DNA of 64,000 bases from Streptomyces erythrochromogenes. GTDB lineage: Bacteria; Actinomycetota; Actinomycetes; Streptomycetales; Streptomycetaceae. How positions within the stretch are numbered: the stretch's first letter is position 1; every line of letters starts with the position of its first letter. The notes below the pieces were generated by a model that did not search any database, was not told the DNA's origin, and worked only from the letters and a program-made list of their open reading frames with translations. The position numbers were made by a program, and so were the translations under genes. Below, in pieces: positions 1 to 64,000 of the stretch. The stretch is from positions 6,193,501-6,257,500 of the forward strand of contig NZ_CP108036.1 in assembly GCF_036170895.1 (NCBI RefSeq), given 5' to 3'.

Positions 1-236
1 TGCCGCACCGGACGTTCCTGGTACGGCTCGCGCGACAGCACCCCGGCTTCGACGAGCAGCTTCAGCCGCTCCGCCAGCACCTTGCGGGACACGCCCAGCT
101 CGCGCTGGAGCTCGTCGAAGCGGTGCAGGCCGCGTGCCGCGTCGCGCACGATCAGCAGCGTCCACCAGTCGCCCACCACGTCGAGGGCCTGGGCGATGGC
201 GCAGTCCGCGTCGCCGAGGTGTGTGCGCTGGGCCAT
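1..236 (-). CDS. HxlR-family transcriptional regulator (3' end cut by window edge)
   Basis: A winged-helix regulator of the HxlR/MarR-like type. The first 78 residues are visible and the gene runs off the left edge. It begins MAQRTHLGDADCAIAQALDV and continues with VVGDWWTLLIVRDAARGLHRF, the conserved HxlR start with a lone Cys (C12) and the GDWWTLLI helix. A recognition helix follows (GVSRKVLAERLKLLVEAGV). The ATG at 234-236 has an AAGGAG ribosome site 6-7 bases upstream. It is divergent from the MFS transporter and shares a 76-bp control region with two palindromes, so it probably regulates that exporter. The ligand is unknown. Confidence 0.9.
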   Translation of the reverse strand, partial: MAQRTHLGDADCAIAQALDVVGDWWTLLIVRDAARGLHRFDELQRELGVSRKVLAERLKLLVEAGVLSREPYQERPVR

Positions 237-265
237 GGGAACTCCTTTGTCCGTTGACCCAAGGC

Positions 266-304
266 TGTCATGCTGACATAGTCCGTTCCCAAAAGGAACT
301 GACT
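266..304. promoter_or_regulatory. Two adjacent palindromes between hxlR-type gene and MFS gene
   Basis: TGTCA-TGC-TGACA at 266-278 is a perfect inverted repeat. It is followed directly by AGTCCGTTCC-CAAAA-GGAACTGACT at 280-304, with 9 of 10 arm positions matching. Both lie between the divergent start codons at 236 and 313. This fits an operator for the HxlR-type dimer next door; that assignment is inference. Confidence 0.55.
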
Positions 305-312
305 AGCCGGAT

Positions 313-1560
313 GTGGGGGGCACGGGTGTGCTGCAGGGGTTCAAGGACATACCGAGGGTCGTGTGGCTGCTGGCTGCGGGGGTGTTCGTCAACGCCGTCG
401 TCAGCTTCACCTTCGTCTTCGTCTTCCTCTACCTGACCGGCCCGCGCGGCCTCGGGGCCGCCCAGGCCGGCCTCGTCAGCGGCATCAGCGGCGTCGGCCT
501 GGTCGCGGGCAACTTCAGCGGCGGCTGGTACGGGGACCGCTTCGGCCACCGCCGGGTGCTCCTGGCCGCCGCCACCCTGGGCGGACTGGCCCTCGCGGCC
601 TTCCCGCTGCTGCCCACGCCGCTCCTCTTCGTGGCCATGCCGGTGGCCCAGTACGCCTCAGGCGTGATCCGGGCCGCCAACTCCGCGCTGGTCGCGGTCA
701 CCGTCCCGGAGGGGGGCCGCCGCCAGGCCTTCGCCCTCGTACGGTGCGTGTCCAACGGCGGCTTCACCCTCGGGCCGCCGTTGGGCGCCCTGGTCGCGAC
801 CGGGCTCTCGTACGACTGGCTCTTCGTCGCCGACGGCGTCGGCACCCTCTTCTTCGCCCTCTGGACCGCCCGCGTCGTCCCGGCCCGCGGCGCACCCCGC
901 AAGGCCTCCGCGGCCCCGGACGGCGGTCGGGGCCGCGGACTCGCCGCCGAACTGCGGGCTCGGCCGGCCCTGTTGGCGGTGCTCGGCGCGATCCTGGTGA
1001 CCGACGTCGTCTACCGCCAGCAGTACTCCACCTTCCCCGTCTTCCTCACCGACCACGGCATGGACCCGCGCGCCTTCGGGCTCGTCATCGCCCTCAACGG
1101 CGGGGTGATCCTGCTGCTGGAGCTGCCCGCCGCCGTGGCGCTGCGCGCGCGGCCGGCGCTGCCGGTGATCGGTACCGGGCTGGTGCTGGTCGGGGCCGGA
1201 TACGCGGCGCTGCTGCTCGGAGCGGGGATCGCGAGCGCCGTGACGATGATGGTGCTGCTGAGCCTCGGCGAGATCCTCTACAAGACCACCGCCACCGCCT
1301 ACGTCGCCGACGAGGCGCCCGAGCACGCCGTCGGGCGGTTCCAGAGCCTGTACGCGGGCATCTCGGTCAGCGGGGTCGTCATCGGCCCGCCGCTGGGCGG
1401 GGCGATGTACTCGGCCGCGCCGGGACTGCTGTGGCCGCTGTGCGCCGGGCTCGCGGCGACGGCGGGCGCGGCGGTGCTGTGGGCCTGGGCGCGGCAGCGG
1501 CGCGACGCGGTCCGACCGGCACATGAGACCGGTTCGCAACCTCAGGCCGTCGCCGGTTAG
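313..1560 (+). CDS. MFS transporter (drug-efflux type)
   Basis: An integral membrane transporter of 415 residues, the usual size for a 12-helix major facilitator. Hydrophobic segments run throughout. The loop between helices 2 and 3 carries motif A as GGWYGDRFGHRRVLL (around residues 75-89), typical of proton-driven drug exporters of the DHA1 type. I use the GTG at 313; another GTG at 328 is possible because the AAGGAA stretch at 293-298 is rather far upstream. The gene is divergent from an HxlR-type regulator and probably controlled by it. It ends only 9 bases before dapD, so some read-through into dapD is likely. The substrate cannot be told from sequence. Confidence 0.88.
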   Translation: MGGTGVLQGFKDIPRVVWLLAAGVFVNAVVSFTFVFVFLYLTGPRGLGAAQAGLVSGISGVGLVAGNFSGGWYGDRFGHRRVLLAAATLGGLALAAFPLLPTPLLFVAMPVAQYASGVIRAANSALVAVTVPEGGRRQAFALVRCVSNGGFTLGPPLGALVATGLSYDWLFVADGVGTLFFALWTARVVPARGAPRKASAAPDGGRGRGLAAELRARPALLAVLGAILVTDVVYRQQYSTFPVFLTDHGMDPRAFGLVIALNGGVILLLELPAAVALRARPALPVIGTGLVLVGAGYAALLLGAGIASAVTMMVLLSLGEILYKTTATAYVADEAPEHAVGRFQSLYAGISVSGVVIGPPLGGAMYSAAPGLLWPLCAGLAATAGAAVLWAWARQRRDAVRPAHETGSQPQAVAG

Positions 1561-1569
1561 GTTTCGGGC

Positions 1570-2550
1570 ATGACTGCTACGCGTACCACCGGCGCCGTCG
1601 CCGCCGGACTTGCCACCATCACCGCCGACGGCACCGTCCTCGACACCTGGTTCCCCGCACCCGAGCTGGTCGCCGAGCCCGGCCCGGCCGGCACCGAGCG
1701 CCTCACCGCCGAGCAGGCCGTGGAGCTTCTCGGCGCCGCCGCGGCCAAGGCGATCCGCACGGACGCGGTCCGCGGCGTCGAGGTCGTAGCCGTCCGTACG
1801 GCCATCGCCTCCCTGGAGGACAAGCCGCTGGACGCGCACGACGCGTACCTGCGCCTGCACCTGCTCAGCCACCGCCTGGTCAAGCCGCACGGCCAGAACC
1901 TCGACGGCGTCTTCGGCCTGCTGACCAACGTCGCCTGGACCTCGCTGGGCCCGGTCGCCGTCGACCAGGTCGAGACCGTCCGCCTCAACGCCCGCGCCGA
2001 GGGCCTGCACCTGCAGGTCACCTCGATCGACAAGTTCCCGCGGATGACGGACTACGTCGCCCCCAAGGGCGTGCGCATCGCCGACGCGGACCGCGTCCGC
2101 CTCGGCGCGCACCTCGCCGAGGGCACCACCGTCATGCACGAGGGCTTCGTCAACTTCAACGCCGGCACCCTCGGCACCTCCATGGTCGAGGGCCGCATCT
2201 CCGCGGGCGTCGTCGTCGGCGACGGCTCCGACATCGGCGGCGGCGCCTCCACCATGGGCACCCTCTCGGGCGGCGGCAAGCAGATCATCTCGATCGGCGA
2301 GCGCACGCTGATCGGCGCCGAGGCGGGCATCGGCATCGCCCTCGGCAACGAGTGCGTCGTCGAGGCCGGCCTCTACGTCACCGCCGGCACCCGCGTCACC
2401 CTGCCGGACGGCCAGGTCGTCAAGGCCCTGGAGCTCTCCGGCGCCGACAACATCCTCTTCCGCCGCAACTCGGTGACCGGCGCCGTCGAGGCCCGCCCGT
2501 ACAAGGCGAACTGGGGCGGCCTGAACGAGGTCCTGCACAGCCACAACTGA
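1570..2550 (+). CDS. dapD: 2,3,4,5-tetrahydropyridine-2,6-dicarboxylate N-succinyltransferase (DapD)
   Basis: A cytosolic enzyme of the succinylase branch of diaminopimelate and lysine synthesis. It transfers succinyl from succinyl-CoA to tetrahydrodipicolinate, supplying meso-DAP for the cell wall. The 326-residue length fits the actinobacterial DapD type. The N-terminal alpha/beta part is followed by a left-handed beta-helix of hexapeptide repeats (about residues 175-290, e.g. [20 protein letters not shown] and [20 protein letters not shown]) and a C-terminal cap ending NEVLHSHN. The Gly-rich [15 protein letters not shown] stretch is characteristic of DapD. The ATG at 1570 has no strong ribosome site and follows the MFS stop by 9 bases, so coupling is possible. 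A hairpin terminator follows. Confidence 0.93.
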
Positions 2551-2570
2551 CGGTCGGATCCGTCTCCGAG

Positions 2571-2604
2571 CGCCCTCCCGGACCTGCTGCGGTCAGGGAG
2601 GGCG
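2571..2604 (+). terminator. Hairpin terminator after dapD
   Basis: CGCCCTCCC at 2571-2579 pairs with GGGAGGGCG at 2596-2604. An inner GACC/GGTC pair extends the stem. It sits 21 bases past the dapD stop, before the convergent gene ending at 2646. There is no T-run, as is usual in Streptomyces. Confidence 0.65.
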
Positions 2605-2645
2605 TTCGGCCGTGGTCAGGGCGGCACCGCGGTGCACGCGGGCGG

Positions 2646-3104
2646 TCAGTCGCAGCGCTCGACGGCGTCGGGCTGCAGCCTCAGCTCCTGGACCTGGTAG
2701 CAGTCCGAGTAGACGGTGGCCATGACCGCGCCGCACGTGCACACCAGGTTGGGGCCCCATTCGCCGTCCATACCGCAGCAGTGGCCGCGGCGCATCGCGA
2801 CGTCCGGGTGGGCCTCCAGGCCGATGCCGTCACCGGGGTTGAGCACGACGGTGCCGCTCGGGCCGGACTCGATCAGCACTCCGGACGAACCGTCCAGGAC
2901 GTACGGGGGGCCGGACGGTTCGGGGTCGACCGCGAAGGTCCCGGGAGCCATCCGCACGATCGGTTGGTCGGTGTGGCCGTCCGCGTCCGTCTCGGGCGCC
3001 TTCGGCCGGTACCACTCTTCGTCCCTGTCCGGGTCCGGCAGGACACGCTCGGTGACGGAGGGAGTCACCGCGCGGTGGCAGGCGCGGCACCGGAAGACGG
3101 TCAT
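2646..3104 (-). CDS. Conserved hypothetical protein, Cys-rich
   Basis: A 152-residue protein of unknown function. It opens MTVFRCRACHRAV with a CxxC pair (C6, C9). Near the C-terminus come a CC pair (GHCCGMDGEWGPN) and a CTCG motif, so a structural zinc site made from both ends is plausible. The middle has a WYRPKAPETDADG segment and a PGDGIGLEAHPDVAMRRGH segment. No catalytic family is recognised. The ATG at 3104 starts just before the CxxC motif. It lies 26 bases downstream of the small membrane-protein gene on the same strand, so the two probably form an operon. Confidence 0.75.
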   Translation of the reverse strand: MTVFRCRACHRAVTPSVTERVLPDPDRDEEWYRPKAPETDADGHTDQPIVRMAPGTFAVDPEPSGPPYVLDGSSGVLIESGPSGTVVLNPGDGIGLEAHPDVAMRRGHCCGMDGEWGPNLVCTCGAVMATVYSDCYQVQELRLQPDAVERCD

Positions 3105-3130
3105 CGGGGACTCGTACGTCGGGCAGACGC

Positions 3131-3385
3131 TCAGTGGAGGGGGATCGTGCGGATCAGGCCCGCGAAGGCCTGTTCCTCCGCCTCGGTCAGCTGTACCGAC
3201 TCCATCGGGTGCGTGGCGGAGGTGCGCTGGGCCGGGATCAGCGGCAGGGCCTCGCCCGCGCCGGTCTCCGGCTGGTGGAAGCGGCTGTCCCACAGCATGT
3301 GGCCCAGGCCGGCCACCCAGACGAGCGCTGCCACGAACAGGACGGCGAGGCCGATTTCCTGGGCGAGGGAGATCGAGGGGAACAC
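3131..3385 (-). CDS. Small single-pass membrane protein
   Basis: 84 residues. Residues about 10-32 (IGLAVLFVAALVWVAGLGHML) form one clear transmembrane helix. A short soluble tail follows, with an acidic LTEAEEQAFAGL helix. The codon bias and tight spacing to the next minus-strand gene support a real gene. Function is unknown. The roughly 140 bases upstream (3386-3529) hold no further gene and probably contain its promoter. Confidence 0.65.
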   Translation of the reverse strand: MFPSISLAQEIGLAVLFVAALVWVAGLGHMLWDSRFHQPETGAGEALPLIPAQRTSATHPMESVQLTEAEEQAFAGLIRTIPLH

Positions 3386-3529
3386 CAGGATCCTCCAGGG
3401 ATGCGGGCGGTGCGAGCCGGGACAAGATCGGGCGTGCAGACACTCAACACCACAACCGGTCGATTCGGTGGAGATGTGGCGAGCGTCACGCCAGGGGCGA
3501 AAGTCCCTATCTTGCCCGCGATCGGCCCG

Positions 3530-4039
3530 TCACGGCCGCTGCAGCGGCAGCTTGAAGCCCTCGTGGCTGCGCGCGAAGCCCAGCCGCTCGTAGAAGCGGT
3601 GGGCCGCCGTGCGCCGCTTGTTGCTGGTGAGCTGGACCAGGCCGCAGCCGCGCCCTCGGGCCCGCTCGGCGGCCAGCCGCATCAGCTCCGCGCCGAGTCC
3701 CTCGCCCCGCCGGTCCGCGCGGACCCGTACGGCCTCCACCAGGGCCCGCTCCTGCCCGCCCTGGCCCAGGCCCGGTACGTACGTCAGCTGGAGGCAGCCG
3801 AGGACGGTCTCGCCCCCACCGGCGCCCCCACCGGCGTTCCCGCCGGCATCCCCACGCGCGCCCCCGCCCGCGTCCGTGAGGACCAGCATCTCGTTGCGGG
3901 CGTCCGACTCGATCGCCCCGAAGGCCCGCTCGTGCTCCTCGCCGACCCGCATCGAGGCCGGGTCGAGGACCTGGTCCTCGTCGGCGAGCAGGGCGAGTAC
4001 GGCCGGCAGGTCCCGGCGTGTGGCGACGCGGAAGATCAT
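3530..4039 (-). CDS. GNAT-family N-acetyltransferase
   Basis: A 169-residue acetyl-CoA-dependent acyltransferase. It starts MIFRVATRRDLPAVLALLAD, the usual GNAT alpha1 opening. The acetyl-CoA site reads VEAVRVRADRRGEGLGAELM (R/Q-x-x-G-x-G/A type), and the protein ends with the AAHRFYERLGFARSHEGF motif that closes the fold. Residues about 57-77 are an unusual low-complexity Gly/Ala/Asp insert between beta strands 2 and 3, encoded by a GC-rich repeat; this probably forms a disordered loop. It stands alone. The substrate is unknown. Confidence 0.85.
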   Translation of the reverse strand: MIFRVATRRDLPAVLALLADEDQVLDPASMRVGEEHERAFGAIESDARNEMLVLTDAGGGARGDAGGNAGGGAGGGETVLGCLQLTYVPGLGQGGQERALVEAVRVRADRRGEGLGAELMRLAAERARGRGCGLVQLTSNKRRTAAHRFYERLGFARSHEGFKLPLQRP

Positions 4040-4106
4040 GGCGAGATTGTGGCAGGGGGCCCGCCCGGGGCGGCGGCCGGACCCCCTGCTGCACCTGCTC
4101 CGGGGG

Positions 4107-5948
4107 TTACGGGCGGAAGCGCAGCACCTGCGGGTCGTGGTCGCTGTTCTGGGCGGCGAACTCCGCGTTGATGTGCACGCTGTCGTACGTGAACTTCTTG
4201 ATCGCCGGGCTCGTCAGGATCTGGTCCAGCACCTGGGAGTTGCCCTGGTAGACGTACGAGTAGCGCTCGGCCTTCGGCAGCGACTTGATCGCCGGGTACA
4301 GCGCCCCGCCGTCCGCCAGCGCGTCCGTGGTCGCGGAGAACTCGAAGTCGTTGATGTCGCCGAGGACGAGGACGTTCGCGTTCTTGTCCTCCGCCAGGAT
4401 CTGCTTCACGAAGCCGTTCACGGCCTGCGCCTGGAGCAGCCGCTTGGCCTCCGAGGAACGCAGCGGCGGCTGGTGGTGCGAGGTCAGGCCCTCGTCGCCG
4501 CCCTTCGAGCCGAAGTGGTTGGCGATCACGAAGACCGTCTTGCCGCGGAAGACGAACTCGCCGGCGAGCGGCTTGCGGCTGTCGGCCCACGCCGGGTTGG
4601 CGGGGTCCACGCGGCCGGGGGAGTGGGTCAGGTGGGTCTTGCCGTTCTCCTTGACGACGCCCGTCGCCGTCACCGCGTCACCCGGGGCGCGCTCGGTGAA
4701 GGAGACCCGCGCCGGGTTGAAGAGGAACACCTGGCGGATGTTGCCGCCGGGCTCGCCGCCGTCCTTCTTGTCCTCGGGGTTGACGGTCCGCCACTGGTAG
4801 GCCGGGCCGCCCGCCGCCGTGATGGCCGTGATGAACTTCGTGAGCGTCTGCTCCGCCGAGACGGTGCCGTCGTTCTTGGCGCCGTTGTCGTCCTGGATCT
4901 CCTCCAGCGCGAGGATGTCGGGGGAGGCCAGGTTCTCGACGACGGCCTTCGCCAGCGCGTCGAACTTCTCCTGCGGGTCCGTCGGGTCGAGGTTCTCGAC
5001 GTTGTACGTGGCCACCGCGAGCTCCTGCTCGGCCTGCGGCTTGGTCTTCTCGGGGGCGAGGGTGCCCGCCTCGACGGTGCCGAGGGTGCGGGCCACCAGC
5101 GTGTAGCCGCCGAACTGGTTGAAGTCCAGCGGGCCTTCCGTGGTGCCGGTCAGCTTGTCGCCGACGTTGGCCACGGGGAAGGGCTGCTGCGCGATCGGCG
5201 CGAGCTGCTGGATCTGCAGGCGTCCGGTGTTCTGGGACTCGTAGGAGCCGTAGACGGTGCCGCCGCGCTTGGCGGTGTTCTCCCAGCCCTTCACCGTGAC
5301 CCACAGCTCGGAGTACGGGTCGGTGGCGCCGACGACGCGCGAGGTGCCGATCTTGACGTTCATGCCCTCGAGGGACTCGTAGTAGTCCAGGGCGTAGCGC
5401 GAGGGCTCCAGCGCCAGGCCGTTGATGCTGCCGCCGGCGGCGGCGTCCCCGACCGGGGCGTACTCGGCGGGGACCGTGTACTCGTTGATCGCGGTGGCCT
5501 CGGGCAGCGCGTTGCCGGAGGAGACCACGGTGACGGCCGGCTTGGAGATCTGGGTCACCGACTGGTTGCCGGAGTTCACGCCACCGGGGATGTACTCGCC
5601 GACGGTGCCGGAGACCTTGACCGCGTCGCCCACGGCGACGGTCGGGACCGAGTTGGTGAAGACGAAGACGCCCTCACTCGTCGCGTCGTTGTCGTCGGCG
5701 TCGGGGTCCTGGATCCAGAAACCGCGCGAGCCGTAGGTCCGCACGCCCGTCACGATGCCCTCGACGTCGGCGACCTGCTTGCCGTTGAGCGGGGATATCC
5801 GGGTGGTGCCCTGGATGTCGTGGATGCGTACCGGGTCGGCGGACGCCGCGCCCTCGGCCGCGTCGGCGGAGCCCGCGAGCAGGCCGGTGGCCAGCGCGGA
5901 GGCGACGAGGGCCGCGACGGCGGCGGAGCGGGGATGCGAGGAGCGCAT
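4107..5948 (-). CDS. Secreted ExeM/NucH-type extracellular endonuclease
   Basis: A 613-residue secreted nuclease or phosphodiesterase. A Sec signal peptide spans about residues 1-30 (basic start, hydrophobic core, GSADA cleavage region). Residues about 35-290 form the OB-fold-like nuclease-associated domain (VADVEGIVTGVRTYGSRGFW). From about residue 310 comes an endonuclease/exonuclease/phosphatase domain: ATYNVENLD, DILALEEIQDDNGA with the metal-binding Glu, VIANHFGSKGG, VLGDINDF and the terminal NSDHDP catalytic His. The architecture matches ExeM/NucH enzymes that digest extracellular DNA, in Streptomyces probably for nutrient (including phosphate) scavenging. It is monocistronic. Confidence 0.9.
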   Translation of the reverse strand: MRSSHPRSAAVAALVASALATGLLAGSADAAEGAASADPVRIHDIQGTTRISPLNGKQVADVEGIVTGVRTYGSRGFWIQDPDADDNDATSEGVFVFTNSVPTVAVGDAVKVSGTVGEYIPGGVNSGNQSVTQISKPAVTVVSSGNALPEATAINEYTVPAEYAPVGDAAAGGSINGLALEPSRYALDYYESLEGMNVKIGTSRVVGATDPYSELWVTVKGWENTAKRGGTVYGSYESQNTGRLQIQQLAPIAQQPFPVANVGDKLTGTTEGPLDFNQFGGYTLVARTLGTVEAGTLAPEKTKPQAEQELAVATYNVENLDPTDPQEKFDALAKAVVENLASPDILALEEIQDDNGAKNDGTVSAEQTLTKFITAITAAGGPAYQWRTVNPEDKKDGGEPGGNIRQVFLFNPARVSFTERAPGDAVTATGVVKENGKTHLTHSPGRVDPANPAWADSRKPLAGEFVFRGKTVFVIANHFGSKGGDEGLTSHHQPPLRSSEAKRLLQAQAVNGFVKQILAEDKNANVLVLGDINDFEFSATTDALADGGALYPAIKSLPKAERYSYVYQGNSQVLDQILTSPAIKKFTYDSVHINAEFAAQNSDHDPQVLRFRP

Positions 5949-6253
5949 GGTCAGGAAACTCCGGTGTGGGAGAGGGGTAGGGAGAGGCTGCGAACAGCGA
6001 GATCTGTGGGGGGTTGGTCAGCCCCCAAACGTCTACGCGCGTCAATTTCCTGTGTTGCCAGCAAAGTTGTCAAGCCCTCCAGGGGAGACGGCGGCTGACT
6101 GTGGGATGAACCAAAGGCGATGGCCCGTCGGCTGCGCCCGATATGCGTCTACGCTGGGTCGCCGTACGACGGCCACGGCTGTCATCTGCGCCACATCGGC
6201 CATGCCCGCACTGCCCCGTCATGTCGGCCATGTCGCCGGTTTTCGGGCGCGTA

Positions 6254-6283
6254 TGACGGTCCGGCCGCCCGGCCGGACCGTCA
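6254..6283. repeat. Perfect 13-bp inverted repeat in the 5949-6325 gap
   Basis: TGACGGTCCGGCC at 6254-6266 and its exact complement at 6271-6283 are separated by GCCC. The hairpin stands 43 bases before the start codon at 6326 and inside a 377-bp divergent intergenic region. It could be a 5'-UTR hairpin, an attenuator or an operator. The rest of the gap must contain the promoters of the nuclease gene and of the gene at 6326. I see no other gene in it. Confidence 0.5.
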
Positions 6284-6325
6284 CGGCCCGCCCGTCACCA
6301 CCGCGTCCGCGAGGAGAGCCTCCCC

Positions 6326-7816
6326 ATGTCCGCTGAGTCGCACCCCACACTGCCGCCGGTACGGCTGCACTCCGATGCGGAGCTGGCACGCGACGCCCTC
6401 GGCGCCCCGCTGTTCGCGCGCGCCGTACGGCTGGCCCGCTGGGCCGGGCCCGCAACCCGCGTCGGAGTCGGCGGCGAACTGGCGGCCGAGCAGCTGCCCG
6501 CGGCAGCCGCCCACCTCGGCCTCGACGCGGGGGACGAGGACGCCGCCGGGTACGCGAGCCAGGCCTGGCGGGTGGCCGTGGACACCGGCCTGGTGGACGT
6601 GACCGAGCCGGAGGAGGACACGGACGCCGAGGGCGCCGGGGAGGCGGGCGGGGAGCCGCACGGCACGGCCGCGCCCGGCGAGGACCTGGCGCTGGTGACG
6701 GGCGGTGCCCCCGGCGACGTACTCGGCCTGTGGCGGGCGGCCCTGGAGACGGTGCTCGCCGACACGGCCGTGCCCGACCTGGAGGACCTGGTCGACGCGC
6801 TGGACGCGGGCGGGGAGATCGCCTTCGACCGGCTGGACTGGAACCCGGGCCGCGAGGCGGACTTCCTCGACGAGGTCCTCGCCAACCTCTACCTGCTCAC
6901 CGTCGCCGAGGGCGGGGCTTCGGAGCGGCCGATTCCGCTTCCGGTGCTGGCCGCGTCGATGGTCGTGCCCGACGGAATGGGCGAGCCGACCGACGCCGTC
7001 CTGGAGCAGGTCTCGGATGCGATGATGCGCCTCGACGACCAGTTCCGGCAGCTGGAGCCGATCGGACTGGTGGAGTTCCGGCCCGTCGACGAGGAGCTGA
7101 TGGCGCAGGCCGACGAGGACGTCCCGCGCGGTGAGCGCGAGGTCGACGACGAGGACGTCTCCCGCTACGGCATGGTCCGCCTCACCCCGCTCGGCCTCTA
7201 CGGGATCCGCGCCCGGATGCTGGAGGCCGGAGTGGCGGCCCCCGCGGTCGGCGAGCTGGCCGGCAAGGGCGCCGACGCACTCCTCGACGCCGTCTCCTCC
7301 TACCCCGAGCACGCGGCGCAGGCCGAGATCGAGCAGTGGATGGCGGGCCGCGAACCGGCCGACGCGGTCGCCGAACTGCTGGCCGCCGCCCGCGGGGACG
7401 ACGAGGGCGGCCCGCTGCGCCGACTGCGCTGCCAGCAGGCCCTCGCGCTGGCCGGCCCGGATGCCGAGCCGGCGGTCCGCTCGGTCCTGGACGAGGCGGA
7501 GCTCGGCGGGCTCGCCCGGGTCTGGCTGGCGGAGCACGGAGCGGCGGACGTACCGGCGCCCGCCCCCGAGATGGTGTTCTGGCTGACGGTCGACACGATC
7601 GCGGCGCAGCTCGCCGCTGACGGCGAGACCGAGGAGCTGCCCCTGCTGATGGAGACCCTGACCGCTCATCACACGGGCTTCTTCGACCAGGTGTGGCGGG
7701 TCGAGCACCCGTCGACGGTGCAGGTCCTGGAGGCGATGGGCCGGCTGCACCCGGACCGGAAGACGGCGAAGGAGGCCCGCAAGGCCGCCTTCAAGGCGCG
7801 CTCCCGCAGGCCCTGA
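6326..7816 (+). CDS. Conserved hypothetical protein (paralogue of the gene at 37251)
   Basis: A 496-residue soluble, mostly helical, acidic protein of unknown function. The ATG has a GAGGAGAG ribosome site. The N-terminus (AVRLARWAGPATRVGVGGEL) and the C-terminal third match the protein encoded at 37251-38711: QWMAGREPADAVAELLAAARGD against AWLAARPVGHAVAELLQAARGE, and VEHPSTVQVLEAMGRLHPD against VGHPRTVQVLVALAAAHPD. Residues about 95-115 form a very acidic linker. The repeated helical pairs at the C-terminus look HEAT/ARM-like. No catalytic motif is visible. Monocistronic. Confidence 0.78.
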   Translation: MSAESHPTLPPVRLHSDAELARDALGAPLFARAVRLARWAGPATRVGVGGELAAEQLPAAAAHLGLDAGDEDAAGYASQAWRVAVDTGLVDVTEPEEDTDAEGAGEAGGEPHGTAAPGEDLALVTGGAPGDVLGLWRAALETVLADTAVPDLEDLVDALDAGGEIAFDRLDWNPGREADFLDEVLANLYLLTVAEGGASERPIPLPVLAASMVVPDGMGEPTDAVLEQVSDAMMRLDDQFRQLEPIGLVEFRPVDEELMAQADEDVPRGEREVDDEDVSRYGMVRLTPLGLYGIRARMLEAGVAAPAVGELAGKGADALLDAVSSYPEHAAQAEIEQWMAGREPADAVAELLAAARGDDEGGPLRRLRCQQALALAGPDAEPAVRSVLDEAELGGLARVWLAEHGAADVPAPAPEMVFWLTVDTIAAQLAADGETEELPLLMETLTAHHTGFFDQVWRVEHPSTVQVLEAMGRLHPDRKTAKEARKAAFKARSRRP

Positions 7817-7911
7817 GGGTCCGGCCCGGGAAGCCGGCGACAATGCGCCGTTCCTGGGCCGGAGTTGGCCAATACGCCGACCGGCAAGGGGTCGGTTCCT
7901 CTTCGTGGGTA

Positions 7912-7933
7912 ATTCAGCCGCCGTTCACGTGCG
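7912..7933 (+). promoter_or_regulatory. Candidate PHO box (PhoP site) upstream of phoX-type gene
   Basis: Two 11-nt direct-repeat units: ATTCAGCCGCC at 7912-7922 and GTTCACGTGCG at 7923-7933. The Streptomyces PhoP site is built from 11-nt direct repeats beginning GTTCACC; the second unit matches 6 of 7 core positions and the first 5 of 7. It lies about 64 bases upstream of a PhoX phosphatase gene, where phosphate control would be expected. Confidence 0.5.
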
Positions 7934-7996
7934 GGCGGGAGCGTGTGCGCCGACGACCGCACGACAGGCGCACCACTCCCCACCCCTGGAGACCCG

Positions 7997-9436
7997 ATGG
8001 CGCTCAGCCGCAGAGACTTCACCGCCCGTACCGTCATCGCCGGCGCGGGAGTCGCGCTCACCGGGACGGTCGGCGCCCTCGCCACCGCTCCGGGTGCGCT
8101 CGCGGCCGAGGACGGCGCGGGCCGCGACGAGCACGGGCGGCCCTGTGAGCCCGGCTACGGCCCGCTCGTCCCCGACCCGGCCGGCATCCTCGCCCTCCCC
8201 GCCGGCTTCAGGTACCGCGTGATCACGCACAGCGGCGTCACCCGGCTGGAGTCCGGCGAGACCACCCCGTCCCACCACGACGGGACCGCGGCCTTCGAGG
8301 GCCACCGCGGCGTCACCCTCCTCGTCAACAACCACGAGCTCAAGGGCAAGCGGGAGAACTGGGCCCGCCCCGTCCCGCTCGCCGAGGGCCTCGTCTACGA
8401 CCCGGCCGCGGCCGGGGGGTGCACGGTCGTCGAGGTCCGGCGCGGCGGCGAGGTCGCCGAATGGGTGGGCATCGCCGGTACGTCGACCAACTGCGCGGGC
8501 GGCGCCACCCCCTGGGACACCTGGCTGACCTGCGAGGAGAACTCCGATCTCGCCGGCAAGAACGGCATGACCAAGGACCACGGCTACGTCTTCGAGGTCG
8601 ACCCGCACGACCGGCGCGCCAACCGCGACCCGAAGCCCGTCAAGGCCTTCGGCCGGTACGACCACGAGGCCGTGGTCATCGACCCGCGCCAGGGCCACGC
8701 GTACCTGACCGAGGACGCCTCCGGGCCCAACGGGCTGCTCTACCGCTGGACCCCGCCCCGCGGCTTCCGGCACGGGCGCGGCAGGCTCCGTACGCTCGCC
8801 GCCGACGCCGGCGTGCTCCAGGCCGCCAAGTGCATCGACAGCTCGGGCCGGGTCGTCGACGACCTCTCTCGCGCCACGCGGATCGGCACCGTCTACGGCG
8901 TCGACTGGGTGGACGTGCCGGACCGCGACGCGCGCACCGTGCCGGTGCGCAAGCAGTTCGCGGACCACGCGGTGACGCGCGGCCGCAAGCTGGAGGGCAT
9001 GTGGTGGGCCGACGGAGGCGCGTACTTCGTCTCCTCCTACGCCCGTGAGGAGAGCCCGGGTGCCGCGCACGACGGACAGGTCTGGTTCTACGACCCCAAG
9101 CGGCGCACGATCCGGCTGACCGTCCTCATCGGCGTCAACGCGGACCCGTCGGCGGGCGGCGGCTACGACGGCCCGGACAACATCACCGTGTCGCCGTACG
9201 GAGGCCTGGTCATCGCGGAGGACGGCTCGGGGCTGCAGCACCTGTTCGGCGCGACCGCAGCGGGCCGCACCTACCCGCTGGCGCGCAACGAGCTGAACAT
9301 CGGGTCGGCCGAGGAGCCCGAATACTCCGAATTCACCGGTGTCTGCTTCTCCCCGGACGGACGCACCCTGTACGCCAACATCCAGGACCCGGGCATCATG
9401 CTGGCCATCACCGGGCCGTGGCGGCGCGCGCACTGA
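7997..9436 (+). CDS. PhoX-type (DUF839) alkaline phosphatase family protein, Tat-exported
   Basis: 479 residues. The N-terminus MALSRRDFTARTVIAGAG has the twin-arginine motif SRRDFT, a hydrophobic stretch and an ALA cleavage site, so it is exported folded. The body is the PhoX beta-propeller type: NNHELKGKRENW, TSTNCAGGATPWDTWLTCEE with the conserved Cys-Glu metal site, DHEAVVIDPRQGHAYLTED, and GPDNITVSPYGGLVIAEDG near the end. PhoX enzymes are Ca/Fe-dependent phosphomonoesterases. I choose the ATG at 7997 because CTGGAG precedes it and the Tat motif then starts the protein. The upstream PHO-box-like repeat suggests PhoP control. Confidence 0.88.
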   Translation: MALSRRDFTARTVIAGAGVALTGTVGALATAPGALAAEDGAGRDEHGRPCEPGYGPLVPDPAGILALPAGFRYRVITHSGVTRLESGETTPSHHDGTAAFEGHRGVTLLVNNHELKGKRENWARPVPLAEGLVYDPAAAGGCTVVEVRRGGEVAEWVGIAGTSTNCAGGATPWDTWLTCEENSDLAGKNGMTKDHGYVFEVDPHDRRANRDPKPVKAFGRYDHEAVVIDPRQGHAYLTEDASGPNGLLYRWTPPRGFRHGRGRLRTLAADAGVLQAAKCIDSSGRVVDDLSRATRIGTVYGVDWVDVPDRDARTVPVRKQFADHAVTRGRKLEGMWWADGGAYFVSSYAREESPGAAHDGQVWFYDPKRRTIRLTVLIGVNADPSAGGGYDGPDNITVSPYGGLVIAEDGSGLQHLFGATAAGRTYPLARNELNIGSAEEPEYSEFTGVCFSPDGRTLYANIQDPGIMLAITGPWRRAH

Positions 9437-9463
9437 CGCTCCGCCCGGCCGGCATCGCGGGCC

Positions 9464-9640
9464 TCAGTGGGCCGGGGAAACCTCCGCGCGGGAGGCCTCG
9501 GCCCACTCGGCGAGCAGGAACTCATACGCCTCGGAAGGCCACTCGCCGTCCACCCTGGTCTCCACGAGGTGCCGGATCGCCTCGTTCGCCTCGGCGGCGG
9601 ACGGGCGGGCAGGTCCCGCGGGTGTGAGTGTCTCGTGCAT
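9464..9640 (-). CDS. Small conserved hypothetical protein
   Basis: 58 residues, starting MHETLTPAGPARPSAAEANE from the ATG at 9640. The second half (IRHLVETRVDGEWPSEAYEFLLAEWAEA) looks like two amphipathic helices. It is soluble and acidic, with no recognised motif. It converges with the PhoX gene across 27 bases. Codon use fits a real gene. Function is unknown. Confidence 0.55.
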   Translation of the reverse strand: MHETLTPAGPARPSAAEANEAIRHLVETRVDGEWPSEAYEFLLAEWAEASRAEVSPAH

Positions 9641-9742
9641 GCTTCCAAGGCTACGGGCGGGCACTGACAGCCACCCACGGATTACGCGTGGCATCCATCA
9701 CCCGCGAACCCGTCCGGTGGCCGCCCGTGCCCGCCCACCTGC

Positions 9743-11011
9743 TCAGAGTGCCTGCGCGGCGGGCTTGACCATGCCGCGCACTGTGCGCGACTTCACAAAC
9801 TCGCCCATGGCCGTCATCTCCCACTCGCCGGAGAACTGACGGATCAGCTTGGCCATCATCACGCCCGTCTGCGGCTCGGCGCTGGTGAGGTCGAAGCGCA
9901 CCAGCTCCTCGCCGCTGGCCGCGTCGATCAGGCGGCAGTAGGCCTTGGCCACGTCGGTGAACTTCTGGCCGGAGAAGGAGTTGACCGTGAAGACCAGGCC
10001 CGTTGCGTCGGCGGGGAGCCGGCCGAGGTCCACGACGATCACCTCGTCGTCGCCCGCGCCCTCACCGGTGAGGTTGTCCCCGGAGTGCTTGATGGCGCCG
10101 TTGAGAATGGACAGCTTGCCGAAGTAGCAGCTGTCGATGTGGTTGCGCTGCGGGCCGTACGCGATGACGGACGCGTCGAGGTCGATGTCCCGGCCGCGGA
10201 AGGCGGGCTCCCAGCCCAGGCCCATCTTGACCTGGGAGAGCAGCGGGCGGCCGCCCTTGACCAGGGAGACGGTCTGGTTCTTCTGGAGGCTGACCCGGCC
10301 CTTGTCCAGGTTGATCTTCCCGGTGGCGGGCGGGGCGGCCGGGGGTGCGGCGGGCGCGGGAGCGGGGGCCGGGGTGACCGGGGCGGGGGTGCCGGCGCCG
10401 GCGGTGAGCCAGGGGGAGGGCTGGTGGGTCGTCGGCGGGGCGGGCGGGGCGGTGGGTGCCACGGGCGCGGCAGGTGCGGGCGGGGCGACGGCGGCCGCGG
10501 GAGCCGGTTCCTCGTCCACGCTGACCCCGAAGTCGGTGGCGATGCCGGCCAGGCCGTTCGCGTACCCCTGGCCGACCGCGCGGACCTTCCACACGCCACC
10601 GCGCTGGTAGATCTCGACGACGACGAGCGCCGTCTCGGTGGCCAGCTGCGGCGGGGTGAACGAGGCGATCACCGCGCCGCCGTCGGCATTGCGCACCGTG
10701 GCGGTGGGCTCGATGCCCTGGAAGGACTGCCCGGCGGCGTCGGGGCTGGCCGTGACCACGATCCGCTCGATGCCCGGGGGCACCGCGGAGGTGTCCACGG
10801 TGACCGAGTCCGGCGCCGCGCCCCCGCCGGACCGGTAGGTGACACCGGGCCCGGAGGGCTGGTTGAAGAAGATGAAGTCGGCGTCGGAGCGCACCTTGCC
10901 GTCCGCCGTGAGGAGCAGGGCGGACACGTCGAGCCGCACCGGCGCAGCCACGTCGACCGTCACGCGGACGGCATTGAGCGGCAGGTTGGATCCAGGGGTC
11001 ATAGCGGTCAT
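9743..11011 (-). CDS. Double-TerD-domain stress/tellurium-resistance family protein
   Basis: About 422 residues with two TerD-like domains. Domain 1 (about 1-165) runs from the start through VVVEIYQRGGVWKVRAVGQGYANGLAGIATDFG. A Pro/Ala-rich linker (about 166-235) follows. Domain 2 (about 236-422) has the classical features: VSLQKNQTVSLVK, VKMGLGWEP, RDIDLDAS, HSGDNLTGEGAGDDE (Ca2+ site) and VFTVNSFSGQKFTDV. TerD proteins are cytosolic Ca2+-binding proteins tied to tellurite, phage and envelope stress. The start is either ATG 11011 or 11002; neither has a good ribosome site, so the mRNA may be nearly leaderless. No other ter gene adjoins it. Confidence 0.85.
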   Translation of the reverse strand: MTAMTPGSNLPLNAVRVTVDVAAPVRLDVSALLLTADGKVRSDADFIFFNQPSGPGVTYRSGGGAAPDSVTVDTSAVPPGIERIVVTASPDAAGQSFQGIEPTATVRNADGGAVIASFTPPQLATETALVVVEIYQRGGVWKVRAVGQGYANGLAGIATDFGVSVDEEPAPAAAVAPPAPAAPVAPTAPPAPPTTHQPSPWLTAGAGTPAPVTPAPAPAPAAPPAAPPATGKINLDKGRVSLQKNQTVSLVKGGRPLLSQVKMGLGWEPAFRGRDIDLDASVIAYGPQRNHIDSCYFGKLSILNGAIKHSGDNLTGEGAGDDEVIVVDLGRLPADATGLVFTVNSFSGQKFTDVAKAYCRLIDAASGEELVRFDLTSAEPQTGVMMAKLIRQFSGEWEMTAMGEFVKSRTVRGMVKPAAQAL

Positions 11012-11046
11012 GCCCGGAGAACGAGCGGAGGTGCTTTGCCGTTCCC

Positions 11047-11286
11047 TTACCCTCGCGGGATATTTCCGCCCCGGTTGCGGGGGTGGTTCTTCGCGGTCCG
11101 CTCGTTGCCGAACTTGTAGGAGCCGGTCCACCGGGCCATCACGAGCTGCGGATCACCGGCCTCCACTTCGGTCAGGAACGCGGCGGCGCGGTCCCCGCGC
11201 AGGGTGGCCGCGGTGCGGCCCAGGTGGGTGATGACGACGCAACCGTCGCGCCGTACGTCGTACGTGAATCCGTGTGGTCTCGGCAT
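11047..11286 (-). CDS. Small conserved hypothetical protein
   Basis: 79 residues, starting MPRPHGFTYDVRRDGCVVITHLGRTAATLRG and followed by AAAFLTEVEAGDPQLVMARWTGSYKFGNERTAKNHPRNRG. The N-terminal half suggests two beta strands and a helix. The C-terminus is basic. The last stretch (YKFGNERTAKNHPRNRG) looks suited to nucleic-acid contact, but that is a guess. It ends 36 bases before the TerD gene start, so co-transcription is possible. Confidence 0.65.
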   Translation of the reverse strand: MPRPHGFTYDVRRDGCVVITHLGRTAATLRGDRAAAFLTEVEAGDPQLVMARWTGSYKFGNERTAKNHPRNRGGNIPRG

Positions 11287-11402
11287 GGCCCGCAGCCTGC
11301 CCCGCGGAGCGCGGGACGGGCAACGGGATTGTTCGTGCGCGAAGGGCGGCCGGGCCCCGGGGCGCCGGGGTCGGCCGCGGGTCTCCCGCCGGTCAGCCGC
11401 GG

Positions 11403-12926
11403 TCAGCCGCCCGTCACCCGGCGCGGCAGGCCCAGCGGATTGGCCTCGCGCAGCTCGGCCGGAAGGAGCGCGTCCGGCACCGACTGGTAAGCCACGGGCC
11501 GCAGCCAGCGCTCGATCGCCGTGCCGCCCACCGAGGTGGAGTGCGAGGTCGCGGCCGGGTACGGACCGCCGTGGTGCTGGGCGGGGGCCACCGCGACCCC
11601 GGTCGGCCAGCCGTTGACCACGATCCGCCCCGCCAGCTGCGTGACCTGCCCGATCAGCTCGGCGGCCGGGCCGGGGGCGCCCTCGGCCTCGGCGGCCGAC
11701 AGCTGGAGGGTGGCGCTCAGGTTGCCGCCGAGGCGCCCGAGGACCGCGCCCGCCTCGGTCTGGCCGGCGTACCGGACGACGACGGTGACCGGGCCGAAGC
11801 ACTCCTCCAGGAGGACGTCGTGCTCCTCGCCCGCGAGGAGGTCCTCGGCCCGCACCGTCAGGTAGCCCGCACCCACGGTGTGCTCGCCGCCGGATCCCGG
11901 GGTGACGGGGGCGTCCACGCCGGGCAGTGCGGCCCGCTCGCGCACCCCGGAGAGGAAGTTCTCCCGCATCCGGTGGTCCAGCAGCACCCCGGGCTCGGTC
12001 TCGCCGAGGGCCTTGGTGAGCTCGCCGGTGACCCGGTCGCCGTCCGCGCCGTCGGGCACCAGGACCAGGCCGGGCTTCACGCAGAACTGGCCGACGCCGA
12101 GGGTGACCGAACCCGCCAGGCCGGCGCCGATCTCCTCGGCGCGCTCGGCGGCCGCGGCCGGGGTGACCACGACGGGGTTGAGGGAGCCCAGTTCGCCGTG
12201 GAACGGGATGGGTACGGGCCGGGCGGCGGCCGCGTCGAACAGGGCCCTGCCGCCCCGGATGGAACCGGTGAATCCGGCGGCCGAGACCAGCGGGTGGCGG
12301 ATCAGTTCCAGGCCTGCGTCGAACCCGTGCACCACGCTCACCACTTCGGGCGGGAGCCCGCTTGCGACGGCCGCCCGGCGCAGCAGCGAGGCGCACAGCT
12401 CCGAGGTGGCGGGGTGGTCGGGGTGTGCCTTGACCACCACCGGGCAGCCCGCGGCCAGCGCGCTCGCGGTGTCCCCTCCGGGGACGGAGAAGGCGAGCGG
12501 GAAGTTGGAGGCGGCGTAGACCGCGACCACGCCGAGCGGGACCTTGTAGCGGCGCAGCTCGGGGCGCGGCGGGGTGAGGGAGGGGTCGGCGCGGTCGATC
12601 CGGATGTCGAGGTAGGACCCCTCTTCGACGGCGTCGGCGAAGGCGCGCAGCTGGCCGGTGGTGCGGGCCAGTTCGCCGGTGAGGCGGCCCGGGCCGAGCG
12701 CGGTCTCGGCGTCGGCGGCCTCGATGACGTGGGCGGCGGCCTCGTCGAGGAGTGCGGCGGCGGTGCGCAGGAAGGCGGCGCGGACGGCGGCGTCCGCGAG
12801 CGGGCCGCGGGCGGCGTGGGAGGCCCGTACGGCTTCGTCCACCTCGCGGGATGTGGCTTCCACCGCAACCTGCTCGCGCTGCTTCCCGGTGCGGGGGTCC
12901 ACACTCCAGACTGGTGTCGTTGTCAT
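11403..12926 (-). CDS. Aldehyde dehydrogenase (NADP+), 2,5-dioxovalerate / alpha-ketoglutarate-semialdehyde type
   Basis: A 507-residue cytosolic aldehyde dehydrogenase. Visible features are the cofactor region VYAASNFPLAFSVPGGDTAS and VVVKAHPDHPATSEL, GFTGSIRGG, the general base in PIPFHGELGSLNPVV and the catalytic Cys in GVGQFCVKPGL. FTGS...FHGELGSLNP is the pattern I associate with the type-III alpha-ketoglutarate semialdehyde dehydrogenase branch. Such enzymes finish non-phosphorylated sugar-acid or hydroxyproline degradation to 2-oxoglutarate. It is divergent from an IclR regulator with a palindrome 20 bases upstream of its start, implying substrate-inducible repression. No partner dehydratase lies nearby, so the exact substrate is open. 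Confidence 0.85.
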   Translation of the reverse strand: MTTTPVWSVDPRTGKQREQVAVEATSREVDEAVRASHAARGPLADAAVRAAFLRTAAALLDEAAAHVIEAADAETALGPGRLTGELARTTGQLRAFADAVEEGSYLDIRIDRADPSLTPPRPELRRYKVPLGVVAVYAASNFPLAFSVPGGDTASALAAGCPVVVKAHPDHPATSELCASLLRRAAVASGLPPEVVSVVHGFDAGLELIRHPLVSAAGFTGSIRGGRALFDAAAARPVPIPFHGELGSLNPVVVTPAAAAERAEEIGAGLAGSVTLGVGQFCVKPGLVLVPDGADGDRVTGELTKALGETEPGVLLDHRMRENFLSGVRERAALPGVDAPVTPGSGGEHTVGAGYLTVRAEDLLAGEEHDVLLEECFGPVTVVVRYAGQTEAGAVLGRLGGNLSATLQLSAAEAEGAPGPAAELIGQVTQLAGRIVVNGWPTGVAVAPAQHHGGPYPAATSHSTSVGGTAIERWLRPVAYQSVPDALLPAELREANPLGLPRRVTGG

Positions 12927-12946
12927 GGCCCACTGCCTCCTGGATC

Positions 12947-12962
12947 GTTCAGTATTCTGAAC
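12947..12962. promoter_or_regulatory. Palindromic operator between aldehyde dehydrogenase and IclR gene
   Basis: GTTCAGTATTCTGAAC has 6-bp perfect arms around TATT. It is centred 28 bases upstream of the dehydrogenase start, overlapping where its promoter -10 should be. This is a likely binding site for the divergently encoded IclR-family protein. Confidence 0.6.
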
Positions 12963-13053
12963 GCGGTTCCGGTGGATGAATGATCACATCTGCTGCGGAC
13001 TCTATTTCCGGGTCCTCCGCGTGACAAGAGGCGACCAGAGGGGAAGCAGGCGC

Positions 13054-13836
13054 ATGACGACGACCGAGTCGGGGATCCCCGCCCAGGCGGCACCGGTCAA
13101 ATCGGCGGTCCGGACCGTCCTGCTCCTGGAGCACTTCGCGGCCAGGCCGGGGCTGCACAGCCTGGCCGACATCCAGAGCGACCTCTCCCTGCCCAAGTCC
13201 AGCCTCTACATGCTGCTGCGCACGCTGGTGAACCTCGGCTGGGTGGAGACGGACGCGACGGGCACGCGGTACGGCATCGGCGTACGGGCCCTGCTGGTCG
13301 GCAGTTCGTACATCGACGGCGACGAGGTGGTCGCCGCGGCCCGGCCCACCCTGGACCGGCTCTCCGACGACACGACGGAGACCATCCACCTGGCCCGGCT
13401 CGACGGGACGAGCGTGGTGTACCTGGCCACCCGGCAGTCCCAGCACTACCTGCGGCCCTTCACCCGGGTCGGGCGGCGGCTGCCCGTGCACTCCACGGCG
13501 CTCGGCAAGGCGCTGCTCGCCACGCACTCGGACGCGGAGGTGCGGACGCTGCTGCCGCGGCGGCTGGAGGCGGTCACCGAGCACACCATCACCGACCGGG
13601 AGCAGCTCATCGAGGAGCTGGAGCTGGTGCGGGAGCAGGGGTACGCGCTGGACCGGGAGGAGAACACGCTCGGGCTGCGCTGCTTCGGGGTGGCCGTGCC
13701 GTACCGCACGCCGGCCCGGGACGCGGTGAGCTGCTCGGTGCCGGTGGCCCGGCTGACGCCGGGGCACGAGCAGGTCATCAAGGCGGCGCTGTTCGAGGCG
13801 CGCGACCGGCTGTCGGTGGTGACGCGCCGCATGTGA
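13054..13836 (+). CDS. IclR-family transcriptional regulator
   Basis: 260 residues. An N-terminal winged helix (about 12-75: AVRTVLLLEHFAARPGLHSLADIQ ... LPKSSLYMLLRTLVNLGWVE) is followed by the IclR effector domain (about 85-255), with RVGRRLPVHSTALGKALLA and a YALDREENTLGLRCFGVAVPYR segment containing the conserved Cys. The ATG at 13054 has GGGGAAGCAGG upstream and is better than the earlier in-frame start at 12976. It is divergent from the aldehyde dehydrogenase and most likely represses it in the absence of a small acid effector. Confidence 0.88.
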   Translation: MTTTESGIPAQAAPVKSAVRTVLLLEHFAARPGLHSLADIQSDLSLPKSSLYMLLRTLVNLGWVETDATGTRYGIGVRALLVGSSYIDGDEVVAAARPTLDRLSDDTTETIHLARLDGTSVVYLATRQSQHYLRPFTRVGRRLPVHSTALGKALLATHSDAEVRTLLPRRLEAVTEHTITDREQLIEELELVREQGYALDREENTLGLRCFGVAVPYRTPARDAVSCSVPVARLTPGHEQVIKAALFEARDRLSVVTRRM

Positions 13837-13903
13837 CGGCGCGTCGGGCGGTGTGTGGGGCGGTGCGGGTGGGAGTGCGTGCGGCGGCGCGGGGGCGGCT
13901 GTT

Positions 13904-13943
13904 CCTCCCCCGCGCGGGGGAGGCGGTTCCCCACTGAGGGGGA
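13904..13943. promoter_or_regulatory. Paired palindromes upstream of the membrane protein/two-component operon
   Basis: A perfect 20-bp palindrome at 13904-13923 (CCTCCCCCGC and its complement) is followed by TCCCC-n6-GGGGA at 13928-13943. It stands 35-75 bases before the first gene of a three-gene operon whose last product is a NarL-type response regulator. Either an autoregulatory operator or a terminator for the iclR-type gene would fit. Confidence 0.45.
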
Positions 13944-13977
13944 GGTGGCGGGCCGCCGCGCACGGGACCGTTGGGGC

Positions 13978-14976
13978 ATGACCACACGAGCCGTTCACCC
14001 GAAGCACGCACCGCAGTCCTCCACCCCGGCCCCTGCGCCTGTCGGGGCCCGCGCCGGCAGGCACGTCCTCACGGCGGTGGCCCTGGCGGCCACGGTGCCG
14101 TATCTGGCGCTCAAGGCCGCCTGGCTGTCCGGCAGCCGGATCGGGATACCGGACGGCAGCGTGCTGCTGGAGGCCGGCCCGTTCCTCACGGTGGCCAATG
14201 CCGTCACGCTGGCCATGGACGCGTGCGTGATCCTGCTCGTCCTGGTGCTCACCAGACCCTGGGGGCTGAGAACGCCCGCCTGGATGCTGACCGTTCCGGT
14301 GTTCACCGCCACGGGCCTGCTGACCCCGATCCTCCTCGGGTTCCCGGCCCAGCTGCTCGTACGGGCCCTGGGCTTCGGGGACGGGCCGGAGGCGGCGGCC
14401 GCGCGGGAGCCCTTCCTGGACTCCTGGGTCTTCATCGTCGTGTACACGGGATTCACCATCCAAGGACTCGCCCTGGCCGCGCTGTTCGTGCCCTATGCGC
14501 GCCGGCGCTGGGGCCGGCGGTGGCAGGGCGTGGTGGGAGAGCGGCTGCCGTCGCCCACGGGGGTGGTGGCGGCAGCCGCGGCCTCGGGCGCCCTGGTTCT
14601 GGGCGCGATGTTCCTCTACTGGGCCTTCGGCGGCACCGCCGGGCTGGACGCCGAGCAGGGCGAGGCGCACTCGGCGGAGCCCGCCGTCGGGTCCCTGGCC
14701 CACGCGACATGCGCACTCGCCGCGGGAGCGGGGGCGCTGCTCCTGGCCCGCGGCGGGGCGCTTCGGGCGTGGTGGCCGCTCGGCCTCGCCTGGGTCGGTG
14801 CAGCCGCGACCCTGGCGTGGGGGGCCTGGCTGCTGGTCGCCTCGCTGGGGCCGCAGCTGGGCCAGGGTGAAGGGCCCTCCACGGCCGCGCAGTTGATCTA
14901 CGCTGGCCAGATGGTCACGGGATCGCTCGCCACCGTCGCCCTCACCCGGTTCCTCATATCCCGACGCGAGAGCTGA
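13978..14976 (+). CDS. Multi-pass membrane protein, first gene of a two-component operon
   Basis: 332 residues with about 8 hydrophobic segments (e.g. HVLTAVALAATVPYLALKAAW, ILLVLVLTRPWGL, FIVVYTGFTIQGLALAALF, GALVLGAMFLYWAFGG). There is no catalytic motif. The ATG at 13978 follows a GGGAGGTGG-like stretch at some distance. Its stop overlaps the kinase ATG as TGATG, so it is translationally coupled to the sensor kinase and may be an accessory sensor or the protected target. Function is unknown. Confidence 0.78.
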   Translation: MTTRAVHPKHAPQSSTPAPAPVGARAGRHVLTAVALAATVPYLALKAAWLSGSRIGIPDGSVLLEAGPFLTVANAVTLAMDACVILLVLVLTRPWGLRTPAWMLTVPVFTATGLLTPILLGFPAQLLVRALGFGDGPEAAAAREPFLDSWVFIVVYTGFTIQGLALAALFVPYARRRWGRRWQGVVGERLPSPTGVVAAAAASGALVLGAMFLYWAFGGTAGLDAEQGEAHSAEPAVGSLAHATCALAAGAGALLLARGGALRAWWPLGLAWVGAAATLAWGAWLLVASLGPQLGQGEGPSTAAQLIYAGQMVTGSLATVALTRFLISRRES

Positions 14977-16268
14977 TGCGCGACGGCCTGGGGCGGCTAC
15001 TGGGGGCGCGGGCACGGCTGCGGTGGGTCCACCAGATCCTCGGCGGCGCCCTGCTGATGCCGTACTTCCTCCTGGCCTCGGTGGCGGTCGGCTCGGCGGC
15101 CGGCGGAGCCAACGCCCTGTCCTCCCTGCCCCTGTCCCTCGCCGCCTACGCCGCGGCCCTGCCGCTGGCCGCCGTCACCGGGGTGTACGGGCTCGTCCGG
15201 CCGCTGTCGGTGACCGCCGTCCGGGCCATGTGCGCGGTGCCGGGGGAGCGGCTCGCCGAAGGGCCGGCGCGGTCCTGGGCCGCACGGGGGCGGGCATCGG
15301 CCTGGTGGACCCTGCACCTGGGGGTCGGGGCGGTGGTCAGCGGGATGACCCTGGCGGTGCCGCCCATGGCGGTGGTGCTGATCGTGCTGCCGTTCGTGAG
15401 CGGTCTGCGCGAAGTCCGGCTGGGTTTCGGGTGGTTCAACACGGGCGTCGAGACGTACACGGCACCGCTCCTCGGGATCGGCCTGCTGGCCGCACTCGCC
15501 CTGTGTGCGGCCGTCGCCGGGGAGCTGCTGGCCCGGCTGGCGCCCGTACTGCTCGGTCCCACGGCGGCGGACCGGCTCGCGGCGGCCGAGGAGCGGGCGG
15601 CCGACCTGGCCGTGCGCAACCGGCTGGCCCGGGAACTGCACGACGCGGTCGGGCACGCGCTCAGCGCCGTCACCCTCCAGGCGGCCGCCGCCCGGCGGAT
15701 GCTGGAGCGCGACCCCGACTTCGTCCGGGAGGCGCTCACCGCGATCGAGGACACCACGCGGCGGACGGTGGGCGAACTGGACGCCGTACTGGGCCTGCTG
15801 CGCGAGGGGGACCCGGCCCGGCCGGACGGTGCGACCGCCCCCGCGCCCAGCCTCGCCGCCGACCTCGACGGGCTGCTGGCACGCACCCGCGCCGCGGGCA
15901 CCACCGTCACCGCGCACCAGGACCCCGGGCCCGCGGGGGACTGGGCCCGGCTCCCGGCGACCACCTCGCGCGAGGCCTACCGGATCGTGCAGGAAGGCCT
16001 CAGCAACGCACTGCGCCACGGCGCCGGCCCGGTGGACCTGCGGATCCTCGTCCGGGCCTGCCACGACACCGGACGACGAGAACTGGAGATCACCATGACC
16101 AATCCGCCCGCCGCGCCCGAGGGCCGTGAGCCCCGCACCACCGGGGGCCGAGGGCTGCGCGGCTCCGCGGAGCGGGCCGCCCTGCTCGGCGGCAGCGTCG
16201 AAGCCGGCCCGCACGGGGACCGGTGGCGGCTGCACGCGGTCCTCCCGCTGGCCGGCGGCGACCGATGA
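14976..16268 (+). CDS. Sensor histidine kinase, NarL/DesK type (HisKA_3)
   Basis: 430 residues. The N-terminal half has about 5-6 transmembrane helices and no large extracellular loop. A cytoplasmic dimerisation helix then carries the phospho-acceptor His222 in RNRLARELHDAVGHALSAVT. The HATPase part includes REAYRIVQEGLSNALRHG (N box) and TTGGRGLRGSAERAALLGG (G box). It starts inside the previous stop (TGATG) and ends overlapping the regulator start (ATGA), so all three proteins are made together. Such kinases usually sense membrane state or envelope stress; the signal is not evident. Confidence 0.9.
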   Translation: MRDGLGRLLGARARLRWVHQILGGALLMPYFLLASVAVGSAAGGANALSSLPLSLAAYAAALPLAAVTGVYGLVRPLSVTAVRAMCAVPGERLAEGPARSWAARGRASAWWTLHLGVGAVVSGMTLAVPPMAVVLIVLPFVSGLREVRLGFGWFNTGVETYTAPLLGIGLLAALALCAAVAGELLARLAPVLLGPTAADRLAAAEERAADLAVRNRLARELHDAVGHALSAVTLQAAAARRMLERDPDFVREALTAIEDTTRRTVGELDAVLGLLREGDPARPDGATAPAPSLAADLDGLLARTRAAGTTVTAHQDPGPAGDWARLPATTSREAYRIVQEGLSNALRHGAGPVDLRILVRACHDTGRRELEITMTNPPAAPEGREPRTTGGRGLRGSAERAALLGGSVEAGPHGDRWRLHAVLPLAGGDR

Positions 16269-16948
16269 CCGCGGCCGCCCCGGCGGGCCGGCCGCCGCTG
16301 CGCATCGTGCTCTGCGACGACGAGCGGATGGTCCGCACCGCGCTGCGGGTCATCCTCGAGGCCGAGGCCGACCTGGAGGTCGTCGGCGAGGCCGCCACCG
16401 GCGCCGAGGCGGTCCCGCTCGTGCGGTCCCTCGCCCCCGACGTGGTGCTGATGGACGTCCGGATGCCCGAGATCGACGGCATCCGGGCCACCCAGCAGAT
16501 CCTCGCCACCATGGCCGAGCCGCCCAGGATCGTGGTCGTCACCACCTTCGAGAACGATGCCTACGTCTACGAGGCGCTGCGCGCCGGAGCCGTCGGCTTC
16601 CTCCTCAAGGGCGCCGACCCCGACGAGCTGATCGGTGCGGTCCGGCTCGTCGCCCGCGGCGACTCGCTCCTCTTCCCGGCCGCCGTCCGCTCCCTCGCCG
16701 CCACCCCCGCGGCGGCCACCGCCCCCGCCACCGCACCCTGGATCGCCAGGCTCACCGACCGCGAGGCCGACGTGCTGCGCCTGATGGCCACCGGACTGTC
16801 CAACCACGAGATGAGCGAGCGCCTCGGGGTCGGGCCGCAGACGGTCAAGACCCACGTCGCGTCGGTCCTCACCAAGACCGGCTCCCGCGACCGCACCCAG
16901 GCGGTCATCGCGGCCTACGAGGGAGGATTCATCATGAGGAAAGCCTGA
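16265..16948 (+). CDS. LuxR/NarL-type response regulator
   Basis: 227 residues. The receiver domain has the acidic pair D18/D19, phospho-acceptor D64 (VVLMDVRMPEIDG), the TTFENDAY switch Thr and the LLKGA lysine. A linker rich in Ala/Pro leads to a C-terminal LuxR-type helix-turn-helix (LTDREADVLRLMATGLSNHE ... GVGPQTVKTHVASVLTKTGS). It overlaps the kinase stop by ATGA. The paired palindromes upstream of the operon are candidate binding sites. The next gene, a transpeptidase, begins 62 bases further on and could be a target or simply a neighbour. Confidence 0.92.
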   Translation: MTAAAPAGRPPLRIVLCDDERMVRTALRVILEAEADLEVVGEAATGAEAVPLVRSLAPDVVLMDVRMPEIDGIRATQQILATMAEPPRIVVVTTFENDAYVYEALRAGAVGFLLKGADPDELIGAVRLVARGDSLLFPAAVRSLAATPAAATAPATAPWIARLTDREADVLRLMATGLSNHEMSERLGVGPQTVKTHVASVLTKTGSRDRTQAVIAAYEGGFIMRKA

Positions 16949-17010
16949 GAAGTCGGCCACAATCGGGGCAGAGCGGAACGCTTGAGGCCGCCGGGACGTC
17001 CTTTCGGACG

Positions 17011-18459
17011 ATGAACAAGACGATCAGGCGTGCGTCGGTCTTCTGTCTGCTCCTGGTGCTGGCCCTGCTGGTCCGGGTCACCTGGGTGCAGGCGTACCAA
17101 GGCCAGGCTCTCGCAGACGACAAGCACAACCGCCGCAACCTCATCGGGCAGTACGAGAACCCGCTGGGCAACATCATCGTGGGCGGGGAGGCGATCACCG
17201 GCTCGGAGAAGACGGGCGGCAAGGACTTCGGCTACAAGCGGACCTACGTCGACGGCCCCCTCTACGCGCCCGTCACCGGCTACAGCTCACAGGCCTTCGG
17301 CACCAGCATGCTGGAGGGCGTCTACAAGAACGTCCTCAACGGTTCCGACAGCCGGCTGAAGACCGTGATGGACATGCTCACCAACAAGCGGGCCGATCCC
17401 GGCAACGTCCTCACCACCATCGACAAGGACGTGCAGAAGGCCGCGTACGACGCGCTCCAGGGCAAGCAGGGCGCCGCCGTGGCCGTCGACCCCGCCACCG
17501 GCGAGATCCTCGCCGTCGTGAACAACCCCTCCTTCGACCCGGGCAGCATCGCCGGCGCCACCGACCAGAAGGCCTGGGACGCACTCTCCGCCGACAAGGG
17601 CAAGGCCATGGAGAACGTGGCGCTCCGCAAGCCCCAGGCGCCCGGCTCCACCTTCAAGCTGGTCACCCTCGCCGCCGCGATCGAGAACGGCCTGGTCACC
17701 GACATCGACCAGCAGACCGGCATCTCCGACCCGTACACGATCCCCGGCACCCGCACCCCGCTGCCCAGCGAGGCGGGCTCCGCGGCCTGCAACAACGTCT
17801 CGGTGCGCACCGCCCTGCGCCTGTCCTGCAACAACGTGTTCGCCGAGCTCGCCTCCAAGCTCGGCCAGGACAAGATGCGCGCGACCGCCGAGAAGCTCGG
17901 CTTCAACACGCAGATCGACACCCCGGTCCGCACCAACCCGCCGAGCAAGTACCCGTCCAAGAAGATGTCGATCGACCAGGTCGCGCAGACGGGTATCGGC
18001 CAGTTCGACGTCCAGGCCACCCCGCTGCAGATGGCGATGGTCACGGCCGCGATCGAGAACGGCGGCAAGCTCGTCGCCCCGCACATGGTCTCCGAGGTCA
18101 CCGACGCCAACGGGAACGTGCTGGAGAGCTTCAAGGACCCGAAGTCCCAGCAGGTCATGAAGGAGAAGACGGCCTCGATGATCCGGGACGCCATGCGCAC
18201 GGTCGCCACCGAGGGCGGCGGCAAGCCGGCCCAGGTGTCGGGCGCCGAGGTCGGCGGCAAGACCGGCACCGCGCAGCGCGGCGTGAACAACAGCCTCGCG
18301 CCGCTGGCCTGGTTCACCTCGTACGGCAAGGCGAACGGCAAGCAGATCGCCGTGGCCGTGGTGATCGAGAACTCCGACACCGACCGCTCCGAGATCGGCG
18401 GCGGCAAGCTGGCCGCGCCGATCGCGCAGAAGATGATGCAGGCCTGGCTGAAGAAGTAG
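17011..18459 (+). CDS. Penicillin-binding protein, PbpA-like D,D-transpeptidase
   Basis: 482 residues. A short cytoplasmic start and one membrane anchor (about 8-24) precede a dimerisation-type region, then the transpeptidase domain. Catalytic motifs are intact: PGSTFK (Ser213, Lys216), SCN (272-274) and KTGT (417-420). It belongs to class B PBPs of the PbpA/FtsI-like branch that crosslink peptidoglycan during growth or division in actinobacteria. The mature region starts directly after the anchor. A 14-bp hairpin follows the stop. It lies downstream of a two-component operon, so its expression may respond to envelope signals; that is inference. Confidence 0.9.
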   Translation: MNKTIRRASVFCLLLVLALLVRVTWVQAYQGQALADDKHNRRNLIGQYENPLGNIIVGGEAITGSEKTGGKDFGYKRTYVDGPLYAPVTGYSSQAFGTSMLEGVYKNVLNGSDSRLKTVMDMLTNKRADPGNVLTTIDKDVQKAAYDALQGKQGAAVAVDPATGEILAVVNNPSFDPGSIAGATDQKAWDALSADKGKAMENVALRKPQAPGSTFKLVTLAAAIENGLVTDIDQQTGISDPYTIPGTRTPLPSEAGSAACNNVSVRTALRLSCNNVFAELASKLGQDKMRATAEKLGFNTQIDTPVRTNPPSKYPSKKMSIDQVAQTGIGQFDVQATPLQMAMVTAAIENGGKLVAPHMVSEVTDANGNVLESFKDPKSQQVMKEKTASMIRDAMRTVATEGGGKPAQVSGAEVGGKTGTAQRGVNNSLAPLAWFTSYGKANGKQIAVAVVIENSDTDRSEIGGGKLAAPIAQKMMQAWLKK

Positions 18460-18480
18460 CCACGCGGGGCTCCACGCCCG

Positions 18481-18513
18481 ACGCGCCGGGAACCGACCGG
18501 GTTCCCGGCGCGT
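18481..18513 (+). terminator. Strong hairpin terminator after the PBP gene
   Basis: ACGCGCCGGGAACC at 18481-18494 and its exact complement at 18500-18513 flank the loop GACCG. The 14-bp perfect stem starts 21 bases past the stop codon. It ends only 10 bases before the next start codon at 18524. Confidence 0.8.
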
Positions 18514-18523
18514 ATCTGTCTTC

Positions 18524-19000
18524 ATGATCAGGAATGCGCGACCCGCCGACCTCGACGCCATCGCCGCCCTCCACACCAGGGCCCGGGCCACCTACTACCA
18601 GGGCCACATACCCGAAGAGGCGTACGCCGGCGAGGCCGAGCTGGCCCGCACGCGCGAGGGCTGGACCGTGGCCGTCGCCCGTGAGGCCGCCGAGGGCGGG
18701 GTGCTGTGCGCCGAGGAGGGCGGCGAGCTCACCGGGGTCGCCGCCTTCCGCACGCAGGACGGCGAGACCACCCTCACCCAGCTGCACGTCGATCCGGTCC
18801 GCTGGCGCCGGGGCACCGGGGCCGCCCTCCACGAAGCCTGCCTGGAGGCCTGGCGCCGTGCCGGCGTCCGCCGGGTCCGCCTGGAGGTCTACGAGCACAA
18901 CCTCCGGGCCCAGGCCTTCTACGCCGCCCAGGGCTGGGTGCCCGACCCGTCCGCCACCTCGTCGGGCAGCCACCGCACCCTCTGGCTGGACGTTGCCTAG
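18524..19000 (+). CDS. GNAT-family N-acetyltransferase
   Basis: 158 residues: MIRNARPADLDAIAALHTRA start, then LTQLHVDPVRWRRGTGAALHEA (acetyl-CoA site, R-x-x-G-T-G-A) and EVYEHNLRAQAFYAAQGWVPD. This is the full GNAT fold. No ribosome site is visible between the terminator hairpin and the ATG. TATCTG at 18513-18518 could act as a -10, making the transcript leaderless. The acceptor substrate is unknown. Confidence 0.85.
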   Translation: MIRNARPADLDAIAALHTRARATYYQGHIPEEAYAGEAELARTREGWTVAVAREAAEGGVLCAEEGGELTGVAAFRTQDGETTLTQLHVDPVRWRRGTGAALHEACLEAWRRAGVRRVRLEVYEHNLRAQAFYAAQGWVPDPSATSSGSHRTLWLDVA

Positions 19001-19013
19001 ACCGGCCCGCCCG

Positions 19014-19062
19014 CCGCCCGCCGCCCGCCGCCCGCCGCCCGCCGCCCGCCGCCCGCCGCCCG
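19014..19062. repeat. Heptanucleotide tandem repeat, 7 copies of CCGCCCG
   Basis: Seven exact head-to-tail copies of CCGCCCG, with degenerate copies on both sides (19005-19013 and 19063-19068). They occupy the gap between an acetyltransferase gene and a DsbA-type gene. Not coding in any convincing frame. A slippage-prone microsatellite. Confidence 0.9.
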
Positions 19063-19180
19063 CTGCCGGGCACGTGGCATCCGCCGTGTCCGGGGAATGA
19101 GACGGGAGGACGGATGGTTCACGCCACTGATGGTTGAACAGCAAACCGTCCCGTCAGTGAACCCGGAGAGAAGAAGGATC

Positions 19181-19888
19181 ATGCGCGTCGAGATCTGGAG
19201 CGACATCGCCTGCCCCTGGTGCTACATCGGCAAGGCCCGTTTCACCAAGGGCCTGGCCGCATTCGCGCACCGCGACGAGGTGGAGGTCGTCTTCCGGTCC
19301 TTCGAGCTCGACCCGGGCAGCCCCAAGGGCGTGACCGCCCCCGTCGTCGAGATGCTCGCCAAGAAGTACGGCCGCACCCTCGACGAGGCGCGCGGCATGG
19401 AGGAGCACGTCGCCGCGAGCGCCCGCGCCGAGGGGCTGACGTACCGGACCGAGGGCCGCGACCACGGCAACACCTTCGACGTCCACCGGCTGCTGCACCT
19501 GGCCGACGCCAGGGGTCGGCAGGAGGAGCTGCTCGACCTCGCCTACCGGGCCAACTTCGGCGAGGAGCGCTCCGTCTTCGACCCCGAGGTGCTGATCGCG
19601 CTCGCGGTAGAGGCCGGTCTGGACGAGGCCGAGGCCCGCGCCGTCCTCGCCGACGGCTCCGCCTACGCCGACGAGGTCCGCGCCGACGAGCGCGAGGCCG
19701 CCGAGCTGGGGGCGAACGCCGTGCCGTTCTTCGTCCTCGACCGCCGCTACGGGATCTCCGGCGGACAGCCGGCCGAGGTGTTCACCCGGGCCCTGGAGCA
19801 GGCGTGGGCCGGGCGCGAGGTGGAGGAGCCGGCGGCCGCGGCCGACGCGTGCGAGCCCGACGGGGCGTGCGCCGTCCCACAGGTATAA
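19181..19888 (+). CDS. FrnE-like DsbA-family oxidoreductase
   Basis: 235 residues with a thioredoxin-like fold and no signal peptide, so cytosolic. The active site reads SDIACPWCYIGKARF (CPWC at about 11-14). The helical insert and the cis-Pro segment AVPFFVLDRRYGISGGQP match FrnE-type dithiol oxidoreductases. The C-terminus carries two extra Cys (ADACEPDGACAVPQV). The ATG at 19181 is preceded by GAGAAGAAGGA. FrnE relatives act in disulfide handling or polyketide tailoring; the partner here is unknown. Confidence 0.88.
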   Translation: MRVEIWSDIACPWCYIGKARFTKGLAAFAHRDEVEVVFRSFELDPGSPKGVTAPVVEMLAKKYGRTLDEARGMEEHVAASARAEGLTYRTEGRDHGNTFDVHRLLHLADARGRQEELLDLAYRANFGEERSVFDPEVLIALAVEAGLDEAEARAVLADGSAYADEVRADEREAAELGANAVPFFVLDRRYGISGGQPAEVFTRALEQAWAGREVEEPAAAADACEPDGACAVPQV

Positions 19889-19958
19889 GTATTACTTGGG
19901 GTGGGCGACTGAAACTCGGCAATGGACTTTGGGCCTTTCCTGGCGCAGAGTTGACGGT

Positions 19959-21020
19959 ATGGATCTTCCGATCGCCGAAGCGACCCGTGCCGAGTTCGCC
20001 CACTCCACCACCTATCTCAACTCCGCCAACTGCGGGGTCGTCCCGCGTGCCGCCGTCGCGGCCGTACGGGAACTGGCCGAGGCGGCGGGGGCCGGGATCC
20101 CCACCGGATTCGGCGACTTCGACCGTGTGAACCGCGCCCGCGCCTCCTTCGCCCGTCTGGTCGGGGTGGACGCCGAGCGGGTGGCCGTCGGCTCGGCCGT
20201 GTCCACCCATGTCGGCCTCGTCGCGGCCTCGCTCCCCTCCGGCGCGGAAGTGCTGTGCCCGGAGGGCGACTTCGCCTCCGTGATCAACCCGTTCGTGGTG
20301 CGCGACGACCTCAAGGTGCGGTTCGCGCCGCTGGAGTCCCTCGCCGAGGCCGTCGGCCCGGACACCGCCCTGGTCTCGCTGAGCGCCGTACAGTCCGCGG
20401 ACGGGCGCAAGGCCGACCTGGCGGCGGTGCGCGAGGCGACGACGGCGCACGGGGCCCGGATGCTCGTGGACGCCTCCCAGGCGGCGGGCTGGCTCCCCTT
20501 CGACGCCTCGCCGTACGACTACACCGTCGCCGTCGGCTTCAAGTGGCTCCTCAGCGTCCGCGGGGCCTCGTTCCTGACCGTGTCGCGGGAGGCCCAGGAC
20601 ACCCTGACCCCGCTGCACGCCGGCTGGGTGGCGGCGGAGTCCATGTGGGACGCCGTCTACGGACCGATGCCGCGACTGGCCGACTCCGCACGGCGGTTCG
20701 ACGAGTCCCCGGCCTTCCTCGCCTACCACGCGGCGGAGGTCTCGCTCGCCCTCATCGAGCGGATCGGCATCGAGGCCGTGCACGCCCACGACACCGCCCT
20801 GGCCGCCCGCTACCGCGCCGGACTGGCGAGCCTCGGCCACGAGCCCGTGCCCGGCGAGGCCGCCATCGTCTCCGTACCGGGCCTGGACGGCCGGCAGCCG
20901 GCCCTGCAGGCGGCCGGCATCCTCACCTCGGCCCGCGCGGGCCTCCTGCGGGCGTCGTTCCACCTGTACAACACGGAGGCCGACGTGGACCGGCTCCTGG
21001 ACGTGCTCTCCGCCTCCTGA
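19959..21020 (+). CDS. Class-V-fold PLP-dependent aminotransferase / cysteine-desulfurase-like enzyme
   Basis: 353 residues. It starts MDLPIAEATRAEFAHSTTYLNSAN, continues with VGSAVSTHVGLVAASL and MLVDASQAAGWLPFD (the PLP-binding Asp), and has the Schiff-base lysine in YTVAVGFKWLLSVRGASFLT. The C-terminal small domain ends in LRASFHLYNTEADVDRLL. These are the marks of the class-V fold. The catalytic Cys loop of true desulfurases is not evident, so an aminotransferase, lyase or epimerase role is more likely. It is followed after 30 bases by an amidohydrolase gene. Confidence 0.82.
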   Translation: MDLPIAEATRAEFAHSTTYLNSANCGVVPRAAVAAVRELAEAAGAGIPTGFGDFDRVNRARASFARLVGVDAERVAVGSAVSTHVGLVAASLPSGAEVLCPEGDFASVINPFVVRDDLKVRFAPLESLAEAVGPDTALVSLSAVQSADGRKADLAAVREATTAHGARMLVDASQAAGWLPFDASPYDYTVAVGFKWLLSVRGASFLTVSREAQDTLTPLHAGWVAAESMWDAVYGPMPRLADSARRFDESPAFLAYHAAEVSLALIERIGIEAVHAHDTALAARYRAGLASLGHEPVPGEAAIVSVPGLDGRQPALQAAGILTSARAGLLRASFHLYNTEADVDRLLDVLSAS

Positions 21021-21050
21021 CGCCGCACGGGCCGCACGTACAGTGCCGCC

Positions 21051-22172
21051 ATGAGCGATGTGAGCGATGTGAGCGGTCCGGGCCATGTGAGCGGCGTGCT
21101 GCACGTGAAGGGGCGGGTGCTGGTCGGGCCCGACGAGGTCCGCGACGAGCTCTGGGTGGTCGGCGGGCGCGTCTCCTACGAGAGCCCGCCGGGCGCCCGC
21201 GAGGTCACCACGGTCACCGGCTGGGTCCTGCCCGGGCTGGTCGACGCGCACTGCCACGTGGGACTGGACGCCCACGGCCCGGTCGACGCCGACACGGCCG
21301 AGCGCCAGGCGGTCACCGACCGCGACGCGGGCACCCTCCTGATCCGCGACGCCGGATCGCCCTCCGACACCCGCTGGATCGACGACCGCGAGGACCTGCC
21401 GAAGATCATCCGGGCGGGCCGGCACATCGCGCGCACCCGACGCTACATCCGCAACTACGCCCACGAGATCGAGCCGGCCGACCTCGTCGAGTACGTCGGC
21501 CGCGAGGCGCGGCGCGGCGACGGCTGGGTGAAACTGGTCGGCGACTGGATCGACCGCGACGCCGGCGACCTGACGGCCTGCTGGCCGCGCGCCGAGGTCG
21601 AGGCGGCCATCGCCGAGGCGCACCGGCTGGGCGCCCGGGTCACCGCGCACTGCTTCGCCGAGGACTCGCTGCGCGACCTCGTCGAGGCGGGCATCGACTG
21701 CATCGAACACGCCACCGGTCTCACCGAGGACACCGTCCCGCTGTTCGCGGAACGCGGGGTCGCCATCGTCCCCACCCTCGTCAACATCGCGACCTTCCCG
21801 AAGCTCGCGGCGGGCGGCGACGCGAAGTTCCCCCGCTGGTCGGCGCACATGCGGCGGCTCCACGAGCGGCGCTACGACACCGTCCGGGCCGCCTACGACG
21901 CGGGCATCCAGGTCTACGTCGGCACCGACGCCGGGGGTTCCCTGCCGCACGGGCTGGTCGCGGCGGAGGTCGCCGAGCTGGTGAAGGCCGGGATCCCGGC
22001 GCTCGACGCCCTCTCGGCGACGGCCTGGGCGGCGCGCGAGTGGCTCGGCAGGCCGGGGCTCACCGAGGGTGCCCCGGCGGACCTGGTGGTCTACGACGCC
22101 GACCCGCGGGCCGACGTGGGCGTCCTGGCGCAGCCGCGACGGGTGGTCGTCGACGGCAGGGTCAGGGCCTGA
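21051..22172 (+). CDS. Metal-dependent amidohydrolase (imidazolonepropionase/prolidase-like)
   Basis: 373 residues. TIM-barrel metal motifs: HxH in GLVDAHCHVGLD, the HC of VTAHCFAEDSLRDLVEAG, IEHATGLTED, and the Asp of YVGTDAGGSLPHG. A small beta-sandwich is formed from both ends (ADLVVYDADPRAD near the C-terminus). The start region consists of 9-nt repeats, each opening with a possible start codon (ATG, GTG, GTG). TACAGT at 21039-21044 lies exactly where a -10 for a leaderless transcript should be. The substrate is probably a small cyclic or peptidic amide; not determined. Confidence 0.87.
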   Translation: MSDVSDVSGPGHVSGVLHVKGRVLVGPDEVRDELWVVGGRVSYESPPGAREVTTVTGWVLPGLVDAHCHVGLDAHGPVDADTAERQAVTDRDAGTLLIRDAGSPSDTRWIDDREDLPKIIRAGRHIARTRRYIRNYAHEIEPADLVEYVGREARRGDGWVKLVGDWIDRDAGDLTACWPRAEVEAAIAEAHRLGARVTAHCFAEDSLRDLVEAGIDCIEHATGLTEDTVPLFAERGVAIVPTLVNIATFPKLAAGGDAKFPRWSAHMRRLHERRYDTVRAAYDAGIQVYVGTDAGGSLPHGLVAAEVAELVKAGIPALDALSATAWAAREWLGRPGLTEGAPADLVVYDADPRADVGVLAQPRRVVVDGRVRA

Positions 22173-22360
22173 GCGCGGTGCGGTGAGCGGGGCCGCAAAT
22201 CGAAACCCCGCACGGAAACCACCCGTTGGGGTGAAGTGACCTCGGGTAGCTGCCCCGTCACCCACATTGAGTAAGGATTCCCAGGGTCGAAGCCGTCGGC
22301 GCGCGCGATGTCCCCCATTGGCCGCGCGACGGCACCCAACTCCCCGGGGGTTCCACCACC

Positions 22361-23323
22361 TTGAACAGCAACACCTTCCGCATGCCCGCGGCCGTTCTGC
22401 TCGCCACGGGAGCGGTCGTCCTGCTCACCGCACCGCCCGCCTCCGCCACGGGAGGCACCCCCGCCGGCGGAGAGGGCAAGTCCGGTGCCGTGGTCCTGCG
22501 CACCGGACTGGACGTGGGCCTGCTCAACAAGACCGTGCACGTCCCGCTGAAGGCGACCCTCAACGAGGTCAGCGCCCCCGCGAAGGCCGAGAAGACGGCG
22601 CTGACCGTCACACTGGACGGGGTGGAGGGGAACAGGCCGGTCAGCGTCCTGCGCGCGGACGTCGCCACCTCCAAGGCCACCGCGGACAAGACGAAGGCGG
22701 AGGCCGAGGCGAACCTGGCCAAGGCCCGCGTGCACGTGCCCGGGCTGCCGCTGCTCTCGCTGATCGAGGTGGAGAAGGTCACCTCCAAGGCCGTCTGCGA
22801 AGCCGGCAAGAAGCCGGTGGCCAGCGCGAACGTCCTCGGCACGGTGACCGCGCTCGGCAAGAAGGTCACCCTGTCGGCGGGCGGCCCCACCAAGGTCGAG
22901 GTCCCGGGCGTGGGCATGGTCAGCCTGGAGCTGTCCAGCACCGAGACCACCTCCACCACGGCCGCCGCAGCCGCGCTCCGCCTGAAAGTGGCCGTGAACC
23001 CGCTGAACCTGAACGTGGCACAGGTCGACGGCGAGATCGTGCTGGCCGAGGCGCACTGCGAGTCCCCGAAGGGCTCGGCCCCGACGACGAAGGCGCCCGA
23101 GCAGCCCGACATCAAGACCCAGACCGGGACGGGCACCGGCGGCACCACCGCGGGTTCGGGCACCACCGCCGGTTCCGGCGGCAGCGGCTCGGGCACCGCG
23201 GACGCCAACCTGGCCGAGACCGGCGGCGGTTCGCTCACCCCCTACATCACGGGCGGTGCGCTGACCCTGCTCGCGCTCGGCGGCGGCGCGCTCTTCCTGA
23301 CCCGCCGGGGCAAGACCCAGTAG
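22361..23323 (+). CDS. LAETG-anchored (sortase-dependent) surface protein, SCO1860 type
   Basis: 320 residues. Sec signal peptide about 1-30 (TTG start; ATG at 22382 is the alternative). The mature part is Lys/Val/Thr-rich with two beta-rich halves and two Cys (AVCEAG and AHCESPKG) that could form a disulfide. A Gly/Ser/Thr linker then leads to the sorting signal LAETGGG (around residues 288-294), a hydrophobic helix and an RRGKTQ tail. Class E sortases cleave LAxTG signals, so the protein should be covalently attached to the cell wall. The 188-bp upstream gap contains only control sequence as far as I can see. Confidence 0.88.
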   Translation: MNSNTFRMPAAVLLATGAVVLLTAPPASATGGTPAGGEGKSGAVVLRTGLDVGLLNKTVHVPLKATLNEVSAPAKAEKTALTVTLDGVEGNRPVSVLRADVATSKATADKTKAEAEANLAKARVHVPGLPLLSLIEVEKVTSKAVCEAGKKPVASANVLGTVTALGKKVTLSAGGPTKVEVPGVGMVSLELSSTETTSTTAAAAALRLKVAVNPLNLNVAQVDGEIVLAEAHCESPKGSAPTTKAPEQPDIKTQTGTGTGGTTAGSGTTAGSGGSGSGTADANLAETGGGSLTPYITGGALTLLALGGGALFLTRRGKTQ

Positions 23324-23339
23324 GGCCGCCGGGCGGCCC
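23323..23339 (+). terminator. Short GC hairpin at the end of the LAETG gene
   Basis: GGGCCGCC at 23323-23330 and GGCGGCCC at 23332-23339 form a compact hairpin at the stop codon of the surface-protein gene, between two convergent genes. Confidence 0.4.
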
Positions 23340-23423
23340 CGGCCAGCCCGTGCCCCCGGCCCGCCGTGCGGCGCGGCCGCGTGCGGACCCCCGCCACCCG
23401 GCGAGCACATCGGAGGGGAGTGC

Positions 23424-24665
23424 TCAACGGGTGGCGTGGGCCAGCCCCTGCCCGCCCGCGCCCCGCGACAGCACGGCGTCGGTGACCTGCCGGTCGATCC
23501 GCGCGTACTCGTCGCGCTTCGCGGCCGGCAGCGCCTCGTCCGAGGCCGCGCAGGAGGCGCAGACGACGCGGAACGGCGGGCCCATGTCCGAGTACTGCGT
23601 GAGGTACTCGGCCTTCACCACCTCCCAGCGGCCCGGGCGGTCCGCCGCCGGGGCGAAGGTGAAGCGGGGGACCGATGACTGGTTGCCGCGCAGCTTGTCG
23701 GCCGGGACGAAGCTGGCGACCTGGTCGCCCATGCCGAAGACCACCCAGGTGCCGTTGATCTTCTCGTAGGGCTGCGGCACGTGGTTGTGCGTGCCGATGA
23801 TCAGGTCGATGTCGGGGAGGCCGTCGGCCGAGCGGGAGGCGGTCAGCGCCTGCGCCAACTCCTTCTGCTGCTCGTCGGGCGCCGTCTGCCACTCGGTGCC
23901 CCAGTGGACGCTGAGCACCACCACGTTCGCGCCGCCCGCCCGGGCCGCGCGGGCGTCGGCGATGATCCGGTCCTTGTCGATCAGGTTCACCGCCCACGGC
24001 TTGTCCTGGGGGAGAGGGATGCCGTTCGTGCCGTACGTGTACGACAACTGGGCGACCTTCGCGCCGCCCGCGGAGAGCAGGGCCGGCGCCTTGGCCTCCT
24101 CCGCGCTGCGCGCCGAGCCGACGTGCGGGATGCCGACCCGGTCGAGGTGCTCCAGGGTGCGGGCCAGGCCCTGGTAGCCGTCGTCCAGCGTGTGGTTCGA
24201 GGCGGTGGAACACCCGTCGTACCCGGCGTCCTTGAGCGCGTCCGCCAGCTGGTGCGGGGCCTTGAAGGCGGGGTAGCCGGTGTAGGGGCCGCCGGGGCGC
24301 CCGTACGGTATCTCGTGGTGGCATATCGCCAGGTCGGCGGCGGAGACCAGGGGTTTGACCCCGGCGAGTATCTTCCGGAAGTCGTACTCCCCTGCCGCGT
24401 CGGCGTCGTCCCCCGCCCGCTGGATGATCGACGGGTACGGGATGATGTCCCCGGTCGCGACCAGCGTGAACGGCTGCCCCGCGGGGACGGCGGGAGCGGC
24501 GGGGGCCGCCGGCCGGGACGTCCCGCCCTGGCCCGGCTCGCCCCCCAGCTGCTGCTGCGCGGCGGGCGCGCCGCCCCTGTCGAGCAGCTGCGGTACGGCG
24601 TACAGCGCGCCGCCCGCGACCACCAGTGCGGCCAGCACTGCGCCTGTAGCGGCGGATGCCTTCAT
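23424..24665 (-). CDS. CapA-family protein, membrane-anchored metallophosphatase-like
   Basis: 413 residues. One N-terminal hydrophobic helix (about 5-27) is followed by a Pro/Ala/Gly/Gln-rich linker, then the CapA domain from about residue 67: LVATGDIIPY, ADLAICHHEIPYG, GYDGCSTASNHTLDDG, VVLSVHWGTEW, LIIGTHNHVPQP and VVFGMGDQVAS. CapA proteins have a calcineurin-like fold and are linked to poly-gamma-glutamate or capsule synthesis and to wall maintenance. In Streptomyces the substrate is unknown. The start is ATG 24665 after GGGGGTCGGGA. Confidence 0.85.
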   Translation of the reverse strand: MKASAATGAVLAALVVAGGALYAVPQLLDRGGAPAAQQQLGGEPGQGGTSRPAAPAAPAVPAGQPFTLVATGDIIPYPSIIQRAGDDADAAGEYDFRKILAGVKPLVSAADLAICHHEIPYGRPGGPYTGYPAFKAPHQLADALKDAGYDGCSTASNHTLDDGYQGLARTLEHLDRVGIPHVGSARSAEEAKAPALLSAGGAKVAQLSYTYGTNGIPLPQDKPWAVNLIDKDRIIADARAARAGGANVVVLSVHWGTEWQTAPDEQQKELAQALTASRSADGLPDIDLIIGTHNHVPQPYEKINGTWVVFGMGDQVASFVPADKLRGNQSSVPRFTFAPAADRPGRWEVVKAEYLTQYSDMGPPFRVVCASCAASDEALPAAKRDEYARIDRQVTDAVLSRGAGGQGLAHATR

Positions 24666-24814
24666 TCCCGACCCCCGTTGTTCGTGAACCGATGCGGGGA
24701 TCCTCGAACGGCCCCGCCCCCGCAGCCATCGTAGGTGGGCCGTTCGAGTGAATCCGAGCCTGGAACCCCCGAAAACTTGCAGGTCAGGGAAGGGGAGGAA
24801 AAAGAAGCGTGAGG

Positions 24815-26236
24815 TCAGCGGGAGGTCAGGGCGAGGGCGCGGTCCAGCGCCTGCAGCAGCCGCCCCGTCGTCGCCCGGTCGCGCACCGCCAGCCGGAGCC
24901 AGGTCCGGTCCAGCCCGGGGAAGGTGTCCCCTCGCCGGACCGCGAAGCCCAGGGCCCGCAGCCGGGTGCGGACCTCTGCTCCGTCCGCCACCTTGATCAG
25001 GACGAACGGCCCCTCGGCCACGCCCGCGACCTCCACCTCGTCGAACTCCGCGAGCCCCGCCAGCAGATGCGCCCGGTCCACCGCGATCCGCCGCGCCGCC
25101 TCCTCCGCCTCGGCCAGCGCCGTCGGAGCCACGCAGGCCTCGGCAGCCACCAGGGCGGGCGTGGACACCGGCCACAGCGGCTGCGCCGCCGCCAGCTTCG
25201 CGATCACCTCGGGCTCGGCCAGCACGTAGCCGATCCGCAGCCCCGCCAGACCCCACGTCTTCGTCAGGCTCCGCAGGACCACCAGCCCCGGCAGGTCCGT
25301 CCGGCCCGCGAGGGCCTCCCGTTCGCCCGGGACGGCGTCCATGAACGCCTCGTCCACCACCAGGATCCGGCCCGGCCGGGCCAGCCGCGCCAGCGTCGCC
25401 GCGGGGTGCAGGACGGACGTCGGGTTGGTCGGATTGCCGATGACCACCAGGTCCGCGTCCTCCGGCACGGCCGCGGGATCGAGCCGGAACCCGTCCGCGG
25501 CCCGCAGCACCACCCGCTCGACCCGGTGGCCGGCGTCCCGCAGGGCCGCCTCCGGCTCGGTGAACTGCGGATGCACCACGACCGGCCGTACGGCGCCCAG
25601 GGCCCGCGCGATCAGCACGAAGGCCTCCGCCGCCCCGGCCGTCAGCAGCACCCGCTCGGCCGGCAGGCCGTGCCGGGCCGCCACCGCCGCGCGGGCGGCC
25701 CGCCCGTCGGGATACGCGGCGAGGTCCCCGAGGGAGGCGGCGATCCGCTGCTTGAGCCACTCCGGGGGCGTGTGCGCCCGTACGTTGACCGCGAGGTCCA
25801 CCAGGGCGGAGCCCGCGTCCACCACCTCGGCGTCCCCGTGGTGGCGCAGGTCGTGCGCCTCGGCCGTGGCCACCGCACAGGTCGCGGACAGCGAACGCCG
25901 CTTGGGCACGAGGAGTTCCCCGCCCGCCATCAGCGCGGCGGCCTCCGCCACCGAGGGAGTCCCGGTCGCGGCCCGCGCCGCCTCCGAGGGGTGCGGTACG
26001 GCGACGGCGGCCAGCCGGTCCGCGGGATAGCCGAGGACGGGCACGCCGAAACGTTCCGCCGCGCCGGCGATCCCCGCCTCGGCCGCCTTCGAGTCCACCG
26101 TGGCCAGCGCCGTGACCGCCTCCGCGGCCAGTCCGGCGCCCCGCAGCGTCTCCTCGACCAGGGCGCAGACCTCCTCGACGGAGACCCCCGCACGGCCGCC
26201 GACCCCGACCACCAGCCGCGTCGTGTACTCGCCCAC
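24815..26236 (-). CDS. cobC: Fused CbiG_C-like domain plus CobC-type PLP enzyme (Rv2231c family)
   Basis: 473 residues in two parts. Residues about 1-120 resemble the C-terminal domain of the cobalamin protein CbiG/CobE: RLVVGVGGRAGVSVEEVCAL, ATVDSKAAEAGIA, VLGYPADRLA, and SVAEAAALMAGGELLVPKRRS. Residues about 130-473 are a fold-type I PLP enzyme like CobC/CobD: VLLTAGAAEAFVLIA, VIGNPTNPTSVL, VVDEAFMDAVPGE and the PLP lysine in RSLTKTWGLAGLRIGY. CobC-type enzymes make the aminopropanol(-phosphate) arm of cobalamin. I prefer GTG 26236, which has GGAGGGAGG 7 bases upstream, over GTG 26284. It is separated from the other cob genes by a ZIP transporter. Confidence 0.87.
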   Translation of the reverse strand: MGEYTTRLVVGVGGRAGVSVEEVCALVEETLRGAGLAAEAVTALATVDSKAAEAGIAGAAERFGVPVLGYPADRLAAVAVPHPSEAARAATGTPSVAEAAALMAGGELLVPKRRSLSATCAVATAEAHDLRHHGDAEVVDAGSALVDLAVNVRAHTPPEWLKQRIAASLGDLAAYPDGRAARAAVAARHGLPAERVLLTAGAAEAFVLIARALGAVRPVVVHPQFTEPEAALRDAGHRVERVVLRAADGFRLDPAAVPEDADLVVIGNPTNPTSVLHPAATLARLARPGRILVVDEAFMDAVPGEREALAGRTDLPGLVVLRSLTKTWGLAGLRIGYVLAEPEVIAKLAAAQPLWPVSTPALVAAEACVAPTALAEAEEAARRIAVDRAHLLAGLAEFDEVEVAGVAEGPFVLIKVADGAEVRTRLRALGFAVRRGDTFPGLDRTWLRLAVRDRATTGRLLQALDRALALTSR

Positions 26237-26368
26237 CTCGGGGCCTCCCTCCGTAGTCACCGTCACCGGCACATCACCCGACACCGGTCATTCATTCGTC
26301 AACACCGCTACGCCGACCGCCCCGACACGGACGTGCGCGCGGGCCGAGGAATCTGTATTCAGGGGCAC

Positions 26369-27094
26369 ATGGCCGTGATCGTGGCGTTGGGCGCGTTCCT
26401 GATGACCCTGCTGGGCGGTTGGACGGCGCAGCGCGTCACCGACCGCCGCCACCTCGTGCTGGGCCTGGCGGGCGGCCTGATGCTCGGCGTCGTCGGCCTC
26501 GACCTGCTCCCGGAAGCCCTGCACGCGGCGGGCAGGGAGGTCTTCGGCGTCCCGCTCGCCCTGCTCCTCTTCGTGGCCGGCTTCCTGGTCGCCCACGTCG
26601 TCGAACGGCTGCTGGCCGTGCGCCAGGCCGCGCACGGCGCCGAGAACGGTGCGCGCGTCCCGGAGGTCGGGCTCACCGCGGCCTCCGCGATGGTCGGCCA
26701 CAGCCTCGCCGACGGGGTGGCGCTCGGCGCGGCCTTCCAGGTCGGCGGCGGGATGGGCGTGGCCGTGGCGCTGGCCGTGATCACCCACGACTTCGCCGAC
26801 GGGTTCAACACGTACACGCTCACCAGCCTCTACGGCAACGACCGCCGCAAGGCCCTGATGATGCTCTTCGCGGACGCGGTCGCCCCGGTGGTGGGCGCCG
26901 CGTCCACTTTGCTCTTCACCCTTCCGGAGGAACCCCTCGGCGCGTACCTCGGGTTCTTCGGAGGCCTGCTGCTCTACCTCGCGGCCGCCGAGATCCTGCC
27001 CGAGGCGCACCACAAGCACCCCGCCCTGTCCACGCTGATGTGCACGGTGGGCGGGGTGGCCGGGATCTGGCTGGTGGTGGGCATCGCGGAGTGA
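26369..27094 (+). CDS. ZIP-family divalent metal transporter
   Basis: 241 residues with about 7-8 membrane helices. Metal-site helices are visible: GHSLADGVALGAAF, THDFADGFNTYTL and AAEILPEAHHKHP, the ZIP pattern of His/Asp/Glu pairs. A short His-containing loop (AAHGAENG) lies after helix 3. ZIP proteins import Zn2+, Fe2+, Mn2+ or Co2+. Its position within the cobalamin genes, divergent from cobC and convergent (11-bp gap) with cobB, makes cobalt import an attractive but untested idea. The start ATG at 26369 follows AGGGGCAC. Confidence 0.85.
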   Translation: MAVIVALGAFLMTLLGGWTAQRVTDRRHLVLGLAGGLMLGVVGLDLLPEALHAAGREVFGVPLALLLFVAGFLVAHVVERLLAVRQAAHGAENGARVPEVGLTAASAMVGHSLADGVALGAAFQVGGGMGVAVALAVITHDFADGFNTYTLTSLYGNDRRKALMMLFADAVAPVVGAASTLLFTLPEEPLGAYLGFFGGLLLYLAAAEILPEAHHKHPALSTLMCTVGGVAGIWLVVGIAE

Positions 27095-27105
27095 GCCGAC
27101 AGGGT

Positions 27106-28533
27106 TCACCGCCGTGCTGCCGCGGCTTCCCGCACGGCCGCCGTCCGCGCGGCCGCGGCCTCGGTGAAGCGGCGGGCGACGGACGGCTCCGCCGCCCAGT
27201 GCGTGTGCAGATAGCTGGCGTGCACACCCTCCTGGACGAAGCCCTCGACCCGGCGCTCGGGATGCGTGAACCCCCATGCGGGAGCGGCCCCGGCGCCCGG
27301 CTCGATCACCGTCCGGTGGAACTCGTGCCCGCGCAGCCGGGTACCGGCCGCCGCCAGCGAGCTGTCGGACACCGCCACCGCCTCGCGGTAGCCGAGGGTC
27401 AGCCGCTCCGACATCCGCGCGTCCGCGTCGAGCACCCCGCACATGGGCTTGCCGTCCAGCGACCGCGCCAGGTACAGCAGCCCGGCGCACTCGGCCGCCA
27501 CCGGACCGCCGGCCGCGGCGAACGCGGAAACGGCCTGGCGCAGCGCCCCGTTGGCGGACAGCTCGGGCGCGTACACCTCCGGGAAGCCGCCGCCGATCAC
27601 CAGGCCGCCGGTCCCCTCGGGCAGTGCCTCGTCCCGCAGCGGGTCGAAGGTGACGACTTCCGCCCCCGCGGCGCGCAGCAGCTCGGAGTGCTCGGCGTAC
27701 GAGAACGTGAACGCGGGCCCGCCGGCGACCGCGATGACCGGTGCGGACGCGCCGGGGGCGCCGCCCCCGGACCCCCGCGCCTCGAACGCCGGCGGGGCCG
27801 CATGTGGCGACCACGGCTCGCAGGACAGCGGCGGGGCCGTCCGCGCCAGCGCCATCAGCGCGTCCAGGTCGCAGCCCGCCCGCACCTGTTCGGCCAGCGC
27901 CGCCACGGCGGCCAGCGCGTCGGCGTGCCGCTCGGCCACCGGCACCAGCCCCAGGTGGCGCGAGGGCGTGGCCACCTGCGGGGCCCGCCGCAGGACACCG
28001 AGCACCGGCATCCCCGCCTCCTCCAGGGCCTCCCGCAGCATCACCTCGTGCCGGTCGGAGCCGACCTTGTTGAGGATCACGCCGCCGAGGCGCACCTGCG
28101 GGTCGAAGGAGGCGAAGCCGTGCACCAGCGCCGCCACCGACCGCGACTGCGAGGAGGCGTCGACCACCAGCACCACCGGCGCCCGCAGCAGCTTCGCCAC
28201 CTGCGCCGTCGATGCCAGCTCGCCCCGGCCCGCGGCCCCGTCGTAGAGCCCCATCACGCCCTCGACCACGGCCAGGTCGCACCCGGCCGCCCCGTGCGCG
28301 AACAGCGGAGCGACCAGCTCCGGCCCGCACATGAAGGCGTCGAGGTTGCGTCCCGGCCGGCCGGTGGCCAGCGCGTGGTAGCCGGGGTCGATGTAGTCGG
28401 GCCCGGCCTTGTGCGGGGACACGGCGAGGCCGCACTCCGCGAAGGCCGCCATCAGGCCCGTGGCCACGGTGGTCTTGCCGCTGCCGGACGACGGCGCGGC
28501 GACGACCAGCCGGGGAACGTCGAACGAAGTCAC
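27106..28533 (-). CDS. cobB: Cobyrinate a,c-diamide synthase (CobB/CbiA)
   Basis: 475 residues. The N-terminal ATP-dependent synthetase domain has the P-loop APSSGSGKTTVATG, PHKAGPDYIDPGYH and VVEGVMGLYDGAAGR. The C-terminal class-I-like glutamine amidotransferase domain has the Cys nucleophile in AAECAGLLYLARSLDG and the partner His near SYLHTHW. It amidates the a and c side chains of cobyrinic acid using glutamine. The GTG start overlaps the cobO stop (GTGA). The linker between the two domains (GSGGGAPGASAP region) is encoded by a copy of a Streptomyces intergenic repeat, described separately. Confidence 0.92.
   Translation of the reverse strand: MTSFDVPRLVVAAPSSGSGKTTVATGLMAAFAECGLAVSPHKAGPDYIDPGYHALATGRPGRNLDAFMCGPELVAPLFAHGAAGCDLAVVEGVMGLYDGAAGRGELASTAQVAKLLRAPVVLVVDASSQSRSVAALVHGFASFDPQVRLGGVILNKVGSDRHEVMLREALEEAGMPVLGVLRRAPQVATPSRHLGLVPVAERHADALAAVAALAEQVRAGCDLDALMALARTAPPLSCEPWSPHAAPPAFEARGSGGGAPGASAPVIAVAGGPAFTFSYAEHSELLRAAGAEVVTFDPLRDEALPEGTGGLVIGGGFPEVYAPELSANGALRQAVSAFAAAGGPVAAECAGLLYLARSLDGKPMCGVLDADARMSERLTLGYREAVAVSDSSLAAAGTRLRGHEFHRTVIEPGAGAAPAWGFTHPERRVEGFVQEGVHASYLHTHWAAEPSVARRFTEAAAARTAAVREAAAARR
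27755..27799. repeat. Intergenic-type repeat embedded in the cobB reading frame
   Basis: The segment starts GGGGCGCCGCCCCCGGACCC and ends near CGCCGGCGGGGCC. Over about 45 bases it matches the left part of the element at 31292-31368, with a few substitutions and one-base indels. On the cobB strand it encodes the Gly/Ala/Pro linker between the synthetase and amidotransferase domains. Its presence in a coding sequence suggests insertion of a mobile or palindromic repeat into a tolerant linker. Confidence 0.6.
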
Positions 28534-29129
28534 CACTCGATGCCCTTCTGGCCCTTCTGGCCGGCGTCCATCGGGTGCTTGACCTTCGTCATCTCGGTGA
28601 CGAGGTCCGCGAACTCCACCAGCTTCTCCGGCGCGTTGCGGCCCGTGATCACCACGTGCTGGGTGCCGGGACGGCTCCGCAGCACCTCGATGACCTCGTC
28701 GACGTCGATCCAGCCCCAGTGCATCGGGTACGCGAACTCGTCGAGCACGTACAGCTTGTGCGTCTCGGCGGCCAGATCGCGCTTGACCTGCTCCCAGCCC
28801 TCCTTCGCCGCCTGCTCGTTGTCGAGCTGCGCGTCCCGCTGGACCCAGGACCAGCCCTCGCCCATCTTGTGCCAGACGACGGTGCCGCCCTCGCCGGAGG
28901 CGCCGAGCACCTTGAGCGCGTTCTCCTCGCCGACCTTCCACTTCGCCGACTTGACGAACTGGAACACCCCGATCGGCCAGCCCTGGTTCCAGGCGCGCAG
29001 CGCCAGCCCGAAGGCGGCCGTGGACTTGCCCTTGCCGGGTCCGGTGTGGACGAAGACGAGCGGGCGGTTGCGGCGCTGGCGCGTGGTGAGCCCGTCGTCC
29101 GGAACGACGGACGGCTGTCCCTGAGGCAT
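28530..29129 (-). CDS. cobO: Cob(I)yrinic acid a,c-diamide adenosyltransferase (CobO type)
   Basis: 199 residues, the usual CobO/BtuR length. P-loop FVHTGPGKGKSTAAFGLALR, then IGVFQFVKSAKWKVGEENAL and LYVLDEFAYPMHWGWIDVDEV, followed by HVVITGRNAPEKLVEFADLV. It transfers the 5'-deoxyadenosyl group from ATP to the reduced corrinoid cobalt. Start and stop are interlocked with its neighbours: the chelatase stop TAATG overlaps its ATG, and its own stop overlaps the cobB GTG. The three are therefore translated as one unit. Confidence 0.95.
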   Translation of the reverse strand: MPQGQPSVVPDDGLTTRQRRNRPLVFVHTGPGKGKSTAAFGLALRAWNQGWPIGVFQFVKSAKWKVGEENALKVLGASGEGGTVVWHKMGEGWSWVQRDAQLDNEQAAKEGWEQVKRDLAAETHKLYVLDEFAYPMHWGWIDVDEVIEVLRSRPGTQHVVITGRNAPEKLVEFADLVTEMTKVKHPMDAGQKGQKGIEW

Positions 29130-31255
29130 TACGCGGCCCTCCTGGTGGTGTGGGTGGCGGGAGTTGTCACTGCGGTACGTACGTCCTTCACGAGTCCGGC
29201 CAGGGAGTCGGCCCGCAGCCCGTCTAGGGTGACGGCCGGCCCGCCGAGGTCGGCGGCCAGAGCCCCGGCCAGTCCCAGCCGGACCGGCCCCGACTCGCAG
29301 TCCACGACGACGGACGCGACCCCGTCGGCGGCCAGCAGCCGGGCACTGCGCGCCGTCAGCTCGCGCGGGTCGCCGCCGACGGCCCCGGCCGAGGTGGCCC
29401 GCCCGTCGGTGACCACGACCAGCAGCGGACGGCGGCTCGGATCCCGCAGCCGCTCGATCCGCAGCACCTCGCGGGCCTTCAGCAGCCCGGACCCGAGCGG
29501 GGTGCGGCCGCCGGTGGGCAGCTTCTCCAGTCGGGCGGCGGCCGCGTCCACCGAGGAGGTGGGAGGCAGCGCCAGCTCGGCGGCGGCGCCCCGGAAGGTG
29601 ATCAGTCCGACCTTGTCCCGCCGCTGGTAGGCGTCCAGGAGCAGCGACAGCACGGCGCCCTTGACCGCGCTCATCCGCTGCCGGGCGGCCATGGAGCCGG
29701 AGGCGTCGACCACGAAGAGGACGAGGTTGCCCTCGCGGCCCTCACGGGTGGCCTGGCGCAGGTCGTCCTTGCGGATCACCAGGCCGCGCCCGGTGCGGCC
29801 GCGCGCCTTCTGGTGCGGGGCGGCCGCGTGCACGGTGGCCGCCAGGTGCAGCTTCGTGAGCTGGCCGCGGGGGCGCTGGGCGCCGGTGGTGCGGCCGTGC
29901 GCGGTGCGGGCGCGCGAACGCCGCCCTGCGGCGCCCTCACCGAGCCCCGGAACGCTCAGCATCTTGGTCCGGAACGGCTCGGCCGCCCGTACGGCGGCCT
30001 GCTCGGGCCCGCCGGCCTCCTGGGCGGGGGACTGCGGGGCGCCTTCCGGAGCGTCCGCGGGAGCCTCGGCGGGCTCCGCCGGGTGCTGCGCGTCCTGGGG
30101 TCCGCCGCCCTGCGGGGGCACACCGCCGCCGTCGGGGCCGCCGCCGTCGTCCGGGCCCTGCGGGTTCTCGGGGCCCCCGTCCGGGTCGGGCTCCGGGTCG
30201 GTACCGGGGTCCGGCTCCGGGTCCGGCTCGTCCTGCGGCTCCTCGTCGGGGAACTGGTCGAGGATCTGGTCCAGCTTGTCCTCGTCCAGGCCCGGCGCGT
30301 CGAAGGGGTTGCGGCGCCGCCGGTGGGGGAGCGCGAGCAGGGCGGCCTGCCGTACGTCCTCCTTCAGCACGGTCGTCCGGCCCGCCCAGGCGGCCAGCGC
30401 GGTCGCGGTCCGCGCCATCACGATGTCGGCCCGCATGCCGTCGACCTCGAAGCCGGCGCAGGTCGCGGCGATCTGCAGGAGCGCGTTGTCGCCGAGGCGG
30501 ACCTGCGGCAGCAGCGCCCGCGCGGCCACGACCCGGGCGCGGACCTCGTGCTCGTCCCCCGACCAGCGGGCGGCGAAGCCCGCGGGGTCGTCCTCGTAGG
30601 CGAGCCGGCGGCGGACGACCTCCACCCGCTGGGCGGGCTCGCGGGAGGCGGCGACCTCCACGGTCAGCCCGAAGCGGTCGAGGAGCTGCGGGCGCAGCTC
30701 GCCCTCCTCCGGGTTCATGGTGCCGACGAGCAGGAACCGGGCCGCGTGCCGGACCGAGACGCCCTCGCGCTCCACGTACGAGGCGCCCATCGCGGCGGCG
30801 TCCAGCAGCAGGTCGATCAGGTGGTCGTGGAGGAGGTTGACCTCGTCGACGTAGAGGATCCCGCGGTGGGCGTCGGCCAGCAGCCCCGGCTCGAAGGCCT
30901 TCACGCCCTCGGCGAGGGCCCGTTCGATGTCGAGGGCGCCGACGAGGCGGTCCTCGGAGGCGCCGACGGGCAGCTCCACCATGCGGGCCGGCCGGGCGCC
31001 GCCGGGGCCGGCCTCGTGCGGACCGTCGGGGCAGTCCGGGTCCGGCGCGACGGGCGCGCACGAGAAGCGGCAGCCGGGCACGACGTCGACCTGCGGCAGC
31101 AGCGTCGACAGCGCGCGCACGGCGGTGGACTTGGCGGTCCCCTTCTCGCCGCGTACGAGCACACCGCCGACCGCCGGGCTCACGGCGTTCAGCAGGAGCG
31201 CCAGCCGCAGGTCGGTCTGGCCGACCACCGCGGTGAACGGATAGGGCGTGCTCAT
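29129..31255 (-). CDS. Fused ChlI/ChlD-type (AAA+ plus VWA) metal chelatase subunit, putative cobaltochelatase
   Basis: 708 residues. The AAA+ module (about 1-330) has Walker A GEKGTAKST (36-44) and Walker B ILYVDEVNLLHDHLIDLLLD, plus a Cys-containing insert after DVVPGCRFSC. A long acidic Pro/Asp/Glu/Gly linker (about 345-440) follows. A C-terminal VWA domain has the MIDAS motif FVVDASGSMAARQ and the later TDGRATSAG. Such subunits supply ATP-driven remodelling to a large H/N-type catalytic subunit (CobN or ChlH). No cobN lies beside it here. AAGGAG precedes the ATG at 31255. Confidence 0.88.
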   Translation of the reverse strand: MSTPYPFTAVVGQTDLRLALLLNAVSPAVGGVLVRGEKGTAKSTAVRALSTLLPQVDVVPGCRFSCAPVAPDPDCPDGPHEAGPGGARPARMVELPVGASEDRLVGALDIERALAEGVKAFEPGLLADAHRGILYVDEVNLLHDHLIDLLLDAAAMGASYVEREGVSVRHAARFLLVGTMNPEEGELRPQLLDRFGLTVEVAASREPAQRVEVVRRRLAYEDDPAGFAARWSGDEHEVRARVVAARALLPQVRLGDNALLQIAATCAGFEVDGMRADIVMARTATALAAWAGRTTVLKEDVRQAALLALPHRRRRNPFDAPGLDEDKLDQILDQFPDEEPQDEPDPEPDPGTDPEPDPDGGPENPQGPDDGGGPDGGGVPPQGGGPQDAQHPAEPAEAPADAPEGAPQSPAQEAGGPEQAAVRAAEPFRTKMLSVPGLGEGAAGRRSRARTAHGRTTGAQRPRGQLTKLHLAATVHAAAPHQKARGRTGRGLVIRKDDLRQATREGREGNLVLFVVDASGSMAARQRMSAVKGAVLSLLLDAYQRRDKVGLITFRGAAAELALPPTSSVDAAAARLEKLPTGGRTPLGSGLLKAREVLRIERLRDPSRRPLLVVVTDGRATSAGAVGGDPRELTARSARLLAADGVASVVVDCESGPVRLGLAGALAADLGGPAVTLDGLRADSLAGLVKDVRTAVTTPATHTTRRAA

Positions 31256-31291
31256 GCGTTGCTCACTCCTTGGAAGGTGCGGACCGTTACT

Positions 31292-31368
31292 GGGGCGCCG
31301 CCCCAGACCCCGCGCCCCGATCGCCGGCGGGGCTGAGATCCCAGCCTCGCCGGCGATCGGGGCGCGGG
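31292..31368. repeat. Long palindromic Streptomyces-type repeat between cobQ and the chelatase gene
   Basis: A 27-bp stem (31309-31335 with 31342-31368, one G-T pair, 6-base loop) is built around the core GATCGCCGGCG. It is flanked by GGGGCGCCGCCCCAGACCCC on one side and CGGGTCCGGGCAGAGCCCGG on the other. Sequences of this kind recur between Streptomyces genes (from memory). It lies in the 178-bp cobQ-chelatase gap. As RNA it would be a very stable hairpin that could terminate or protect the cob transcript. A partial copy lies in cobB. Confidence 0.8.
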
Positions 31369-31433
31369 TCCGGGCAGAGCCCGGTTTCGGGTAGGGGCGG
31401 GGCGGGGGAGAGCCGCCCGCGGGGCGGGGCGCG

Positions 31434-32954
31434 TCACGGCGCGCCCGGAGGGAGGAACGGGAGGCCGGCCGGGGCGCCGGCTTCGATCAGGCCCAGCAGC
31501 GCGTCCGTGTCCGCGTGCTGTTCGATCAGGTCGCCCAGCAGGTCGAGCTGTTCCTCGCGCAGAGCGGCGAAGGAGGTGTCCGGGGCCGGTACGAACCGCC
31601 GTCCGGCGGCCGCCGCCACCTCCCGCAGGAACGCCCGGCGGAAGCCGTCCGACTCCAGCGAGCCGTGCCAGTGCGTACCCCACACCGCACCGACCCGGCA
31701 GCCGTCCAGGAACGGCTCCCCGCCCAGGACCTCGGCCACCCCGTGGTGGATCTCGTACCCCTCGACAGGTTCCCCGAGCGCCGAGCCGACCGGCCGCGCC
31801 AGGGTCTTCTCCCGTTCGAAGCGGACGCGTACGGGCAGCAGCCCCAGGCCCTCCACCGAGCCCGCCCGCGATTCGACGTCGTCCTCGATGTGCTCGCCCA
31901 GGGCCTGGAAGCCGCCGCAGATGCCCAGTACCGGCCGGCCCTCGGCGGCCCGCCGCGCCAGCGCGTCCGCCAGCCCTCGTTCGCGCAGCCACGCCAGTGC
32001 CTTCACCGTGCCGCGGGTGCCCGGTACGACGACCAGGTCCGCGTCGGCCAGCTCCTCGGCGCGGTCCACGAAGCGCACCACGACCCCCGGCTCGGCCGCG
32101 AGCGCGTCGACGTCCGTGAAGTTCGACATCAGCGGCACCGCGCACACGGCGACCCGCAGCACGTCCTCGCCCACGGGCGGCGCCACCACGGACTCGCGGA
32201 CGGCGCCCCGCAGGGAGACGCGCAGGCCGTCCTCCTCGTCGATGCCCAGCCCGTGCTGGAACGGCAGCACCCCGTAGGTCGCCCGACCGGTCAGGCCGCG
32301 CAGCATCTCCATGCCCGGCTCCAGCAGCGACACGTCGCCGCGGAACTTGTTGACCAGGTACCCGGCGATCAGCGCCTGGTCCTGCGGGGAGAGCAGCGCC
32401 GTCGTCCCGAAGAAGGACGCGAAGACCCCGCCGCGGTCGATGTCGCCGACCACGACCACCGGGAAGCGCGCGGCCCGCGCGATGCCCATGTTCACGATGT
32501 CGGTCCGGCGCAGGTTGATCTCCGCCGGACTGCCGGCCCCCTCGCAGATCACGGCGTCATACGTGCCCCGAAGCTGCTCCAGGCAGTCCGTGACGATGCC
32601 GAGGAGCTGCTCCTGGCGCCCGCCGTGGTAGCCGCGAGCGCTCATCTCGCCCACGGGCTTGCCCAGCAGTACGACCTGGCTGCTGCGGTCGCTGCCGGGC
32701 TTGAGCAGCACCGGGTTCATCAGCGCGGTCGGCTCCACGCGGGCCGCCTGGGCCTGCATCGCCTGGGCGCGCCCGATCTCGGCGCCCTCCCGGGTGACGA
32801 AGGAGTTCAGCGACATGTTCTGCGCCTTGAAGGGCGCCACCTTCACGCCCTGGCGGGCCAGCCAGCGGCAGATGCCCGCTGTGACCACGCTCTTGCCCGC
32901 GTCCGACGTGGTGCCCGCGACCAGCAGGCCCCCGCCGCGCCTCGTGCCGCTCAT
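31434..32954 (-). CDS. cobQ: Cobyric acid synthase (CobQ/CbiP)
   Basis: 506 residues. Synthetase domain: [20 protein letters not shown] (P-loop), [32 protein letters not shown] and [10 protein letters not shown]. Glutamine amidotransferase domain: [27 protein letters not shown], the Cys nucleophile in [20 protein letters not shown], and the His in [18 protein letters not shown]. It performs four amidations of adenosyl-cobyrinate diamide to adenosyl-cobyrate. Its ATG overlaps the cobD stop (ATGA). The downstream side is the palindromic repeat before the chelatase gene. Confidence 0.95.
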
Positions 32955-33907
32955 GCGCGTCCCCCTCGTGCTCGTGCCAGCAGCAGCCGGGTGGCCACGC
33001 AGGCGCCCAGGGCCAGCCACGTCACCTGCCGCGACAGCCGTACCGCCCGCTCGATGTCCGCGACCTCCACCGGCCGCCCCGCCCCGCCGTTCAGCACGGC
33101 CCGGTGCTCCACCCGGCCGCCGTAGGCCAGGGTCCCGCCCAGTCTGACGCCGAGCGCCCCGGCGAAGGAGGCCTCGACGGGACCGGCATTCGGGCTCGGG
33201 TGCGCGGCGGCGTCCGCGCGCCAGGCGCGCACGGCTCCGCGCCGGTCGGGGCCGGCCACCACGGCGGCCAGGGCCGTCAGCCGGGCGCCGGGCCAGCCGG
33301 CGAGGTCGTCGAGCCGGGCGGAGGCCCAGCCGTAGCGCAGGTAGCGGGGGGACTTGTGGCCGACCATCGCGTCCAGCGTGTTGACGGCGCGGAACGCCAG
33401 CAGTCCGGGGACCCCGGCGGCGGCGCCCCACACCAGGGCCCCGACCACCGCGTCGGAGGTGTTCTCGGCGACGGACTCCACGACGGCCCGGGCCATCTGC
33501 TGTCCGTCCAGGGAATGCGGGTCGCGGCCGCACAGGTGCGGCAGCCGCTCGCGGGCCACCTCGACGTCCCCGGCGGCGAGCGCGCCGCCGATGGCACGGG
33601 CCTCCCGGCCCAGCGAGGTGCCGCCCACGACGGCCCAGGTGGCGGCGGCGGTCAATGCGATACGCGCGGCCGCGGGGCGGGAGCGCACAGAGCGGGCGCC
33701 CAGCGCGCCGACGACGGCCGCGCCCCCGGCGCACAGCAGGGTGTGCAGGACGCCCCGGCCGCGGTCGTCACGCCACAGGGAGCGCTCGACTGCGGCGGCG
33801 GCTCGTCCGAAGGCGGCCACGGGGTGCCCTCGGCGGGGATCACCGAGGATCCGGTCGCCGATCAGGCCCGCCGTGGCGCCGTACGCGAAGACGCGATCGG
33901 CACGCAT
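32951..33907 (-). CDS. cobD: Adenosylcobinamide-phosphate synthase (CobD/CbiB)
   Basis: 318 residues of integral membrane protein. It starts [28 protein letters not shown] (the conserved D...GDP...HPV opening of CbiB). It continues with [47 protein letters not shown] and the late [19 protein letters not shown]. It attaches the aminopropanol(-phosphate) arm to cobyric acid. The gene is first in the riboswitch-led transcript and is coupled to cobQ. The ATG at 33907 has GAGTGAGGAC about 15-20 bases upstream, a weak site that the riboswitch could control. Confidence 0.93.
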
Positions 33908-33949
33908 GGTGGCAGGTATGTCCTCACTCAGGGTCCGCGCCCTGGTTCG

Positions 33950-34100
33950 ACGTGTCCGGCGGCGAGAGTTCCTGGCTCCCGGGGCGCACGCGCGGCGTGC
34001 GCTCCCCGGTGACAGTGGCGGGACCGCGCCGGATTCGCACCGGACTTCCTCTCCATGCCGCCGTATTGGCTCGGGCAGTCCACCACGCACCCGGAAGGCC
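33950..34100 (-). promoter_or_regulatory. Cobalamin riboswitch upstream of cobD
   Basis: Read on the minus strand, the leader contains the hallmark core GGAAGTCCGGTGCGAATCCG followed by CGCGGTCCCGCCACTGTCAC, a GC-rich stem-loop, and the B12-box-like GAGCCAGGAACTCTCGCCG. Order and spacing match adenosylcobalamin riboswitches. The ends are approximate. It should repress the cobD-cobQ (and perhaps chelatase-cobO-cobB) transcript when adenosylcobalamin is plentiful, probably by hiding the cobD ribosome site. Confidence 0.93.
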
Positions 34101-34149
34101 CGTCAACTCGCCGTTGACCTGCGGCGCGGCAGGGTCGGGAGATGCGGAA

Positions 34150-34178
34150 GCTCCCCCCGGGACGAACCCGGAGGGAGC
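34150..34178 (-). terminator. Hairpin terminator after the Pit-associated gene
   Basis: On the minus strand GCTCCCTCCGGG-TTCGT-CCCGGGGGGAGC forms a 12-bp stem with one wobble pair, 30 bases beyond the stop of the small membrane protein. It separates the phosphate operon from the cobalamin riboswitch transcript. Confidence 0.75.
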
Positions 34179-34207
34179 CTCACGCCTTGCCCGCGCTGCT
34201 GCGGGGA

Positions 34208-34429
34208 TCAGGCGACGATCAGGTAGATCCCGTACGTCACGGCCGCCGCGACGAGCGCGAAGCACAGGTACGCGCCGCTGCGGGCCAGGGTGGCGGTGCC
34301 GCCCTGCTCGGTGGCGGCCTCGTGCTTGGACAGGCCCACCAGGCCCAGGGTGAAGAGGGCCACGAGGGCGACGGTGGCGAAGAGGCTGACCCCGAAGACG
34401 GAGCCGAGCGCTTCCCAGTCGATCTTCAT
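34208..34429 (-). CDS. Small two-helix membrane protein downstream of pit
   Basis: 73 residues: MKIDWEALGSVFGVSLFATVALVALFTLGLVGL then a short polar loop (SKHEAATEQGGTATLA) and AYLCFALVAAAVTYGIYLIVA. There are two clear transmembrane helices. It follows the Pit transporter gene by 32 bases on the same strand, so it is likely co-transcribed and may be a transporter-associated subunit. No known domain. Confidence 0.75.
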   Translation of the reverse strand: MKIDWEALGSVFGVSLFATVALVALFTLGLVGLSKHEAATEQGGTATLARSGAYLCFALVAAAVTYGIYLIVA

Positions 34430-34461
34430 ACTGCCGATTCCTCTGTGTGTCTCTGTCTCGG

Positions 34462-35730
<1,269 letters not shown>

Positions 35731-35766
35731 TTACCCAGGCTTCTGTTTGGCGTCAGTGGCTCGGTG

Positions 35767-35799
35767 AACGTAGGCAACCTGGATGAACGGAAGGTGAAC
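35767..35799 (-). promoter_or_regulatory. PHO box (PhoP-binding direct repeats) upstream of pit
   Basis: On the minus strand two consecutive 11-nt units read GTTCACCTTCC (35799-35789) and GTTCATCCAGG (35788-35778). A weak third unit TTGCCTACGTT follows, and another GTTCACC starts at 35769, slightly out of phase. The first unit is an exact GTTCACC PhoP core. Placement 37-69 bases upstream of pit fits direct regulation by PhoP. The whole 35731-36003 gap otherwise holds only control sequence. Confidence 0.8.
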
Positions 35800-36003
35800 T
35801 GGCTCCGGCGGAGCGGTGTACGGGCACGGGGCGCGATCGGGACATTCGTCCTGATTCTTACGTAGATTTCGGCATTAACGCAGGCCAAAGCCGGGTGAAT
35901 GAACCCCTCCGCCCGTCCCCGGCGGCGCACGCCGCCACCCCTGGCGTCCCTCGAAAGAGACCCAGATCACTCTCCCCGCGTAGACCCGGAAGGGTCACCT
36001 CCG

Positions 36004-37170
36004 GTGGCTCGCCGGACTCTGCGCGACCACACTGGAACGGTGCGTACCGTGACAGCGACGGCAGCGGCCGTCACGACGACCCTCCTCGGGGCGGGCGCGG
36101 CCGCCGTGGCGGCCGGCCGGTACGCCGCCGACGCCGCCCTGCGCCCCCGGCCCGGCGCTCCGCTCCCCGGCGGACCGCGGCTGAGCGTCCATTCCGCCGG
36201 CGACGGCAGGATCGCCCTCACCCGCTCGCTCGCCTCCCTGCGCCCCGGCGTGTACGGCCTGACCGCGCCCGGTGTGCACGCCGTCGTCGGGCCCGTGCTC
36301 CCGGACGCCGCCCACGACCCCGACACCGTCGTGCGCCGGCTCCTCTCCGTCACCCACGGCAGCCTCGACCCCGGCACCCGGGTCACCCTCACCCCCCAGG
36401 TCCACATCGGCGATCCGCGCACCGCACTCGGGCTCGACCACGCAGACGTGGACGTCCCCGGCGAGCTCGGCGCCCTGCCCGCGTGGTTCGTGCCCGCCGC
36501 CCGGGACACCTGGGTGATCACCGTGCACGGACTCGGCGCCGGCCGCGAGCACCCGATGGTGGTCATGCCCTTCCTGCACCGCCACCGGCTGCCCGTCCTG
36601 GACCTCGGCTACCGCGGCGACCTCGGTGCCCCCGAACCCCCCGACGGCCTCGGCCACCTAGGCGAATCCGAGTGGCGGGACCTGGACGCCGCCATTCGCT
36701 ACGCCCTGCGTTACGGCGCCCGGCGCGTGATCCTGCACGGCTGGTCCACCGGCGCCACCATGGCCCTGCGCGCCGTCGAGCGCTCGGCGCTCGCCGACCG
36801 GATCTCGGGCCTGGTGCTCGACTCGCCCGTGCTCGACTGGCACACCACCCTGCGCGCACTCGCCGCGGCGCGCCGCACCCCGGCCCTGGTGCTGCCGCTG
36901 GCCGTGCGGGCCGCCGAGGGCCGCGCGGGGCTGCGCGCCGACCGGCTGCCGCCCGGCGCCGACCCCGGAGCGCTGAAGGCCCCCGTACTGATCTTCCACG
37001 GCCCCGACGACACGCTCGCCCCCTGGCAGCCCTCCCAGCGGCTCGCCGCCGCCCGCCCCGACCTGATCACCCTGCACACGGTGCGGGAGGCCGGGCACGG
37101 GGCGATGTGGAACGCCGATCCCGCCGGATACGAGGAAGCCCTGCGCCGCTTCCTCACCCCTTTGATGTGA
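36004..37170 (+). CDS. Alpha/beta hydrolase
   Basis: 388 residues. A hydrophobic N-terminal stretch (TVTATAAAVTTTLLGAGAAAVAAG) may anchor it in the membrane. The hydrolase core has the nucleophile elbow LHGWSTGATMALRAV (G-W-S-T-G), a preceding VITVHGLGAGREHP oxyanion strand, the acid loop VLIFHGPDDTLAPWQPS, and the catalytic His in VREAGHGAMW. GTG 36004 is preceded by GGAAGGG with 9-base spacing; GTG 36040 is a shorter alternative. The ester substrate is unknown. The pit gene is divergent. Confidence 0.85.
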   Translation: MARRTLRDHTGTVRTVTATAAAVTTTLLGAGAAAVAAGRYAADAALRPRPGAPLPGGPRLSVHSAGDGRIALTRSLASLRPGVYGLTAPGVHAVVGPVLPDAAHDPDTVVRRLLSVTHGSLDPGTRVTLTPQVHIGDPRTALGLDHADVDVPGELGALPAWFVPAARDTWVITVHGLGAGREHPMVVMPFLHRHRLPVLDLGYRGDLGAPEPPDGLGHLGESEWRDLDAAIRYALRYGARRVILHGWSTGATMALRAVERSALADRISGLVLDSPVLDWHTTLRALAAARRTPALVLPLAVRAAEGRAGLRADRLPPGADPGALKAPVLIFHGPDDTLAPWQPSQRLAAARPDLITLHTVREAGHGAMWNADPAGYEEALRRFLTPLM

Positions 37171-37250
37171 AGGCCGTGTGACGGACCGGGCCCTGCGGGC
37201 GGGTTGTCCCGGTCTGCCCCGGGGGCGGGTGGGGAAGGAGCCGATTCCGT

Positions 37251-38711
37251 TTGGGCTTTCGGCCAGTGACGGGCGAGACTGCTTCCGTGACGTCCCGAAA
37301 GCCTGATGAGCAGTTGGCTCGCGACTCCAGACTCCGACTCGTCTCCCCGCGCTCCGTCGCCGCGGCACGCAAGGCGGTGACCGACCGCCGCACCCGCCCC
37401 GCCCCGCGCCCTCCGGCGGGCACCCCGGCCACCGCCGACCTCGCGAACCGGGCCCGGGCCTCGCTGGCGGACGCCGTACGCCTGACCCGCTGGGCGGAAC
37501 GCAACCTCGGCGCGGTGGACGGGGGCCGGCCCGCCCCCACGGGAGCCCTGCCCGCCGCCGACGTCGAACGCGCCGCCGACGAGCTGGGACTGACGCACGG
37601 CCAGATCAGGGTCGGCTGGGACCGCGCCCGCCTCGCCGGCCTGGTCGAGGTGCACGGCGGCCACGCCCGCCCCGGCTGGCGGCTGCGCGCCTGGGACCGC
37701 GACGACACCGCCGTACTGCGCGGCTGGGTCGCCCTCTTCGACGCCTGGTCGCTGGTCCACCCGGCCCCCGCCGACATCGCCCCCGAGGCCGTCGCCGAGG
37801 TCGTCGAGGCCATGCCCCAGCTGCTCTCCCTGCTCCAGCTGTCCGCGGGCCCGGTGACCGTCCCCGACCTGCTGGACCTGCTCGGCCAGCGCGTCACCGA
37901 ACTGCGCGACGAGCGCTGCGAGATCCCCTACGAGGCCGAGCCCGCGACGGCGCTGACCTCCGCGGCCGGCTCCGCCGAGTCCCGCCCCGTCCCGCTCGCC
38001 CGGCTGCTGCGCTGGGCGCTCGGCGGCCTCGCCGCCGTGGACGCGGTGACCCTAGGACCCGCCCGGGCCACCCTCACCCCGCTCGGCAGCTGGGCCGTGT
38101 GGGTCAAGCTGGAGCAGATCTGCGTCGCGGCGCAGAGCCCCGCCGGGAACATCGAGCAGTCCGCCGCCGCCATGCTGCACGGCTGCGCGCGGCTCACCCC
38201 CGGACCGGCCCGCGCCGAGTACCAGGCCTGGCTCGCCGCCCGGCCCGTCGGCCACGCCGTCGCCGAGCTCCTCCAGGCCGCCCGCGGCGAGGACGCCCTG
38301 CTGCGCGGCCTCGCCTTCGAGGCGCTGCGCGTGGTCGGCGCCCCCGCGGAGCCCGAGGTGCGCGCCGCCGTGCGCGAGCCCGCGCTGCGCCCGTACGCGC
38401 TGCTCTGGCTCGCCGTGCACGACGGCGTCGACCCCGACGAGGCGCAGGACGTGCTCACCGCGGAGGAGTCGACCTGGCTCTGGGTGGACACCGCCGCCGC
38501 CATCGCCGACCACGGCGAGGCCGAGCTGCTGGCCCGCCACCTGGACTCGGCCGTCCGCACCACCGTCCCCCGGCTGCTGGACGAGGTCCGCGCGGTCGGC
38601 CATCCGCGCACCGTGCAGGTCCTGGTCGCGCTGGCCGCCGCCCACCCGGACCCGGCCCTGGCCAAGGCGGTCCGCCGGGCCGCCTTCCAGGTCCACACCG
38701 GCGGCGCCTGA
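37251..38711 (+). CDS. Conserved hypothetical protein (paralogue of the gene at 6326)
   Basis: 486 residues of soluble helical protein, unknown function. I take TTG 37251, as GGGGAAGGAG ends 10 bases before it; GTGs at 37266 and 37287 are alternatives. The N-terminal region (DAVRLTRWAERNLGAVDGGR) and C-terminal third align with the 6326 gene product, including AVAELLQAARGEDALLRGLA, WLWVDTAAAIADHGEAELLARHL and HPRTVQVLVALAAAHPD. Residues about 180-215 contain a Leu-rich stretch (EAMPQLLSLLQLSAGPVTV). An N-terminal winged-helix-like part is possible (LGLTHGQIRVGWDRARLAGLVEV). A terminator hairpin follows. Confidence 0.78.
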   Translation: MGFRPVTGETASVTSRKPDEQLARDSRLRLVSPRSVAAARKAVTDRRTRPAPRPPAGTPATADLANRARASLADAVRLTRWAERNLGAVDGGRPAPTGALPAADVERAADELGLTHGQIRVGWDRARLAGLVEVHGGHARPGWRLRAWDRDDTAVLRGWVALFDAWSLVHPAPADIAPEAVAEVVEAMPQLLSLLQLSAGPVTVPDLLDLLGQRVTELRDERCEIPYEAEPATALTSAAGSAESRPVPLARLLRWALGGLAAVDAVTLGPARATLTPLGSWAVWVKLEQICVAAQSPAGNIEQSAAAMLHGCARLTPGPARAEYQAWLAARPVGHAVAELLQAARGEDALLRGLAFEALRVVGAPAEPEVRAAVREPALRPYALLWLAVHDGVDPDEAQDVLTAEESTWLWVDTAAAIADHGEAELLARHLDSAVRTTVPRLLDEVRAVGHPRTVQVLVALAAAHPDPALAKAVRRAAFQVHTGGA

Positions 38712-38730
38712 CACCCGCGCTACGCGCGTA

Positions 38731-38762
38731 CGCGCCGCGGCTCCGACCGGATCCGCGGCGCG
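38731..38762. terminator. Bidirectional hairpin terminator
   Basis: CGCGCCGCGG at 38731-38740 pairs with CCGCGGCGCG at 38753-38762, and the 12-base loop can itself pair TCCG with CGGA. It lies between convergent genes ending at 38711 and 38778. Confidence 0.75.
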
Positions 38763-38777
38763 CACGTCCCGCGGCTC

Positions 38778-39173
38778 TCAGGCCTGCGGCGCGTAGGTGC
38801 CGAAGCTCCAGATGTTGCCCTCGCCGTCCCGGGCCATGTAGTCGCGGGAGCCGTAGTCCTGGTCGGTGGGCCCCATCAGGATCTCCACACCGTGCTCGAC
38901 GGCCCGCCGGTGGTGGGCGTCCACGTCGTCGACCACGACGTAGACCCCCGAGGGGCCGGCGCCCTCCATGGCCTTGTCGAAGGCCCCGCCGGTGCCCTTG
39001 CTGCCCAGCATCACCACACCGTTGCCGTACGCCAGCTCCGCGTGCACCACCGAGCCGTCGTCCCCCTCGTACACCGCGACCTGGCTGAAGCCGAAGGCCT
39101 CGGTCAGCAGCTTGATCGCCGCCTTCGCGTCGCGGTAGACCAGCGTGGGACAGATGGACGGAACGCCTGCCAT
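38778..39173 (-). CDS. VOC-family (glyoxalase/bleomycin-resistance-like) protein
   Basis: 131 residues made of two beta-alpha-beta-beta-beta repeats: SICPTLVYRDAKAAIKLLTEAFGF ... VVHAELAYGNGVVMLG, and GVYVVVDDVDAHHRRAVEHGVEI ... YMARDGEGNIWSFGTY. This is the PhnB/glyoxalase-like subgroup. His and Glu at the usual metal positions are present (VVHAE, DGEGN), but the reaction is unknown. GGGAG precedes the ATG at 39173. A small palindrome GTGAC-CCGC-GTCAC lies at 39197-39210 upstream. Confidence 0.85.
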   Translation of the reverse strand: MAGVPSICPTLVYRDAKAAIKLLTEAFGFSQVAVYEGDDGSVVHAELAYGNGVVMLGSKGTGGAFDKAMEGAGPSGVYVVVDDVDAHHRRAVEHGVEILMGPTDQDYGSRDYMARDGEGNIWSFGTYAPQA

Positions 39174-39235
39174 GACGATCACTCCCTCTCGTGACGGTGA
39201 CCCGCGTCACACAGCATGGCAGGCGCCGCCGACGG

Positions 39236-40126
39236 TCAGCGGAAGGTGTTGCACTGGGCCATGTCGCCGGTCCGGTAGCCCTGGTAGAACCACTGCTGGC
39301 GCTGCTCGGCCGAGCCGTGCGTCCAGGACTCCGGGGTCACCCGGCCCTGGAACTTCTCCTGGATCCGGTCGTCGCCGACCGCGGCCGCCGCGTCCAGCCC
39401 GTCCCTGATGTCCTGGTCGGTCAGCGTGGTGATCAGGGGCCGCCCCGTGGACTCATCCGGGGTCCGCGTCGCGTTGTGCGCCCACACCCCCGCGTAGCAG
39501 TCGGCCTGCAGCTCCACCTTGACCGCGTTGCTGTTCGCGCCCTGCCGCCCGTCCTGGGCCCGCTGGAGGGTGCCGGTCAGGTTCTGGATGTGGTGCCCGT
39601 ACTCGTGGGCCACGACGTACGCCTGGGCGAAGGGGCCGCCGCTCGCGCCGAACTTGGTCCGCAGCTCCTCGAAGAAGCCCAGGTCCAGGTAGACCTGCCG
39701 GTCGGCGGGGCAGTAGAAGGGGCCCACGGCCGCGGTGGCGGCTCCGCAGGCGGTGTTCACCCGGCCGGTGAAGAAGACCGTCGACGCCGGGCTGTACTGG
39801 CCCCCGCGCCGCGTGAACTCCTGCCGCCAGAAGTCCTGGGTGCTGTTGACCACCGCGACCAGCCGGCAGTCCTCGCGCGCGTTCGCGTCCTGCCCCGTCC
39901 GGCACGCCTGCTGGACCTGGTTGACGGAGGACGCGGCGGGAGCCGGCTCCTCGTCCCCCGAGGACAGCCCCAGCTGCTCCGGCCCCACGCCGAAGAGCAG
40001 GCCCATGATGAGCGCGAGGATGCCGACGAGGCCGCCGCCGATGGTGGCCTTACCGCCCGGGATGCGACTGCCACGCACGTCCTTGACCTCGGACGTGTCC
40101 AGATTGGCGTTGTCGTCGAACTGCAT
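39236..40126 (-). CDS. Neutral zinc metallopeptidase (YpfJ family)
   Basis: 296 residues. A short cytoplasmic start (MQFDDNANLDTSEVKDVRG), a Gly-rich transmembrane helix (about 28-45), then an extracytoplasmic domain. Its zinc motif is YVVAHEYGHHIQNLTG (HExxH) and the third ligand probably lies in VKVELQADCYAGVWAH (E-x-x-A-D). WRQEFTRRGGQYSPASTVFFTG and GPFYCPADRQVYLDLGFFEEL are also typical. Four or more Cys suggest disulfides outside the membrane. The physiological substrate is unknown. The gene is divergent from the ABC-F leader. Confidence 0.88.
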   Translation of the reverse strand: MQFDDNANLDTSEVKDVRGSRIPGGKATIGGGLVGILALIMGLLFGVGPEQLGLSSGDEEPAPAASSVNQVQQACRTGQDANAREDCRLVAVVNSTQDFWRQEFTRRGGQYSPASTVFFTGRVNTACGAATAAVGPFYCPADRQVYLDLGFFEELRTKFGASGGPFAQAYVVAHEYGHHIQNLTGTLQRAQDGRQGANSNAVKVELQADCYAGVWAHNATRTPDESTGRPLITTLTDQDIRDGLDAAAAVGDDRIQEKFQGRVTPESWTHGSAEQRQQWFYQGYRTGDMAQCNTFR

Positions 40127-40331
40127 CCCGCACCGCCCTCGATCCATGGAGCAGGCGCGGCCGCGTGGCCGCCCCTGCGGCGAGTATCAACCTGTTCATC
40201 CCGATACGCGCCTCGGCCCCTCCCCGGGGGTGCCTGGGCCGAACGGGGGACGGGGGGAGTGGAGCGCGGCGGCCGGGCGGCCTCGCCGCCGCCCCGGAAA
40301 CCAGTTGCACACCCCCGGTAGAATGTCTCCC

Positions 40332-40355
40332 ATGGCGAATCTCCTCGCGGATTAA
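40332..40355 (+). CDS. Putative 7-residue leader peptide of the ABC-F gene
   Basis: ATG GCG AAT CTC CTC GCG GAT TAA encodes MANLLAD. TAGAAT at 40319-40324 is a good -10 whose predicted start of transcription coincides with the ATG, so the mini-gene would be leaderless. It ends 61 bases before the ABC-F start. Short upstream ORFs of this type are known to control ABC-F antibiotic-resistance genes by ribosome stalling; whether this one does is inference. No strong hairpin is obvious in 40356-40416. Confidence 0.5.
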   Translation: MANLLAD

Positions 40356-40416
40356 CGGCGTCGAAGCCTCGCGTCCCGCCCCCTTCCGCCGTCCCGACCC
40401 GCCCTGGAGTATTTCC

Positions 40417-42015
40417 GTGATCACCGCCACCGGCATCGAGCTGCGCGCCGGCGCCCGCGTCCTCATCGAGTCCGCCTCTTTCCGCATTTCCAAGGGCGAC
40501 CGCATCGGCCTCGTCGGCCGCAACGGCGCCGGCAAGACCACCCTCACCAAGTGCCTCGCGGGGGAGGGCCAGCCCGCCGGCGGCTCCATCACCCGTTCGG
40601 GCGAAGTGGGCTACCTCCCGCAGGACCCCCGCACCGGAGACCTCGACGTCCTGGCGCGCGACCGGATCCTGTCCGCCCGCGGTCTCGACGTCCTCATCAA
40701 GAAGATGCGGGCGAACGAGGAGCGCATCGCCACCGGCGCCGGCGCCACCCGCGAGAAGGCGCTCAAGCAGTACGAGCGCCAGGAGACCGAGTTCCTCACC
40801 AAGGGCGGGTACGCCGCCGAGTCCGAGGCCGCGACCATCTCGGCCGCGCTCAGCCTGCCGGAGCGGGTCCTCGGCCAGCCGCTGCACACCCTCTCCGGTG
40901 GTCAGCGCCGCCGCGTCGAGCTGGCCCGGATCCTCTTCTCGGACGCCGACACCCTGCTCCTCGACGAGCCGACGAACCACCTCGACGCCGACTCGATCGT
41001 CTGGCTGCGGGACTACCTCAAGAACTACCGCGGCGGCTTCGTCGTGATCTCCCACGACGTCGACCTCGTCGAGACCGTCGTGAACAAGGTGTTCTACCTG
41101 GACGCCAACCGGTCCGTGATCGACGTCTACAACATGGGCTGGAAGCTCTACCAGCAGCAGCGCGAGGCCGACGAGAAGCGCCGCAAGCGCGAGCGCCAGA
41201 ACGCCGAGAAGAAGGCCGCGGCCCTGAACTCCCAGGCCGACAAGATGCGCGCCAAGGCCACCAAGACGGTCGCCGCGCAGAACATGGCCAAGCGGGCCGA
41301 GCGGCTGCTGTCGGGCCTGGAGGCCGTCCGCGTCTCCGACAAGGTGGCCAAGCTGCGCTTCCCGGACCCGGCCCCCTGCGGCAAGACGCCGCTGACCGCC
41401 GAGGGCCTGTCGAAGTCGTACGGCTCCCTGGAGATCTTCACCGACGTCGACCTGGCCATCGACAAGGGCTCCCGCGTGGTCATCCTCGGCCTCAACGGCG
41501 CCGGCAAGACCACCCTGCTGCGCCTGCTCGCGGGCGCCGAGCAGCCCGACACCGGCCAGGTCACGCCCGGCCACGGCCTCAAGCTCGGCTACTACGCCCA
41601 GGAGCACGAGACCCTGGACCCGGACCGCACGGTCCTGGAGAACATGCGCTCCTCCGCGCCCGACCTGGACCTGGTCGACGTGCGCAAGACGCTCGGCTCC
41701 TTCCTGTTCTCCGGGGACGACGTCGACAAGCCCGCGGGCGTGCTCTCCGGCGGTGAGAAGACCCGTCTGGCCCTGGCCACGCTGGTCGTCTCCTCGGCGA
41801 ACGTGCTGCTCCTCGACGAGCCCACGAACAACCTCGACCCGGCCAGCCGCGAGGAGATCCTGGGCGCGCTGCGCACCTACAAGGGCGCCGTCATCCTCGT
41901 CACGCACGACGAGGGCGCCGTGGAGGCCCTGGAGCCGGAGCGCATCATCCTGCTCCCGGACGGTGTCGAGGACCTGTGGGGACCGGACTACCGGGACCTG
42001 GTGGCCCTCGCCTGA
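40417..42015 (+). CDS. ABC-F family ATP-binding protein
   Basis: 532 residues: two ATPase domains and no membrane segment, so a ribosome-acting ABC-F protein, not a transporter. Domain 1: Walker A GRNGAGKTT, signature HTLSGGQRRRVELARI, Walker B TLLLDEPTNHLD. A Lys/Arg-rich linker helix (about 240-300, with EKRRKRERQNAEKKAA) is the P-site tRNA-interaction motif. Domain 2: GLNGAGKTT, VLSGGEKTRLALATL, VLLLDEPTNNLD. GTG 40417 has CTGGAG 7 bases upstream. It could be a housekeeping translation factor or give ribosome-protection resistance; the leader ORF favours regulated expression. Confidence 0.92.
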   Translation: MITATGIELRAGARVLIESASFRISKGDRIGLVGRNGAGKTTLTKCLAGEGQPAGGSITRSGEVGYLPQDPRTGDLDVLARDRILSARGLDVLIKKMRANEERIATGAGATREKALKQYERQETEFLTKGGYAAESEAATISAALSLPERVLGQPLHTLSGGQRRRVELARILFSDADTLLLDEPTNHLDADSIVWLRDYLKNYRGGFVVISHDVDLVETVVNKVFYLDANRSVIDVYNMGWKLYQQQREADEKRRKRERQNAEKKAAALNSQADKMRAKATKTVAAQNMAKRAERLLSGLEAVRVSDKVAKLRFPDPAPCGKTPLTAEGLSKSYGSLEIFTDVDLAIDKGSRVVILGLNGAGKTTLLRLLAGAEQPDTGQVTPGHGLKLGYYAQEHETLDPDRTVLENMRSSAPDLDLVDVRKTLGSFLFSGDDVDKPAGVLSGGEKTRLALATLVVSSANVLLLDEPTNNLDPASREEILGALRTYKGAVILVTHDEGAVEALEPERIILLPDGVEDLWGPDYRDLVALA

Positions 42016-42017
42016 CC

Positions 42018-42059
42018 CCTCCCCGGCCTGCCGGGGAGGTGCCGGGATGCCGTCCCGGC
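42018..42059 (+). terminator. Two consecutive hairpins after the ABC-F gene
   Basis: CCTCCCCGG-CCTG-CCGGGGAGG (42018-42039) and GCCGGGA-TGCCG-TCCCGGC (42041-42059) follow the stop codon immediately. They form a tandem terminator. Confidence 0.8.
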
Positions 42060-42193
42060 TCTGATCCAGTTCCTTATGGATCATTCGGCTCAGGGGTGAT
42101 CCATCATCTGAGTGAGACGGTCTCGTACCGTTGCGCGTCGTACGACGGCCCCGGCCGCACCCGCGAGGGTGCCCGACCGGGGCCCTCGTTTTT
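42060..42193 (+). ncRNA. Candidate small RNA or leader ending in a T-tract terminator, upstream of gbn-type gene
   Basis: A classical intrinsic terminator spans 42147-42193: GGCCCCGG and CCGGGGCC arms with an inner hairpin, followed by CTCGTTTTT. It lies between the ABC-F terminators and the gene at 42400. No ORF occupies the 42060-42193 stretch, so a separate short transcript or an attenuated leader is implied. GATC occurs at 42063, 42079 and 42098. The remaining 42194-42399 carries the Gbn-like gene's own leader and nothing else I can identify. Confidence 0.4.
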
Positions 42194-42399
42194 CCGCGGT
42201 CCGGCCCCTGACCTGGAGATTCCCGGGGAGGTCGACGGAGTGTGACGGAAGTCATGCGGCGGAAGAGGAGATTCCGTTCTGCTCGGGTGTCCACGGCTCG
42301 GGAAATGCCGCCGTACCGACCTTGCTGAATGGGTGGCCAGGAAGCCGGGGAGGGGTGATCATGAGAAGTCCAGAGCGCACTTCCCATGAGGAGGCACGG

Positions 42400-42621
42400 G
42401 TGGCCGAGACTCTGAAGAAGGGCAGCCGGGTTACCGGCGCCGCGCGCGACAAGCTCGCGGCAGACCTGAAGAAGAAGTACGACTCCGGTGCGAGTATCCG
42501 GGCGCTGGCCGAAGAGACCGGCCGGTCCTACGGATTCGTCCACCGGATGCTCAGTGAGTCCGGGGTTTCGCTGCGCGGCCGCGGTGGCGCGACGCGTGGC
42601 AAGAAGGCGGCTACGGCCTGA
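42400..42621 (+). CDS. gbn: Gbn-like nucleoid-associated helix-turn-helix protein
   Basis: 73 residues, basic at both ends. MAETLKKGSRVTGAARDKLA leads into a helix-turn-helix (SIRALAEETGRSYGFVHRML), followed by an RGRGG AT-hook-like tail and a KK-rich end. This closely resembles the small S. coelicolor protein Gbn (SCO1839), a nucleoid-associated protein described as binding GATC-containing sites across the chromosome and affecting development. GTG 42400 has GAGGAGG 5-6 bases upstream and is clearly better than ATG 42361. Four GATC sites (42063, 42079, 42098, 42357) lie in its upstream region, suggesting self-binding. Confidence 0.8.
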   Translation: MAETLKKGSRVTGAARDKLAADLKKKYDSGASIRALAEETGRSYGFVHRMLSESGVSLRGRGGATRGKKAATA

Positions 42622-42695
42622 CCCCGGTCCATCGGATCCAACGCTCCAACGGCTTCAAGGCTCACATGATCCGACGTTCCCTTCGGTGACCCCCG

Positions 42696-42713
42696 GTCGG
42701 CCCCCCGGCCGAC
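42696..42713 (+). terminator. Hairpin after gbn-type gene
   Basis: GTCGGCC-CCCC-GGCCGAC, a 7-bp perfect stem, lies 75 bases beyond the stop. Confidence 0.5.
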
Positions 42714-42725
42714 TGGGTGGTTACT

Positions 42726-42762
42726 GTGCAGTCACTTAGGCCGAGCTTGCGGCCGACTGCAC
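42726..42762. promoter_or_regulatory. Inverted repeat upstream of the enoyl-CoA hydratase gene
   Basis: GTGCAGTC at 42726-42733 and GACTGCAC at 42755-42762 flank 21 bases that include a direct GGCC repeat. The right arm ends 15 bases before the start codon, next to the ribosome site CGGAGG. It could be an operator or an RNA stem controlling translation. Confidence 0.45.
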
Positions 42763-42777
42763 ACCGGAGGCATACAG

Positions 42778-43557
42778 ATGGCTCTGCTCGACAAGGACGG
42801 CGTACGACTCACCGTCGACGACACGGTCGCCACGGTGACACTGACCAATCCGGCCAAGCGAAATGCCCAATCCCCCGCGCTCTGGCGGGCTTTGGCCGAG
42901 GCGGGCAGGTCGTTGCCGGGCACCGTCCGGGTCGTCGTGCTGCGCGGCGAGGGCAAGTCCTTCTCCGCCGGGCTCGACCGGCAGGCATTCACCCCCGAAG
43001 GCTTCGAGGGCGAGCCGTCCTTCCTCGATCTGGCGCGCGGTTCGGACGAACTGCTCGACGCCACGATCTCCGAGTACCAGGAGGCATTCACCTGGTGGAG
43101 GCGTAACGACATCATCTCCGTCGCCGCCGTGCAGGGGCACGCGATCGGCGCCGGCTTCCAGCTCGCACTCGCGTGCGACCTGCGCGTTGTCGCCGACGAC
43201 GTGCAGTTCGCCATGCGCGAGACGAGCCTGGGCCTGGTCCCCGACCTGGCCGGCACCCAGCCGCTGGCCTCCCTGGTCGGGTACGCCCGCGCGCTGGAGA
43301 TCTGCGCGACGGGCCGCTTCGTGCATGCCGAGGAGGCGGAGCGCGTGGGCCTCGCCAACCTGGTGGTCCCGGCGGACGAGCTCGACGCCGCCGTCCAGGA
43401 CCTGACCACCGCCCTGCTGGCCCCGCCGCGGGACGCCGTGATCGAGACCAAGACCCTGCTGCGCAGCGCGCAGACCCGCACCTACGACGACCAGCGCGCC
43501 GCCGAGCGCGCGGCCCAGGCCCGTCGACTGCGCGACCTCGCGGGCCTCTCGGACTGA
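42778..43557 (+). CDS. Enoyl-CoA hydratase/isomerase family protein
   Basis: 259 residues with the crotonase fold. The CoA-binding segment is GKSFSAGLDRQAF, and the core is VQGHAIGAGFQLALACDLRVVADDVQFAMRETSLGLVPDLAGTQPLASLVG. The second catalytic Glu of hydratases (RETSLG) is present. The first, usually in a GGGCELAL context, is replaced by Gln (GAGFQLAL), so simple hydration of enoyl-CoA may be weak and an isomerase or other crotonase reaction is possible. CGGAGG precedes the ATG. Monogenic, with its own terminator. Confidence 0.85.
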   Translation: MALLDKDGVRLTVDDTVATVTLTNPAKRNAQSPALWRALAEAGRSLPGTVRVVVLRGEGKSFSAGLDRQAFTPEGFEGEPSFLDLARGSDELLDATISEYQEAFTWWRRNDIISVAAVQGHAIGAGFQLALACDLRVVADDVQFAMRETSLGLVPDLAGTQPLASLVGYARALEICATGRFVHAEEAERVGLANLVVPADELDAAVQDLTTALLAPPRDAVIETKTLLRSAQTRTYDDQRAAERAAQARRLRDLAGLSD

Positions 43558-43590
43558 CCCGCCGTCCTCGATTCCGGGCCCGGAAACCGA

Positions 43591-43622
43591 CCCGGGACGA
43601 CGCCGACCGGCGTAGTCCCGGG
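43591..43622 (+). terminator. Hairpin terminator after the crotonase gene
   Basis: A 15-bp stem with one mismatch: CCCGGGACGACGCCG at 43591-43605 and CGGCGTAGTCCCGGG at 43608-43622. Confidence 0.7.
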
Positions 43623-43686
43623 GCGCCGAGGCCGCCGCGCGCCTAACGTGGTGCGGAGTGAGTCCGTACACGTGAAGGGACACGCG

Positions 43687-44112
43687 ATGACCGAAACCAC
43701 ATCAGGGGGCTCTCACAAGGCTGCAGGCGACCGGGGGCGCACGACCATCGCGGACGGGGTGGTCGAGAAGATCGCCGGACTGGCCGCCCGCGAAGTGGTC
43801 GGCGTGCACGCTCTGGGCAGCGGCCTCTCCCGCACCTTCGGTGCCGTCCGGGACCGGGTTCCCGGCGGCGGGAAAGCGGCGGTCAGCCGTGGGGTCAAGG
43901 CCGAGGTCGGCGAGGTCCAGACCGCCCTCGACCTGGAGATCGTCGTCCACTACGGCGTGTCGATCCGTGACGTGGCACGGGCTGTCCGTGAGAACGTCGT
44001 CTCCGCGGTCGAGAGAATGACCGGCCTGGAAGTCGTCGAGGTCAACATCGCCGTGAGCGACGTCAAGCTGCCCGACGAGCCCGACGAGGAGCCGGAATCC
44101 CGACTCCAGTAG
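43687..44112 (+). CDS. Asp23/Gls24 family envelope stress protein
   Basis: 141 residues. Core pattern: TTIADGVVEKIAGLAAREVVGVHAL, then VKAEVGEVQTALDLEIVVHYGVSIRDVARAVRENVVSAVERMTGLEVVEVNIAVSDVKL, ending in an acidic tail. Asp23 proteins sit under the membrane, held by AmaP, and are induced by envelope or alkaline stress. This is the first gene of a five-gene operon ending in amaP. The ATG at 43687 follows GTGAAGGGA. Confidence 0.92.
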   Translation: MTETTSGGSHKAAGDRGRTTIADGVVEKIAGLAAREVVGVHALGSGLSRTFGAVRDRVPGGGKAAVSRGVKAEVGEVQTALDLEIVVHYGVSIRDVARAVRENVVSAVERMTGLEVVEVNIAVSDVKLPDEPDEEPESRLQ

Positions 44113-44129
44113 CCGAGAGGAGCCCGCAC

Positions 44130-44315
44130 ATGAGCATGGCGGTCGCCGGCATGTTGGCCGGCATGGCCCTGGGGTTCGCCGGCTATTTCGGCGGATTCGG
44201 TGCCTTCCTGCTGGTGGCGGCCCTCGGAGCCGTGGGCTTCGTCGCCGGCCGCTTCCTCGACGGGGACCTGGATCCCGGGGACCTGTTCCGCCGCCGCGAC
44301 GACCGGCGCAGGTGA
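44130..44315 (+). CDS. Small membrane protein of the Asp23 operon (DUF2273-like)
   Basis: 61 residues: MSMAVAGMLAGMALGFAGYFGGFGAFLLVAALGAVGFVAGRF and a basic FRRRDDRRR end. This is a Gly-rich helical hairpin in the membrane. Equivalent small proteins accompany Asp23/AmaP in Firmicutes and actinobacteria. GAGAGGAGC precedes the ATG; 17 bases separate it from the first gene. Confidence 0.85.
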   Translation: MSMAVAGMLAGMALGFAGYFGGFGAFLLVAALGAVGFVAGRFLDGDLDPGDLFRRRDDRRR

Positions 44316-44321
44316 GGCGCG

Positions 44322-44729
44322 ATGAGCACCCTGCCGCAGGCCACCCCACCGGGCCCCGCCGCGCCGGGGGCCGCCGCACGGGCCACCCCGCACGCGGTGG
44401 CCGCCGCCGACCGCGGGGCCACCCGCATCGCCGACCGGGTCGTCGCCAAGATCGCCGCCCAGGCCGCCCGGGAGGCGCTCCCCGCGAGCACCGGAGCGCC
44501 CCCGCAGGCCACCGTCACCGTGCACCACGACATCGCGCGGGTCCGGGTGAGCCTGGAACTCCACTACCCCTCCGACCTGGCGGCCCAGTGCGCGGCCGTA
44601 CGCAGCCGGGTCACCCGCCGAGTCGAGGAGTACGCGCAGATGTCCGTACCCGAGGTCGACATCGACATCGAACACCTGCACTCCGCGCACACCCGCACCG
44701 CCGCCGGGCGGGACCGGCGGCTGCGGTGA
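44322..44729 (+). CDS. Second Asp23/Gls24-like protein
   Basis: 135 residues. The N-terminal 25 residues are Pro/Ala-rich, then GATRIADRVVAKIAAQAAREAL and VTVHHDIARVRVSLELHYPSDLAAQCAAVRSRVTRRVEEYAQMSVPEVDIDIEHLH repeat the Asp23 pattern of the first gene (I-A-D-x-V-V-x-K-I-A start, V-x-V-x-I end). It is probably a partner that co-assembles with the first copy. It lies 6 bases after the small membrane gene and overlaps the next by GTGA. Confidence 0.85.
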   Translation: MSTLPQATPPGPAAPGAAARATPHAVAAADRGATRIADRVVAKIAAQAAREALPASTGAPPQATVTVHHDIARVRVSLELHYPSDLAAQCAAVRSRVTRRVEEYAQMSVPEVDIDIEHLHSAHTRTAAGRDRRLR

Positions 44730-45280
44730 CGGCCACCCGGTTCCGGTCCGCCCGCCGCATCCCCGCGGCCCTCGTCGCCCTGGTCGTACTCGGGGCGGTG
44801 GGACTGCTCCTGTACGACCTGGCCGCCGTACGGGCCGACCGCCCCGCCATGGCCTGGCGCCGCGAACTCGCCCACCGGCTGGAGGTCCACACCCCGGCGG
44901 ACCTCGCGGTGCAGCTGGCCGGCGGGGCGCTGGCCCTGGCCGGGGCGGTGCTCCTGCTGCTGGCCGTCACCCCCGGGATCCGCAGGATCCTCCCCATGCT
45001 GAGCCCGGACCAGGACGGGGAAGCGGGCGCGGGCCCCCCGCTGCGCGCCGGGATCGGCCGCAAGGACGCGGCTCAGGTACTGCGGGACCGGGCCATGGAG
45101 GTGCCCGGCGTGCGGTCGGCCCGGGTCCGGATGGGCCGCTCCCGCGTCCGGGTGCGGGCCACCTCCCACTTCCGGCAACTGGACGAGGTACGGGCCGACC
45201 TGGACGCGGTACTGGCCGTCGGCATCGAAGAACTGGGCCTCGTGCGCCCGCTGCGGCGGCGCGTACGGGTCAGGAGGTGA
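44726..45280 (+). CDS. Two-helix membrane protein of the Asp23 operon (DUF6286-like)
   Basis: 184 residues. Transmembrane helices at about 12-33 (IPAALVALVVLGAVGLLLYDL) and about 68-95 (LAVQLAGGALALAGAVLLLLAVTP) are followed by a cytosolic C-terminal domain (AQVLRDRAMEVPGVRSARVRMGRSRVRVRAT) resembling the small alpha/beta domain of AmaP/Asp23 proteins. The GTG overlaps the previous stop and its own stop overlaps the next GTG, so it is made together with AmaP. Confidence 0.82.
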   Translation: MTATRFRSARRIPAALVALVVLGAVGLLLYDLAAVRADRPAMAWRRELAHRLEVHTPADLAVQLAGGALALAGAVLLLLAVTPGIRRILPMLSPDQDGEAGAGPPLRAGIGRKDAAQVLRDRAMEVPGVRSARVRMGRSRVRVRATSHFRQLDEVRADLDAVLAVGIEELGLVRPLRRRVRVRR

Positions 45281-45843
45281 GCGGGTTGCTCGGGACGGTG
45301 AACCGGATCCTGCTGGCGGTAGCCGGAGCGGTCCTGCTGGCGGCCGGGGTCGTGCTGCTGACGGCGGTACGCCCGCTCAAGGGCCGTGCGGAACCGCTGC
45401 TGAGCGCCGAGGACCGGCGCCGGTACCTGCACGCCGAGGGCTGGGCCTGGTGGGTGCTGGTCGCGGCCCTCACCCTGTGCCTGCTGCTGGCGCTGTGGTG
45501 GCTGCTGTCCCAGCTGCGGCGCTCCAGGCTGCGGGAGGTCGCCGTGGACACCGGGGACGGGGCCTTCGCCGTACTGCGCGGGCGCGCCCTGTCCGACGCC
45601 GTCGCCGCGGAGGCCGGAGCCCTGGACGGGGTCGCCGGCTGCCGGGTCGTCCTGCGCGGGCGGCGCGGTTCGCCCGCCCTGCGGGTGGCGGTCGAGCTGG
45701 AGGCCCACGCGGTCCCCGCGGACGCGCTGGCGGGGCTGGCGGGGCCGGTCCTGACCCACGCCCGGACCTCGGCGGGCCTCCCGGAACTGCCGGCGGAGGC
45801 ACGTTTCAAGGTGACGTCCCACCGGGCCCAGCGCGTCAGCTGA
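45277..45843 (+). CDS. amaP: Alkaline shock response membrane anchor protein AmaP
   Basis: 188 residues. Two transmembrane helices (about 6-30, NRILLAVAGAVLLAAGVVLLTAV; about 55-80, WAWWVLVAALTLCLLLALWWLL) are followed by a cytosolic domain (LREVAVDTGDGAFAVLRGRALSDAVAAEAGALDGVAG ... VELEAHAVPADALAGLAGPVL). AmaP recruits Asp23 to the membrane. GTG 45277 has CAGGAG directly upstream and overlaps the previous stop. Last gene of the operon; a 12-bp hairpin follows. Confidence 0.87.
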   Translation: MSGLLGTVNRILLAVAGAVLLAAGVVLLTAVRPLKGRAEPLLSAEDRRRYLHAEGWAWWVLVAALTLCLLLALWWLLSQLRRSRLREVAVDTGDGAFAVLRGRALSDAVAAEAGALDGVAGCRVVLRGRRGSPALRVAVELEAHAVPADALAGLAGPVLTHARTSAGLPELPAEARFKVTSHRAQRVS

Positions 45844-45850
45844 GCACCCG

Positions 45851-45881
45851 CCGGCCCCGGGCGCGACGAGCCCGGGGCCGG
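45851..45881. terminator. Bidirectional hairpin terminator after amaP
   Basis: CCGGCCCCGGGC at 45851-45862 pairs perfectly with 45870-45881 around a 7-base loop. It lies between convergent amaP and the SDR gene. Confidence 0.85.
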
Positions 45882-45889
45882 ACGCCCGC

Positions 45890-46645
45890 TCAGAAGCCGT
45901 GCCGGGAGCCGCCGTCGACCGGGAGCATCACGCCCGTCAGGTACGAGGCGGCCGGCGAGAGCAGGAACGCGGCCGTGCGGCCGAACTCCTGCGGGGAGCC
46001 GTACCGGCGCAGCGGGATGCGGGACTCGTTGCCCGCGCGGGCCGAGGCCGCGTCGCCGGACAGCGCGTCGAGCTCCCGTACCCGGTCGGTGTCGATACGG
46101 GCCGGCAGCAGGCCGACGACGCGGATCCCGCGCGGACCGAGCTCCACCGAGAGGGACTTCGCGAAGCCGGCCAGGCCCGGTCGCAGGCCGTTGGAGATGG
46201 TCAGGCCGGGGATCGGCTCGTGGACCGAGCCCGACAGGACGAAGCCGATGACCCCGCCCTCGCCCAGCACCGCGGCGGCCGCCCGGGCGAGGCGCACCGC
46301 ACCGAGGAAGACCGACTCGAAGGCGGCCGACCACTGCTCGTCGGTGCTGTCGACGGCGAAGCCCGGGACGGGGCCGCCGACGCTGATGAGGATGCCGTCG
46401 AAGCGGCCGAAGCGCTCCCGCGCCGTGGCGATGAGCTGCCCGGCCGCCGCCGGGTCCGCGTTGTCCGCGGCCGCCCCCACGGCGTTCGGGCCGAGTTCGG
46501 CGGCGGCGTCGGCCGTCCGCTTCTCGTCCCGGCCCGTCACGAGGACCTTCGCGCCGTCGGCGACCAGTTCCCGGGCGGAGGCGAAGCCGAGGCCGCGGGT
46601 GGCCCCGGTGACGATGTAGACACGGTCTTTCAGTCCAAGATCCAT
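45890..46645 (-). CDS. SDR-family protein lacking the usual catalytic Tyr/Lys
   Basis: 251 residues with a Rossmann fold. The cofactor motif is YIVTGATRGLGFASARELV and ends are typical (PLRRYGSPQEFGRTAAFLLS, LTGVMLPVDGGSRHGF). Where most SDRs have YxxxK, this protein has LTISNGLRPGLAGFAKSLSVEL, so Tyr and Lys are replaced by Ile and Leu. The NNAG motif is also altered (ISVGGP). It may be a divergent reductase using another geometry, or a non-catalytic binder. Start ATG 46645; GTG 46654 is an alternative. It lies 10 bases downstream of SURF1, so co-transcription is likely. Confidence 0.85.
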   Translation of the reverse strand: MDLGLKDRVYIVTGATRGLGFASARELVADGAKVLVTGRDEKRTADAAAELGPNAVGAAADNADPAAAGQLIATARERFGRFDGILISVGGPVPGFAVDSTDEQWSAAFESVFLGAVRLARAAAAVLGEGGVIGFVLSGSVHEPIPGLTISNGLRPGLAGFAKSLSVELGPRGIRVVGLLPARIDTDRVRELDALSGDAASARAGNESRIPLRRYGSPQEFGRTAAFLLSPAASYLTGVMLPVDGGSRHGF

Positions 46646-46655
46646 GCCCGACACG

Positions 46656-47447
46656 CTACGCCGTCGCAGGCTCCTGTTCGGCCGCTTCGGCCCGGGCCGC
46701 GGCCTCCTCGCGGTCGCGCTTCTCGCGCCGTACGAGGACCAGCCAGCCCACCGGCACCGCGGAGGCGAACAGCCACCACTGGACCGCGTAGGCCATGTGC
46801 GCGCCGATCGAGTCGTGGTCGGGGTCGGCGACGGTCTCGGGACTGCCGTCCGCGGGAGCCGGATCGGTCAGTTCCAGGTACCCGCCGAGGACCGGCCGGC
46901 CCAGGGACGCGGCCTGCTGCTCGCTGTTGATGAGCATCACCTGACGGTCGGGCAGGCCCTTGCGGTCCTTGATGCCGCTGCCGCCGCTCGTCTCGTCGGC
47001 CTTCAGCCGGCCCGTGACCGTGACCTCGCCCGCGGGCGCGGCCGGCACCGGCGGGTAGGCGCGCGGGTCGTCGCCGCCCACCACCCAGCCGCGGTCGACC
47101 AGCACCACCCCGCCGTCGGAGAGGACGAGCGGGGTCACGACGTGGAAGCCGACCTTGTCGTCGTTCGAGGTCCGCATCCGTACGACCACCTCGTGCGCGG
47201 AGTCGTAGGTGCCGGTGGCGGTGACCGCGCGCCAGAAGTCGGCGCGGGGGACCTTGTGGCCGGGGGAGGTGACCTCCGTCATGGGGACCGGCTTCGCCCG
47301 CAGGTTCGCCTCGATCAGCTGGTTCTGCGCGACCCGGTGCACATGGCGGTGGTACTGCCAGAACCCGAGCTTGATCATCACGGGGATGAGGACGAGGGCG
47401 ATGAGGGTGAGGCACACCCACTGCCGGGTCAGCACAAAGCGGTACAC
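46656..47447 (-). CDS. SURF1-family cytochrome c oxidase assembly protein
   Basis: 263 residues. An N-terminal membrane helix (WVCLTLIALVLIPVMIKLGFWQYHRHVHR, with the conserved GFWQ-x2-R motif), an outside domain (VLVDRGWVVGGDD, VTVTGRLKADE), and a C-terminal helix preceded by HMAYAVQWWLFASAVPVGWL. SURF1 inserts heme a or helps assemble aa3 oxidase. The C-terminus is a Glu/Ala-rich tail. The start is GTG 47447 (reading MYRFVLTRQW), with GTG 47453 as alternative. Confidence 0.88.
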   Translation of the reverse strand: MYRFVLTRQWVCLTLIALVLIPVMIKLGFWQYHRHVHRVAQNQLIEANLRAKPVPMTEVTSPGHKVPRADFWRAVTATGTYDSAHEVVVRMRTSNDDKVGFHVVTPLVLSDGGVVLVDRGWVVGGDDPRAYPPVPAAPAGEVTVTGRLKADETSGGSGIKDRKGLPDRQVMLINSEQQAASLGRPVLGGYLELTDPAPADGSPETVADPDHDSIGAHMAYAVQWWLFASAVPVGWLVLVRREKRDREEAAARAEAAEQEPATA

Positions 47448-47526
47448 GCCCACGACGGTACCCCGGCCGACGAGGACCCCGGCGGCCGGGTGGCCCTCCG
47501 GGGTCGCGGGGAGGAGGAGGAAGCGG

Positions 47527-47760
47527 TCAGACGTGGTCGACGATGCCCACCTTCCCTTCCGCGCGGGCGCAGTGCCCGCCGCAGTACCACTGGCCCTCGA
47601 CCTCGACGCCCTGTCCGATGATCTGGACCCGGCAGTGCTCGCAGATGGGCGCCATGCGGTGGATGGCGCAGGAGAAGCAGTCGAAGACGTGCACGGCGCC
47701 CTGCGCGTGCACCTCGAAGGACATGCCGTAATCGTTTCCGCAGACCTCACAACGTGCCAT
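47527..47760 (-). CDS. Small zinc-binding protein with four Cys pairs (LIM-like)
   Basis: 77 residues. C4-x2-C7, C28-x2-C31 with H34, C40-x2-C43 and C60-x3-C64 with H63 could bind two zinc ions, the spacing of a LIM or double treble-clef protein. The middle has VHVFDCFSCAIHRMAPICEHC and the end EVEGQWYCGGHCARAEG. Function is unknown; similar small proteins occur widely in actinobacteria. It lies 79 bases upstream of SURF1 on the same strand. Confidence 0.8.
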   Translation of the reverse strand: MARCEVCGNDYGMSFEVHAQGAVHVFDCFSCAIHRMAPICEHCRVQIIGQGVEVEGQWYCGGHCARAEGKVGIVDHV

Positions 47761-47870
47761 GCGCCGCATGCTGCGCACGGCGGAGCAGCGGAACAAGATC
47801 CACCCTGGTGAGTCGCCGCGCGGACACCCGCCCGGACCAACGGCCGGCGGCCGGCCGCCTCATTCCCCGG

Positions 47871-48842
47871 TCATTCCCCGGCCGGTGCCACGTCCCGCAG
47901 CAGCTGCGTGAAGGCCGCCTCGTCGACGACCGGGGTGCCGAAGGCCTTCGCCTTGACCGTCTTCGAGGTCGCCGAGTCCGGGTCGTTCGTCACCAGGAGG
48001 CTGGTGAGCCGCGACACGCTCGTCGCGACGTGCAGGCCCGCCTCGATCGCCCGGTCCTCCAGCAGCTCCCGCTCCACCGAGGTGTCGCCGGAGAAGGCGA
48101 TCCGCATGCCCTGCTTCAGCGGCTCACCGTCCTCGAAGCGCCCCGGATTGGGGTGCGGGCACGGCGGACGCTTGCGCGAGGGCCGCCAGCTGCTGCCCCG
48201 GTACGACGCCTGGTGGCCCACGCGCGGAGTGGCCGCCGAGTCCGACCACTCCGTCAGCGGCCGGCATTCCAGCAGGGGCAGCCGTACGCCGCCCTGCGCC
48301 GCGGCGTGCAGCGACGGACGGAAGGCCTCCGCGAGCACCCGGGCGTCGTCGAGCGCGTGGTGGGCGCGCTGCTGGACCACACCGAAGTGCGCGGCGAGCG
48401 ACTCCAGCTTGTGGTTGGGCAGCGGGAGGTTCAGCTCCTTCGACAGGGCGATGGTGCACAGCCGCTGACGGACCGGCGCGGTCGTCTCGGCGCGCGCGTA
48501 CTCCCGGGCGATCATCTGCCAGTCGAAGATGGCGTTGTGCGCGACCAGCACGCGGTCCGCGAGCCTGCCGGCGAACTCCTCGGCGATGTCCTTGAAGAGC
48601 GGTGCGCCTTCGAGCACGTCACTCGTCAGACCGTGGATCCACACCGGTCCCGGGTCCCGCTGCGGGTTGACCAGGCTGTACCAGTGGTCCTCCACGTTGC
48701 CCTGTGCGTCCAGCCGGTAGACGGCGGCGGAGACTATCCGGTCGTCGCGAGCGAGCCCGGTGGTCTCCACGTCGACGACCGCGTACCCCTGTGGGTACGC
48801 GGTCGGCCACGTCGTCTCTGCGGTCGTACGGTCGTCGAGCAT
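47871..48842 (-). CDS. DEDDh 3'-5' exonuclease with C-terminal BRCT-like domain
   Basis: 323 residues. The exonuclease domain (about 18-185) has ExoI AVVDVETTGLARDDRI, ExoII LVAHNAIFDWQMIARE and ExoIII HHALDDARVLAEAF with catalytic His, as in DnaQ/epsilon proteins. The C-terminal 90 residues (QGMRIAFSGDTSVERELLEDRAIEAGLHVATSVSRLTSLLVTNDP) resemble a BRCT domain. In between is a basic WRPSRKRPPCPHPNPGRF linker. It likely acts in DNA repair or nucleotide turnover. The start is ATG 48842. The RING-TerD gene ends 48 bases upstream on the same strand. Confidence 0.9.
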   Translation of the reverse strand: MLDDRTTAETTWPTAYPQGYAVVDVETTGLARDDRIVSAAVYRLDAQGNVEDHWYSLVNPQRDPGPVWIHGLTSDVLEGAPLFKDIAEEFAGRLADRVLVAHNAIFDWQMIAREYARAETTAPVRQRLCTIALSKELNLPLPNHKLESLAAHFGVVQQRAHHALDDARVLAEAFRPSLHAAAQGGVRLPLLECRPLTEWSDSAATPRVGHQASYRGSSWRPSRKRPPCPHPNPGRFEDGEPLKQGMRIAFSGDTSVERELLEDRAIEAGLHVATSVSRLTSLLVTNDPDSATSKTVKAKAFGTPVVDEAAFTQLLRDVAPAGE

Positions 48843-48890
48843 GGTCACAGAGGATATCGGCACGGACTGACACCGCGGCCCCACCCTCGG

Positions 48891-51488
48891 TCAGCCCAGC
48901 GCGGAGACCAGGTCCCCGGCGGCCAGCTGTTCGAGCCCGCAGCCGTCAACGGGCCCCGGCAGCAGCCGGTATACGGACCCCCGCGCACCGGCCGGCGCCA
49001 CGTCGCCGTCCACCAGCGCGAGCAGCGCCGACCTCCCCGAGGCGGCCGCGCCCGCGAGGGCCTCCACGTCCGGCGACGGCAGCACGGAGTCCGGATCCTC
49101 CAGCCCGAGCAGCCGCCCGGCGAAGGCCGCGGTGTCCTCGTCCGCCCGGCGCCGGTAGGTCCACAGCTCGTCGGGGTCGCTGGGCCGGGGCGTGCGGCGC
49201 AGCACGACGACCTCTGCGCAGCGCGCCGCCGCGTGCCAGCCCGCCAGCTCCCACAGGGTGGTGCGGCCGGTGGAGAAGTACTGGAAGAGGTCGCGGCCGA
49301 TCCGGGCCAGGTCGTCCTGGTGCGCGTGCACGCTGTGGTAGCCCTCGTCGTCGGGCAGGTGCACGTCGGTCCACAGGAAGCCGCGCCGCTCCAGGTCGAC
49401 GAGCAGCGGCACGTGGATCCGCGAGTTGCCGACCAGGTCGTAGCGCTGCCGCACGGTCCGCGGGTCGTAGCGCGCGGTGCGCCCGGAGCGGCTCGGCAGC
49501 GACATGAAGCCGGCGAAGGCGTCGGGCAGCAGCTCGAAGGGGATGTTGTTGTAGCTGAAGACGACCGGCATGGCGAAGCGGACGCCGGTGTCGGCGAGGG
49601 CGTCGAGGTCGATGTCCACGTACTCGCTCGCCCCGGCGGGCGCGGGGGCGGAGGTGAGGTCGCCGGAGTGGACCACGGCCCGTCCGCCGTAGACGAGGTT
49701 GGTGTAGTCGCACAGGCCCGCGTAGTTCCAGTCGGAGTCGAACAGCACCACCGACAGGTCGAGATCCACCGTCTTCTTCGGCGGCTCCATCCAGTGCAGG
49801 AACATCCGCAGCACCTCGCCGTCGGGCAGCGCCTGGAAACTGCCCTTGGGTACGGTGACCAGGGCCTTGGCGGCCGCCCGCTCGGCCGAGGGGACGTGCA
49901 GGTGGGCCAGGCGGGAGTCGAGGACCGCCACGTCGTACGGCTCGGCCGCGGACAGCCGGCGCAGCAGCTCCCGCTCGAACAGGCCGGCCACCGCAACTGT
50001 CACGGGCTCGGCGAGCGGCGCCCGGGTGTCGTCCACGGTGTAGGAGTGCGCGACCTGGCCGCGCGGGAAGAACACCCGCCGGGTACCGGGCTGATGGCGG
50101 ATCCGCAGCCGTCCCAGCGCGGACAGCACCGGCCCCGGCCCCGCCTTCGGCAGCCGCTCCGCCAGCACCGCCGCCACCTGCTCGGGCAGGGCGTCGGCCG
50201 CGTACCGGCGCAGCAGGTGGTCGAGGCGCCGTACGAGCTCCCCGGGCCGCTCCGCGAGGACGGCGAGGGCGAGGTCCGGGTCCGCCCCGCGCAGGGCCTC
50301 CTCCGCGCGGCCCGTCCAGGTGGCGGCCCTGATGCGGGAGCCGTCGACCCGTACGGCCTGCGGGTGTCGGGCGGCGGTGGCCAGCAGGGCCTCGCCCAGC
50401 GCGGTGCCCCGGACGTCGGTCTCGCGCAGCACGGCGAAGGCCAGGGAGGCCCGCGGGTGGCGCCCGTACTGCTCGAAGGGGTGCAGGACCTCGGCGGCCC
50501 GCTTCCACGGGTCGGGGTGGCGCAGGACGTCCTCGACGAGCAGGGCGGGGTCCAGTGCGTCGAGCAGGGCGAGCAGTTCGCGGCGCAGCGGGCGCGGCAG
50601 GGACCGCATCCGGGGCGGCGACAGCAGGTCGGCCTCGCCGCCGGACCAGACGGCCAGGAGCCGCAGGACGTCGGTGGCGGTGGTCAGCCGGTCGGGGAGC
50701 AGGGCCCGTACGGCCTCCCGGGTGCGGCGCTCGCGCAGCAGGGTGCCGAGCACCATGGCCTTGGTCTCCCGTACCGGGATGTCGTCCGGCAGCCAGTCGA
50801 GGCCGGCCGGCGCGGCGGCGAGCAGCACCCGCGCCTCCTCGGTGTCCTGGGCCGACAGCGGGGTCCGGCGGGCGAGCAGCCGGCCGAGGGCGGTGACGGA
50901 GTCGGCGGCGCGGTCGGTGCCCAGGCCCAGCAGCCGCAGCGGGCCCGCGCTTTCGCCGGGCGCGGGCCGACCGGGCCGCTCGGCGGCCGGGTCCAGGAAG
51001 GGGTCCGCGAGGTCGATCCGGCGGTGGCAGATCGGGCAGCCCGTGTAGACGGCGCCGTCCCAGCAGGTCCGGCAGACCAGGTGGGCGCAGGGGGAGACGG
51101 GGTGGACGCTGCCGACGGTCGCGCACAGCACGCACGGCTGGGCGGGCCACTGCAGGAGCAGGGCGAAGACCCGGTCGAGCCACAGGGCGACGGTGTCGTC
51201 GGGCACGGAGGCCGGGAACGTGCGGAACAGCGGCATGTGGGTGCGGTCCGCGCCCAGCAGGACGTCGATGTCGCGGACGAGCGAGGTGCCGGCGTCGGCG
51301 AGCCCGGCGGGGCCGAGCCAGGCGAGTGCGGAGCGCAGCGGCGCCGTCAGGGCGAAGCCCCGGTCGAGGAGTTCGGCTTCGAGGGCGGTCAGGCCCTCGG
51401 CCGTGGACGGATCGCCGGGGCGCGGCCCGGCCTGGTCGACGTACACGGTGTGGAGACGGCGCAGCAGGACGGTCGACAGCTCGGGCAA
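48891..51488 (-). CDS. Large RING-finger protein with TerD-like C-terminal region (MXAN_6230/SCO0854 type)
   Basis: 865 residues from a TTG at 51488, with GGAGGA 9-10 bases upstream. Residues 119-154 hold C119-x2-C122-x11-C134-x-H136-x2-C139-x2-C142-x8-C151-x2-C154, an exact C3HC4 RING pattern. About 190-460 is a helical-repeat-like region. About 540-700 resembles TerD: VTVPKGS ... MFLHWMEPP, VDLDLSVVLFD (575-584), VVHSGDLTSAP and VDIDLDAL, matching the order of motifs in the TerD protein at 9743-11011. The last 160 residues are unassigned. RING domains in eukaryotes are ubiquitin ligases; the bacterial role is unknown. Confidence 0.85.
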   Translation of the reverse strand: MPELSTVLLRRLHTVYVDQAGPRPGDPSTAEGLTALEAELLDRGFALTAPLRSALAWLGPAGLADAGTSLVRDIDVLLGADRTHMPLFRTFPASVPDDTVALWLDRVFALLLQWPAQPCVLCATVGSVHPVSPCAHLVCRTCWDGAVYTGCPICHRRIDLADPFLDPAAERPGRPAPGESAGPLRLLGLGTDRAADSVTALGRLLARRTPLSAQDTEEARVLLAAAPAGLDWLPDDIPVRETKAMVLGTLLRERRTREAVRALLPDRLTTATDVLRLLAVWSGGEADLLSPPRMRSLPRPLRRELLALLDALDPALLVEDVLRHPDPWKRAAEVLHPFEQYGRHPRASLAFAVLRETDVRGTALGEALLATAARHPQAVRVDGSRIRAATWTGRAEEALRGADPDLALAVLAERPGELVRRLDHLLRRYAADALPEQVAAVLAERLPKAGPGPVLSALGRLRIRHQPGTRRVFFPRGQVAHSYTVDDTRAPLAEPVTVAVAGLFERELLRRLSAAEPYDVAVLDSRLAHLHVPSAERAAAKALVTVPKGSFQALPDGEVLRMFLHWMEPPKKTVDLDLSVVLFDSDWNYAGLCDYTNLVYGGRAVVHSGDLTSAPAPAGASEYVDIDLDALADTGVRFAMPVVFSYNNIPFELLPDAFAGFMSLPSRSGRTARYDPRTVRQRYDLVGNSRIHVPLLVDLERRGFLWTDVHLPDDEGYHSVHAHQDDLARIGRDLFQYFSTGRTTLWELAGWHAAARCAEVVVLRRTPRPSDPDELWTYRRRADEDTAAFAGRLLGLEDPDSVLPSPDVEALAGAAASGRSALLALVDGDVAPAGARGSVYRLLPGPVDGCGLEQLAAGDLVSALG

Positions 51489-51640
51489 AGGGGGGAGTCC
51501 TCCGGGACCGGGGAGAGGGATGGGGCGGGGGCGGAGAGGGGACGCGCTGCGTGGTCATCGGAGAGGTGAGAAGGAAGCACGTCGCGGAGCCGCCCCCGCG
51601 CAGCAGATACAACCACGGCCGGGCCGAGGCGCAAACCGAT

Positions 51641-52285
51641 TTACGGACCGGTCCTCGCGCCCTGCGGCGGCGCCGTCAGCAGGGCCGTCACCAGAGCCCG
51701 TACGGACAGCAGGAAGAGCCGTTCCGGATCCGCGGGCCGGGCCAGCGCGCGGGCGAGGGCGGGGTCGTCGGGGGCCGCGGCCGGGTCCCAGAGCTCGCTC
51801 TCGGCCGGGGACTGGGCGGGGGAGCGCTCGCGGTTGCGCTCGACCAGCAGGAACCCGACGATCTGGAACTGCACGGCGCGCACCGCGTCGGCCGCCCGGG
51901 CGCCGCGCAGTCCCGCGGCGTGCACTTCGTGGACGAGGGCCTGCTGCGCCGGCAGGAACATCCGCTCTGTGAGCCCGCGTTCGTGGACCATCGCGATCAG
52001 GTGCGGGCGCTCGCGCAGCTCGCGGCGCAGGATCCGGGCCACCGATTCGATCCGCTCGGCCGGGGTGCGCCCGACCGGGGAGATCGCGCCCATCTCCTGC
52101 ACCGTCCGCTCCACGAGGGCGTCGAGGAGCGATTCGCGGTTGCCGACGTGCCAGTAGATGGACGTCACCGCGGTGCCCAGCGCGGCGGCGAGTCCCCGCA
52201 TCGTGAGGGCGGCCGGCCCGCGCTGCTTGACCAGGGACGCGGCGGCGTCCAGCACCTCGTCCCGGGTCAGCGAGGATCTGGCCAT
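51641..52285 (-). CDS. TetR-family transcriptional regulator
   Basis: 214 residues. N-terminal helix-turn-helix: LTRDEVLDAAASLVKQRGPAALTMRGLAAALGTAVTSIYWHVGNRESLLDALVERT. The C-terminal ligand domain resembles the TetR_C type (ELRERPHLIAMVHERGLTERMFLPAQQALVHEVHAAGL). It is divergent from a four-gene degradative operon, with the perfect palindrome TGTAAC-TGT-GTTACA in between, so it should repress that operon until an inducer binds. Confidence 0.9.
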   Translation of the reverse strand: MARSSLTRDEVLDAAASLVKQRGPAALTMRGLAAALGTAVTSIYWHVGNRESLLDALVERTVQEMGAISPVGRTPAERIESVARILRRELRERPHLIAMVHERGLTERMFLPAQQALVHEVHAAGLRGARAADAVRAVQFQIVGFLLVERNRERSPAQSPAESELWDPAAAPDDPALARALARPADPERLFLLSVRALVTALLTAPPQGARTGP

Positions 52286-52358
52286 GTCAGCGGTCCACCG
52301 ATCTGTCGATTCGTCAGTTCTCGTGTGTGCACGGGGGTTTACCCTTCATCGGCCGCGG

Positions 52359-52373
52359 TGTAACTGTGTTACA
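52359..52373. promoter_or_regulatory. TetR operator candidate
   Basis: TGTAACTGTGTTACA has perfect 6-bp arms around TGT. It lies 28-42 bases before the operon's first start codon and 74-88 bases from the regulator start, overlapping the probable promoter of the decarboxylase gene. Confidence 0.7.
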
Positions 52374-52400
52374 GAACCGAACCGAGAGGTGGTGCGAGAC

Positions 52401-53198
52401 ATGGCACGCGTACGGTACGGAGCGCGCACCGAGGCCGAGATCGCCGCGTCGCGCGAGAAGAGTTCCAAGCTCCCCGACATCTGGTCCACCGGCGTGGTGG
52501 CCGTCTGGGAGACCGATCCCGACGTGGTCGCCGCGGTCCTCCCGCCGCCGCTCAAGCCGGCCGAGCGGCCCCTCGTGCGGGCGAACATCAGCAAGGTCGA
52601 CCTGCCCGGCTACCCGCTCGGCGCCGGCTCGGTGGCCGTCGCCGCCCACCACGACGGCGTGGAGGGCTGGTACCCGCTGGTCATGCCGATGACCCACGAG
52701 CGCGCCCTGACCGGCGGCCGCGAGGTCTTCGGCGAACCGAAGAAGCTGGGCGAGGTCACCGTCGAGCGCGACGGCCTCGTCGTACGGGCCGCCCTCGTCC
52801 GGCACGGGATCGCCTTCGTCGAGGTGCGGGGCGCCGTGGACCGCCCGCTGCCGCTGCCGGAGCCCACCCATAAGACCGACTTCTACTTCAAGTTCCTGCC
52901 CGCCGTGGACGGTTCGGGCTTCGACACGGACCCGGTCCTCGTGCACTGCGTCCGCAACGAGAAGGTCCGCAAACTGGAGCACGTCACCGGTGACATCGTC
53001 CTGCGCGAGTCGATGTTCGATCCCGTAGCCGACCTCCCCGTCCGCCGGATCGTGGAGATCACCCTCGGCGAGAAGACCACCGACCAGAAGGGCCGGGTCG
53101 TCGAGCGGGTCAGCGCCCGGGCCCTGCTCCCGTACATCCACCAGCGCTACGACGACCCGATGCAGATCCTCGACGGCCCCCCGGAAGGGAGCCTGTGA
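52401..53198 (+). CDS. Acetoacetate decarboxylase family protein
   Basis: 265 residues. The family's active-site region GGREVFGEPKKLGEVTVERDG carries adjacent lysines K114-K115, one of which forms the Schiff base in acetoacetate decarboxylase. LPAVDGSGFDTDPVLVHC and the LHR-like beta core are also consistent. Members decarboxylate beta-keto acids or work as aldolase/hydratase-like enzymes. It is the first gene of the TetR-controlled operon; the next gene starts 1 base after its stop. Confidence 0.85.
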   Translation: MARVRYGARTEAEIAASREKSSKLPDIWSTGVVAVWETDPDVVAAVLPPPLKPAERPLVRANISKVDLPGYPLGAGSVAVAAHHDGVEGWYPLVMPMTHERALTGGREVFGEPKKLGEVTVERDGLVVRAALVRHGIAFVEVRGAVDRPLPLPEPTHKTDFYFKFLPAVDGSGFDTDPVLVHCVRNEKVRKLEHVTGDIVLRESMFDPVADLPVRRIVEITLGEKTTDQKGRVVERVSARALLPYIHQRYDDPMQILDGPPEGSL

Positions 53199-53199
53199 G

Positions 53200-54084
53200 A
53201 TGAGGCTCGAACCGGGACAGACGGCCGTCGTCACCGGCGCGGCGAGCGGCATCGGGCTCGCCATGGCCCGCCGCTTCGCCGCCGAGGGACTGAAGGTGGT
53301 CCTCGCCGACGTCGAGGAAGCCGCCCTGCGCAAGGCCGCCGACGAACTCGCCGCGGACGGGGCACAGGTACTCGCCCGGACCGTCGACGTCAGCGACCGC
53401 GACTGCGTGCTCGCCCTCGCCGACGCGGCCTACGACGCCTTCGGCGCCGTCCACGTCCTCTGCAACAACGCGGGCGTCGGCTCCGGCGCCGAGGGCCGGA
53501 TGTGGGAGCACGAGCCCAACGACTGGAAGTGGGCCTTCTCCGTCAACGTGTGGGGCGTCTTCCACGGCATCCAGGCCTTCGTCCCCCGCATGATCGCCGG
53601 CGGCGCCCCCGGCCACGTCGTCAACACCTCCTCCGGCGACGGCGGCATCGCCCCGCTGCCCACCGCCTCCGTCTACGCCGTCACAAAGGCCGCCGTGGTC
53701 ACCATGACCGAGTCCCTCTACGCCCACCTCAAGGCGGAGGGCGCGGCCGTCGGCGCCTCCGTCCTCTTCCCCGGCCCGCACATGCTGCGCACCGGGCTGT
53801 GGGAGTCCCACCGCAACCGGCCCGAGCGGTACGCGAAGCAGCGCCCGCGCAGGACCCCGTACCGCAGCCTCGACCAGTACGAGGCCGCGATGGAGCAGGC
53901 CGGCCACGAGGTGGCCTTCACCCCGGTCGAGGAGGTCGCGGAGCACGTCGTCGACGGCATCCGCGCCGACCGTTTCTGGATGCTGCCGCCGAGCGAGCAC
54001 AGCGACCGGCAGATCCGCGCCCGGTCGCAGTCGATGCTCGACCGCGCCGATCCCGCCTACCTGGAGAGCTTCATCCTCGACTGA
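53200..54084 (+). CDS. Short-chain dehydrogenase/reductase
   Basis: 294 residues, classical SDR. NAD(P) motif VVTGAASGIGLAMARRFAAEG; acidic residue D37 after strand 2 favours NAD(H). CNNAG at about 88-92, Ser145 region NTSSGDGG and Y159-x3-K163 (SVYAVTKAA) give a complete catalytic set. The C-terminal extension (about 250-294) contains ADRFWMLPPSEHSDRQIRAR, common in this subgroup. The ATG overlaps nothing but follows the decarboxylase stop by one base, with GGAAGGGAGC upstream. Confidence 0.9.
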   Translation: MRLEPGQTAVVTGAASGIGLAMARRFAAEGLKVVLADVEEAALRKAADELAADGAQVLARTVDVSDRDCVLALADAAYDAFGAVHVLCNNAGVGSGAEGRMWEHEPNDWKWAFSVNVWGVFHGIQAFVPRMIAGGAPGHVVNTSSGDGGIAPLPTASVYAVTKAAVVTMTESLYAHLKAEGAAVGASVLFPGPHMLRTGLWESHRNRPERYAKQRPRRTPYRSLDQYEAAMEQAGHEVAFTPVEEVAEHVVDGIRADRFWMLPPSEHSDRQIRARSQSMLDRADPAYLESFILD

Positions 54085-54096
54085 GGAGCGTCCGCA

Positions 54097-55389
54097 GTGA
54101 GTGACACACCGTACGAAGACCCGTACCTGATCATCTCCTCCGACTGCCACGCGGGCCTGCCCACCGAGCAGTACCGCCCGTACCTCGACTCCCGCTTCCA
54201 CCGCCAGTTCGACGAGTTCCTCGGCCAGCGCGACGCCCGCCGCGCGGAGGCCACCCGGCTGGGCGTCCGCAACGAGGCCTTCGCCGAGAAGTGGTTCCAC
54301 GACCACGAGGAGGGCCTGCGGGGAGGCTGGGACACCGGACAGCGGCTGAAGGAGCTCGACGGCGACGGCGTGGCCGCCGAGGTCGTCTTCCCCGACGCGG
54401 ACGCCGTCGACAGCCAGACCGCGGCCCCCTTCGGGGTGGGCCTCGGGCTCTCCGGCGACCAGGACCCCGAGCTCGGCATGGCGGGCGCGCAGGCGCACAA
54501 CCGCTGGCTGGCCGAGTTCGTCGCGCAGACCCCCGAGCGCCACTGCGGCGTCGCGCTGCTGCCCATCACGGGCGAGCCGGGCAAGGTCGTCGCCGAGATC
54601 CACCGGGCCAAGGAGTCCGGGCTGGGCGCGCTGATGATCCCCGCCATGTGGGTGGACAAGGCGCCCTACCACGACCGCCGCTACGACCCCGTCTGGGCGG
54701 CGGCGGCCGAGACCCGGATGCCGATCGTCACCCACTCCGGCTCCTCGCCGCGCCACGAGTACGGCGACCACCTGGGCATCTTCGTCTCCGAGGTCACCTG
54801 GTGGCCGGCCCGCCCGCTGTGGTTCCTGCTCTGGTCCGGGGTGTTCGAGCGGCACCCGGGCCTGAAGTTCGGGGTCGCCGAGTCGGGCTGCTGGTGGCTG
54901 CCGAACCAGCTGTGGTTCATGGACCGGCTCTACCTCGGCGCGCACGGCGGCAAGAAGCTCTCGCCGTTCGAGGAGCTGAAGCGGCCGCCGAGCGAGTACC
55001 TGGACCGCCAGGTCTTCGTCTGCGCCACGAACACCAAGCGGCGCGAACTGGCCCAGCGCTACGAGATCGGCGTGGACAACATCCTGTGGGGCTCGGACTT
55101 CCCGCACCCCGAGGGCACCTGGCCGAACACCCGGACCTGGCTGAAGAACACCTTCCACGACATCCCGGTCGAGGAGACCCGCCGGATGCTCGGCCTCGCC
55201 GCGGCGGAGGTCTTCGGCTTCGACACCGCGAAGCTGGCCCCGATCGCCCGCCGGATCGGCCCCACCCCGGCCGAACTGGGCCAGTCCCCGGACCAGGCGG
55301 CGGTGGCGGCCTCCTGGGCGCGCTCGCGCGAGGTGGGCCGGCACTGGCTGACCGAGCACGACTTCCCGGTACTGGGGGTCACGCAGTGA
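54097..55389 (+). CDS. Amidohydrolase-2 family metal-dependent hydrolase (first of a pair)
   Basis: 430 residues, ACMSD-like TIM barrel. Metal motifs: ISSDCHAG (D-x-H in place of the usual H-x-H), PIVTHSGSSP, FGVAESGCWWLPNQLWFMDRL and NILWGSDFPHPEGTWPN with the catalytic Asp. Members catalyse decarboxylation or hydrolysis of ring-cleavage products. The GTG start has GAGGAGCG 7-8 bases upstream. Its stop overlaps the next GTG (GTGA), so both hydrolases are made together, possibly as a hetero-oligomer. Confidence 0.87.
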   Translation: MSDTPYEDPYLIISSDCHAGLPTEQYRPYLDSRFHRQFDEFLGQRDARRAEATRLGVRNEAFAEKWFHDHEEGLRGGWDTGQRLKELDGDGVAAEVVFPDADAVDSQTAAPFGVGLGLSGDQDPELGMAGAQAHNRWLAEFVAQTPERHCGVALLPITGEPGKVVAEIHRAKESGLGALMIPAMWVDKAPYHDRRYDPVWAAAAETRMPIVTHSGSSPRHEYGDHLGIFVSEVTWWPARPLWFLLWSGVFERHPGLKFGVAESGCWWLPNQLWFMDRLYLGAHGGKKLSPFEELKRPPSEYLDRQVFVCATNTKRRELAQRYEIGVDNILWGSDFPHPEGTWPNTRTWLKNTFHDIPVEETRRMLGLAAAEVFGFDTAKLAPIARRIGPTPAELGQSPDQAAVAASWARSREVGRHWLTEHDFPVLGVTQ

Positions 55390-56609
55390 CCGGCGACGAC
55401 CGCTACACGGTGATCTCGGCGGACTGCCACGCGGGCGCCGACCTCCTGGACTACAAGCCCTACCTGGAGAAGCGGTATCACGACGACTTCGACGCCTGGG
55501 CCGCCACCTACGTGAACCCGTACGAGGACCTCCTCGCGGACACCGCGGACCGCAACTGGAACTCGGCGCGGCGCCTGGCGGAGCTGGAGGCGGACGGCAT
55601 CGTCGCCGAGGTCGTCTTCCCCAACACCATCCCGCCGTTCTTCCCCAAGGCCTCCCTGATGGCGCAGCCGCCGACGGCCGCGGAGTACACGATGCGCTGG
55701 GCCGGGCTCCAGGCCCACAACCGCTGGCTGGCGGACTTCTGCGCGGACGCCCCGGGCCGGCGGGCGGGCGTCGCACAGATCCTCCTCAACGACGTCGACG
55801 CGGCGGTGCAGGAGATCCGCCGCACGAAGGCGGCGGGCCTGACGGGCGGCGTCCTGCTCCCCGGCGTGCCGCCCGGCTCCACGGTCCCCGAGCTGTACTC
55901 GGCCGCCTACGACCCCATCTGGGCGGTGTGCGACGAACTGGACGTCCCGGTCAACCACCACGGCGGCTCGGCCTCGCCGCCGCTCGGTGACGAACCGGCG
56001 GCCCGGGCCGTCTTCATGGTGGAGACGACCTGGTTCTCGCACCGGGCCCTGTGGCACCTGGTCTTCGGCGGGGCGTTCCGGCGCCACCCGGGCCTGAAGC
56101 TGGTCCTGACGGAGCAGGGCTCCGGCTGGATCCCGGGCGTGCTGGAGATGCTGGACTACTACCACGGCCGCCTGGTCGCGGCCTCGGCCACGGCCGAGTC
56201 CAAGTTCGGGGCGGGCCTCGCCGAGGCGATGGGCAGGGGCCCGAGCGAGGTCTGGCGGGACAACTGCTTCGTGGGGGCCAGCTTCATGCGCCCCCACGAG
56301 GTCCCGCTGCGGGACCGGATCGGCCTCGACAAGATCATGTGGGGCAGCGACTACCCCCACGACGAGGGCACGACGCCGTACTCCCGCGAAGGCCTCCGCA
56401 TCGCCTACGCGGGCCTCCCGCGGGACGAGGTCGCCGCCATGGCCGGCGGCAACGCGGCCCGCGTGTACGGCTTCGACCTGGCCCGGCTGGACGCGCTGGC
56501 CGCGCAACACGGCCCCCTGGTCTCGGAGATCGCCGAACCCCTGGCGGAAATCCCCCCGGCCGCCACCAGCCCGGCCTTCGCCAAGGGCGGCTCGGTCCGC
56601 GTCTGGTAG
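55386..56609 (+). CDS. Amidohydrolase-2 family metal-dependent hydrolase (second of a pair)
   Basis: 407 residues and clearly homologous to the preceding protein: VISADCHAGADLLDYKPYLEKR, GLQAHNRWLADFCADAPGRRAG, VPVNHHGGSASPP, LVLTEQGSGWIPGVLEMLDYYHGRL and KIMWGSDYPHDEGTTPYSREGLR. Again the first metal motif is D-x-H. Its sequence differs enough to suggest a separate step or a different subunit. Last gene of the operon; it converges with the NACHT gene across 24 bases. Confidence 0.87.
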   Translation: MTGDDRYTVISADCHAGADLLDYKPYLEKRYHDDFDAWAATYVNPYEDLLADTADRNWNSARRLAELEADGIVAEVVFPNTIPPFFPKASLMAQPPTAAEYTMRWAGLQAHNRWLADFCADAPGRRAGVAQILLNDVDAAVQEIRRTKAAGLTGGVLLPGVPPGSTVPELYSAAYDPIWAVCDELDVPVNHHGGSASPPLGDEPAARAVFMVETTWFSHRALWHLVFGGAFRRHPGLKLVLTEQGSGWIPGVLEMLDYYHGRLVAASATAESKFGAGLAEAMGRGPSEVWRDNCFVGASFMRPHEVPLRDRIGLDKIMWGSDYPHDEGTTPYSREGLRIAYAGLPRDEVAAMAGGNAARVYGFDLARLDALAAQHGPLVSEIAEPLAEIPPAATSPAFAKGGSVRVW

Positions 56610-56633
56610 CCACGGCGTTCCCGCCGGGGCGGC

Positions 56634-59600
56634 TCAGGTGTCGTACGCCGTGAGCCGCTCCGGCGGGAATCGTTCCGTGCCGGTGAGCCGGGTGCCACCC
56701 GACGCGACGACCCGCAGGCCCGACAGGTCGGCCAGCGGCCCGATGTCGATGACGGGGAGGCAGTCGGTCAGGTTCACCTGTACCAGGTCGGGCAGTTCAC
56801 GCAGCGGTTCGAGCGAGCCGACCAGCTCGCAGGAACCCAGGTAGAGCTCCTTCAGGCCCTGGTGCTTCACCAGGCTGCGCGGGTCCAGCTCCGGCTGGGC
56901 CAGGAGCTGCAGGACGGTCAGCGGCGGCGGAACCGGCAGGACCGCCAGACTGCGCGCCTGCTGGGTGCCGGAGACGGTCAGCCAGGAGAGGTCCGGCCAC
57001 CGTTCCAGCCCGTCCAGGCTCACCTCCGCCGCCCGCTGGTAGAGCCCGAAGCCGGTCAGGGCACCGGCCACCGGCAGGTCGGCCACCGAACGAGTGCCGA
57101 GGCGCAGGTCCAGTCCCAGGTGCCGCAGCCCGCCCAGATCGGCCAGCGGCCGCAGGTCCGCCTCGTCGAGCCGGTACAGGTACAAGGTCTCCAGTGAGAG
57201 GTCGCCCAACCCGTCGAGGCGTACGTCGCGGCACTGGTCCAAGCCGACCAGTCGCAGATCGGCCAGCGCGGACAGGGCCCCGAGGTCGGCGAGCCGGTGG
57301 TTGAGGCTGAAGAAGACCCGTTCCAGGTCCCGCAGGCTCATCAGCTCCGGGGGGACGCCGTAGTCGCCCTCCAGCCGGATGCGCCGGTGAGGGAGCCTGT
57401 GGAGCTGTGCGAGCTGCTCCCGAGTGTGGACGGGGAGGAAGGCGTCCCCCAGCGGGGCCCCGCCCAGTACCTCGTCCACGTAGAGGGCCGTGTCGAAGCG
57501 GCCCCACGAAGCAGCCAGTTCGTGGCAGACGGAGAACCGCGTGTCCGACCGTGCTGCGGCCAGCACGCGGAGGGCCCGGAGGCCGCCGATCAGTGCGGCC
57601 GTACGGACGGCCGCCGCCGCCTCGGCCACCGGCAGCCCCGCCGGGGCCGGCAGCAGCTCCAGGACCAGCTCGCCGGCCTTGGCCAGTTCGGCGGCCTGAT
57701 CCATGGTCCGCGGCGGCAGCAGTTCCGCCGTGCGGGACTGGATGTCGGAGCGGATCGCCGGGTCGAGTTCCGGGGCGTGTTCCAGGCTCGCAGCGGCGAG
57801 GAGGACCAGGCGGTTGCGGGCGCTCTTGACCTTGTCCGCGCGCTTCAGCAGGCCCCGCAGGATGCGGGTGCGTTCATCCGGGCGTGCGTGGCCCACTGCC
57901 ATGCGGACCACGTCGTCCCAGGTGTCGTCGTGGGCGTTCCTCACCAGCACGCCGAAGTCCCGCGATTCCACCGCGGCCTTAGCGCCCAGGTAGTCCTGGA
58001 AGGTGCGGTGGACGAAGACGACAGAGCCCGGCACCGGCTCCAGGAGCAGCCCGCTGCGGATCAGCAGGTGGGTGAAGACCTGCTCCGCGCCGCCCTGCGC
58101 GGCAACCTGCGGCATCGAGTCCAGCCACTCGCCCACCATCTCGACGGCCTCGCCCCGGTCCGCCTCCACCTGGCCGTTCCTGATCAGCCAGTACGCGAAC
58201 CGCTGGAGCAGCAGGACCTGTTCGTCGCGGGTGAGGTAGACGCCCTCGACCCCGCTGATCTCCCGTTCCGTGTCCCGCCGGACCAGCAGCATGTCCAGGG
58301 CGGCGTCGTACAGCTCCTTGCGCGCCCGGGGCAGGTGCATCCGCCGGTCCCGGTTCAGCGCGCAGAGCAGTGCGCACATCAGGGGGTTGGTGGCGAGCCG
58401 CGCCAGGTCGCGGCGGGCCGACACCGCCTCCAGTAGCGAGGCCTCGTACGCGTCCAGGTCCTCGCCGGGGCATTCGGCGCGCGCCGCCCGGTGCCAGTGC
58501 GAGACGAACGCGCGGATGTCGTCCAACTCCATCGGCAGCAGCGAGTGCGGCGTGAAGCCCTGCCCCGCCAGCCAGTCCTCCGGCACGGCCGACGGCCGGG
58601 TCGTCACCACGTACCGCGCCTTCGGGAACGCGGCGATCAGCGACCGCAGCCAGACTTCCGTGCGGGTGCGCAGCCGCTGCGGGACCTCGTCCACCCCGTC
58701 CACCAGCACCAGCGCCCGGCCGTTCAGCATCAGGTCCTCGGCCCAGCCGGCGGGAGCCGACAGGGGTACGCCCGAGGCGCGCAGGAACTCCTCCGGCAGC
58801 GGCAGGCTCTCTGCGGACGTGAAGGCCCGCAGCCGCAGGACGAACGGCACGCACGTGCCCCACGGCCCCTCCGCCTGCCGGGCCGCGTTCAGCGCCAGCC
58901 ACTGCATCAGCGTGCTCTTGCCTGAGCCGGCCGGGCCGCGCAGCAGCACCCGGTCCGCCGAGCCCAGGGCGTGCTCCGCCCTGACCGGGCTCTGGTGCAT
59001 GCCCGGCTCGCCCGGCATCAGCTGCTGCTCGCCGCTCACCGTGAGGCTGATGTAGGCGAGGTCCAGCGGCCACTCCTCCCGCGCCCGGCCGGTGGTCAGC
59101 CCGAACAGCTGCAGGCGGCCGTGGGCCTGCGCCACGTACTGCGCGTACTTCTGCTCGAAGCGGTGGGCCTCCGACGCAGCCGTCGCGGCGAGCCGCGCCG
59201 CCATCCGGTCCACGTGCCGCTCCAGTCGGCCCGTCCGCCGGACCAGTTCCACGTCCGTCCGGGCGCCGAAGCCCGGCAGGGTCGTCAGGTACTCCACGGT
59301 GTGCTCGCAGCACAGCCGGACCAGCCGCCCGTACAGGGCCTCGGCCGCCTCGCCCAGGCCGGGCGGGGCCGGCGGCAGTGTCGCCGCCAGGGTCGCCGGG
59401 TCCAGGTCCGCCGCGAAAAGGGCCTCCGCGTCCAGCGGGCCCAGCGCGGCGAAGGCGTCGCCGGCCGCGGCCACCGCCGCCAGGCGCTCGTGTTCCGGGA
59501 GGCGGGCGGTGGCCTCGTCCATGCGGGCCGCGAGGGTCTCCGTCAGCCGGCGGATCTCCGGCTCGCCCAGCTCCGCGGTCGTTCGGCGCCACCTCGGCAC

Positions 59601-59717
59601 CGGGCGGGCCGGGTCCGCCGTCAGGCCCGCGCCGGGGGCCCGGGACAGAGCGGACCTGATCAGGGCGCTCGCCGCCGTCCCCGCCACCCGTAAGAGAACC
59701 GTCTCGAATCCCGTCAT
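56634..59717 (-). CDS. NACHT NTPase with C-terminal leucine-rich repeats (NLR-like)
   Basis: 1027 residues, cytosolic, STAND-type. Residues about 1-215 are a helical N-terminal domain (start MTGFETVLLRVAGTAASALI). The NACHT domain has Walker A LLRGPAGSGKSTLMQW (261-269), Walker B ALVLVDGVDEVP (336-345), sensor YVVTTRPS (369-376) and the winged-helix end VFVHRTFQDYLGAKA (568-580). Residues about 780-1027 contain irregular leucine-rich repeats (LRLVGLDQC, LETLYLYRLDEADLRPLADLGGLRHLGLDL, LKELYLGSC, DLVQVNLTDC). Related bacterial NACHT proteins give phage defence. GGAGGG precedes the ATG at 59717. No nuclease or other effector is visible beside it. Confidence 0.9.
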   Translation of the reverse strand: MTGFETVLLRVAGTAASALIRSALSRAPGAGLTADPARPVPRWRRTTAELGEPEIRRLTETLAARMDEATARLPEHERLAAVAAAGDAFAALGPLDAEALFAADLDPATLAATLPPAPPGLGEAAEALYGRLVRLCCEHTVEYLTTLPGFGARTDVELVRRTGRLERHVDRMAARLAATAASEAHRFEQKYAQYVAQAHGRLQLFGLTTGRAREEWPLDLAYISLTVSGEQQLMPGEPGMHQSPVRAEHALGSADRVLLRGPAGSGKSTLMQWLALNAARQAEGPWGTCVPFVLRLRAFTSAESLPLPEEFLRASGVPLSAPAGWAEDLMLNGRALVLVDGVDEVPQRLRTRTEVWLRSLIAAFPKARYVVTTRPSAVPEDWLAGQGFTPHSLLPMELDDIRAFVSHWHRAARAECPGEDLDAYEASLLEAVSARRDLARLATNPLMCALLCALNRDRRMHLPRARKELYDAALDMLLVRRDTEREISGVEGVYLTRDEQVLLLQRFAYWLIRNGQVEADRGEAVEMVGEWLDSMPQVAAQGGAEQVFTHLLIRSGLLLEPVPGSVVFVHRTFQDYLGAKAAVESRDFGVLVRNAHDDTWDDVVRMAVGHARPDERTRILRGLLKRADKVKSARNRLVLLAAASLEHAPELDPAIRSDIQSRTAELLPPRTMDQAAELAKAGELVLELLPAPAGLPVAEAAAAVRTAALIGGLRALRVLAAARSDTRFSVCHELAASWGRFDTALYVDEVLGGAPLGDAFLPVHTREQLAQLHRLPHRRIRLEGDYGVPPELMSLRDLERVFFSLNHRLADLGALSALADLRLVGLDQCRDVRLDGLGDLSLETLYLYRLDEADLRPLADLGGLRHLGLDLRLGTRSVADLPVAGALTGFGLYQRAAEVSLDGLERWPDLSWLTVSGTQQARSLAVLPVPPPLTVLQLLAQPELDPRSLVKHQGLKELYLGSCELVGSLEPLRELPDLVQVNLTDCLPVIDIGPLADLSGLRVVASGGTRLTGTERFPPERLTAYDT

Positions 59718-59739
59718 TCCCCACCCTCCCCGAACCGAC

Positions 59740-59769
59740 GGTAACCTGGACGGATACCGATCGGTAACA
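59740..59769. promoter_or_regulatory. Palindrome and direct repeats between the NACHT and hydroxylase genes
   Basis: TACCGATCGGTA (59755-59766) is a perfect 12-bp palindrome. GGTAAC occurs twice as a direct repeat (59740-59745 and 59763-59768). The site is 23-52 bases upstream of the NACHT gene start and 42-71 bases upstream of the hydroxylase start, so it could control either. Confidence 0.5.
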
Positions 59770-59810
59770 ACCTCTAGCGGCACCCCCGGAGGCGCCTCTA
59801 TGGTGCGGAC

Positions 59811-60761
59811 ATGCCGAACCTGCCCGATGTCGTGCTGTGGTCCATACCCGCCTTCGTGCTGCTCACCGTCATCGAGCTGGTGAGCTACCGCCTCCATCCC
59901 GACGAGGACGCGGACGGCTACGAGACGAAGGACGCCGTCACCAGCATCAGCATGGGGCTCGGCAGCATCGGTTTCGACCTGCTCTGGAAGATCCCGGTGG
60001 TCGCGGTCTTCACCGCCGTCTACGAACTCACCCCGCTGCGGGTGCCGTTGCTGTGGTGGACCATCCCGCTGATGCTGCTCGCCCAGGACTTCCTCTACTA
60101 CTGGCAGCACCGCGGCCACCACGTGATCCGCATCCTGTGGGCCTGCCACGTGGTCCACCACAGCAGCCGCAAGTTCAACCTCACCACCGCCCTGCGCCAG
60201 CCCTGGACCAGCGCCACCACCTACTGGTTCTACCTGCCGATGGTGGCCGTCGGCGTGCACCCGGCCGTGATCCCGTTCTGCTACGGCATCAACCTGCTCT
60301 ACCAGTTCTGGGTCCACACCGAGCGCATCGGGAAGCTGCCCCGGGCCTACGAGTACGTCTTCAACACCCCGTCCCACCACCGCGTCCACCACGCGTCCCA
60401 GGGCGGCTACCTCGACCGCAACTACGGCGGCATCCTGATCATCTGGGACCGGATGTTCGGCTCCTGGGTGGGCGAGACGGACAGGCCCGTCTACGGGCTC
60501 ACCAAGAACATCAACACCTACAACCCGCTGCGCGTCGCCACCCACGAGTACGCCGCCATCGCCCGGGACGTGCGCGCCGCCCGGAGCTGGAGCGAGCGGG
60601 CCGGCCGGGTCTTCCGCGGCCCCGGCTGGCAGCCCGCGACCCCGGCCGCCCGGGCCGCCGCGCCTGCGACGCAGGCCGCCGCGCCCGCGACCCCGCCCGC
60701 CCGGGCCGCCGCGCCCGCCCCCGTCGCCGACCCGGCCGCCGTACAGGAGACCACCGCGTGA
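59811..60761 (+). CDS. Fatty acid hydroxylase superfamily protein resembling alkylglycerol monooxygenase
   Basis: 316 residues, membrane-bound di-iron enzyme. His clusters: DFLYYWQHRGHHVIRILWACHVVHHSS (HRGHH, HxxHHSS) and NTPSHHRVHHASQGGYLDRNYGG. Between them NLTTALRQ and INLLYQFWVHTERIG, and later ILIIWDRMFGSW, follow the order and wording I recall for animal alkylglycerol monooxygenase (TMEM195), more than sterol desaturases. Such enzymes oxidise ether lipids and release a fatty aldehyde. The C-terminal 35 residues are an Ala/Pro/Thr repeat. Its stop overlaps the lysoplasmalogenase start (GTGA). Confidence 0.85.
   Translation: MPNLPDVVLWSIPAFVLLTVIELVSYRLHPDEDADGYETKDAVTSISMGLGSIGFDLLWKIPVVAVFTAVYELTPLRVPLLWWTIPLMLLAQDFLYYWQHRGHHVIRILWACHVVHHSSRKFNLTTALRQPWTSATTYWFYLPMVAVGVHPAVIPFCYGINLLYQFWVHTERIGKLPRAYEYVFNTPSHHRVHHASQGGYLDRNYGGILIIWDRMFGSWVGETDRPVYGLTKNINTYNPLRVATHEYAAIARDVRAARSWSERAGRVFRGPGWQPATPAARAAAPATQAAAPATPPARAAAPAPVADPAAVQETTA
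60636..60716. repeat. In-frame 30/21/30-nt tandem repeat at the 3' end of the hydroxylase gene
   Basis: Units at 60636-60665, 60666-60686 (shortened) and 60687-60716 all begin GCGAC and end CCGCCGCGCC. They encode ATPAARAAAP, ATQAAAP and ATPPARAAAP, a disordered tail probably of variable length between strains. Confidence 0.8.
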
Positions 60762-61444
60762 GCACCGCAGAGTCCACCGGCCGCCCCGGCCCCTCCTGGG
60801 CGGCCGACCGGGCGGTGCCCGGCCGGGAACGGATCGGCCGCGTCGCCCTCGCGTCCTTCGCCGTGGCCACCGCCGCCGACCTCGGGTCGCTGCTGGCCGA
60901 CTGGCACCTCGGGCACGTCATCGCCAAGCCGCTGCTGATGCCGCTGCTCGTCGTCTACGTGATCACGCGCGGCGCGCCCCGCCTGCTGGTCGCCGCCCTG
61001 CTGTTCGGCTGGGGCGGGGACCTGGCCCTGCTCTTCGACGCCGAGGCCGCCTTCCTCGTCGGCATGGGCTCCTTCGCCGTCGGGCACGTCTGCTACCTCG
61101 TCCTGTTCGGCAAGCGGCCCGCGAACGCGCTGCTCGGGGGCGGCTACGTCCTGGCCCTCCTCGGGACCGTCGCCCTGCTGTGGTCCGATCTGCCCGCGGA
61201 CCTGCGGATCCCCGTGGCCGGCTACAGCCTGCTGCTGACCGCCATGGCCTTCCGCTCCAGCGCCCTCGGCCTGCGGGCCGGCATCGGCGGTGCGCTGTTC
61301 CTGCTGTCCGACACCCTCATCGCCACCGGGGTCGCCGAATGGCCCCAGCTGCCCCGCCCCGACTTCTGGATCATGGCCACCTACCTGGCCGCCCAGTACC
61401 TGCTGGCCACCGGAGCGACCACCCGCGAAGCAGGCGTACCGTAG
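60758..61444 (+). CDS. Lysoplasmalogenase (YhhN/TMEM86 family)
   Basis: 228 residues with about 8 membrane helices. Family features: AKPLLMPLLVVYVI, LLFGWGGDLALLFDAEAAFLVGMGSFAVGHVCYLVLF, GGALFLLSDTLIATG and the terminal YLAAQYLLATGA. The conserved acidic residues in GWGGDLALL and LLSDTLIA are the proposed active-site Asp pair. The family cleaves the vinyl-ether bond of lysoplasmalogens to aldehyde and glycerophospho-head group. GTG 60758 overlaps the stop of the hydroxylase gene, coupling the two. Confidence 0.88.
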   Translation: MSTAESTGRPGPSWAADRAVPGRERIGRVALASFAVATAADLGSLLADWHLGHVIAKPLLMPLLVVYVITRGAPRLLVAALLFGWGGDLALLFDAEAAFLVGMGSFAVGHVCYLVLFGKRPANALLGGGYVLALLGTVALLWSDLPADLRIPVAGYSLLLTAMAFRSSALGLRAGIGGALFLLSDTLIATGVAEWPQLPRPDFWIMATYLAAQYLLATGATTREAGVP

Positions 61445-61499
61445 GACGGTCATCAGTCGTACAAGACTGAACAACCCCGAGCCGGAGGACTGCACCACC

Positions 61500-62543
61500 A
61501 TGCGCGCCACCGTCATCCACGCCCCGCACGACATCCGCGTGGAGGAGGTGCCCGACGCTGCGATCCAGCGCCCCGAGGACGCCGTCGTCCGCGTCCTGCG
61601 TGCCTGCATCTGCGGCAGCGACCTGTGGGCCTACCGCGGCGAGGCCCAGCGCCAGCCGGGCCAGCGCATCGGCCACGAGTTCCTGGGCGTCGTCGAGGAG
61701 ACCGGCCCGGCCGTGTCCGGCGTGCGCGCCGGCGACCTGGTCGTCGCGCCCTTCATGTGGTCGGACGGCACTTGCGAGTACTGCAAGGAAGGCCTCTACA
61801 CCTCCTGCGACCACGGTGGCTTCTGGGGCTCGGTCGGCCACGACGGCGGCCAGGGCGAGGCCGTGCGCGTCCCGCACGCCGACGGAACGCTGGTGAAGCT
61901 GCCCGCCGAGGCCGTCTCCGACGACCACCTGCTCACCGGCCTGCTCGCCCTCTCCGACGTCATGGGCACCGGCCACCACGCCGCGCTGGGCGCGGGCGTG
62001 CGCCCGGGCTCCACGGTCGCCGTCGTCGGCGACGGCGCGGTCGGCCTGTGCGGCGTCCTCGCCGCCAAGCGCCTCGGCGCCGAGCGGATCATCGCACTGG
62101 GCCGCCACACGGTCCGCACCGACATAGCCAGGCTCTTCGGGGCCACCGACGTCGTCGCCGAGCGCGGCGAGGCCGCGGAGGCGGCGGTGCGCGAGCTCAC
62201 CGGCGGCCGCGGCGCGCACTGCGTCATCGAAGCGGTCGGCACCGAGCAGTCCATGCGCACCGCGGTGAACATCACCCGCGACGGCGGGGCCGTCGGCTAC
62301 GTCGGCGTCCCGCACGGCAGCGGCACCGGCCTCGACCTCGGCGTCATGTTCGACCGCAACCTCACCCTGCGCGGCGGTGTGGCCCCGGTCCGCGCCTACA
62401 TCCCGGAGCTCCTGGAGGACGTGCTCAGCGGAGCGATCGACCCGGCGCCCGTCTTCGACCGCGCCGTGTCCCTGGACGAGGTCCCGGACGGCTACCGCGC
62501 GATGGACGACCGCAGCGCGCTCAAGGTGCTGATCAAGCCCTGA
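61500..62543 (+). CDS. Zinc-dependent alcohol dehydrogenase
   Basis: 347 residues, medium-chain dehydrogenase. Catalytic zinc: ACICGSDLW (Cys), RIGHEFLGVVEE (His-Glu). Structural zinc loop: DGTCEYCKEGLYTSCDHGG, where three of the four usual Cys are present. Nucleotide site: VAVVGDGAVGLCGVLAAKRLGA with GRH after strand 2, suggesting NADP(H). GGAGGAC lies upstream. It starts 55 bases after the lysoplasmalogenase gene without an intervening terminator, so co-transcription is likely; it could act on the aldehyde released by the two preceding enzymes. The substrate is not proven. Confidence 0.9.
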   Translation: MRATVIHAPHDIRVEEVPDAAIQRPEDAVVRVLRACICGSDLWAYRGEAQRQPGQRIGHEFLGVVEETGPAVSGVRAGDLVVAPFMWSDGTCEYCKEGLYTSCDHGGFWGSVGHDGGQGEAVRVPHADGTLVKLPAEAVSDDHLLTGLLALSDVMGTGHHAALGAGVRPGSTVAVVGDGAVGLCGVLAAKRLGAERIIALGRHTVRTDIARLFGATDVVAERGEAAEAAVRELTGGRGAHCVIEAVGTEQSMRTAVNITRDGGAVGYVGVPHGSGTGLDLGVMFDRNLTLRGGVAPVRAYIPELLEDVLSGAIDPAPVFDRAVSLDEVPDGYRAMDDRSALKVLIKP

Positions 62544-62564
62544 CCCGCCGGCGGGCGCAAGCGA

Positions 62565-62602
62565 GGACGGGCCGGGCGGGGTGATCCCCGCCCGGCCCGT
62601 CC
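62565..62602. terminator. Bidirectional 17-bp hairpin terminator
   Basis: GGACGGGCCGGGCGGGG at 62565-62581 and its exact complement at 62586-62602 flank TGAT. It lies between the convergent dehydrogenase and subtilase genes. Confidence 0.9.
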
Positions 62603-62617
62603 GTCTGCCGCGTCGGA

Positions 62618-64000
62618 CTACTTCACGGCCTTGAGGGCGTCCACGACGCCGTGGCCGTAGTAGCCGGTCTGGCCCCACTTGGCCTGGCAGGTGGTGGCGT
62701 TGATCAGCGCGCCCGTGGCGTCGTAGATCTGCGCCGGGCAGGCCGCCTTGGTGGACTGCGCCTTCAGCATCGCCTGGAGTTGCGAGGGCGTGGCCGACGG
62801 GTGGGCGCTCTTGAGCAGCGCCGCGACGCCCGCGACGTGCGGGGCGGCCATCGAGGTGCCCTGCTTGTAGCCGTAGCCGCCCGGGACGGTCGACAGCACG
62901 CGCCCGTTGGCGTCCGGGGTGGCCGGGACCTGCCACTTGTCGCCGCCGGGGGCCGCGACGTCCACGACCCCGAGGCCGTAGCTGGAGTAGTACGAGCGCA
63001 GGCCCTTGTCGCCGGTCGCGGAGACGGTGACCACGCCCGGCAGTTGCGTGGGCAGGTCCAGGCAGACCTTCGGGTCGATGGTGCGGGTGACCGGGGTGGT
63101 GTCGTTCGGGCTGGTCGTGTCCTCCAGGGAGGCCGCGGCCAGGTCCTGGTTGGAGTTGCCGGCCGAGGCCACGTGCAGCGTGCCCTTGCGCTCGGCGTAC
63201 TTGGTCGCCCGCCCGATGGCCTCCACCAGCGCCTTCTGGTCGTCGTCCGACTTGCAGTTGAAGAGCCACGGGTCGACGTAGTAGCTGTTGTTGGTCACCT
63301 CGATCCCCTTCTCGGCGGCGAACATGAAGCCGCAGACGACCGCCTCGGTGTAGAAGAGGCTGGTCCCGGGCTCGCTCACCTTGATCGCGGCGATCTTCAC
63401 GCCGGGCGCCACACCGCTGATGCCGACGCCGTTGCGCGGGGCGCCGATGGTGCCTGCCACGTGCGTGCCGTGGTCGCTGCCGTCCGCGTACGGGCGCCAG
63501 GCGCCCTCGGTGGTGTCCGCGACGCCGCCGACGCAGTTGGCCGACTGGCCCTTGGAGAAGTTCGGGGCGAGATCGGGGTGGGTGTCGTCCACACCCGTGT
63601 CGATGATGCCCACGGTGACGTTCCGGCTGCCATCGTTGATCTTGTGAGCCTCGTCGGCCTTGATCGTCCGCAGGTCCCACTGGTTGGGCTCCAGCGGCTC
63701 CTGACCCTCCTGCGCCTGCGCCGCCGCCTTGGCGGCGTCCGCCTCGCTCAGCCGCTGGGTCGCGCCCTCCTCGGTGGTCTGCACGGCCGACATCGGGGCC
63801 GTCCGGGTGGCGCCGACCGACACGAACAGCCCGCGCTGGGCGCGCAGCTGCTTGGCGAAGTCGGGGTTCTGGGAGTGTGCGACGACGACGCCGATCTGCT
63901 CATAGGCCGTCACCACGGTTCCGCCGGCCCGCTCGACGGCCTTCTTCGCCGCCTTCACCGTGGCGTAGGCGTTCAGGTTCGCCACGTACGACAGCTTGGG
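62618..64000 (-). CDS. Secreted S8 (subtilisin-like) serine peptidase, 5' end cut by window edge
   Basis: At least 460 residues; the reading frame continues past position 64000 (PKLSYVANLNAYATVKAAKK), so the start and signal peptide are outside. Residues near the visible N-terminus (SYVANLNAYATVKAAKKAVERAGGTVV) look like an I9-type inhibitory prodomain. Catalytic triad: Asp in VGIIDTGVDDTHPDL, His in SDHGTHVAGTIG, Ser in GTSMAAPHVAGVAALL, and oxyanion Asn in LHVASAGNSNQD. Several Cys suggest disulfides. It is a typical Streptomyces extracellular protease. Confidence 0.92.
   Translation of the reverse strand, partial: PKLSYVANLNAYATVKAAKKAVERAGGTVVTAYEQIGVVVAHSQNPDFAKQLRAQRGLFVSVGATRTAPMSAVQTTEEGATQRLSEADAAKAAAQAQEGQEPLEPNQWDLRTIKADEAHKINDGSRNVTVGIIDTGVDDTHPDLAPNFSKGQSANCVGGVADTTEGAWRPYADGSDHGTHVAGTIGAPRNGVGISGVAPGVKIAAIKVSEPGTSLFYTEAVVCGFMFAAEKGIEVTNNSYYVDPWLFNCKSDDDQKALVEAIGRATKYAERKGTLHVASAGNSNQDLAAASLEDTTSPNDTTPVTRTIDPKVCLDLPTQLPGVVTVSATGDKGLRSYYSSYGLGVVDVAAPGGDKWQVPATPDANGRVLSTVPGGYGYKQGTSMAAPHVAGVAALLKSAHPSATPSQLQAMLKAQSTKAACPAQIYDATGALINATTCQAKWGQTGYYGHGVVDALKAVK

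What the first reader, a model, noticed from the sequence alone, without database searches (positions are those of the whole stretch)
48891..51488. Bacterial C3HC4 RING finger fused to a TerD-like domain
Residues 119-154 satisfy the full eukaryotic RING spacing. Residues about 540-700 repeat the motif order of true TerD proteins (Lys-Gly start, Leu-x-Trp, DLDLS, HSGD), as can be compared with the TerD protein at 9743-11011 in the same window. A RING in a bacterium without ubiquitin, joined to a stress-linked Ca2+-binding fold and a long helical-repeat middle, suggests an uncharacterised modification or signalling system. The family is known only by placeholder names (MXAN_6230/SCO0854), as far as I recall.
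Basis: partly seen in the sequence, partly recalled or inferred. Interest (0 to 1): 0.7.

Follow-up and report, generated by a model that had tools for sequence, protein, structure and literature searches.

The report
RING-TerD Ro-like protein with partner RNA
A Streptomyces protein noted for its eukaryote-like RING finger looks like a distant relative of the RNA-binding Ro60 protein carrying a TerD domain, and its gene sits next to a small structured RNA that also accompanies relatives of the gene in other bacteria and in phages.

The parts
48891..51488 (-). RING / Ro-like helical / TerD-like protein gene, 865 aa, NF041916
51027..51134 (-). C3HC4 RING, residues 119-154
49950..50927 (-). Ro60/TROVE-like helical region, about residues 188-513
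   Evidence: structure only; profile comparison negative
49299..49823 (-). TerD-like domain, residues 556-730
51525..51599 (-). 75-nt hairpin RNA element, 36 nt before the start codon: 10-bp outer stem (51599-51590 with 51534-51525), internal loop, 7-bp inner stem (51583-51577 with 51547-51541), loop start UUCCUUCU
47871..48884 (-). 3'-5' exonuclease (RNase_T) with C-terminal BRCT, immediate downstream neighbour; core gene, probably not a dedicated partner

Best explanation
The protein is the protein half of a ribonucleoprotein that works like Ro60 with its Y RNA. Shown by computation: a helical region resembling Ro60/TROVE, a TerD-like domain after it, a RING before it in one clade, and a conserved structured RNA (outer stem, internal loop, covarying inner stem, pyrimidine-rich loop start UUACUUC or UUCCUUCU) encoded next to the gene on the same strand in Streptomyces, Bacteroidota and phages. 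Inferred: the Ro-like region binds that RNA; the TerD-like domain (calcium binding in true TerD per the title of 2kxt, untested here) senses stress; the full RING of the Streptomyces clade is a zinc-stabilised interaction module. Most likely role: RNA, especially tRNA, quality control or repair during stress or phage conflict.
Confidence: 0.66

Rival explanations
1. The RING is an E3-type module of an unknown bacterial protein-modification pathway, and the RNA merely regulates the gene.
For: All eight ligands kept in the 23-member full clade (P0012 shows W at ligand 1 in the alignment); by sequence closest to CBL, CBL-B and RNF146 RINGs.
Against: 95 of 118 aligned homologues lack zinc site I or the whole RING; no E1/E2/Ubl named in seven annotated neighbourhoods. 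Whole genomes were not searched for them.
Confidence: 0.12
2. The hairpin is a cis element only: terminator of the upstream TetR gene or leader regulating this gene (autoregulation by the protein would still be RNA binding).
For: In the window it lies between the TetR stop (51641) and the start codon, with a GC-rich outer stem.
Against: Covarying inner stem and conserved loop start; downstream of the gene in 21 of 21 RING-less Streptomyces loci (12, 9), upstream in Bacteroidota and RING-full loci, tandem copies in Bacteroidota and phages; no T run after the window hairpin.
Confidence: 0.16
3. A Ter-type DNA-processing or defence operon with the adjacent exonuclease as effector.
For: 6-bp gap to the exonuclease ORF in the window; 17 of 32 Streptomyces RING loci have it adjacent, one partial.
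Against: Exonuclease found in 57 of 61 Streptomyces genomes, not found in the held stretch at 15 of 32 RING and 21 of 21 RING-less loci; no PADLOC match.
Confidence: 0.06

Closest known systems
NCBIfam NF041916 (MXAN_6230/SCO0854 family RING domain-containing protein)
   Same: Full-length member, 1115.8 bits
   Different: The model name states no function; 95 of the 118 homologues aligned have a half RING or none
Ro60 / Rsr (TROVE domain) with Y RNA
   Same: Helical region superposes on TROVE structures; a small structured RNA lies alongside the gene; rtcR cluster beside one homologue
   Different: No TROVE sequence match; a TerD-like domain follows the helical region; the RNA has no Rfam Y RNA match. 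The same genome has a separate TROVE gene
TerD (2kxt, 3ibz)
   Different: Not detected by Pfam TerD; part of a large protein; Ca2+ binding untested
phrog_33734 (phage family of unknown function)
   Same: All 22 members of alignment A1 match it
   Different: The phage members in A1 lack the RING

Membership tests
NCBIfam NF041916 | Score above curated cut-off over full length | tested here: met
   1115.8 bits, residues 5-861
RING (C3HC4) | Eight ligands with canonical spacing | tested here: met
   loss in relatives goes by zinc site (1,2,5,6 lost, 3,4,7,8 kept)
RING (C3HC4) | Zinc-bound cross-brace structure | tested here: inconclusive
   Model blocks over residues 111-160 have pLDDT 94-96, but the RING was not folded or compared alone and zinc was not measured
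RING E3 ligase | E2 and ubiquitin-like partners | tested here: inconclusive
   None named in seven annotated neighbourhoods; genomes not searched
TerD | TerD fold | tested here: met
TerD (Pfam PF02342) | Profile score above gathering cut-off | tested here: not met
   Not listed at E<=1; hence called TerD-like
Ro60/TROVE | Helical-repeat region superposing on TROVE structures | tested here: met
Ro60/TROVE | Closed ring with central hole that binds RNA | not tested
   Ring closure was not examined
Ro60/TROVE (Pfam PF05731) | Sequence profile match | tested here: not met
   hence called Ro-like, not a TROVE member
Ro60/TROVE | C-terminal vWA domain | not tested
   Residues 740-865 were not folded alone; full-length alignments run to 864-865
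Y RNA | Match to a described Y RNA family | tested here: not met
   No Rfam Y RNA match in 24 loci and the window stretch
Y RNA | Binding to the Ro protein | not testable with these tools
   needs experiment
Known anti-phage systems (PADLOC) | Profile match | tested here: not met
   0 families

The most novel reading that the evidence does not exclude
A second, unrecognised Ro-type ribonucleoprotein family, spread over Actinomycetota, Bacteroidota, Bacillota, Pseudomonadota and many phages, in which a TerD-like sensor follows a Ro-like region, a dedicated class of hairpin or tRNA-like RNA is encoded beside the gene (often in tandem), and a RING is present in one clade, linking RNA surveillance to a protein target.
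Probability: 0.5. Interest if true: 0.88.

Novelty: new variant of a known kind. Interest (0 to 1): 0.8.

Why it matters
It would give placeholder families (MXAN_6230/SCO0854, phrog_33734) a testable biochemical role, add a conserved RNA class for which the Rfam scans made here found no family, tie TerD-like domains to RNA, and show a RING gained or lost one zinc site at a time on a non-ubiquitin scaffold. It also suggests what some large phages with tRNA arrays use these genes for.

Tried and rejected
Exonuclease as dedicated partner: rejected, core gene and not near RING-less loci. One genome (G299) has a match to profile positions 651-793 only, beside its exonuclease, which suggests decay there. 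Sequence proof of TROVE homology by hhalign: negative. A first RNA pattern (GAA..ACC..GGTCAA) gave hits elsewhere that I took for chance and 0 of 80 in Bacteroidota, against 4 of 665 control windows; the motif was recast from upstream sequences. R1 found nothing in the window or the Streptomyces loci; R2 found 12 of 21 RING-less loci and no RING-full locus. Viral scans with single phage proteins gave 1, 0 and 0 loci, with A6 none.

Literature: 0 papers for MXAN_6230 or SCO0854 and for TerD with RING finger, bacteria and tellurite. Listings seen; passages read in PMC7159879, PMC3710099, PMC7824862 and PMC7790460: PMC7824862 mentions a TROVE protein and TerD in jumbo phages separately; none of the passages describes this family. 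Burroughs 2011 (PMC5938088), a Ter-systems paper and a 2016 RNA-repair paper are not held, so an earlier description of the RING-TerD fusion there is possible. No literature search was made for the hairpin RNA itself.

Full report
Observation. ORF 48891-51488 is on the minus strand, 865 aa, a full member of NF041916. The RING is real at sequence level and the TerD-like region has a TerD fold, although Pfam TerD does not score it. AlphaFold2 model: pLDDT 93.1, pTM 0.90.

RING states. In an alignment of 118 proteins (window, 20 of the 120 relatives listed, 97 of the 120 listed) the ligands fall into three sets: 23 full (counting P0012, with W at ligand 1), 61 keeping ligands 3, 4, 7, 8 (zinc site II; the His sometimes Cys or Asp) with none of 1, 2, 5, 6, and 34 with none. 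Loss by whole zinc site is what a cross-brace RING predicts. On a midpoint-rooted FastTree of the rest of the protein (residue 176 on), the state needs 4 changes against a mean of 48.8 and a minimum of 42 in 200 label shuffles, and the full class is one clade with support 1.0. So the RING is clade-specific and the scaffold is what is conserved. All 22 members of a broader set, phage proteins included, match phrog_33734, function unknown.

Distribution. 35 of 246 Streptomyces genomes exceed the NF041916 cut-off (in two the gene is split over contigs). By hand count of the same table about 65 more have a best E between 7e-92 and 9e-35; the 21 of these loci that I fetched with long flanks align with a RING-less relative (L107). 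In the phylum sample 3 of 296 exceed the cut-off and 14 have any match. tblastn finds 30 plasmid records and 11 phage records.

The RNA. Rfam found tRNA matches with long inserts just before the half-RING genes of Hymenobacter (L041 4741-4852, gene 4924) and Segatella (L042 4696-4818, gene 4921), not called by ARAGORN. A genome scan gave 80 Bacteroidota loci. Upstream of the gene they hold hairpins of the form AGGUC(C)AAG-stem-CUUACUUC ... stem-AAUUACCU: 71 pattern matches in 56 of 80, 0 antisense, 0 downstream (pattern read off some of these loci). From 55 dereplicated copies I aligned 52, leaving three out. The 7-bp inner helix is 94.5% paired against 70.0 shuffled, with 6 of 7 pairs changed on both sides and 103 such cells against 29.0, 0 of 500 shuffles; slid versions pair 27-46%. 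R1 then matched 110 times at E<=0.01 in the same 80 loci, all on the gene's strand and upstream, in 72 loci by hand count (R1 was trained on 52 of these copies). Long tRNA-like matches (over 100 nt) precede the gene in 5 of 17 of these loci scanned with Rfam.

Spread of the RNA. R1 on 63 of 78 phage loci (15 left out as near-duplicates): 13 matches at E<=5, 12 on the gene's strand, best E 0.005; Weasels2, two copies after the gene, E 0.011 and 0.1. R2 (52 matches from 32 loci chosen for their R1 matches, E<=0.5): 110 phage matches at E<=10, 107 on the gene's strand by hand count; of 29 at E<=0.01, 24 lie within 500 nt of the gene or overlap the end of its aligned stretch, while the 500-nt flanks on that strand are 5.1% of the searched strand-bases; several of these phages trained R2. 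R2 also matched 12 of 21 RING-less Streptomyces loci (E 0.13-5.7), all on the gene's strand and 21-69 nt after the last aligned codon, and single copies near the Niallia, Vibrio, LpeD, RpAliso and LR745208 genes at E 0.03-4.9, LpeD having trained it. R3 (61 matches from 36 chosen loci, E<=2) matched the other 9 of 21 RING-less loci, E 8e-7 to 4e-11 (their 12 relatives trained it), Variovorax after the gene (E 0.007), XacN1 three copies before it (best 0.0065), and 15 of 36 RING-full loci, E 0.012-9.6, all on the gene's strand and 48-338 nt upstream.

The window. The unrestricted search did not list it at E<=10. A search of 311 bases with filters off gave 10.9 bits at 51583-51534 on the minus strand. 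The element spans 51599-51525: 10-bp outer stem, 7-bp inner stem, loop start UUCCUUCU. The motif GCNTCCTTCT occurs within 450 nt upstream in 35 of 36 RING-full loci (miss: L085), 0 antisense, 6 elsewhere in 1.25 Mb counted over both strands. The best inner stem is 7 of 7 paired in 31 of 35, with GC, AU and GU variants at several pairs, but it is the best of many offsets and had no shuffled control; an outer run of at least 10 is present in 29 of 35 against 11.3% of shuffles. The motif was read from these loci, so this count shows consistency; the R3 matches are the independent evidence.

Neighbours. The exonuclease is core (57 of 61 genomes), adjacent in 17 of 32 Streptomyces RING loci (one partial) and 0 of 21 RING-less loci. 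Variovorax: half-RING gene divergent from three small genes and rtcR; Xanthomonas: rtcR divergent from a vWA gene that matches the TROVE query (E 3e-14), followed by rtcB and rtcA. Two phage homologues lie among tRNA genes, others have tRNAs within the stretch; ARAGORN found tRNA or tmRNA in 36 phage stretches, 0.44 per kb, without a baseline (the tally printed 64 records for 63 loci).

Mechanism and limits. I think the protein binds its adjacent RNA as Ro60 binds Y RNA (recalled), forming an RNA surveillance or repair particle with the TerD-like domain as sensor. Shown: folds, RNA conservation, co-location. Inferred: binding, sensing, repair. Y RNA, YrlA tRNA mimicry, TerD function and RtcR biology are from memory except where a call is cited.

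Noticed in passing
L041 4741-4852; L042 4696-4818; L148, L149, L160, L169, L189 upstream of gene: tRNA-like RNAs whose Rfam tRNA match carries a long insert at the anticodon arm; in L041 and L042 the insert shares the GAAUUACC...GGUCAAC motif. They look like tRNA-mimic partner RNAs.
   Followed up: partly
window 56634-60545: NACHT protein with NNH1 domain, a possible defence gene near the finding.
   Followed up: no
window 9743-11131: Protein with two TerD matches; in three related genomes (G023, G107, G128) a TROVE match lies within about 4 kb of a TerD match.
   Followed up: no
G000 C1 2607642-2607824: The window's own genome has a separate TROVE gene with a vWA-like stretch.
   Followed up: partly
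L041 12919 onward: Mov34/MPN/PAD-1 (JAB) gene about 5.7 kb from the Hymenobacter homologue.
   Followed up: no
L044 1101-1219 and 2895-3116: An unusually long tRNA-Gln annotation and a permuted tmRNA upstream of the RpAliso homologue.
   Followed up: no
G299 C2 557592-558035: Partial match to the RING family profile beside the exonuclease, suggesting loss in some strains.
   Followed up: no
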